Shown here piece by piece: positions 1 through 25,369 of a stretch of DNA of 25,369 nt. This DNA is from a virus: positions 1-25,369 of the IMG/VR virus record IMGVR_UViG_3300042516_002956; one strand, given 5' to 3'. A program made the position numbers and the translations under genes. Positions within the stretch are counted from its first letter, which is position 1, and each line of letters starts with the position of its first letter. The notes beneath the pieces were generated by a model. The model saw only the letters and a program-made list of their open reading frames with translations, searched no databases and was not told where the DNA came from.

Positions 1-332
1 AAATGCCATCCCACTCCCACGGTGCTTCAACTAACACTACTGGTTCTCATACACACACCATTGATGGAGTAGGAGACCACTACCACACTGTACCTACTCG
101 TACTACAACAAACTCTAGCCACACACATATTGTGGGTAACCGTGCAGCGTCAACGCCGAACCCCAACAATGCGAACGACTTTGTGTATTCCGACAATGGT
201 GGCGCACACAGCCACACCATGCAGGCTGCTGGCGACCACTCTCACAGTGTTACTGTCAACTCTACTGGTGGTGATAGTGCCCACAACAACCTCCAACCAT
301 ACATTACTTTGAACTACATTATCAAGGCTTAA
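1..332 (+). CDS. Tail-collar fibre protein, C-terminal part (5' truncated)
   Basis: The window opens inside this gene, in frame 3, and it ends in TAA at 330-332. About 110 residues are visible. They are rich in His-x-His pairs (HSH, HTH, HYH, HTH, HSH, HSH), the pattern that in T4-like fibre tips coordinates metal ions along a trimeric needle. The end, NLQPYITLNYIIKA, matches the usual C-terminus of phage tail-collar proteins. The protein is probably a receptor-binding or short fibre at the virion tip. The first visible ATG, at position 3, is most likely internal, because collar proteins typically read ...AQMPSHSHG... here. The N-terminal collar domain is not in this piece, but the far end of the window (25115-25369) carries one that lacks exactly this C-terminus. 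Confidence 0.85.
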   Translation, partial: MPSHSHGASTNTTGSHTHTIDGVGDHYHTVPTRTTTNSSHTHIVGNRAASTPNPNNANDFVYSDNGGAHSHTMQAAGDHSHSVTVNSTGGDSAHNNLQPYITLNYIIKA

Positions 333-334
333 TC

Positions 335-553
335 ATGAAAGACGCAAACTCGTTTATAAACAGCAAAAACTCCCCGTTTATGTCTACGCCTTTGGAATAT
401 AAATGGGCTGATTCTGCCAACACTTTAGCAAATGACGAGTATTGGCGTGTCAATGAGGCTGTTTTGCGTCAAGCCTTTAATTCTTTGTATTCTGAACTGG
501 TTATAATGCAGGGTGAAATTGATGAGTTAAAAAAGAGGGTAAGAAATGTCTAA
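335..553 (+). CDS. Small protein of unknown function in the virion gene block
   Basis: 72 residues starting at the ATG two bases after the fibre stop, which suggests translational coupling. The last 25 residues (SELVIMQGEIDELKKRVRNV) form an amphipathic helix with heptad spacing, likely a short coiled coil. Residues 15-45 are rich in aromatic residues (YKWADSANTLANDEYWRVNEA). There is no signal peptide or membrane segment. Its place between a fibre and putative ejection proteins suggests a minor structural or assembly role, such as a fibre attachment or trimerisation partner; that is inference. No family is recognised. Confidence 0.7.
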   Translation: MKDANSFINSKNSPFMSTPLEYKWADSANTLANDEYWRVNEAVLRQAFNSLYSELVIMQGEIDELKKRVRNV

Positions 554-977
554 TGTATATTTCGATGATTATGGTTTAGCCGAGGCAGCAGCGCGTAAGC
601 GCAGGCTGCAACAGTCGCTTGCAAACCAGCAGGCTTCTTTTATGGGACAGCAACGTGGTGCTAGACGTACCGCCGATATTCAGCAACAGTATTCTCGTAA
701 CTTTAATCCTCTTATTTCTTCTTTTGGTCGTCGTGGTTTGGTTGGTCCAAGTGTTGAATCAGGTATCACTAGGGCTGGTTTATCTAGGTACGCCGAGTCT
801 TTACAGAAAGATTTAGGTCAGGAATCTGAGGCTATGCAGGATAGTTTGAATGAGATAACTATGCGTGATGCACAACAGCAGGAAGATTTGGAAAACTATT
901 TGGCTCAGTTGCGTTTAGATAAGGCTAGAAATGTTATGAACACTGCTTCCACTATTAAAAGTTTAACTAGTTACTGA
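546..977 (+). CDS. Glutamine-rich helical protein, probable minor virion or ejection protein
   Basis: 143 residues; the gene overlaps the previous one by 8 bases. The protein is almost entirely helical and rich in Gln, Arg and Ala (RKRRLQQSLANQQ near the N-terminus, then EMQDSLNEITMRDAQQQEDLENYLAQLRLDKARN near the C-terminus). No catalytic motif or membrane helix is visible. Small Gln-rich helical proteins next to a giant virion protein are typical of the internal virion proteins of podovirus-like phages. That role is inferred from composition and position, not from recognised homology. Confidence 0.7.
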   Translation: MSNVYFDDYGLAEAAARKRRLQQSLANQQASFMGQQRGARRTADIQQQYSRNFNPLISSFGRRGLVGPSVESGITRAGLSRYAESLQKDLGQESEAMQDSLNEITMRDAQQQEDLENYLAQLRLDKARNVMNTASTIKSLTSY

Positions 978-990
978 TTGGAGTTTGATT

Positions 991-2157
991 ATGGCTATTG
1001 CTAATCAACGTTTACGTTTTAATCCTGTTACGGGCAGATACGAATATGCAAATATTGGTGGTCAGGATTTGATGGACAATGCGTTTCCTGACTCTACTGG
1101 TGCGCAATCACGCCAACAGTCAACGACTGCTGGCGCAACACCTAGTAGCGGTGTAACTCCTAGCGCAAGTAGTGGTAGTCGCCCAACGCCGACTACCGTC
1201 CCTAGTAGTGGTGTAAACCCTAGTGCTAGCGGTGGAGCCACACCTAGGGCTACGGCTCCTAGAACGGCTCCTAGAACGGCTCCTAGAACGACTCCTAGGG
1301 CTACTCCTATTAGAATGGCTCCTAATGCTGGTGTTGGTGGTTTTCCTGCTGGTCAGATTGCTGGTATTGGAAATACAGCATTTATTGACCCTAGACTTCT
1401 TGGAAATGTTGGTGAGGCTGTTCCTGAGCCTGAGGCTGGTGTTTCTGATACCGATTATGAGGCTCTAATTAGGGCTTTAACTTCTGGTGTTAATGGTTCT
1501 GGTAGAGGTTCTGGATTGTCTGCTGGTGACAAACGTCGTGGATATCGTCAATCACAGCAGGCTGCTAATCAAATGCGTGATTATGGTTTGCGGGCACAGC
1601 AACAGTATCAAGATATGTTGGCTAGGTTGCAGGAGAACTATAATCAACAGTTTGGTGCTGGTCAGCAAGCAATTCAGCAGGCTACTGAACAGTTCTTGGG
1701 GTCGTTGACCCCATCGCAGGCTTATTCTGATTTGCCACTTCTTCAGTTAACTCCTGAACAGCAAGGTTTGGCTGCTGGTTTACAGGCGTACGGTGCGGGG
1801 ACAGGTGAGGCTGAGGCGGTTTCGGCACAGCAGGGTGAGATTAATCGTCAGATGGCTGAGTTGGCTCGACGTTCTGCTTCTCAGTTGAATACGGAACAAC
1901 AACGTTATCAGGACGCTTTGCGTACTGCTGGTACTGGTTCTCAGGCTGCTGGTCTTCAGGCTTTGTCTCAACAACGTTTGTTGGCTGATTTGGGTGCGCA
2001 ACAACAGTATGGTTTGGCTGGTCTTCAGGAGGCTTTGGCTGGTGAAAAGTCGGCTGCTGAGATGATGGCTGAGGCTGCTGCTACTTTTGGTGTCCCCAAG
2101 AAGCGTCGTTCTAAAGCGACGAAGCCACCTAAGTCACAAAAGCCACCAAAGAAATAG
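991..2157 (+). CDS. Gln/Ala-rich protein with a Ser/Thr/Pro-rich linker, probable internal virion protein
   Basis: The start is taken at ATG 991, with TTGGAG at 978-983 as ribosome site; the in-frame TTG at 985 is less likely. The protein has about 388 residues. A short N-terminal segment (MAIANQRLRFNPVTGRYEY) leads into a low-complexity Ser/Thr/Pro/Gly linker (roughly residues 35-115) that includes a tandem APRT repeat. A long Gln/Ala-rich helical part follows (roughly 180-370), and the end is a basic Lys/Pro tail (KATKPPKSQKPPKK). It has no recognised enzymatic motif. Position and composition fit an internal virion or DNA-ejection component; this is inference. Confidence 0.75.
   Translation: MAIANQRLRFNPVTGRYEYANIGGQDLMDNAFPDSTGAQSRQQSTTAGATPSSGVTPSASSGSRPTPTTVPSSGVNPSASGGATPRATAPRTAPRTAPRTTPRATPIRMAPNAGVGGFPAGQIAGIGNTAFIDPRLLGNVGEAVPEPEAGVSDTDYEALIRALTSGVNGSGRGSGLSAGDKRRGYRQSQQAANQMRDYGLRAQQQYQDMLARLQENYNQQFGAGQQAIQQATEQFLGSLTPSQAYSDLPLLQLTPEQQGLAAGLQAYGAGTGEAEAVSAQQGEINRQMAELARRSASQLNTEQQRYQDALRTAGTGSQAAGLQALSQQRLLADLGAQQQYGLAGLQEALAGEKSAAEMMAEAAATFGVPKKRRSKATKPPKSQKPPKK
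1252..1299 (+). repeat. 12-bp tandem repeat inside the Gln-rich gene
   Basis: Three identical 12-bp units (ACGGCTCCTAGA) at 1252-1263, 1264-1275 and 1276-1287 are followed by a fourth with two changes (1288-1299). Each unit encodes four residues of the Thr-Ala-Pro-Arg series in the disordered linker. The identity between units points to recent slippage expansion. Confidence 0.9.
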
Positions 2158-2186
2158 AACAAACTGTTTATTTATAGGGATTGATT

Positions 2187-3011
2187 ATGGCTAGTAAACG
2201 CAAAAAAGACATGACCGCAGCCGACATTTTGGCTTTTCTTAGAGGTGGTGGTTCTGCCGAAGATTTAATAGGTTCCAGTGGTTTCACTCAGGAACAACTT
2301 CTTGGCGTATTGCTATCCGACCCTGAGGGTCTATCTCCGTTTTTACGTGAAAGTCAACGTGCTGCTGAACCGTATGAATCGTTTATGGAAGATTTTCAAT
2401 ATGACCCAGATGATTTAGGTAATGAAGTCATTATGAAATATCAGCAGTATCCCGAAAAGTATCAAACTTTGGCTAAAGATTTTTTTGGTAAAGTTAAAAG
2501 AACAGGAAATAACCCTGTTGATATGGCTGATTATATTGCTTCAGTTAGTGATGACCCTGAACTGCAACAACAGTTTGGTTTAACTTCTGAAGAAGTTTAT
2601 GCTTTGTTGCCTGAACTACAAACTGATGCGTCCAAATATATGGACGCTGAAGTTTCTCGTCAGAAAAAACAATTTGCTGCTTTTCAAAAACAACGAAATG
2701 ATTTAGGCGTGGACAAAGAAGGTTCGGCATACAAGGCTTACATTAAGCAGTTGACTGGTACCGCTGAAGTTGCTGATTTACCAACTGATACTCTTGGTTT
2801 GGCTCAGAAGCGTGTCGGAACCCAAGCCAAGGAATACGGTCAGCAACGAGGCAAAGCAGAGGGTTTGTCCCCGCTACAGTCTCGCCAGTTAGAAAACATT
2901 TATTTAACTGAGTATTCTAAAAAGTCTCGGGCTAAGGGTATTAATCCATTGAAGGCTGGTGCAGTTGATTTGCTAAAAACTCTTGCTACCAAGAAAAAAG
3001 GTAATAAATAA
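2187..3011 (+). CDS. Probable internal virion protein, unknown family
   Basis: The start is set at ATG 2187, with AGGGA at 2176-2180 as ribosome site; the in-frame TTG at 2181 is less likely. About 274 residues, mostly helical. It has a basic start (MASKRKKDMTAADILAFL), an acidic middle (roughly 60-130), a Lys/Gln-rich helix around residues 155-190, and a basic C-terminus (TLATKKKGNK). No catalytic motif, signal peptide or membrane helix is seen. The gene lies four bases before the giant gene in the same orientation, so it is probably part of the same ejection or core complex. Function is inferred only from context. Confidence 0.75.
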   Translation: MASKRKKDMTAADILAFLRGGGSAEDLIGSSGFTQEQLLGVLLSDPEGLSPFLRESQRAAEPYESFMEDFQYDPDDLGNEVIMKYQQYPEKYQTLAKDFFGKVKRTGNNPVDMADYIASVSDDPELQQQFGLTSEEVYALLPELQTDASKYMDAEVSRQKKQFAAFQKQRNDLGVDKEGSAYKAYIKQLTGTAEVADLPTDTLGLAQKRVGTQAKEYGQQRGKAEGLSPLQSRQLENIYLTEYSKKSRAKGINPLKAGAVDLLKTLATKKKGNK

Positions 3012-3014
3012 TTC

Positions 3015-6000
3015 ATGGCTGTTACTCGTTCTCCTTTTAGTTCATCGGGAGATGAACGTAAACCTTGGGAAGATGATTCGATTTCTGAACGTTGGAAATC
3101 GGGGGAAAAAGATTCAGGGTCGGTGCGTCGCGCACCGACATTGAATGATTTGAAATCTTCAAAACAGGAAGAAAAGATGCAACTTGATAAGGCTGTTTCT
3201 ACTGGTCTTGCACGTGTTTCAACCGCGCCAACTAGTCGTTCTTCTAAGGTTGCTGCTTCTAAAGAGTTGAAGAACATTTTGAATAAAGGTCAGGGTGGCT
3301 CTAAAGGTATTTGGGGTCAACTTGCCAGTATTGCTACTAGCCCCGTAAGGGGCGGTTTGAAACTTTTGGAAGTAAGTGCTAGAACTGGTCAATGGCTACA
3401 GGCAGGTTCAAAAGAACTTTCAGATGCTTTTGAACTTGCAACTGTTGGTGCGGTTAACGCTGTTAACCCTTTTGGTGACATCACTACAGATAAACGTCCT
3501 AGTTGGAGTGAGTTTGTTAAACAAGGAAAAAACAAAAAGTTTCGTTTAGCACCTCAGACTGGTGTTAAGTGGTTGGATTCAACTATTGATTTTGGTGTCG
3601 ATGTTGTTTCTGACCCTATAACTTATTTTGGTGTTGGTGGTCCTGCACGTTTCTTGGGTATGGCTGGTCGTGTTACTTTGGGTACAAAGTTTGGCACCAA
3701 GGATATGTTGGCTAAATATCCTGAGATGGCTGACAAACTTGATGACGTTATTCGTTATGGTGTTGCTGCTATCCCTAAGAGTATTCGTGAGGCTGAAGGT
3801 ATCCAACATGGTGTTCGTTACGCTGGACGTGTTATTCCAAAAACGGAAAAGTTGGCTAACGCTTTTGTTGGCAAATATGGTTTAATTACTGTTCCTAGAG
3901 TTCTTCTTGGTGATGTTATTAATAATTCTTTTTATGCTCAGGCTGCACGTGTTGCTTTAACACCTAAGTCTTTGAAACCATTTGTTGTTTCAGGTGTTGG
4001 TCGCGGGCTTGGAAATGTCGCTCAAGGCGACATTGTTCAAATGCTTGCCGATTCTACTGCCAAAAGATACGCTAAGGGTGCTGTCGCTGTTGCATATCAA
4101 AAAAATGTTGCTGGTATTCGTGACTTATTAAAACAGGCTAAAGACGCTGGTGAACTAGATAATGTTATTCGTATTGCTGAACAACCCATTTTGTATGATG
4201 CTGCTACACCTGTTCAACGTGAAATGGTTGACCAGTTCAAGGCTTGGCAACGTGAAATTGTTGAAGAAGTCAACGGTGTTTATGACAAGTTTGGAACAGA
4301 TTTTGGTGCCCGTGTACGTGGCATTAATATAATTGATGACTTTGTTCATCACCGTTTAACTGCACAGGCTAAAGAATTTATTTATAGTGGTGGTGGTTTA
4401 AAGAAAGGCTTGTTTAAAGAAGCCGATTTATCCGCCGATGAAATCGTCGGATTTACTGGTGCTGCACGTCACCGTAAATACAGAGGTCAAGTTAAAGACG
4501 CTGATGGAAACATAATTAAACGTGGCGAAGAATTTATGGGTGTTGAACTGGAAACAGGAAGCATCGATGAAATCAACAAAATCTTTGCAGATAAAAGCGG
4601 TTTGGGTCCTGACGCTAAGTTTTTTGAAACAGACCTAGTAAGTATCGCGGACAGTTACGCATACAGCATGGCTAAGGCTCGTGGGCGTGAAGCATACATT
4701 CGTCGTTTAATGGATTTTGGTGATGATGCTGTACGTAAAATTGGTACTAAGGTTAAAATGGACCCAGACCTTATTGATAATCTGGAGGGTGTTCATAAAG
4801 CCATAATCAAACAGCGCAATAATCTTGTCGGCAAAATTACCCGCACACGCGACAAGGCTAGGGATACAGCAGAAAACGCTTTGGGCAGGATGGAACGTAT
4901 TCTTGCTGGACGTGAAGAATCTGTAAAGATGACACGTAAGGAAATTGACACTATCCGTAAAGAGATTGCACGTCTTGAATTAAAGATGGTTGAAGCACTT
5001 GATATTGCTGCAACTAAGCAGGCTGATGAACGTGCTGCGTTTATGGAAATGCACAAGGCTTTAATGGATGAAATAGCGATGCTGAAAACAGCCCTTGAAC
5101 TTGACGAAGGCGAAGTTTATGGTGTTGTAAAGAATCTTCAAAAGATTTATGCTGCAACATTCCCGAACGCTAAAAGAATACCGAAAGACCCAACTGTTCT
5201 TTATGAACGGATTATGGTTGCAAAGGGTGTTGCTAAACCTAGGGAGTTGTTCTCGTTGGAGAAACGTCGTAAGGCTATTCAGGCACAGTACGAGGAGTTG
5301 GTTGAGCAGGGTGGTGACCCGAACTTTATTAACGCTTTACTTGACGAAGATAAAGTGTTGGTGCAGCACATAGATGCTGCAACCAAGATTGGTGACGTTC
5401 GTGTCCGTGCTGATTATGCTGAAGATGGTTTGCTGTATGGAAGCATTGACGATTTAACTGAGTTGCAGTTTGACCCAAGTGTGGGAGAGTTTCCTCCATA
5501 TCGTACTTTAAATACAAAGATTATCGACCCACAAGCGGACCAGTTTGACCCCACTACAACAGCCGTTTATAAAGAAACGTTTAAGTCAAGTCCTGATTCG
5601 GTTGCTGTTCACGCTGTACCAACAGAGAACGTTGTCGACATGCGCGACCCTGATGGTTATTACTGGTTCTTTAGCCCTGAAAACGATGTTCATAAATCTG
5701 TTGGTGCTGCTATGGATAGGGCTGGTCTTGAAGGCAGTGTTTTTGTTGAGGAATATGAAGCACTTCTGAGAGAAGGAACTGTTGAACCATTTTTTGAGGA
5801 CAACTATCCTGAACTTCATGGTTTGATGATGACAATTTATAATGCTGATACTTTGGAGTTTCCTGAAGGTGTTGTCCCTGATGAGGTTACTGGTGCAGTG
5901 TTTGATGAAATACGTGAGTATTTCAACATGATTGCTGCTGAACGTGCTTTGCCTGATTCGGATGTTGTCGGCAAACAAATGTTTGACGACATGCTTGGTT

Positions 6001-8303
6001 TTATGGCTGAAATGGGTCAAGGTAGCGGGGACACAGCGGGGTGGTTATTTCCTAGTCGTGTTATTTACGGTGCTGATAATCCTGATGCGTTGGGTTCTTA
6101 TTCGCTGGTTATTCCTTCGCAATATAGTTACAGCAAGGGTGTGCCTGTTGAGGAGTTGATGGGTTCTCCAACCGCCAAGGTTACTCCGCTGGCTGAGGAA
6201 GGCACTTTTGTCCGTGCTGTTTTGGATGCTGATTATGAGACTGCTAGTTTGACTGCACATGAGGATTATGCTGCTGTTACTGGTCGTTTGTTGGACCAAG
6301 AAGGTTTGCGTTTGCAAACCGAGGAAGCAGCACAGCAAGTTAAAGAACTTGGTATTGAAATTGGCACCGCTAAGGGTCAGGCTACTAAGCGTTTAAATGC
6401 TGCTGGCAAGCAGATGGAACGCTATAATCGAACTGGCAAAATTCGTGTCACTATGGATGGCGGTAAAACCTATAAGGAAATGACTCCTGAGCAGGTTCGT
6501 ACGGTTATTGCACGTAAGGAAAAGAAACTTGAAGCCGAGTATCAACGTCTTCAGTCTAGGTTGGACCGCATTATGGAGAAAGAAACTGGTGCTATTCAAC
6601 GTAAGATGACGACGCTGGAGGAACGTCTTCCTACGTTGTTTGATAAGGTTCGTGTTTTCCAGCGTTGGAATAATGAAACTGGTGAGGTATTGCGTCGCGA
6701 CATTGACGCTGTTCGCACAGCGTTAGGCGAGGAACCACCCAAGGGTGTCGCTGGTGTTGAGTCACGTGCGTGGACCGCCAAGGTTGAACGCGCTTTGGAA
6801 TCCGCTGAGTCGATTACTGACCCTAAGGTCCGTGAAGCCTATAATCGTATTACAACACAGTTGCATGCTGATGAGGCGCAGTTGGCGTTGTTAGAGTATT
6901 ACCAGTTACCACAATTAGATGAACAGTTGGCGTTTGCTAGGCGTGGTGTTATTGGAAAGATTGTCCCCGACATTGAACGTGGTTGGGAGGCTATTGAGGC
7001 TTTGGGTGTTCAGGTTCCTGACGAGTTGTATGACTTGTGGCGACCACAATTACAGAAACTTGTTAGTGCTGGTGAGGACGGGGTTTTGACCCGCAAGTTG
7101 GGTGATGGTTTTAACTGGATGATGCGTTTCTTTAAAACGTATGCTTTGGCTACTGTTGGTACTGGTGTGCGTAACGCTATGAGTGCTACGTTTATGAACT
7201 TTGTTGCTGGTGTGTCACCTGAAAACATCTCTGATGGTGCTAAGGCTGCTATAGCATATTTTAAAACCAAGGGTGTTGATTGGGTTAATGTTTTAACTGA
7301 TGATGTTGTTGAACAGAAGTTGTATCAAAAAGCGTGGGAATTAACCGAGGTTACTGGTCATGGCATGGTTGACGAAATTTCTTCGCTGACTTTGCGCAAC
7401 GGTGTCGGTGAACGTATTGTGAACAACAAATACACTAGGTTCTTCCAAGGCATGCACCAACATATTGAACGTGCTGTTCGTATGCCTATGGCTTTGGATT
7501 CGTTGCGTAATGGTTTGTCGTATGATGAAACAATTGCACGTATTTCTAGATACCATTTTGATTATAGCGATTTGTCTAAGTTTGACGAAAAAATTAAGCG
7601 TTTCATTCCGTTTTGGATTTGGACCAGCCGTAACATTCCGTTACAAATGGTTGAGATGTGGGCACGTCCAAGCACGTATGCAACATACGAGAAATACAAA
7701 GACCAAAATCCTGTTAATCCTGATTTGATTTTGCCCAGTTGGATTCAAGAAATGGGTCCGATTGGTTTGGGTGGAAATTTTGTTATGACACCTGACTTGC
7801 CACAGGTTCGACTGCAACAGGCAGTCGAACAATTCATTGACCCCAAGAAGGCTATTGGTCAGTTGGCTCCACAGTTCAAGTTGCCTATTGAGTTGTTGCT
7901 GACGGATAGCCAACTGGCGTTGGATATCCCATTTACAGACAAATATGAGGAAGCAAAAGGCTTGGACAAAGCGGTTGCTTGGGTGGCTGAGTTGTTGGGT
8001 GCTGAATCGGTTGGTCGTCGTAATCCGAAAACTGGAAAGTTGGAAGTGTCACCAAAGTTTCAATATGGTGTTGGTTCTGCTATTCCCCCGATTGCTCAGT
8101 TACAACGTTTAACGGGTGGTGCTTTAGGTGGAAAGTCTTCTTATGCTGACCGTCAACTATCAAGCATTTTCACCAATGTTGGTGTTCCTGTTCGTGAAGT
8201 TACACCAAGCATGGAACGTAGCGAACTAATCAGGCGACAGTTTGCTGTTCGTGATTATCTTAAAGAGTTGGAGAAACAAGGAAGGTTGGCTCCGAAACGT
8301 TAA
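3015..8303 (+). CDS. Giant virion protein (1762 aa), probable DNA-ejection or internal core protein
   Basis: A single open frame of 1762 codons, a fifth of the window. The N-terminal ~70 residues are polar and probably disordered. Residues ~90-420 are mixed, with several hydrophobic helices. Long charged coiled-coil segments lie near 590-720 and 1040-1200 (ERILAGREESVKMTRKEID; EKKLEAEYQRLQSRLDRIME). The C-terminal third has a stretch typical of large phage minor virion proteins: FFKTYALATVGTGVRNA, then FDYSDLSKFDEKIKRFIPFW and SRNIPLQMVEMW. No lytic transglycosylase or protease active site could be identified. Giant proteins of this kind usually sit inside the capsid or tail and enter the cell with the DNA. 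The ribosome site before ATG 3015 is weak, suggesting coupling to the preceding gene. The coding region contains strong inverted repeats at 3119-3139 and 7806-7830. Confidence 0.85.
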   Translation: MAVTRSPFSSSGDERKPWEDDSISERWKSGEKDSGSVRRAPTLNDLKSSKQEEKMQLDKAVSTGLARVSTAPTSRSSKVAASKELKNILNKGQGGSKGIWGQLASIATSPVRGGLKLLEVSARTGQWLQAGSKELSDAFELATVGAVNAVNPFGDITTDKRPSWSEFVKQGKNKKFRLAPQTGVKWLDSTIDFGVDVVSDPITYFGVGGPARFLGMAGRVTLGTKFGTKDMLAKYPEMADKLDDVIRYGVAAIPKSIREAEGIQHGVRYAGRVIPKTEKLANAFVGKYGLITVPRVLLGDVINNSFYAQAARVALTPKSLKPFVVSGVGRGLGNVAQGDIVQMLADSTAKRYAKGAVAVAYQKNVAGIRDLLKQAKDAGELDNVIRIAEQPILYDAATPVQREMVDQFKAWQREIVEEVNGVYDKFGTDFGARVRGINIIDDFVHHRLTAQAKEFIYSGGGLKKGLFKEADLSADEIVGFTGAARHRKYRGQVKDADGNIIKRGEEFMGVELETGSIDEINKIFADKSGLGPDAKFFETDLVSIADSYAYSMAKARGREAYIRRLMDFGDDAVRKIGTKVKMDPDLIDNLEGVHKAIIKQRNNLVGKITRTRDKARDTAENALGRMERILAGREESVKMTRKEIDTIRKEIARLELKMVEALDIAATKQADERAAFMEMHKALMDEIAMLKTALELDEGEVYGVVKNLQKIYAATFPNAKRIPKDPTVLYERIMVAKGVAKPRELFSLEKRRKAIQAQYEELVEQGGDPNFINALLDEDKVLVQHIDAATKIGDVRVRADYAEDGLLYGSIDDLTELQFDPSVGEFPPYRTLNTKIIDPQADQFDPTTTAVYKETFKSSPDSVAVHAVPTENVVDMRDPDGYYWFFSPENDVHKSVGAAMDRAGLEGSVFVEEYEALLREGTVEPFFEDNYPELHGLMMTIYNADTLEFPEGVVPDEVTGAVFDEIREYFNMIAAERALPDSDVVGKQMFDDMLGFMAEMGQGSGDTAGWLFPSRVIYGADNPDALGSYSLVIPSQYSYSKGVPVEELMGSPTAKVTPLAEEGTFVRAVLDADYETASLTAHEDYAAVTGRLLDQEGLRLQTEEAAQQVKELGIEIGTAKGQATKRLNAAGKQMERYNRTGKIRVTMDGGKTYKEMTPEQVRTVIARKEKKLEAEYQRLQSRLDRIMEKETGAIQRKMTTLEERLPTLFDKVRVFQRWNNETGEVLRRDIDAVRTALGEEPPKGVAGVESRAWTAKVERALESAESITDPKVREAYNRITTQLHADEAQLALLEYYQLPQLDEQLAFARRGVIGKIVPDIERGWEAIEALGVQVPDELYDLWRPQLQKLVSAGEDGVLTRKLGDGFNWMMRFFKTYALATVGTGVRNAMSATFMNFVAGVSPENISDGAKAAIAYFKTKGVDWVNVLTDDVVEQKLYQKAWELTEVTGHGMVDEISSLTLRNGVGERIVNNKYTRFFQGMHQHIERAVRMPMALDSLRNGLSYDETIARISRYHFDYSDLSKFDEKIKRFIPFWIWTSRNIPLQMVEMWARPSTYATYEKYKDQNPVNPDLILPSWIQEMGPIGLGGNFVMTPDLPQVRLQQAVEQFIDPKKAIGQLAPQFKLPIELLLTDSQLALDIPFTDKYEEAKGLDKAVAWVAELLGAESVGRRNPKTGKLEVSPKFQYGVGSAIPPIAQLQRLTGGALGGKSSYADRQLSSIFTNVGVPVREVTPSMERSELIRRQFAVRDYLKELEKQGRLAPKR

Positions 8304-8320
8304 CCGCTAGGATTATGATT

Positions 8321-8860
8321 ATGGCTACAAAGAAACAAAAATTGCAGTACCCTGTTAAGCGTTTGGTTGTCCCTGCTAAACTTGGAAAATACCCAAATGG
8401 TAAAGTGCCACGGCGTTTGCTACGTAAAACGCTGGCTGGTGGCTTGCTGTATACGGATGCACAAAAGTCGTTTAATCAAATGTTTGAGTCCGCTAAAACG
8501 GATGGCATTACGTTGGTATTGCTTGGTAACGGTTATCGTTCGTATGAAACTCAATACAGGCTGTTTATGGACCGTTACAGTTTGAAGAACGAGGGGCGTG
8601 TACCGCAGGTTACACGCTGGTTTGATGGTCGTCGTTATTTCTTGAAGAAAGGTAAGTCGCCAAGTGCGACACCGTCTTTCAGTAATCATGGTTATGGTTT
8701 GGCGGTGGACATCAACGTGCATGACCCGAAAGTGTTTGCATGGTTGGACGCTAATGCGCCTAAGTTTGGTTTCTATCTTCAAGGCAAGCCGACGCTTCCT
8801 AGTGGTGCGAAGAACCCTGAGTATGAGGCGTGGCATTGGCAAAAGGTTGACGCAGAGTAA
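8321..8860 (+). CDS. Endolysin, M15-family (VanY-like) zinc peptidase
   Basis: 179 residues. The M15 motifs are clear: GYRSYETQ (71-78), SNHGYGLAVD (121-130) and WHW (171-173). His123, Asp130 and His172 are the expected zinc ligands, and an acidic residue just before WHW (Glu169) is the likely general base. M15 phage lysins cleave peptide cross-links or stem peptides of peptidoglycan; the exact bond cannot be read from sequence. No separate wall-binding domain, signal peptide or membrane anchor is seen, so export would need a holin, and none is adjacent. ATG 8321 is preferred over ATG 8315 because AGGA at 8309-8312 is correctly spaced only for 8321. The stop directly abuts that of the convergent gene. 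Confidence 0.92.
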   Translation: MATKKQKLQYPVKRLVVPAKLGKYPNGKVPRRLLRKTLAGGLLYTDAQKSFNQMFESAKTDGITLVLLGNGYRSYETQYRLFMDRYSLKNEGRVPQVTRWFDGRRYFLKKGKSPSATPSFSNHGYGLAVDINVHDPKVFAWLDANAPKFGFYLQGKPTLPSGAKNPEYEAWHWQKVDAE

Positions 8861-9103
8861 TCATTCTTCGTCTTCTTTCATTTCCATAATCAGGTTTTGC
8901 ATGATGTTGGAGTATTCAGCAAAGCAAGCCTCATAGGATTCTTCCATTCCCATACATGCCTGAACCCATTCTTTGATGAGTTGTTTGGCGTATGTTTTGC
9001 TGATGGTGAACTCCAAAACATAGGATTCGGTTGATTCTCTGATTATGGAATCAAACCTTTGGTTCATTTCTTCCATGTCGTCAGGGTCGAAAGAGTCACT
9101 CAT
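8861..9103 (-). CDS. Small acidic protein, unknown function
   Basis: 80 residues, the last gene of the leftward block. Its first 12 residues (MSDSFDPDDMEE) are nearly identical to those of the 61-aa protein at 9262-9447. The rest is helical with an acidic tail (MEMKEDEE). The start overlaps the stop of the 57-aa gene before it. No family is recognised. Small acidic early phage proteins often bind and inhibit host factors, but nothing here shows that specifically. Confidence 0.7.
   Translation of the reverse strand: MSDSFDPDDMEEMNQRFDSIIRESTESYVLEFTISKTYAKQLIKEWVQACMGMEESYEACFAEYSNIMQNLIMEMKEDEE
9067..9103. repeat. 37-bp direct repeat, copy 1 (gene start)
   Basis: By eye, 34 of 37 positions match 9411-9447. 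Both copies cover the first 12 codons of a leftward gene and end on its start codon. Changes between copies are few, so the duplication looks recent or is maintained by selection or recombination. Confidence 0.85.
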
Positions 9104-9269
9104 TTAGAAACTTGCCTACTATTTCGCTTGCGTACAAATCTTTGTAGATTTCTAGTTCTTTGCGTAGTCGTTCAATTTCGTCGGCTGCTTCATTCATAAT
9201 CACATCGGGTATGTCCCCGTCACGCATGAAGTCATAGACCCGTAGTCGGGTCACAATGTCGTCAGTCAT
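9096..9269 (-). CDS. 57-aa acidic helical protein, unknown function
   Basis: A short open frame from ATG (9269-9267) to TGA (9098-9096). It starts MTDDIVTRLRVYDFMRDG and has a charged helix in the middle (EAADEIERLRKELEIYKDLY) with heptad-like spacing, probably a short coiled coil. It overlaps the next gene by 8 bases and the preceding gene by 8 bases, as is normal in this tightly packed operon. Coding is supported by this packing and the coherent helical composition. No family is recognised. Confidence 0.6.
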   Translation of the reverse strand: MTDDIVTRLRVYDFMRDGDIPDVIMNEAADEIERLRKELEIYKDLYASEIVGKFLNE

Positions 9270-9447
9270 TTTCTTCCCTATCGGCAGTGTTCAAAACAAT
9301 CAAAAGTTGTCTGCTCTTGTGAGTTCCAGACATTGATTGCATAAGGGCATCAAAAAGTAAAACATCTTTTTGGGTAATAACAAACCATTCTCCAAACTCG
9401 TCAATCCATTTTTCTTCCATGTCGTCGGGGTCGAAAAAATCACTCAT
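9262..9447 (-). CDS. Small acidic protein sharing an N-terminal tag with the 80-aa gene
   Basis: 61 residues beginning MSDFFDPDDMEE, the same 12-residue tag as the gene at 8861-9103 apart from one position. After the tag the two proteins differ completely. The start codon overlaps the stop of the preceding 52-aa gene by four bases (ATGA), which implies translational coupling. Unknown function. Confidence 0.65.
   Translation of the reverse strand: MSDFFDPDDMEEKWIDEFGEWFVITQKDVLLFDALMQSMSGTHKSRQLLIVLNTADREEND
9411..9447. repeat. 37-bp direct repeat, copy 2 (gene start)
   Basis: Second copy of the repeat at 9067-9103, covering the first 12 codons of the 61-aa gene. Confidence 0.85.
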
Positions 9448-9602
9448 TGTCGTTTTTTTTCTACCAGTTCAACAACTTTCATAACATCTTCAATGTCACG
9501 TCTACGAGCCATAGGCAAACCTAGTTCTGTTGCCTCATTCTTCAGGTTGGTCAGAAGTTTTTTCAGGGCTGTCAGGTCCGTTTTCTTCTTTGATTTTTCC
9601 AT
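9444..9602 (-). CDS. 52-aa basic helical protein overlapping the preceding gene
   Basis: Runs from ATG (9602-9600) to TGA (9446-9444). It begins MEKSKKKTDLTALKKLLTNL, continues NEATELGLPMARRRDIEDVM and ends VEKKRQ; it is strongly helical and basic. The stop overlaps the ATG of the next gene (ATGA). The first 68 bases lie inside the end of the 87-aa gene in another frame, which is a long overlap for this phage. A shorter version from the internal ATG at 9512 would avoid the overlap but leave only 22 residues. Unknown function. Confidence 0.55.
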   Translation of the reverse strand: MEKSKKKTDLTALKKLLTNLKNEATELGLPMARRRDIEDVMKVVELVEKKRQ

Positions 9603-9798
9603 AAATGCTGTCCGATACTATTGTTGAAATTTCGCCAATGTTGCTGTCAGGAAACACAGTTTCCAGTGCAACTGTTAATCCGATAATCATTGAGACTATC
9701 ATTTCTTCATTAACCCACAAAGTGTGCCCGTTTAACGTGATTGGTTTACCAATTCCGTCTTCGCCCATTTGTGATGTTGGTTCAAATTGTTCACTCAT
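9535..9798 (-). CDS. 87-aa acidic protein, unknown function
   Basis: ATG 9798 overlaps the stop of the MazG/DUF1599-like gene as ATGA, which decides the start over an upstream in-frame ATG at 9837. The protein starts MSEQFEPTSQMGEDG, loosely like the MSDxFDPDDMEE tag of two neighbours. It has a hydrophobic helix near residues 30-50 (EEMIVSMIIGLTVALETVF) and an acidic disordered tail (ENGPDSPEKTSDQPEE). The hydrophobic helix contains Glu at both ends and is probably not membrane-spanning. No family is recognised. Confidence 0.7.
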   Translation of the reverse strand: MSEQFEPTSQMGEDGIGKPITLNGHTLWVNEEMIVSMIIGLTVALETVFPDSNIGEISTIVSDSIYGKIKEENGPDSPEKTSDQPEE

Positions 9799-10277
9799 TT
9801 TGTTTCCAGTTCTAGTAGGAATGTTTGGTCTTGCCACATCTTAGCAATAACGGCGTAGCCGATAATGTCGTCCAACGTGTCTCTGACTGTTTCATTTTCA
9901 GGTGAAATACCTCTTGTTTCCAAGTTGTGTAGTCGCGCAATTTTATCACACATACGCACAGCAATGCCGACCATGCCAAAGTTGCTGATGTTTTGATGAC
10001 CATAATCGTTTTGTTTTCTAGCAAGTAGTTCAGCCATTTCATTATGGTTAAACGATGCGCCAGAATCAAGGATTCTGGCTAACGCTTCTCTGGCTGCCAA
10101 CATACATAATCCCACCACAAGTTCTTCTTCTTCGGGGTTGCATTGGTCTTCCGTAATCCAAGTGCTGATGTATTGAGAAACAACGTGCATCTTGTGTTCC
10201 GCTTTAGGGTCGGGAAGTTTTTCCATGTCTGCGATGAAACACACGGTTTCATACGCAACACTATTCCATGTCTTCAT
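9795..10277 (-). CDS. MazG-like / DUF1599-type (nucleotide modification-associated domain 1) protein
   Basis: 160 residues. The second half matches the DUF1599 pattern: LLARKQNDYGHQNISNFG, then GIAVRMCDKIARLHNL, then ETVRDTLDDIIGYAVIA. Related all-alpha NTP pyrophosphohydrolase-like proteins in phages are thought to adjust nucleotide pools or to act in base modification. The acidic residues expected for metal binding are present in the last helix (RDTLDDIIGYA). The activity is inferred from the family. The gene overlaps the sigma-like gene by 17 bases. Confidence 0.75.
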   Translation of the reverse strand: MKTWNSVAYETVCFIADMEKLPDPKAEHKMHVVSQYISTWITEDQCNPEEEELVVGLCMLAAREALARILDSGASFNHNEMAELLARKQNDYGHQNISNFGMVGIAVRMCDKIARLHNLETRGISPENETVRDTLDDIIGYAVIAKMWQDQTFLLELETK

Positions 10278-10632
10278 AGTATTGTTTTGCTTTCTCTAGG
10301 AATTCTTCGTTTTGCATTAGTCTATCTGATAAACGTTTTAATGCTGTTCGTGTTTTTCTCCAAGCATGAGACTTGGCTTTAATGTTTAATTCTTCTGTTA
10401 GTTTTTCGTATGTTTGACCGTATGAAAATATGAACTCCAATATGTTTTGGTCTTGCGGGGACATGTTCTCTATCTCTGCCCGCACTACGTCAATGATTTC
10501 CCAATTTGGTTCTCGTTCTTTTATTGTTTGATAAACAAAAGGCAACATCATTAGTTCGGTGTCGGTTTTGGCATGTTCTATGGACTCTTTCAGGGTTTTG
10601 TTGAATATCCTGAATCTTTCTTTACTGCTCAT
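10261..10632 (-). CDS. Small helix-turn-helix protein resembling sigma factor region 4
   Basis: 123 residues from ATG 10632, two bases after the stop of the preceding gene; an in-frame ATG at 10704 would overlap that gene by 70 bases and is rejected. Residues ~65-115 (MSPQDQNILEFIFSYGQTYE, then KLTEELNIKAKSHAWRKTRT) follow the layout of sigma region 4: a Pro-x-x-x-x-x-Leu helix, a Tyr-Glu-x-Leu turn, and a basic recognition helix. There is no region 2. It may be a transcription regulator that redirects host RNA polymerase, for example to late genes, or just a DNA-binding protein. The resemblance is by motif only. Confidence 0.6.
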   Translation of the reverse strand: MSSKERFRIFNKTLKESIEHAKTDTELMMLPFVYQTIKEREPNWEIIDVVRAEIENMSPQDQNILEFIFSYGQTYEKLTEELNIKAKSHAWRKTRTALKRLSDRLMQNEEFLEKAKQYYEDME

Positions 10633-10634
10633 AA

Positions 10635-11102
10635 TCAGCAGTCGTATTCTTTGTTGATTAGCATGTCCATTACTTGTTCGGGTTGGAGTAAATATCCTTT
10701 GCACGGATTAGAACTCGCTTTAGCGAAGTCCATAATGTCCATGCTTTCTTGATGTGCGTTGATGTATCTTTTGATTCTTTCAACTGCGACCACCACAAAT
10801 GCGCCTTCATTGTTATCCAATGTATAAACATACACCCACCATTTCGCTTTAGTTACTTCTATTCCTGACGGTTTCCAAAACGCTGTACCATCTTCGTTTT
10901 TTTTCTTTCTAGGGTTCTGCATGGTTTCTATCACCATGCGCCCGTTGCGGTATCTGTCGGTTTTCACTTCAAAGGAACCTTCAGATAATGCGTCTAGAAA
11001 GTCTTCGACTAGTTTCTCACCTTTTTTGCCAAACTTCAGGTCTTCATGGAAGTTGAATCGGCGGGATGGAATGTCATAATCGGATAGGTTCTCGCGTGTC
11101 AT
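10635..11102 (-). CDS. PD-(D/E)XK-like nuclease family protein
   Basis: 155 residues. An N-terminal helix (GKKGEKLVEDFLDAL) with an acidic residue is followed by a beta strand carrying EVKTDRYRNG. Further on comes KPSGIEVTKAKWWVYVY. This E...EVKxD...SGI-T-A-WW arrangement occurs in small phage proteins of the PD-(D/E)XK fold. It lies between RusA and a regulator and overlaps RusA by 4 bases (ATGA). The substrate is unknown; it may process recombination or replication intermediates, or degrade host DNA. The fold assignment is from motif reading, and catalysis is not proven. Confidence 0.6.
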   Translation of the reverse strand: MTRENLSDYDIPSRRFNFHEDLKFGKKGEKLVEDFLDALSEGSFEVKTDRYRNGRMVIETMQNPRKKKNEDGTAFWKPSGIEVTKAKWWVYVYTLDNNEGAFVVVAVERIKRYINAHQESMDIMDFAKASSNPCKGYLLQPEQVMDMLINKEYDC

Positions 11103-11455
11103 GCTTTAATCACAATCACTTCGTGAACTTGTTTGTCGTCGTTCCATGCGACACCGTTTAAACCGTCCATCAACAACTTTAAATAGTTGTCAACATCACC
11201 ACGTAGTTTAGAAACAGCACCGTCGTACTCGCTGATTTCAATTGTTGTCCCCGCTGGTGAGAACTCAACAACAATCTTTACTGGTCCCTCAAAGAGAGGA
11301 CCATCGTATTTGTCGGCTATAAACGCTTCCGCATCTAATGTCGTCTGAGGCGTGAACACACGCCCACGACGACCAAGCCTAGGTCTGCCTTTGGGGACTG
11401 GTTTGCCCTCAATGACAGACTTGTGGCTAACGGTCTTTTTCTTTTTCACTGCCAT
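11099..11455 (-). CDS. rusA: RusA-family Holliday junction resolvase
   Basis: 118 residues, the normal size for RusA. The hallmark GDVDNYLKLLMDGL (about residues 87-100) carries the catalytic aspartates and lysine, followed by the second acidic site in WNDDKQV. The N-terminus has the usual GKPVPKGRPRL strand. RusA cuts Holliday junctions symmetrically and in phages resolves recombined or branched DNA before packaging. It sits between the primase/helicase genes and a second nuclease, and its start lies inside a 30-aa membrane peptide gene in another frame. Confidence 0.92.
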   Translation of the reverse strand: MAVKKKKTVSHKSVIEGKPVPKGRPRLGRRGRVFTPQTTLDAEAFIADKYDGPLFEGPVKIVVEFSPAGTTIEISEYDGAVSKLRGDVDNYLKLLMDGLNGVAWNDDKQVHEVIVIKA

Positions 11456-11519
11456 AATACGACACTACTATAACTATAATTGTTGCTATAGCAACGAAAA
11501 GAAAATCTTGCATGTTCAT
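11427..11519 (-). CDS. 30-aa single-span membrane peptide
   Basis: ATG (11519-11517) overlaps the primase stop as ATGA, and TAG is at 11429-11427 inside rusA. The sequence starts MNMQDFLFVAIATIIVIVVS and ends in a short charged tail (YYGSEKEKDR). The middle 18 residues are all hydrophobic, a textbook transmembrane helix with a charged C-terminal tail. Coding is supported by the ATGA coupling and by this composition. It could be a small holin-like or membrane-modifying peptide; nothing decides this. Confidence 0.55.
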   Translation of the reverse strand: MNMQDFLFVAIATIIVIVVSYYGSEKEKDR

Positions 11520-12418
11520 ACCTCACTGAACGCCCTAGATACAAGTTTGTCAATTTCCATCTCGCCGTTAGGTCGAGCCATGTATTTACCCCAACGCATA
11601 TCTGCGTCAATCAACACAACCTTGGTCGCTGATGGCGACATGGAAGAACGGGCACATTCGTGAGCCAACTTAGCCAACGTGGATGACCTGTCACGTCCCT
11701 CTAGGGGTCCGTCACGCCATATGACCTTGCCTAGTGGTGAAAGCCCGTACAGGGCTTCCTGAAGCGACTCAGATAGTTCTATCTTGCCGATGGTTACCGT
11801 GGTTGTCGCTGGTGGCTGGTAGTAACTAGCCAACTTAGCAACTGTATCTACAGATACACGGTTGGATAACGCTAAGTCCATAAACCGTTCCAACGTCAAC
11901 GGGTTCTGTTCGTCGTCGATTATACGACGACGGTTAGTTTCCCTGTCTAGGTAGTTCGGGTAAGGAAGACGGACATAATTACCGTACTGGTGTGGTAACA
12001 GTTTGACTTGCTTCGGGTTAACTTCACGGGCAGGATAATTCGCAACCTGATGTGCTGCAAGAAACATGTGGCGCATACTGATGGCAGGGACAAGATGGTC
12101 AGCGAACACCCAAACATGGTAGCCCTTGGAACGTGATTTCTCTATCCATGCAAATACTCCAGCAGACGCTAATGCGTCACGGATGGATTTAGCACCATCG
12201 AAATCTTCGATGTCGATGTCTGAACATCCCCAAATGACATAATGCTCACTGTTGCGTGGCACCATTGGATACACGCCGATAGGTGCGACACCCTCAAGGT
12301 GTTGCACAAATATGTCACGGGTAAGCGGTTCTTTTACACACTTGCCTTCTTCATGTCCGTATACATCACCTCGCCCTCTGAACAAGGTAATGAAGTTGTC
12401 TAGCACCATAGTGTCCAT
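11516..12418 (-). CDS. Archaeo-eukaryotic-type DNA primase (AEP)
   Basis: About 300 residues. Key AEP features are the acidic metal motif in CSDIDIEDFDG, the SRSKGYHVWVF motif with the conserved His, and the LPHQYGNYVRLPY segment seen in TOTE-like and related phage primases. It would make primers at the fork opened by the helicase encoded directly upstream. The start is set at ATG 12418, two bases after the helicase stop; ATG 12439 would add seven residues inside the helicase gene and has no ribosome site. The C-terminal ~110 residues are helical, probably a helicase-interaction or regulatory part. Confidence 0.8.
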   Translation of the reverse strand: MDTMVLDNFITLFRGRGDVYGHEEGKCVKEPLTRDIFVQHLEGVAPIGVYPMVPRNSEHYVIWGCSDIDIEDFDGAKSIRDALASAGVFAWIEKSRSKGYHVWVFADHLVPAISMRHMFLAAHQVANYPAREVNPKQVKLLPHQYGNYVRLPYPNYLDRETNRRRIIDDEQNPLTLERFMDLALSNRVSVDTVAKLASYYQPPATTTVTIGKIELSESLQEALYGLSPLGKVIWRDGPLEGRDRSSTLAKLAHECARSSMSPSATKVVLIDADMRWGKYMARPNGEMEIDKLVSRAFSEV

Positions 12419-12419
12419 G

Positions 12420-13502
12420 TTACCAATCCCACTTGTCATCTAATGTTAGTTGCCCATCATCGTCGTCATTGTACGGGTTGTCAACGTCTTGTTTCGGAAC
12501 GTTAGTTACGAGCAGTCTATTTAGCCTGCCTGTGCCATATTCGATTTCAAAATCTATGTCGTCAAGCAACTGCGATGATGGACGTTTACATTTCACCAAG
12601 TTAACTGTCAACGTATTCTGATGAATACGCAACTCGTAACGCAATGCGTCCAAACGTTCAAGCAAACGTTCCGTGTTGTTCGACCTAGGTAGGCGTTCTT
12701 CGATGTCACGAATCTGCGCTTCAATCTCAAAACGTTTACGACGAATACCAACAATGTGTGTTGCCTGCTGTTCACCGCCGTAAGCACCTGACGAAATAGT
12801 CATCTTCTTGCCGTCAGCACCTGCCGTACGTGACGACTGGTGCAACACAAGCAACGGAATGTTGTGGCGTTTACCGAACGCTTTTAATGTGTTCGCTTTG
12901 TCGGGGACAGTTTCACCGCCACCCTGAAGAAGTTCTAGATAGTCAAACACCATCAACGCTGGTTGACCTAACTCGTCACGAACCTCGCCTAATGCTTTCT
13001 CCATGTCATTAAGGTTCATCATTTGGTCGAACACCGCTAACTTGGGAAAGTATTTCTGCGCTGTGTCTTTCAACAGTTCGATGGCTCCATAATCATTGTT
13101 GGATACTTGTGTTTCTAAAATGTTTGCGTCAATCCCGTGGGTGACACAAGCCAATTTGATTAAGGTCAAAGTCCTAGGTTCATCAGGGCAGAAATAAATA
13201 ATTGTTTTGTCAGCGTTAGCCAACAAAATCTGTAACAAAAACAACGTTTTACCACTATGGCTGTAGCCGTTGATTAAACACATCTCACTAGGTGCAATCC
13301 CACGCATTTGTTCATCCAAGTCATTAAAACCTAGGTAGACACGGTCTTCGGGATGTTGCGCCCAATGGACATAATCATCGGCTGCTATAGCCAAAGGGCT
13401 ATAAAACGAACGTTGCTTAATCACGCTGGACAAAACATCGGGCGGGGAGATTTCTCCCCGCCCTAATGCTTCCCAACGCTCCGCATAATCGAGAGCGTTC
13501 AT
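12420..13502 (-). CDS. RecA/DnaB-type replicative helicase ATPase
   Basis: 360 residues. Walker A is GYSHSGKT (79-86), Walker B is in LMVFDYLELLQGG (183-195), and the sensor-like LLVLHQSS follows (217-224), as in DnaB and KaiC-type ATPases. A SSGAYGGEQQATHIVGIRRK stretch comes next, and a charged coiled coil interrupts the C-terminal part (~265-305). The N-terminal DnaB collar domain is missing, as in many short phage helicases. With the primase it forms the replication core. Its ribosome site lies in a small hairpin (13509-13521), and a strong GC-rich inverted repeat (13440-13463) falls in codons ~13-20. Confidence 0.88.
   Translation of the reverse strand: MNALDYAERWEALGRGEISPPDVLSSVIKQRSFYSPLAIAADDYVHWAQHPEDRVYLGFNDLDEQMRGIAPSEMCLINGYSHSGKTLFLLQILLANADKTIIYFCPDEPRTLTLIKLACVTHGIDANILETQVSNNDYGAIELLKDTAQKYFPKLAVFDQMMNLNDMEKALGEVRDELGQPALMVFDYLELLQGGGETVPDKANTLKAFGKRHNIPLLVLHQSSRTAGADGKKMTISSGAYGGEQQATHIVGIRRKRFEIEAQIRDIEERLPRSNNTERLLERLDALRYELRIHQNTLTVNLVKCKRPSSQLLDDIDFEIEYGTGRLNRLLVTNVPKQDVDNPYNDDDDGQLTLDDKWDW
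13440..13463 (-). repeat. GC-rich perfect inverted repeat within the helicase gene
   Basis: GGGCGGGGAG pairs with CTCCCCGCCC across a 4-base loop (ATTT). It shares GGGCGGG/CCCGCCC and a TTTC in the loop region with the intergenic hairpin at 17610-17637. It lies near the beginning of the helicase message, so it could slow translation or act as an attenuator; there is no proper T run after it. Confidence 0.85.
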
Positions 13503-13508
13503 ATGTTT

Positions 13509-13521
13509 TACCTTTCAGGTA
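13509..13521 (-). promoter_or_regulatory. Ribosome-site hairpin of the helicase gene
   Basis: In the leftward RNA, TACCT pairs with AGGTA around GAA, with the ribosome site (AAAGG) in the loop and 3' arm, 6 bases before ATG 13502. One of seven such hairpins in the leftward genes. Confidence 0.6.
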
Positions 13522-13953
13522 CTAATTGCGTGGTGCCCAAAAAGCGTCTTCGCTGGTTGTTGATTTAAACCAAGGACGCTTCGGATTAACCGAAAGACCA
13601 TCACGGTTGTCCCACACTTCTGTGACACCCTTAGCCTGACACATGGCTGGTAGCCACTCAGGAATCGGTCCGTGTTGCTTTCCCTTGATTCGGATGTTGA
13701 AGCCTGCGCCTGACTGGCTTGCGTTTGGGAACGCTTGCTTCACCATCTCAACCTCAGTCGCTGTGCTGGTGTTGGTAGTTGTTGAGGTGTTGACTTCGTC
13801 GAAGCCGTGAACACCAAGAATCAGTTCACGACAAGAATCGAAAGCCTGTGAAAAGGCTACGATGTTGGCGTTAACATCATCTGTTTTTGGTGTCAATTCG
13901 GCAGCAATTTTTGCTGCCACTTGAATGACAATGGATTGGTCTTTACTGACCAT
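13522..13953 (-). CDS. 143-aa replication-operon protein, possible ssDNA-binding protein
   Basis: 143 residues, first gene after the promoter at 13982-14012. The N-terminus is helical (VIQVAAKIAAELT), followed by a Thr/Ser-rich linker (STTTNTSTATE). The C-terminal 60 residues have a conserved look: FNIRIKGKQHGPIPEWL, then GVTEVWDNRDG and NPKRPWFK. The aromatic and basic C-terminal region and the place between a nuclease and a helicase would suit a DNA-binding accessory such as an SSB substitute, but no OB-fold is recognisable by eye, and the last residues are not the usual acidic SSB tail. Function remains unknown. Confidence 0.7.
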   Translation of the reverse strand: MVSKDQSIVIQVAAKIAAELTPKTDDVNANIVAFSQAFDSCRELILGVHGFDEVNTSTTTNTSTATEVEMVKQAFPNASQSGAGFNIRIKGKQHGPIPEWLPAMCQAKGVTEVWDNRDGLSVNPKRPWFKSTTSEDAFWAPRN

Positions 13954-13955
13954 TT

Positions 13956-13970
13956 CAACCTCCTTGGTTG
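13956..13970 (-). promoter_or_regulatory. Ribosome-site hairpin of the 143-aa gene
   Basis: In the leftward RNA, CAACC pairs with GGTTG around AAGGA. The Shine-Dalgarno sequence AAGGAGG sits in the loop and 3' arm, five bases from ATG 13953. It lies within about 20 bases of the predicted transcript start, so it also forms the mRNA 5' end. Confidence 0.7.
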
Positions 13971-13981
13971 TTGACGTTTAA

Positions 13982-14012
13982 AGTATACCACACAAAGTTC
14001 ACACTTTGTCAA
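13982..14012 (-). promoter_or_regulatory. Leftward promoter with an inverted-repeat operator in its spacer
   Basis: The -35 is TTGACA (14012-14007) and the -10 is TATACT (13987-13982), with a long 19-base spacer. A perfect 7-4-7 inverted repeat, ACAAAGTTCACACTTTGT (13992-14009), covers the spacer and part of the -35. The layout suggests a promoter for the replication operon (13953 leftward) controlled by a dimeric DNA-binding protein. Start of transcription is expected near 13975. The long spacer may mean that an activator or a DNA-twisting regulator is needed. Confidence 0.65.
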
Positions 14013-14868
14013 CGGTATCTTTTTCTGTTATTTTAATTTCCACTTCTTGTGGAAACAAATCAGGCGAGGACAAGTAAGCACCTTTGCAGATTGACCAAAA
14101 GGAACACCAACGTTCCGAACATAAATTGTTCGTGTCGTTAATCATCCACTTGTTGTCCATGCCAACTAATAGCGCAGTTGTAACCGCAGGTTCAACTGCC
14201 GACCTTAGCCAGTTCATGTGATTCTTATTTCTGTGAACAGGAACAATCTGACCGACAGGCTTTGCCTGACGTATCATCACACCATAATTAAATTCGACAG
14301 GGAAATCAGTCATCCCCATGTGAACAACAGCACCAGCGTACACAGTTGACTGGATACTGGTTGACTGTTTTTCACGTTGATTATATTTACGGTTCGCTGT
14401 TTTCCAGTCCCATACGACACCGTTGGTGTCGACATAGTCCATAGTTCCCTCACACCAAATAGCGTGCCCCATAACAGTGAAACCCAAAGGGTATTCAAAT
14501 TTCATTTCAGTATGACCACCCAACGAAACGTTGGGAAGAATGTCTGCTTTAAATGATTCGCACATTGACAATATGAAAGTTTCATATTTGTCTGGGTCTA
14601 TGTTTGTTTCACGATACGGTTCAGTCTTCTGCAGACCAGTGAACGCAGTCATTGCTACGTCACCCATGTCCGCTAGTTCGACTTTGTTATTCAACACATC
14701 TTCGATGGCTGAATGAACCGCTGTACCCATAATCGTTGAGTCCGTAGACGAACGCATATGTTTCGATACAATCCCTAGACGGGCACGTTCAGGGCATAGA
14801 ACGACATCGTTCAACCAAGATTGTCTCACGTACGCCCTCATACCTTCTTCATGTTTTACAATTCTCAT
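13999..14868 (-). CDS. Cas4/RecB-like PD-(D/E)XK exonuclease with Fe-S cluster cysteines
   Basis: About 289 residues. Nuclease motifs in order: GTAVHSAIEDV (His motif), EGTMDYVD (Asp motif), and VVWDWKTANRKY (the D-x-K core), then a helix with TSIQSTVYAGAVV. One Cys near the N-terminus (VVLCPERARL) and three near the C-terminus (LCSERWCSFWSIC) make the four ligands of a Cas4/AddB-type 4Fe-4S cluster. Such phage enzymes resect DNA ends for recombination and replication. Start: ATG 14868 is preferred, with GGAAAA just upstream; TTG 14877 is the alternative. The gene's last bases overlap the promoter of the next operon. Confidence 0.87.
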   Translation of the reverse strand: MRIVKHEEGMRAYVRQSWLNDVVLCPERARLGIVSKHMRSSTDSTIMGTAVHSAIEDVLNNKVELADMGDVAMTAFTGLQKTEPYRETNIDPDKYETFILSMCESFKADILPNVSLGGHTEMKFEYPLGFTVMGHAIWCEGTMDYVDTNGVVWDWKTANRKYNQREKQSTSIQSTVYAGAVVHMGMTDFPVEFNYGVMIRQAKPVGQIVPVHRNKNHMNWLRSAVEPAVTTALLVGMDNKWMINDTNNLCSERWCSFWSICKGAYLSSPDLFPQEVEIKITEKDTVDKV

Positions 14869-14923
14869 ATTTTCCAATCTTTAAGATTCTAATTAGCAAG
14901 GACAATAATAGCATATGGACATG

Positions 14924-15694
14924 TCACAGACGGTCTTTAACTTTTTTGCGGTGGCGAGAGCGAAACTTACTGATAGCACTACGAGCAAACAAGAAGTTAT
15001 ATTTATTATAAACCTCATCACATATTTGCTTTGGAGTCATGTCGGTAGTCAAACAAAGTTTGTGCATATACTGCTGTGCTTCATTGTCCCCGCTATGCCA
15101 ACTAGTACGCCTAGAACCCCAATACTTGCGCAAACCCTTAACACATGCAAAAGTAATCGAATACTTAATCGCTATAGAGGGATAAGAAACATTTTCGTTT
15201 GTCATGTCTTCTTCCAGCGAATCAAGTTGTTCATACGTCCAACCCGAACGACACTTGTTTCTTGTGGCACTAGCCACAAATTCTTCAGCGGAAACGTTCA
15301 GTTTACGCAACACATACGTCAACGGATAATTAAAACGTTCCATACATTTCAACACGTTATTAGATATCAGGCTGTAACGAACAAGACCACTGACAGAATC
15401 AGGAATCTCATCAACGTCATAAAGGCTTTGATACTGAAAGTCAAACGTTTTATTTTGTGCAATCAACGCATCATTAAATGTACGCAAATCACAAAGATAA
15501 TCCACCAACGAATCCCTAGTCCAAGGAACACCATAACCCCTAATTTCACATATTTGGGAACCCATATAAACATCGTTTACAGCGTCACCAATCCACGTTC
15601 GTGAACGATTCTCGTCCAACACAACATCACATAAACAGTCAGAGTCGTGGTCAGCATGACCACACCCCAACCAATCATCACCGTATTCGTACAT
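14924..15694 (-). CDS. Helix-turn-helix DNA-binding protein, unknown family
   Basis: 256 residues from ATG 15694, which overlaps the previous stop as TGATG and has AGGAGG 7 bases upstream. The N-terminus holds a His/Cys cluster (CGHADHDSDCLC) that could bind zinc. The middle is helical. Two HTH-like units lie near the C-terminus: WTYEQLDSLEEDMTNENVSY with SIAIKYSITFACVKGL, and MTPKQICDEVYNKYNFLF with ARSAISKFRSRHRKK. It ends very basic (KKVKDRL). It is probably a DNA-binding regulator, perhaps of the operators described here. The antisense strand is also open for 229 codons, but lacks a ribosome site and operon fit. Confidence 0.7.
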   Translation of the reverse strand: MYEYGDDWLGCGHADHDSDCLCDVVLDENRSRTWIGDAVNDVYMGSQICEIRGYGVPWTRDSLVDYLCDLRTFNDALIAQNKTFDFQYQSLYDVDEIPDSVSGLVRYSLISNNVLKCMERFNYPLTYVLRKLNVSAEEFVASATRNKCRSGWTYEQLDSLEEDMTNENVSYPSIAIKYSITFACVKGLRKYWGSRRTSWHSGDNEAQQYMHKLCLTTDMTPKQICDEVYNKYNFLFARSAISKFRSRHRKKVKDRL

Positions 15695-15876
15695 CACGCA
15701 ACCTCCTGTGCTTCCACATCATCGCAGTAACCTGCTTCCATGACTAGGTTCATAATCACACCGAACAGAACCCGTTCGTCAATCATGCCATGTTGCTTTA
15801 ATGATTCAATTACTTGGTGCGCTGTTTCCATCGCCAGTAATTCTTTTTCCGTAAACGGCTCGTTTATAATCGCCAT
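15694..15876 (-). CDS. 60-aa acidic helical protein, unknown function
   Basis: 60 residues beginning MAIINEPFTEKELLAME. It is helical throughout (VIESLKQHG; LFGVIMNLVMEAGY) and ends acidic (DDVEAQEVA). AGGAGG lies 8 bases before ATG 15876; the start codon shares one base with the preceding stop (TAATG). No family is recognised. Confidence 0.7.
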   Translation of the reverse strand: MAIINEPFTEKELLAMETAHQVIESLKQHGMIDERVLFGVIMNLVMEAGYCDDVEAQEVA

Positions 15877-16049
15877 TACTTTTCCTCCTGTATTTCCATG
15901 TAGGACACCATTTTATGGTGACCAATAAGGTTGCCGAACACGTCGACAACATCCAACGCCATTTGGCGTGCTTCTTCTTCGTTGCCTGAATCAACCCGTA
16001 CTTCGTACAAGTCCCCAACGATTACCTCAAAATACCATTCCTTAGGCAT
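15876..16049 (-). CDS. 57-aa protein, unknown function
   Basis: From ATG (16049-16047) to TAA (15878-15876). It starts MPKEWYFEVIVGDLYEVRVD, an alternating strand pattern, then a helix (GNEEEARQMALDVVDVFGNL), and ends QEEK. The alpha/beta pattern resembles small single-domain proteins. Both ends are coupled by TAATG to neighbouring genes, and AGGAGG lies upstream. Function unknown. Confidence 0.68.
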   Translation of the reverse strand: MPKEWYFEVIVGDLYEVRVDSGNEEEARQMALDVVDVFGNLIGHHKMVSYMEIQEEK

Positions 16050-16258
16050 TATGCCACCTCCTGACTTTTTTGATTTTCATTCATGTTGTGAAAACGATGA
16101 AACGAACGGGCAACATCCAAGAAGTCTTTGACTTCGTCACCGTAGAAGTGCATTTCGCACCCTTTGTACCGCAAAGAAACATATTCAATGTTTCCATTCA
16201 GTATGTCAGCAAACACTGTTGTGTCTGACCCGATATGAACAATGTGTGATGTTCTCAT
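16049..16258 (-). CDS. 69-aa protein, unknown function
   Basis: 69 residues starting MRTSHIVHIGSDTTVF, with a beta-rich first half (NIEYVSLRYKGCEMHFYG) and a helical second half (VKDFLDVARSFHRFH). CCTAGGAGG lies upstream of ATG 16258; unlike several neighbours this site has only a two-base-pair stem around it. Unknown function. Confidence 0.7.
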   Translation of the reverse strand: MRTSHIVHIGSDTTVFADILNGNIEYVSLRYKGCEMHFYGDEVKDFLDVARSFHRFHNMNENQKSQEVA

Positions 16259-16267
16259 TTTAACCTC

Positions 16268-16564
16268 CTAGGAATTCTTCAAGTAAACTTGACGGAACAA
16301 AACAATGGAACAAGTAGTGATTATGTTGTAATCATCATCCAAAGGATAAGCAACAGCACTAATGTAACACAAATCATCCTCATCATAAACATGCAGGTTT
16401 ATGTCCACAAAATCGCCATTGTTTAATTCGTATGACGACCAGTAATCATCGCTATGTGAATGAAAAGAGTGAGCGTCCAACAAACCTTTAGCAAAGGCTC
16501 GTACCTCACGTAGATTGTCAACAATTTGTTGTTGACGTTCATTTTTGGAAAGTGATACTTTCAT
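16268..16564 (-). CDS. 98-aa protein, unknown function
   Basis: 98 residues. A basic helix at the start (MKVSLSKNERQQQIVDNLRE) is followed by a Ser/His/Asp-rich segment and two beta-hairpin-like stretches (NGDFVDINLHVYDEDD; LCYISAVAYPLDDDYNIITT). The ribosome site is in a hairpin (16568-16583). A perfect 8-4-8 inverted repeat (GTCAACAA, loop TTTG) lies inside the gene at 16516-16535. No family is recognised. Confidence 0.7.
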   Translation of the reverse strand: MKVSLSKNERQQQIVDNLREVRAFAKGLLDAHSFHSHSDDYWSSYELNNGDFVDINLHVYDEDDLCYISAVAYPLDDDYNIITTCSIVLFRQVYLKNS

Positions 16565-16567
16565 TAT

Positions 16568-16583
16568 AATCCCTCCTAGGATT
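16568..16583 (-). promoter_or_regulatory. Ribosome-site hairpin of the 98-aa gene
   Basis: In the leftward RNA, AATCC pairs with GGATT around TAGGAG, leaving the Shine-Dalgarno core in the loop. The stop codon TAG of the preceding zinc-ribbon gene is also inside this loop, so terminating ribosomes would open or occupy the hairpin. Confidence 0.65.
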
Positions 16584-16737
16584 TCTTTGTTTTTGTTTTT
16601 TTAATCAGTTCCATAAGAACTGGTTTCTTGTTTAAATGTGACCAACATGTTGGAGGTGCCGTCATAGTAACGAACACCTCCACCACGTTTCCACACTTCG
16701 GGCAAGAATACTTGCCTCGCCCAAAGCGAACACTCAT
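16576..16737 (-). CDS. 53-aa zinc-ribbon protein
   Basis: From ATG (16737-16735) to TAG (16578-16576). The start MSVRFGRGKYSCPKCGN holds a Cys-x2-Cys pair, followed by VVEVFVTMTAPPTCWSH, with a Cys and a His as further metal ligands, and a basic tail (MELIKKTKTKKS). This matches the layout of the short zinc-ribbon proteins common in phages of high-GC Gram-positive bacteria (CxCG...PPTC). It probably binds nucleic acid or a polymerase, but its role is unknown. The start overlaps the preceding stop as ATGA. Confidence 0.7.
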   Translation of the reverse strand: MSVRFGRGKYSCPKCGNVVEVFVTMTAPPTCWSHLNKKPVLMELIKKTKTKKS

Positions 16738-17360
16738 TGTCCCTCCATAAACTTTTGAAGTTCATCTTCAAAGTTTTCTGTTTCATCTTCCATAATAGCG
16801 TCGATGACTTGCTCACGACCCCACTTCAACGAACGTTGAATAATTTCCAACGACTCATCCGACATTTTTGAACCGTAAGCCCTGTTGTCGATTAACAACT
16901 CTAATTCGTCAGACACTGAATCCAATTCTTCATCTGAGATTATGCCCGATTCAATCGCCATCTCCATCATGAAGTTAAGAATGGCTGCTTCGTTGTAATT
17001 CTTTGCGCAGAACCCAACAAATTCTTCTTTAAAGAATTCGACCAAATCTTTAGGCAAATCATAATTGTCTCCGTCATACTCACCGCTAGGTGAGGTTCCT
17101 GAAACAATGACAACGTCGCCACGAATCTCTTGTGAGAACAACGCCGACGCAAGCCAGTTAGTTTCCAAATCCAAGATGAGTCCCTCATCATGAACATAAC
17201 CGACAACGGTAATCAAATCACCGTCAGGTGAAGTGACATCGGCACGGACACAGTCGAAACATCCACCGATTAAGTTTTGAATCGACTTGTAATCTTCAAC
17301 GATTACATCTTGTGGCTCAACGCCAATCCCTTTGGGGAATAAAAGCCCTGAGGCTAACAT
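16734..17360 (-). CDS. DUF3846-domain protein with acidic C-terminal half
   Basis: 208 residues. The first ~100 fit the DUF3846 pattern: a start with VEPQDVIVEDYKSIQNLIGG, then DEGLILDLETNWLASALF and IRGDVVIVSG. The function of this domain is not known; it often occurs in phages and mobile elements. The remainder is acidic and helical (EELDSVSDELELLIDNR; ETENFEDELQKFMEG), which may be a DNA-mimic-like or partner-binding region. The ribosome site is in a hairpin (17363-17379) and a terminator lies upstream, so it may start its own transcript. Confidence 0.75.
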   Translation of the reverse strand: MLASGLLFPKGIGVEPQDVIVEDYKSIQNLIGGCFDCVRADVTSPDGDLITVVGYVHDEGLILDLETNWLASALFSQEIRGDVVIVSGTSPSGEYDGDNYDLPKDLVEFFKEEFVGFCAKNYNEAAILNFMMEMAIESGIISDEELDSVSDELELLIDNRAYGSKMSDESLEIIQRSLKWGREQVIDAIMEDETENFEDELQKFMEGQ

Positions 17361-17362
17361 AA

Positions 17363-17379
17363 CACACCTCCTAAGTGTG
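17363..17379 (-). promoter_or_regulatory. Ribosome-site hairpin of the DUF3846 gene
   Basis: In the leftward RNA, CACAC pairs with GTGTG around TTAGGAG, so the AGGAG core is in a 7-base loop. ATG 17360 follows two bases after the stem. Confidence 0.65.
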
Positions 17380-17413
17380 AATACACCAACAACCCTATGC
17401 CGTTGGCAGAACT

Positions 17414-17447
17414 AAAAAAGACAGTAACACATCAATGTGTCACTGTC
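17414..17447 (-). terminator. Rho-independent terminator, leftward
   Basis: In the leftward RNA a hairpin (GACAGT and ACACAT pairing with ATGTGT and ACTGTC, one mismatch) at 17447-17420 is followed at once by six T residues (17419-17414). It ends the transcript of the 40-aa membrane protein gene. Confidence 0.8.
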
Positions 17448-17459
17448 AAATTCAAAAAG

Positions 17460-17582
17460 TTATTTTTTGAAATGCTGTCTAGTGTGACGTTTGTATTTGG
17501 GTCGTGACTCGTGTGGATTGTGAACCACCAAGTAGACACCAGCGACGAAAAACGCCAACAGAATAAAACCGAACATAATCAT
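17460..17582 (-). CDS. 40-aa single-span membrane protein
   Basis: ATG (17582-17580) to TAA (17462-17460). It begins MIMFGFILLAFFVAGVYLVV, one transmembrane helix, and has a basic tail (YKRHTRQHFKK). AGGAG at 17593-17589 is six bases from this ATG; two further in-frame ATGs (17588, 17576) are less well spaced. Each ATG lies in tandem GATTATG motifs. The gene lies between a hairpin upstream and a strong terminator downstream, so it may be separately expressed. The topology (N-out or N-in helix with a basic tail) is compatible with a pinholin or a membrane inhibitor, but it is far from the endolysin. Confidence 0.65.
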   Translation of the reverse strand: MIMFGFILLAFFVAGVYLVVHNPHESRPKYKRHTRQHFKK

Positions 17583-17609
17583 AATCATCTCCTAATAGGT
17601 GGACGGAAA

Positions 17610-17637
17610 GGGCGGGCACCGTTTCCAGTGCCCGCCC
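17610..17637 (-). terminator. GC-rich hairpin, probable leftward terminator
   Basis: A perfect 10-bp stem (GGGCGGGCAC with GTGCCCGCCC) and an 8-base loop. In the leftward direction it is followed only by TTTCCG, a weak T tract, so it may be a partial terminator or an mRNA 3' protector for the operon ending at 17697. Confidence 0.55.
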
Positions 17638-17696
17638 ATCTACCTAGGAGGTAAACCGACACAGTGGAGGTAACCGTATCGGTAAACCCCAGTGTA
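17638..17696. other. Short intergenic stretch with GGTAACC-type repeats
   Basis: Three similar words, GGTAAACCG, GGTAACCG and GGTAAACCC, occur within 50 bases, around a small hairpin (ACCG, loop TAT, CGGT). No gene is seen here. It may belong to the 3' structure of the 17697-18506 message. Confidence 0.4.
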
Positions 17697-18506
17697 TCAG
17701 TCCAACACCCCCAAGCCACGGATAGTTTGCATAATCCAGTCTACAGGACTGTCGACCATGTCAGCGTTACCGCCATGTTCGATACGGTTGATTATGATGT
17801 CTGCCTCCAAGGCTTCGCCTTGTGTAATCGGAACGGATGAACCGTAATTGTTCCGAACACACTTGCTGTACCCAAGGGATGACATCTCACGGACACCGAA
17901 CGTTAAGCGACGCAACATCGACGGATGAGCAATTGCATACATCAGAGAGTCAATGTCCATTGGCTCCCGAGGGTCGTGCATTTTCACCAACGTGGTGTGA
18001 GTATCGGAACCGAACTTGACAGAAGTTTCTGTCCATAATTCCACCGACAACCCCAAAGTGTTCAACACCTCCACAAGGGCAGTGACAGCAACGCCACGGC
18101 GCAACATCCAATCCGCCTTGTATCTGCTGTTAGCACCATAATCCAACACCACTTTCACGATTCTGCCGTGTCGTGCCGTAGGCACCCTGCGGAATCCGAC
18201 CATGTGGTCAGGACGACCACCAAGGAATCGACCCATGTGGACACCGCTACCGACCACCGAAAGCATTGTGCGATTCTGAACGGAAAACCGTTCACCAATC
18301 TGTTCCGAAAGCGTGGACAACATCTTGTCCAGTTGCTCACGTTCATCATGCCAACCGTCATAGGCTAGTTGGACAGCGTTGGATAGGTCGACGGTGCCAC
18401 CACAGAAGTACGAATCCCCTGTGTTGGCTTCGCCATTATGGGTGTTTTTCTTGGCGTAAGCCAACAACTCATCGAATGAGTCGAATCTGTCAATTACTGT
18501 TGACAT
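17697..18506 (-). CDS. DUF7192-like protein, probable partner of the MoxR-type ATPase
   Basis: 269 residues. The centre has the pattern VVGSGVHMGRFLGGRPDHM followed by a VVLDYGANSRYKADWMLRRG stretch and VTALVEVLNTLGLSVELW. This matches a phage protein family (DUF7192, as I recall it) often found with a MoxR-type AAA+ gene. Its alternating strand and helix order recalls von Willebrand A domains, the usual partners of MoxR ATPases, but no complete MIDAS motif is seen. The ATPase gene is directly upstream, 39 bases away. The pair probably forms a remodelling complex; the target is unknown. Confidence 0.65.
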   Translation of the reverse strand: MSTVIDRFDSFDELLAYAKKNTHNGEANTGDSYFCGGTVDLSNAVQLAYDGWHDEREQLDKMLSTLSEQIGERFSVQNRTMLSVVGSGVHMGRFLGGRPDHMVGFRRVPTARHGRIVKVVLDYGANSRYKADWMLRRGVAVTALVEVLNTLGLSVELWTETSVKFGSDTHTTLVKMHDPREPMDIDSLMYAIAHPSMLRRLTFGVREMSSLGYSKCVRNNYGSSVPITQGEALEADIIINRIEHGGNADMVDSPVDWIMQTIRGLGVLD

Positions 18507-18508
18507 TG

Positions 18509-18525
18509 TAAACCTCCTAGGTTTA
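18509..18525 (-). promoter_or_regulatory. Ribosome-site hairpin of the DUF7192-like gene
   Basis: In the leftward RNA, TAAACC pairs with GGTTTA (6 bp) around TAGGA. The Shine-Dalgarno AGGAGG spans loop and 3' arm, and ATG 18506 follows two bases later. Confidence 0.7.
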
Positions 18526-18532
18526 TGTTGTG

Positions 18533-18561
18533 ATTATAGCCGACGTTACTTAACAGTAACG
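18533..18561 (-). promoter_or_regulatory. Candidate leftward promoter with an upstream inverted repeat
   Basis: A perfect -10 (TATAAT, 18538-18533) lies in the 39-base gap. No good -35 is seen. A perfect 7-4-7 inverted repeat (CGTTACT, TAAC, AGTAACG; 18544-18561) occupies the -35 area and overlaps the stop of the ATPase gene. It has the same 7-4-7 shape as the operator at 13992-14009 but a different sequence. Confidence 0.45.
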
Positions 18562-19865
18562 CCAGCCATAACCTTGTCGTATTGGACTTTGTCCAAGCCA
18601 GCACCAAAGGTACAGTCAATCGCCTCCTGCATGGTGAAACCGCCAGCAAGCAACATCGCACCATGTTTCATGGAACGTGGTGTCACCATGACTCGCAAAC
18701 CGTTATCGTCGCAATTCTTACGAGCCTGACGGACAGCCATCTTCCACAACGTTAGTTGTGGCTCAGGGATTATCCCGTCGACCATAGCGTCTTCGACGTT
18801 CTCATCAACACCGACCAAGATTCTAACGAATCGGTCAAGTGTCGCACCGTCAATGGCAGACCTGCCGACATACTGTGCCGTAGCACCGTTGCCCCAAGTA
18901 TTGCCAGTGGCAACAACACGGAAGTCCTTATGCTTACGCACCATCCCATCAGGGAAAGCCATGACACCATTGGCAAGGGCACTGTTCAGTGTCACCAACA
19001 CATCGGCACTGGCATTGTCCATCTCATCCAAGAGATACAGTCCGCCATTTTCAAACGATTCACGGAACGCTGTGCTGTGAATCATGCCATGACCATCACG
19101 GTAGCCGACATAATCAAACTTAGCGTCAGTTGTTCCACAACTGTTGCCACGGAACTCCAAGCCCAATTGCTCCGCAATCTGCATAGGAATCGTTGACTTT
19201 CCTGTCCCTGCCGAACCGACAAGGAACACATGCAAGCCTTGAGCAATTGCGGTAGCAATTTTGCCATACATTTTGTGAACAACGCCTTGTGTCGGCTTTG
19301 ACGCAACACCGTTCACCACCAATTGTATTGGTGTTTGATGTTGCAACTGTTGCTTCACTGATTCAATTGTCTGTGACAATTCTGTCAAGCGTTGCACAAC
19401 CTCATCGGAAATACCCGACGAAGTCGGCTCATAATTGACCAACGCCTCATCGACGATTCTCCGAATCGTTGCGGATAAAACATCATCCAGCGATGAATTA
19501 GCGGGGACAGGCTTGGTAGTCTTTGACTGTGGCATTGTAGGTTCCTCCTGAACCGTTGGGGGAACCGTTGGGGGAACCGTTGGGGGAACCGTTGGCGAAG
19601 CCGTAGGTTCCGACGATGTAGCAACACCTAAAGTGTTGCCACTCTTTTGAACGTTGTAGAACAACGAATCCAATTCGTGAGTAGTGAAATGCATTGGTGG
19701 CTTGCCACGGAACTGAACACCAAGAAATTTCAGTGTTGCAATTCTTGTGACTTTGTCACAATTCTGCCACAACGTCGTCCGTTGATAGTTTGAACCGTTG
19801 GCAGTGTAGTGAACCAAACCGTCAGGGTCTACCTTGTAGACCGTAGGTGCTTTTTTCGCTGGCAT
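18546..19865 (-). CDS. MoxR-type AAA+ ATPase with a repeat-containing N-terminal linker
   Basis: 439 residues. The AAA+ core is C-terminal: Walker A GSAGTGKST (217-225), Walker B LYLLDE (276-281), sensor 1 ATGN (319-322), and an arginine-finger-like LDRF (343-346). Residues 1-75 form a small domain starting with a strand-rich part (VYKVDPDGLVHYTANGSNYQ). A Thr-Val-Pro-Pro tandem repeat (92-104) and a helical linker (125-175) follow. MoxR/CbbQ-type ATPases remodel protein complexes, usually with a vWA-type partner; the next gene probably encodes the partner. The ribosome site is in a small hairpin (19871-19882), and a tRNA-like fold and hairpins precede it. Confidence 0.85.
   Translation of the reverse strand: MPAKKAPTVYKVDPDGLVHYTANGSNYQRTTLWQNCDKVTRIATLKFLGVQFRGKPPMHFTTHELDSLFYNVQKSGNTLGVATSSEPTASPTVPPTVPPTVPPTVQEEPTMPQSKTTKPVPANSSLDDVLSATIRRIVDEALVNYEPTSSGISDEVVQRLTELSQTIESVKQQLQHQTPIQLVVNGVASKPTQGVVHKMYGKIATAIAQGLHVFLVGSAGTGKSTIPMQIAEQLGLEFRGNSCGTTDAKFDYVGYRDGHGMIHSTAFRESFENGGLYLLDEMDNASADVLVTLNSALANGVMAFPDGMVRKHKDFRVVATGNTWGNGATAQYVGRSAIDGATLDRFVRILVGVDENVEDAMVDGIIPEPQLTLWKMAVRQARKNCDDNGLRVMVTPRSMKHGAMLLAGGFTMQEAIDCTFGAGLDKVQYDKVMAGVTVK
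19551..19598 (-). repeat. 12-bp tandem repeat in the ATPase linker
   Basis: Three identical units of AACCGTTGGGGG (+ strand) at 19551-19586 are followed by a fourth with changes. They encode the TVPP repeats. Together with 1252-1299 this is the second 12-bp, four-residue expansion in the window. Confidence 0.9.
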
Positions 19866-19870
19866 GATGT

Positions 19871-19882
19871 TAACCTCCGTTA
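19871..19882 (-). promoter_or_regulatory. Ribosome-site hairpin of the AAA+ ATPase gene
   Basis: In the leftward RNA, TAAC pairs with GTTA around GGAG, so the Shine-Dalgarno core forms the whole 4-base loop. It is the weakest of the seven hairpins. ATG 19865 follows five bases later. Confidence 0.5.
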
Positions 19883-19889
19883 TTATGCC

Positions 19890-19914
19890 GACATAATCCC
19901 CTTTGGATTATGTC
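19890..19914 (-). repeat. Perfect 10-bp hairpin between tRNA-like fold 1 and the ATPase gene
   Basis: GACATAATCC pairs with GGATTATGTC around a 5-base loop; each arm contains a GATTATG/CATAATC heptamer. No T run follows, so it is not a standard terminator. A second small hairpin (ATG-CCC with GGG-CAT) lies at 19916-19930. Confidence 0.75.
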
Positions 19915-19934
19915 AATGCCCCGTGGGACATCGT

Positions 19935-19991
19935 GGATGAGACAGGAATCGAACCCGTCCACACTGCCTAGGCAGTGTGCCATTTTCACCC
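19935..19991 (-). ncRNA. tRNA-like fold 1 (acceptor stem + T arm, no D/anticodon arms)
   Basis: Read leftward: acceptor 5' strand GGGTGAA (19991-19985); linker AATGG; hairpin CACACTGC-CTAG-GCAGTGTG; one G; T arm ACGGG-TTCGATT-CCTGT with a fully canonical T loop; acceptor 3' strand CTCATCC (19941-19935). Six of seven acceptor pairs form (one G-U). The next base, A, fits a discriminator; CCA is not encoded. At 57 bases it is too short for a tRNA and has no anticodon loop. It lies between the 88-aa gene and the ATPase gene. It may be cut by RNase P or RNase Z, or mimic a tRNA; it could also be a degraded tRNA. Confidence 0.6.
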
Positions 19992-20002
19992 TGACTACTT
20001 TA

Positions 20003-20269
20003 TTAGTAGTTGTAGTCGTCGTTTTCGTACTCCATGAAGTCCGCCTCCAAAACCGTATCGGTTTTCTTTGACTTCCACACGGACAGAACACCAACATAGC
20101 CTGATGAATGACCAAGATGGTATTCAGTGTATACACACTGTTCGACCAAATTCCCCATGTCATCGAACATGGGTTCGTTGTCGTTAACGACAACTTCGAT
20201 TATGTCACCAGTGCTATCCTCCCATTCCTTAAGGAATGATACAACGTCTTCGACAGGTTGTGTTTTCAT
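20003..20269 (-). CDS. 88-aa acidic protein, unknown function
   Basis: 88 residues, strongly acidic (VVVNDNEPMFDDMGN; EADFMEYENDDYNY at the end), with no membrane segment. Small very acidic early phage proteins often act as DNA mimics or enzyme inhibitors; that is only a possibility. The gene is framed by two tRNA-like folds and has its ribosome site in a hairpin (20274-20289). Its coding region contains an unusual series of perfect inverted repeats (20049-20065, 20135-20150, 20154-20173, 20177-20194, 20223-20238), so the sequence seems selected at RNA or DNA level as well. Confidence 0.7.
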   Translation of the reverse strand: MKTQPVEDVVSFLKEWEDSTGDIIEVVVNDNEPMFDDMGNLVEQCVYTEYHLGHSSGYVGVLSVWKSKKTDTVLEADFMEYENDDYNY

Positions 20270-20273
20270 TTTG

Positions 20274-20289
20274 CTTACCTCCTAGTAAG
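20274..20289 (-). promoter_or_regulatory. Ribosome-site hairpin of the 88-aa gene
   Basis: In the leftward RNA, CTTAC pairs with GTAAG around TAGGAG. The AGGAG core is in the loop, and ATG 20269 lies four bases after the stem. Confidence 0.7.
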
Positions 20290-20316
20290 TGTGAATTAAC
20301 ATCCGTAGGATGTAGC

Positions 20317-20371
20317 GGACAGTGTGAGAATCGCACTCACCATACCAACACCGCACTATTGCGGACTGTCC
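20317..20371 (-). ncRNA. tRNA-like fold 2 (perfect acceptor stem + T arm, no D/anticodon arms)
   Basis: Read leftward: acceptor GGACAGT (20371-20365); hairpin CCGCA-ATAG-TGCGG; 10-base linker TGTTGGTATG; T arm GTGAG-TGCGATT-CTCAC; acceptor 3' strand ACTGTCC (20323-20317). The acceptor stem has seven of seven Watson-Crick pairs and the T stem five of five; the T loop keeps C56, a purine at 57 and A58. The next base is G. A small hairpin (ACATCC, GTA, GGATGT; 20300-20314) follows, then the ribosome-site hairpin of the 88-aa gene. It is only 55 bases, so it is not a normal tRNA. A TGTCCCCG word overlaps its 5' end. Confidence 0.65.
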
Positions 20372-20451
20372 CCGACTAGCGTTTAACCACGTGTCACAGT
20401 GGGTTCCTCCCATGATAACGACATAGGCACCGACATCCTAACAGAATGTAC

Positions 20452-20466
20452 GTCTTGACTCTGGGC
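20452..20466 (+). repeat. GTCTTGACTCT direct repeat, copy 1
   Basis: GTCTTGACTCTGGGC matches 20640-20654 at 14 of 15 positions. It contains a TTGACT -35-like word on the + strand; a CATAAT lies 20 bases downstream, a long spacing. Confidence 0.6.
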
Positions 20467-20639
20467 ACCGATGGTGCCGACATAATCGGAAATGGAATCT
20501 AGAGTTGACCACGAACGTAGTTCGTGCCATAATCCCCCAACATCAACGTCATGAGCAAGATTATGCACTATTTCCGACCTACAGACACCGAATCATACGG
20601 GATTCAAGCAAGACAAAGCACGAGCGAATCTATGACTAT

Positions 20640-20672
20640 GTCTTGACTCTAGGCGTGAAATTTCACTAGCCT
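20640..20672 (+). promoter_or_regulatory. GTCTTGACTCT direct repeat, copy 2; weak + strand promoter candidate
   Basis: TTGACT (20643-20648), an 18-base spacer and TAGCCT (20667-20672) make a plausible + strand promoter, but no + strand gene follows for 2 kb and the spacer is a hairpin (20649-20674). It may drive an antisense RNA or be a chance match. Confidence 0.3.
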
Positions 20673-20921
20673 AGGTGTCTGTTTTATGCCCCTCCACGAC
20701 TTGTCATCGCTTCGCTGGAATAAGGTACGTCACCGCACCGAACTTAGTCACCACCACAGTGACCACACATTCCCTAGTAGACTCTCACCATGAGAGCAGT
20801 CCACTAGGTGAACCCTATCTGCTATGTGGCACCGTCATTACTGAACAATGCGGATAGGTTCGCTTCGAATCGACCTGCCTAATGACACTAGGTGGTATCG
20901 AACCGAATCTCGATGCCAATC

Positions 20922-20950
20922 ACCATAAAGGATGGAATTTCAAATGTCAA
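20922..20950 (-). promoter_or_regulatory. Strong leftward promoter
   Basis: -35 TTGACA (20950-20945), a 17-base spacer and -10 TATGGT (20927-20922). An A6 tract (20960-20955 read leftward) just upstream resembles an UP element. Transcription would start near 20915 and run through the structured block, the tRNA-like folds and the 88-aa, ATPase and partner genes. Direct repeats and hairpins at 20982-21056 upstream may bind regulators. Confidence 0.7.
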
Positions 20951-20981
20951 GTGAATTTTTTCCACCGACCATATGCGGTTC

Positions 20982-21093
20982 CCCACGCGGAATCCTGAAA
21001 GGATTCTCCCACGCGGAACGAGAAAAAAAATTTGGAAAAATTCCCGTAGGGAATTTCGTGCACGGACAAGCCGAACCCTGCGCATAATGCGCA
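20982..21093. repeat. Cluster of direct and inverted repeats upstream of the leftward promoter
   Basis: CCCACGCGGAA occurs at 20982-20992 and 21008-21018, flanking a hairpin (GAATCC, TGAAA, GGATTC). Then come an A8 tract (21023-21030), a perfect 8-3-8 hairpin (AAATTCCC, GTA, GGGAATTT; 21038-21056) and a 6-3-6 palindrome (TGCGCA, TAA, TGCGCA; 21079-21093). There is no credible gene: open frames exist on both strands at once and reflect composition. Such clusters occur at replication origins and at regulated promoters. Confidence 0.7.
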
Positions 21094-21222
21094 CCGTTCC
21101 GCGCGCACACCGTCGGCAACTTGCCATAATCGCATACCCCAACAGTCAACGTCTGTTCGGTCTGCCCTCACGCCTGCGCATGCCTCTGCACGTAGCACAT
21201 TCCCCCCATAATCGCAACTTTT

Positions 21223-21252
21223 GCATGATTATTCATACCAGTGCATGATTAT
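21223..21252. repeat. Two GCATGATTAT repeats with a 20-bp period
   Basis: Identical 10-bp words at 21223-21232 and 21243-21252, exactly 20 bp apart (about two helical turns). The second is part of the palindrome TGCAT-GATT-ATGCA. A reverse-oriented CATAATCGCA lies at 21125 and 21207. The layout resembles iterons; TTATTCATA at 21229 is close to, but not, a DnaA box. Confidence 0.55.
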
Positions 21253-21418
21253 GCAGGGGTCGCGCAACCTGTGCACACATCCCTAGGGGGGCATGGGGGG
21301 GCGTACGTGTATGTCTGTGTATGATTCTTTCTCTTGAGGGAGAGAGAGTCAGGGTTTACAGTTCTGGGGATACCTTGTGCGCTTGTCCCCGCCACCTAGT
21401 TTTGATTATAGGACCCGT
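21253..21418. other. Non-coding stretch with G runs and a purine/pyrimidine hairpin
   Basis: Holds G6 (21286-21291) and G7 (21295-21301) separated by CAT; a TG-rich part; and a 12-pair hairpin with a TGAG loop at 21322-21349, in which three pairs are G-T if read as + strand RNA and would be mismatched A-C in - strand RNA. A TGTCCCCG word is at 21385. No gene and no clear terminator for the leftward gene ending at 21419 is seen. Confidence 0.6.
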
Positions 21419-21733
21419 TTATGAGCCTTTAATCCATTTCTGGTTTTTGGGTTGTGTTGTTTTGGATGGGGACCATTTTACTTTGTCTGCCCAGTAGGCT
21501 GCTGACATTGGTCCTTTGGCTATGTTGCTTGCGTGGCGTGATTTGAACGCTTTGCGTTGTCCAGCGGTTTGGTTGGTTCGGACACCTTGCTGTCCGAACC
21601 GTATTGTTTTGATTTGGTCGCCTGATTTGGCGACGACAATGTGGGACTTGGTGGGGTGTGATGGTGTCCGCTTTGGTTTATTATAGCCTGTGACTCCTGC
21701 CCTAGTTAGTCGTGAATCTTTTTTGGCTGCCAT
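21419..21733 (-). CDS. Basic phage protein of unknown function (GYNKPKRTP...SAAYWADKVKW family)
   Basis: 104 residues, very basic. The motifs GYNKPKRTPSHPTKSHIVVA, TIRFGQQGV and RKAFKSRHASNIAKG with MSAAYWADKVKW are the conserved core of a protein found in many aquatic phages; I recognise the pattern but not a function. It is probably nucleic-acid binding because of its charge, or virion-associated. Its start shares a base with the preceding stop (TAATG), with GAGGAGG upstream. A perfect 10-6-10 inverted repeat (GGTTCGGACA, 21575-21600) lies in the coding region. Confidence 0.75.
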   Translation of the reverse strand: MAAKKDSRLTRAGVTGYNKPKRTPSHPTKSHIVVAKSGDQIKTIRFGQQGVRTNQTAGQRKAFKSRHASNIAKGPMSAAYWADKVKWSPSKTTQPKNQKWIKGS

Positions 21734-22161
21734 TATTTGCCTCCTCTGGCTGTGCGTCCTGCTTGACGTGCTTTTGATGTGTTGGGTACAAACTGTTTAC
21801 CCTGTTTTGTCCCTGCCCGTTTCTTTTGACTGGTGGCACGGTATTCAGAATCGGATAATGATTTGATGGCTTTTTCTGGTAGGTATCGTTCACCTGTAGC
21901 CTTGGGTCCTTGTGTCGAAGGTTTACCTGATTTGGTACGCCATTTCTCGTTGGTCCACTTTTTTAGGTTTTGTTGGGCTTTGGTGGGGGCGGATTTGTAT
22001 CCGCCCCCTGCTGCCTCGTAGCGTTGCGCTAATAGTTGCGCTTTACGGGCTGACCATTGACCTGCTTTGCCACCTTTAGTTCCAGACATAATCTGGTTTT
22101 TCAGCCGTTCCCTTAGGGCTGGCTTACTGTAGAAATTACTTGGCTTTTTTGGATTTGCCAT
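21733..22161 (-). CDS. Basic protein of the DUF5872-like type, unknown function
   Basis: 142 residues, rich in Lys, Arg and Gly. Conserved segments: KPALRERLKNQIMSGTKGGK, GQWSARKAQLLAQRYEAAGG, LKKWTNEKWRTKSGKPS, GERYLPEKAIKSLS and KKRAGTKQGKQFV. This set occurs in phages and large algal viruses, under a DUF5872-type label as far as I recall. No catalytic residues are evident; DNA or RNA binding is likely from charge. It is operonic with two other basic proteins. A 10-4-10 inverted repeat (GGGGGCGGAT; 21985-22008) is embedded in the gene. Confidence 0.75.
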   Translation of the reverse strand: MANPKKPSNFYSKPALRERLKNQIMSGTKGGKAGQWSARKAQLLAQRYEAAGGGYKSAPTKAQQNLKKWTNEKWRTKSGKPSTQGPKATGERYLPEKAIKSLSDSEYRATSQKKRAGTKQGKQFVPNTSKARQAGRTARGGK

Positions 22162-22255
22162 ACTGGACTTTCATGCCCTTCTTTTTGGCTGCTGCTTTTG
22201 CCATAGCCATACCCTTGGGGGTGTATGCGTATTCTTTTTTTCCAACTTTAGGCAT
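22136..22255 (-). CDS. 39-aa basic protein, unknown function
   Basis: ATG (22255-22253) to TAA (22138-22136). It starts MPKVGKKEYAYTPKGMAMAK, continues AAAKKKGMKVQYGK and ends KSKKAK. Short basic proteins with the MPKVGKKxFxYTxxG start are widespread in phages. It overlaps the preceding gene by 8 bases and the next by 26. Together with the two following genes it forms a basic trio; a role in nucleoid or virion DNA handling is possible but unproven. Confidence 0.7.
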   Translation of the reverse strand: MPKVGKKEYAYTPKGMAMAKAAAKKKGMKVQYGKSKKAK

Positions 22256-22553
22256 TGTATTCTCCGTTGTTTGATGTTGATATAATTTCGACAGACACTA
22301 TCCAATTTATAGGGATATGGTTTATGTCAGCGATTGTTTCAGGTTCGGGTAGTTCTGATTCGAAAATTGTTCCCACAACCGTCAAATAGTCATCTTGAAA
22401 GTTTTTCCACAGACGACCTATAGTGGTGGCAGTTGAGTCACGTGCCTCATAATCCGAGGTTTCATGCCAGCCCGAGGCTGGACAATAAGCATCCATCCAA
22501 CGGACCCGTATCTCAGCCCAATCAGGAATTTGGTCCAAATACTCTTTGTTCAC
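22248..22553 (-). CDS. 101-aa protein, unknown function; first gene of the leftward block
   Basis: Taken from GTG 22553, with GGGGA six bases upstream; a longer form from TTG 22589 is open but would run into a strong hairpin. The protein starts VNKEYLDQIPDWAEIRVRWM, then AYCPASGWHETSDYEARDST, with a helical and strand-like second half (WIVSVEIISTSNN). The Trp, Asp and Glu pattern recalls small beta-barrel-like phage proteins, but no family is recognised. It is divergently oriented to the small terminase gene. Confidence 0.6.
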   Translation of the reverse strand: MNKEYLDQIPDWAEIRVRWMDAYCPASGWHETSDYEARDSTATTIGRLWKNFQDDYLTVVGTIFESELPEPETIADINHIPINWIVSVEIISTSNNGEYNA

Positions 22554-22582
22554 TTCTTGTCCCCGCCTAATGGCAATACTGG

Positions 22583-22604
22583 AAACCAACCGTCAGGTTG
22601 GTTT
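22583..22604. repeat. Perfect 9-4-9 inverted repeat in the divergent control region
   Basis: AAACCAACC pairs with GGTTGGTTT around GTCA. It lies between the first leftward gene and the rightward promoter. As DNA it could be an operator; as leftward RNA it would be a leader hairpin. Confidence 0.75.
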
Positions 22605-22618
22605 ATCTATATAGTTAT

Positions 22619-22698
22619 CTTACAGTATCTATCCCGTTACTCACCTCACGGTTCGTAACGGATACAGTTTTCTGTAACCCCCCCCTATATCCCCCCCC
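22619..22698. promoter_or_regulatory. Nested inverted repeat followed by two C8 tracts
   Basis: TTACAG/CTGTAA (outer) and CCGTTAC/GTAACGG (inner, 7 bp) nest at 22619-22677. Two runs of eight C (22678-22685 and 22691-22698) separated by TATAT follow, directly upstream of the rightward -35. The - strand has two G8 runs that could form a quadruplex. The region probably controls the rightward promoter. Confidence 0.5.
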
Positions 22699-22699
22699 T

Positions 22700-22728
22700 T
22701 TGTTCCCTATAAGAAATATAGATAAAAT
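22700..22728 (+). promoter_or_regulatory. Rightward promoter for the terminase/fibre genes
   Basis: TTGTTC (22700-22705), a 17-base spacer and TAAAAT (22723-22728) in an AT-rich stretch. The leader up to ATG 22773 carries a TGTCCCCG word in reverse orientation (22744). The position and spacing fit a sigma-70-type promoter. Confidence 0.55.
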
Positions 22729-22772
22729 ATATAGTATCCTAGTGCGGGGACAGGAACGGGAAACACATTAAT

Positions 22773-23216
22773 ATGGAAGAAAAATACTTGGATGAACGCC
22801 AAGAAAAATATCTTAACTGGCTGGTAGTTCCCGCCCCAATGCGGGAACCTGCCAGCAAAGAAGCATATGCACGCGAAAACCAGATAGACGTAACCACCCT
22901 AAGAAGGTGGGAAAAGAAACCCTACTTTAAATCTGAATGGCAACGACGAGTAGAAGACCTACAAGGGTCACCTGAACGTACACAAAAACTACTAGACACA
23001 ATCTACCAACGCGCTCTTGACGGGGACAATAAGGCTGCTCATTTGTATCTTCAAGCCACCAATAGGCTGGCTCCTACACAGATTACTGTGGAACATTCTA
23101 ATAAGCCCGCTAAGGAGTTGACCGATGCCGAGTTGGAGGAGTTGATTTCGGGTATTGCTACACGGGAGAAAGATGCCCGTGCTGAAATAAAAATAAACGA
23201 TGTCAAGGCTGATTGA
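22773..23216 (+). CDS. Probable terminase small subunit
   Basis: 147 residues. The first 70 hold an HTH typical of small terminases: MEEKYLDERQEKYLNWL, then SKEAYARENQIDVTTLRRWE and KKPYFKSEWQRRVEDLQG. A helical oligomerisation part follows (SPERTQKLLDTIYQRALDGD, NKAAHLYLQATNRLAP), and a charged tail ends it. The small subunit recognises the packaging site and recruits the large subunit. It heads the rightward block after the promoter at 22700-22728; the ribosome site is weak. No large-subunit gene follows, which is unusual, so a different DNA-binding role cannot be excluded. Confidence 0.7.
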   Translation: MEEKYLDERQEKYLNWLVVPAPMREPASKEAYARENQIDVTTLRRWEKKPYFKSEWQRRVEDLQGSPERTQKLLDTIYQRALDGDNKAAHLYLQATNRLAPTQITVEHSNKPAKELTDAELEELISGIATREKDARAEIKINDVKAD

Positions 23217-23352
23217 GTGTCCTGTTTGCGGATGTGAGTATCCGCCTGAGGCTACTCGCTGGCTTTGTCCTAGTTGTAAATTTAAGGATAATTGTTGTGA
23301 TGGTCAGCCTCAGGTTAGAAAAATGCCTAGAGATGATTATGAAACCAATTAG
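23200..23352 (+). CDS. 50-aa zinc-ribbon protein
   Basis: ATG 23200 to TAG 23352, overlapping the end of the small terminase gene by 17 bases. It starts MSRLIECPVCGCEYPPEA and has a second Cys pair in WLCPSCKFKDNCCDG: CxxCxC and CxxC, then CC. It is a classic short zinc ribbon, and the CCxG ending is shared by small zinc proteins next to terminase genes in several phages. It probably binds nucleic acid or a terminase component; the function is not established. Confidence 0.75.
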   Translation: MSRLIECPVCGCEYPPEATRWLCPSCKFKDNCCDGQPQVRKMPRDDYETN

Positions 23353-23372
23353 GGAACAAAAAGGATATTATT

Positions 23373-23708
23373 ATGGCGGTTCCAGCGACTTATAATCTAA
23401 AATTTGTGCGAGGCGATACCCTTACGCTAAATATTACTATCACCAGTGATGGCAATACACCTGTAAATATTACAGGCAGAACGTATCGTGCGCAAATTCG
23501 CTATGAACGAAACTCTAGTAATATTGCTGCTTCCTTTACTTGCACTCCTAACGTAACAACTGGCGTTGTTTCTTGTGTTTTGTCCGCGACCAATAGTGCT
23601 GCGTTGACAGATGGGGCTGCTTTTTGGGATTTTGAAGAAACTAACGCTGGCGTGGTTACAACTATTTTGGCTGGTAAGGTTACAATTCTCGCTGACGTTA
23701 CAAGGTAA
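23373..23708 (+). CDS. BppU N-terminal-like fibre/baseplate protein
   Basis: 111 residues, all-beta. The start [20 protein letters not shown] and the pattern [19 protein letters not shown], followed by [12 protein letters not shown] near the end, fit the immunoglobulin-like BppU N-terminal domain family. Such domains anchor receptor-binding fibres to the virion. AAGGA eight bases upstream decides ATG 23373. It is followed two bases later by the collagen-like fibre gene, so the two probably assemble together. Confidence 0.75.
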
Positions 23709-23710
23709 TT

Positions 23711-24781
23711 ATGGACATAATTGACATTAATGTCACGGTTGACACAGAAGAAATTTCTGGTATTTTAACTGACAGAATTACTTTAATTTCAACAAATGAT
23801 GGTGTTGTAACAACACAAAATATTTTTAGTACACTTCAAGAAAAAGTTACTATTATTTCTGCTGCCAACGTTGGTCCTCAGGGAAGCCAAGGTCCTGTTG
23901 GACCGCAGGGTTCTACTGGACCACAAGGTTCTATTGGCGCAACTGGTGGTACTGGCTCACAAGGACCACAAGGTGCGCAAGGAGCAACTGGCGCACAAGG
24001 TGCGCAAGGCGTAGTTGGTCCACAAGGTGACCAAGGAGTTCAGGGTGCTACTGGCTCTCAGGGAGCCACGGGTCCTCAAGGGGCAACTGGTGCGCAAGGT
24101 AGTCAAGGTGCGCAAGGCGCACAAGGTGCTACTGGCTCTCAAGGTCCACAGGGTGATGTGGGTGCACAAGGCTCTCAGGGACCGCAGGGAGACACAGGGG
24201 CGCAGGGAGCGACAGGTCCACAAGGAGACACTGGTTCTCAGGGGGCTACAGGCGCACAAGGACCACAGGGTTCTCAAGGCGCAACGGGACCACAAGGGGA
24301 CATTGGTCCACAAGGCGCAACTGGTGCCCAAGGGGCAACTGGTTCTCAGGGACCACAAGGAGACATTGGTCCACAGGGGGCAACTGGTCCACAAGGTTCA
24401 CAAGGTCCTCAGGGAACTCAGGGACCTCAGGGAGATACGGGTCCTCAAGGCGCAATAGGTCCACAGGGGGCACAAGGTCCTCAGGGTGATACTGGTGCTA
24501 CTGGTGTTCAAGGTCCACAAGGACCACAAGGAGATACGGGACCACAAGGTGCTACAGGTTCTCAGGGTCCTCAGGGTTCTCAGGGACCTCAGGGTCCCCA
24601 AGGACCGCAAGGTTCTCAAACTCTTGATGGTTTAACTGATGTTACTATTACAAGCCCTGTTACTGGTCAGGCTTTGGTGTATAATTCTGTAACAAGTCAG
24701 TGGGTTAATACAACAGCATCAACTGACCCTATGAATGATTCAAAGTTTACTGCAATTATTACTACAGATGTAGGAGTTTAA
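23711..24781 (+). CDS. Collagen-like tail or head fibre protein
   Basis: 356 residues in three parts. Residues 1-54 form a beta-rich attachment domain. Residues 55-303 are 83 uninterrupted Gly-x-y triplets, dominated by GPQ, GAT, GAQ and GDT/GDI, giving a collagen-like triple-helix rod. Residues 304-356 start with [20 protein letters not shown], a C-terminal motif common in phage fibres. Gln is abundant in the third position where animal collagens have hydroxyproline. The protein is likely a trimeric spike or fibre stalk. The ATG follows the BppU-like stop by two bases. Confidence 0.88.
23873..24619 (+). repeat. Gly-x-y (collagen) coding repeat
   Basis: 747 bases of a 9-bp-based repeat encoding 83 triplets with no break in the Gly register. 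Synonymous variation between units is high, so it is not a fresh slippage product. It may nonetheless complicate assembly. Confidence 0.9.
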
Positions 24782-24782
24782 T

Positions 24783-25115
24783 ATGGCTATTGGAGATAGA
24801 AGCGAGAAAAGATTGGCTGGACCTAGTGTTTTAGGTACATCTAACGGAACAATTGCAACTGTTCCTGCTTCTCGTCAGTGGACAACTAAACAAATTATTT
24901 TTACCAACACTTCTGGTTTAGAAGCATTGGTGTATTTTGCTATTGGTACTTCGGCTACTGCTGCGAATCGTGTATTTAGTGCTTTACCTATTGCCAAGGA
25001 CGACACGGTGGTGTTTGATACTGCGTTGGTGGTGGATGCTGCCGAAACCTTTCAGGGTTACGCTGACCGTTCTGGTGTGAATGTGACTGTTGTTGGTTGG
25101 GAGAAGGAAGTCTGA
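24783..25115 (+). CDS. Small beta-rich fibre-associated protein
   Basis: 110 residues starting MAIGDRSEKRLAGPSVLG. The core is beta-rich (TTKQIIFTNTSGLEALVYFA), and the C-terminal segment is AANRVFSALPIAKDDTVVFD followed by FQGYADRSGVNVTVVGWEKE, a pattern found in small proteins of phage fibre modules. It is probably an adaptor between fibre parts. Its start follows the fibre stop after one base, and its stop overlaps the start of the collar gene (TGATG). Confidence 0.75.
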   Translation: MAIGDRSEKRLAGPSVLGTSNGTIATVPASRQWTTKQIIFTNTSGLEALVYFAIGTSATAANRVFSALPIAKDDTVVFDTALVVDAAETFQGYADRSGVNVTVVGWEKEV

Positions 25116-25369
25116 TGGGTATTAGTTCCGCGTTGGGTGGCACTGTTGGTGCAGTTCCTGCTGGTGCTGTGATGCCGTTTGCGGGTGCTTCGGCTCCTTC
25201 TGGTTGGTTGTTGTGTTACGGGCAGACTGTTTCTCGGTCACAATATGGCGAGTTGTTTGCTGTGTTGGGGACGACGTATGGTTCGGGTGATGGTTCGACT
25301 ACGTTTGGTTTGCCTGATTTGCGTGGTCGTGTTGTTGCTGGTGTGGACAATATGGGTGGTACGGCTGCT
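25115..25369 (+). CDS. Tail-collar domain protein, N-terminal part (3' truncated)
   Basis: ATG 25115 overlaps the preceding stop. The 85 visible codons run off the window. The tail-collar domain is clear: GAVMPFAGASAPSGWLLCYG, then YGELFAVLGTTYGSGDGSTT and FGLPDLRGRVVAGVDNMGG. It is a receptor-binding or fibre protein. The sequence stops about 30 residues before the point where collar proteins usually read AQMPSHSHG, which is how the other end of the window starts. Confidence 0.88.
   Translation, partial: MGISSALGGTVGAVPAGAVMPFAGASAPSGWLLCYGQTVSRSQYGELFAVLGTTYGSGDGSTTFGLPDLRGRVVAGVDNMGGTAA

Follow-up and report, generated by a model that had tools for sequence, protein, structure and literature searches.

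Introduction

Between about 11.5 and 20.3 kb of the 25,369-base virus record analyzed here in full (the window), leftward genes encode an AEP primase, a DnaB-like helicase, a PD-(D/E)XK exonuclease, an AAA ATPase, a DUF7192 protein and a DUF3846 protein. A preliminary description of this DNA reported that, at seven leftward genes, the ribosome site lies between flanks that are complementary within each gene and differ from one gene to the next, and attributed this to selection for a structure. The locus raises the questions of whether Shine-Dalgarno (SD) sequences are held in hairpins by selection, at which genes this occurs, and what such hairpins might do to translation.

A homologous annotated genome is that of a 42-kb podovirus from a spring, and a helicase search supplied our comparison sample of 79 related viral contigs, from a large group of tailed phages that are uncultured. 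A host search found no helicase relatives in prokaryote genomes, and WhiB was absent from 17 contigs. Distant homologues of the DUF7192 protein occur mostly in mycobacteriophages, which hints at an actinobacterial host. An Rfam scan of the window returned no family reaching its gathering score. Gene starts were called with a simple program that gives credit for an SD.

Individual sites in the window

All seven inverted flanks were located on the minus strand as described (Table 1). Folded singly, the seven sites gave predicted energies of -2.5 to -6.2 kcal/mol with z scores of only -0.2 to -1.9, and shuffled versions folded as well in 9–76 of 200 cases; hence no single site is convincing. The chance level of 1 in 1000 per gene that had been assumed was too strict, since approximately 4–7% of starts have five or more stem pairs around the SD by chance when the register is left free and the loop may be 4–8 nt. 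The comparison with shuffled controls was thus unremarkable site by site, but as a group the leftward starts stood out: a stem score of at least 5 was found at 5 of the 12 non-overlapping leftward SD starts, versus 7% with exchanged flanks.

Table 1. Minus-strand features at ribosome sites of leftward genes in the window, with predicted folding energies.
Site	Type	Sequence (arm-loop-arm)	Positions	Strand	Gene that follows	Fold
20274	SD hairpin	CUUAC-UAGGAG-GUAAG	20270..20286	-	88-aa gene, 20003-20269	-4.6 kcal/mol, z -1.7
19871	SD hairpin	UAAC-GGAG-GUUA	19869..19880	-	AAA ATPase gene, 18546-19865	-2.5 kcal/mol, z -0.2; weak alone
18509	SD hairpin	UAAACC-UAGGA-GGUUUA	18509..18525	-	DUF7192 gene, 17697-18506	-5.5 kcal/mol
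17363	SD hairpin	CACAC-UUAGGAG-GUGUG	17364..17380	-	DUF3846 gene, 16734-17360	-6.2 kcal/mol
16568	SD hairpin	AAUCC-UAGGAG-GGAUU	16569..16584	-	98-aa gene, 16268-16564	-5.2 kcal/mol, z -1.9
	SD	CCTAGGAGG	16264..16272	-	69-aa gene, 16049-16258	2-pair CC/GG stem only
13956	SD hairpin	CAACC-AAGGA-GGUUG	13957..13971	-	143-aa gene, 13522-13953	-5.4 kcal/mol
13509		UACCU-GAA-AGGUA	13509..13521	-	DnaB-like helicase gene, 12420-13502	-3.3 kcal/mol, z -0.9

Covariation of the stems among orthologues

In the flank-swap test, start regions were cut just before GGAG and the 5' flanks were exchanged between orthologues, such that the SD and the base composition were kept. Five families lost their pairing strongly: the DUF7192 family (window start 18506; z 9.1), the AAA ATPase family (19865; z 8.3), the DUF3846 family (17360; z 6.7), the family of the 143-aa gene (13953; z 5.9), and a family of about 106 aa that was not called in the window (z 6.3). 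A sixth family, fam1946, reached z 3.9. Most other families showed nothing, including the exonuclease start, which is equally intergenic (z 0.2), and the helicase start (z 0.6).

To avoid picking the best stem, a register-fixed test was used in which the loop and two inner pairs set the register and the next four positions were scored. On average 3.10 of these 4 outer positions were paired versus 1.76 after orthologues had exchanged flanks (z 13.2; 0 of 2000), bearing in mind that such shuffles take no account of the tree, a point which compensations between close relatives answer only partly. The outer-pair z values were 7.5, 6.3, 5.7 and 4.8 for the DUF7192, ATPase, DUF3846 and 143-aa families, respectively. 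The DUF7192 family has many distinct arms, 9–10 pair stems were observed in the DUF3846 family (L035 and L069), and the arms in the 143-aa family include CAACC/GGUUG, CACC/GGUG, CAAGC/GCUUG and UCAAG/CUUGA. When 464 starts were aligned on GGAG and pairing was tabulated for each combination of positions, the matrix showed weak peaks only, because loop length varies.

Compensatory changes between relatives, which the preliminary description had named as a check, were found as clean two-sided substitutions between phages whose helicases are 98–99% identical. These included two pairs from the AAA ATPase family, L013/L015 (UAAUUAC-GGAG-GUAAUUA versus UAUUUAC-GGAG-GUAAAUA) and L020/L021 (AUACGAC/GUUGUAU versus AUAUAAC/GUUAUAU), as well as L026/L031 and L043/L049 (CACAA/UUGUG versus CAUGA/UCAUG). 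The totals from the compensation script are no fair rate, since register shifts and miscalled starts were counted as broken.

The window sites differed in how far relatives kept their complementarity. Family-level support exists in the sequence comparison for four of them (13956, 17363, 18509 and 19871), all of which covary. The hairpin at site 20274 is kept in L001, its sole near relative, with two extra pairs (UACUUAC/GUAAGUA); with one distinct orthologue this is conservation, and a covariation test needs more. In contrast, the only orthologue for site 16568, also in L001, has no such hairpin, and this site lacks comparative support. The pairing at the helicase site 13509 is kept in L001 only, and this site probably lies outside the hairpin set. 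At the 69-aa gene, the L001 orthologue has AAAUCC-UAGGA-GGGUUU where the window has a two-pair stem. The TAG within CCTAGGAGG doubles as the stop codon of the preceding gene.

Anatomy of the hairpins

The anatomy was examined in 211 distinct orthologous starts from seven families, 99 of which had a stem score of at least 5. Their stems comprise 5–10 pairs, G-U pairs among them in some cases, and enclose a loop of mostly 4–7 nt, with 5–6 nt prevailing among these 99; the predicted stem energy averages -4.9 kcal/mol with a spread from -1 to -11. In most hairpins the stem ends 0–4 nt from the AUG. GGAG lies mostly in the loop, such that the paired SD letters are the last one or two G only. The commonest loops are UGGAG (26/99), UGGGAG (11/99) and UAGGA (10/99), and UAGGAG is also among the usual loops displaying GGAG. 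A U precedes GGAG in 40 of the 99 hairpins, versus 45 of 336 other starts, and the closing pair is C-G in 89. The arms themselves are diverse, as evidenced by 64 different 5' arms among the 99.

Distribution among genes and phages

Strand counts were obtained from near-complete contigs by summing the printed rows. On the early (leftward) strand of 20 hairpin-positive records, the window included, 90 of 217 autonomous SD starts (41%) carry a hairpin. The earlier statement that rightward genes do not show the feature holds in the relatives: on the late strand of the 19 positive relatives' contigs, 12 of 199 starts (6%) have one, which is the chance level; the window itself has no qualifying late-strand starts. 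Starts that overlap the preceding gene exhibited little or no hairpin signal, which may be due to coding constraint or to translational coupling.

The trait occurs widely across the helicase tree. One clade of 25 contigs lacks the whole set, and the sister of this clade has it. Within this negative clade 8 of 86 early-strand starts have a hairpin, and in the selected families the counts are 96/163 in the positive group versus 3/48 in the negative clade. A hairpin placed just 5' of the SD was considered as a general substitute in the negative clade and was rejected, because its frequency exceeded chance at the ATPase gene only. The hairpin excess was also looked for in named phages: MW202803, Octobien14, TM4, Adephagia, T4, P-SSP7 and LeBron were mostly near chance, and in HTVC010P the count was 3 of 19 starts (z 2.4). 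The gene specificity, together with the loss as a set in one clade, lends indirect support to the notion that the hairpin genes may share a function.

The late-strand genes, the overlapping starts and the clade without the trait serve as three internal controls. With the compensatory changes they strongly support the earlier claim of selection for the structure, except at sites 13509 and 16568, which are without comparative support. That pairing is selected, with stem sequence free and only at specific early genes, follows from the comparison of relatives at the level of sequence.

Elements upstream of the hairpins

The early strand of many relatives contains motifs in which the core of a type II hammerhead ribozyme is complete and its strands follow in the type II order; most of these motifs end 20–40 nt upstream of a start codon. 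None passes the Rfam gathering score (one scored 26.1 bits against the type II model, for which the gathering score is 37), and hence they are strong candidates and not certified members. Other leaders contain tRNA-like T-arms, such as that at 19931-19991 in the window. A hammerhead core or T-arm was present within approximately 150 nt upstream of 41 of 130 hairpin starts versus 17 of 178 others (odds ratio 4.4, among rows that are related). In three families, those of window starts 18506 and 13953 and fam1946, the upstream stretch of about 150 nt contains no such element; the link is hence an association. As for promoter -10 elements upstream, hairpin genes were not clearly different from other starts.

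Discussion

The hairpins occupy a fixed place on one strand, are centered on the SD, include G-U pairs and have no shared stem sequence, all of which argues for action in the mRNA. Since the stem uses the SD-AUG spacer, a docked ribosome would have to open it, and a gate on initiation is the most economical reading. We infer that the hairpin acts on initiation in the mRNA and give an even chance to the proposal that these hairpins act as gates on translation initiation for a group of autonomously starting early phage genes. The loop would show GGAG while the stem would join the bases immediately upstream of the SD to the spacer between SD and AUG; the 30S subunit could dock on the loop and would then need to open the stem to place the AUG. 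The stem might set the level of initiation or permit its regulation, and could also keep the ribosome site from pairing with strongly folded leaders upstream. The wide variation in stem energy speaks against a tuned gate.

A shared RNA-binding protein of phage or host might instead read the GGA(G) loop on any stem, with the hairpins as its operators, and shut off or activate the early genes in the manner of CsrA, whose sites present GGA in hairpin loops over SDs (PMC7652899). The gene-specific set, the conserved loop and closing C-G on a free stem, the excess of U before GGAG and the loss of the trait as a set in one clade are all consistent with such a factor. However, no CsrA was found in 17 phage contigs, the A-N-GGA-N hexaloop of CsrA is not the common loop, and no gene tracks the trait perfectly, the best families occurring in 10 or 11 of the 20 positive contigs and in none or one of the 11 negative ones; we hold this reading to be possible, and only tentatively so. 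DUF3310 has been suggested for genes with Start-Associated Sequences (SAS; PMC11373665); our search for it gave no match, though the control query was likewise without a match. It is doubtful that the hairpins serve mainly as 5' protectors or nuclease shields, lying near new 5' ends that hammerhead or tRNA-like cuts would create and slowing decay by covering GGAG. The enrichment of upstream motifs (in related rows) and their type II form, albeit below the gathering score, fit such a role, as does the shielding of GGAG from T4 RegB by secondary structure (PMC3014915). A protector, however, has no need to enclose the SD or to use the SD-AUG spacer, three hairpin families are without an upstream element, and no upstream promoter signal is specific to hairpin genes.

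That SD G runs and A/C-rich upstream sequence merely yield complementary flanks by chance or composition would agree with the unremarkable single sites and the chance level per start. This by-product reading is nevertheless refuted for the family set and, overall, highly improbable, as exchanged flanks keep composition and SD yet lose pairing, the counts for late-strand and for overlapping starts lie at chance or close to it, and two-sided compensations exist; at sites 13509 and 16568 it may still apply. Inverted repeats at several gene starts could also be DNA palindromes, i.e., operators for a DNA-binding protein or a recombinase. We give this almost no credence, given the many different arms, the G-U pairs, and a position that is always centered on the SD of one strand, at a constant place relative to the AUG.

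Hairpins that sequester the SD, RNA thermometers among them, must open at the SD for initiation to occur. Such thermometers pair the SD core when closed, whereas here GGAG is mostly looped. CsrA/RsmA sites resemble the present hairpins in that numerous genes carry, at the ribosome site, a short hairpin with GGA in its loop, but they have an A-N-GGA-N hexaloop with an upstream ACA, as opposed to mostly UGGAG, UAGGAG or UGGGAG loops here, and CsrA SELEX hairpins typically have four or fewer pairs whereas the stems here are often longer. The sites of T4 RegB likewise involve GGAG at SDs of early phage genes. However, RegB requires an A-rich 3' flank and is inhibited by secondary structure (PMC3014915); instead of an unstructured GGAG with RAYARAA, GGAG here is looped and leads directly into the 3' arm, in many cases GGUU or GGUG.

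The closest resemblance is to the SAS of cluster K mycobacteriophages, GGGATAGGAGCCC (PMC3203893), which is lacking in subcluster K8 (PMC12699233), and to the corresponding motif of cluster EF Microbacterium phages, GGGAAAGGACCCC (PMC7302621). Both SAS and the window hairpins have an SD core between inverted flanks (GGG/CCC in SAS) a few nucleotides before the start codon, the hairpins overlapping the SD, and both occur at a subset of non-structural genes, the hairpins being absent at the helicase and exonuclease starts. Unlike the hairpins, SAS is a fixed 13-bp sequence in which three outer pairs could form, and the authors who described it did not interpret it as a hairpin; here 5–10 pairs of free sequence show clear covariation. 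About half of SAS lie behind a 17-bp inverted-repeat ESAS, whereas the elements seen upstream here are hammerhead and T-arm motifs. Exact SAS was absent from the window and all related viral contigs, while the stretches of TM4 and Adephagia that were analyzed contain 6 and 12, respectively; GGGATAGGAGCCC had no match in the window at up to 2 mismatches, and its three 3-mismatch matches correspond to chance. Since a motif counts as SAS by its sequence, the hairpins of the window do not qualify, although by analogy the two may work alike.

It has been proposed that hammerheads divide phage transcripts into gene-sized mRNAs (PMC3088659). In a more far-reaching scenario, which we regard as rather unlikely, a large environmental phage group would possess an undescribed post-transcriptional regulon in which hammerheads or tRNA-like elements cut long early transcripts into single-gene mRNAs. 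Each of these would carry an SD-loop hairpin recognized by its structure only, through a single factor from phage or host, and the same logic would explain the SAS motifs of cultured actinobacteriophages.

Among the open-access papers that our searches found, none describes hairpins with covarying stems and the SD in the loop for a whole group of genes in a phage, and their novelty is provisional. Because the stems are interchangeable, natural relatives directly supply compensatory pairs for reporter constructs. The results offer comparative proof that some phages select an SD-in-loop hairpin at a whole set of early genes, and they suggest an interpretation, open to testing, for the SAS motifs of actinobacteriophages, which are so far unexplained: a hairpin and not an extended SD.

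Structured motifs in early-gene leaders

Complete type II hammerhead ribozyme core motifs were identified in related viral contigs (L017-L022, L026, L027, L029-L031, L035, L048, L050-L052, L059, L061, L063, L067, L069, L070, L073, L081-L084, L087-L089 and L091), with one to four per contig, on the early strand and mostly 20-40 nt upstream of a start codon. The core follows the order GGAC-GAAA-stem-GUC-stem-CUGAUGA-GUCC, or near variants of it, and the top-scoring candidate, located in L035, reached 26.1 bits against Rfam, which is below the gathering threshold.

In the 25-contig clade of the helicase tree that lacks hairpins presenting the Shine-Dalgarno sequence (SD) in the loop, leaders of the ATPase gene often carry instead a hairpin immediately 5' of the SD (L038, L053, L057, L059, L060, L066, L075 and L077), which takes forms such as GCCC-AUUA-GGGC, GCCCC-ACU-GGGGC and GUCCC-UGU-GGGGAC. 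In several of these leaders it is preceded by a stem-loop with GGCAAUUCCGCC or similar; at genes of this clade other than the ATPase gene, the 5' hairpin is not general.

Additional elements of the window

In the window, tRNA-like pieces were localized to the leaders of the ATPase and 88-aa genes; ARAGORN found no canonical tRNA at any of them, and the piece at 19931-19991 matched the Rfam tmRNA model below threshold (E 0.003). Two copies of AGAGTCAAGAC lie upstream.

Coordinates and content of the window features
Feature	Position	Strand	Content
CCTAGGAGG	16264-16272; 16572-16580	-	TAG stop of upstream gene and SD of next gene, both inside
TACC-TAGGA-GGTA, strong SD	17639-17654	+	Precedes GTG ORF
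GTG ORF, 58 aa	17664-17840	+	Opposite early genes
tRNA-like piece	19931-19991	-	Acceptor-like stem and T-arm
tRNA-like piece	about 20310-20375	-	As above
tRNA-like piece	about 20420-20700	-	As above

The rightward TACC-TAGGA-GGTA element and the ORF that follows it may represent a gene, a terminator or a chance occurrence.
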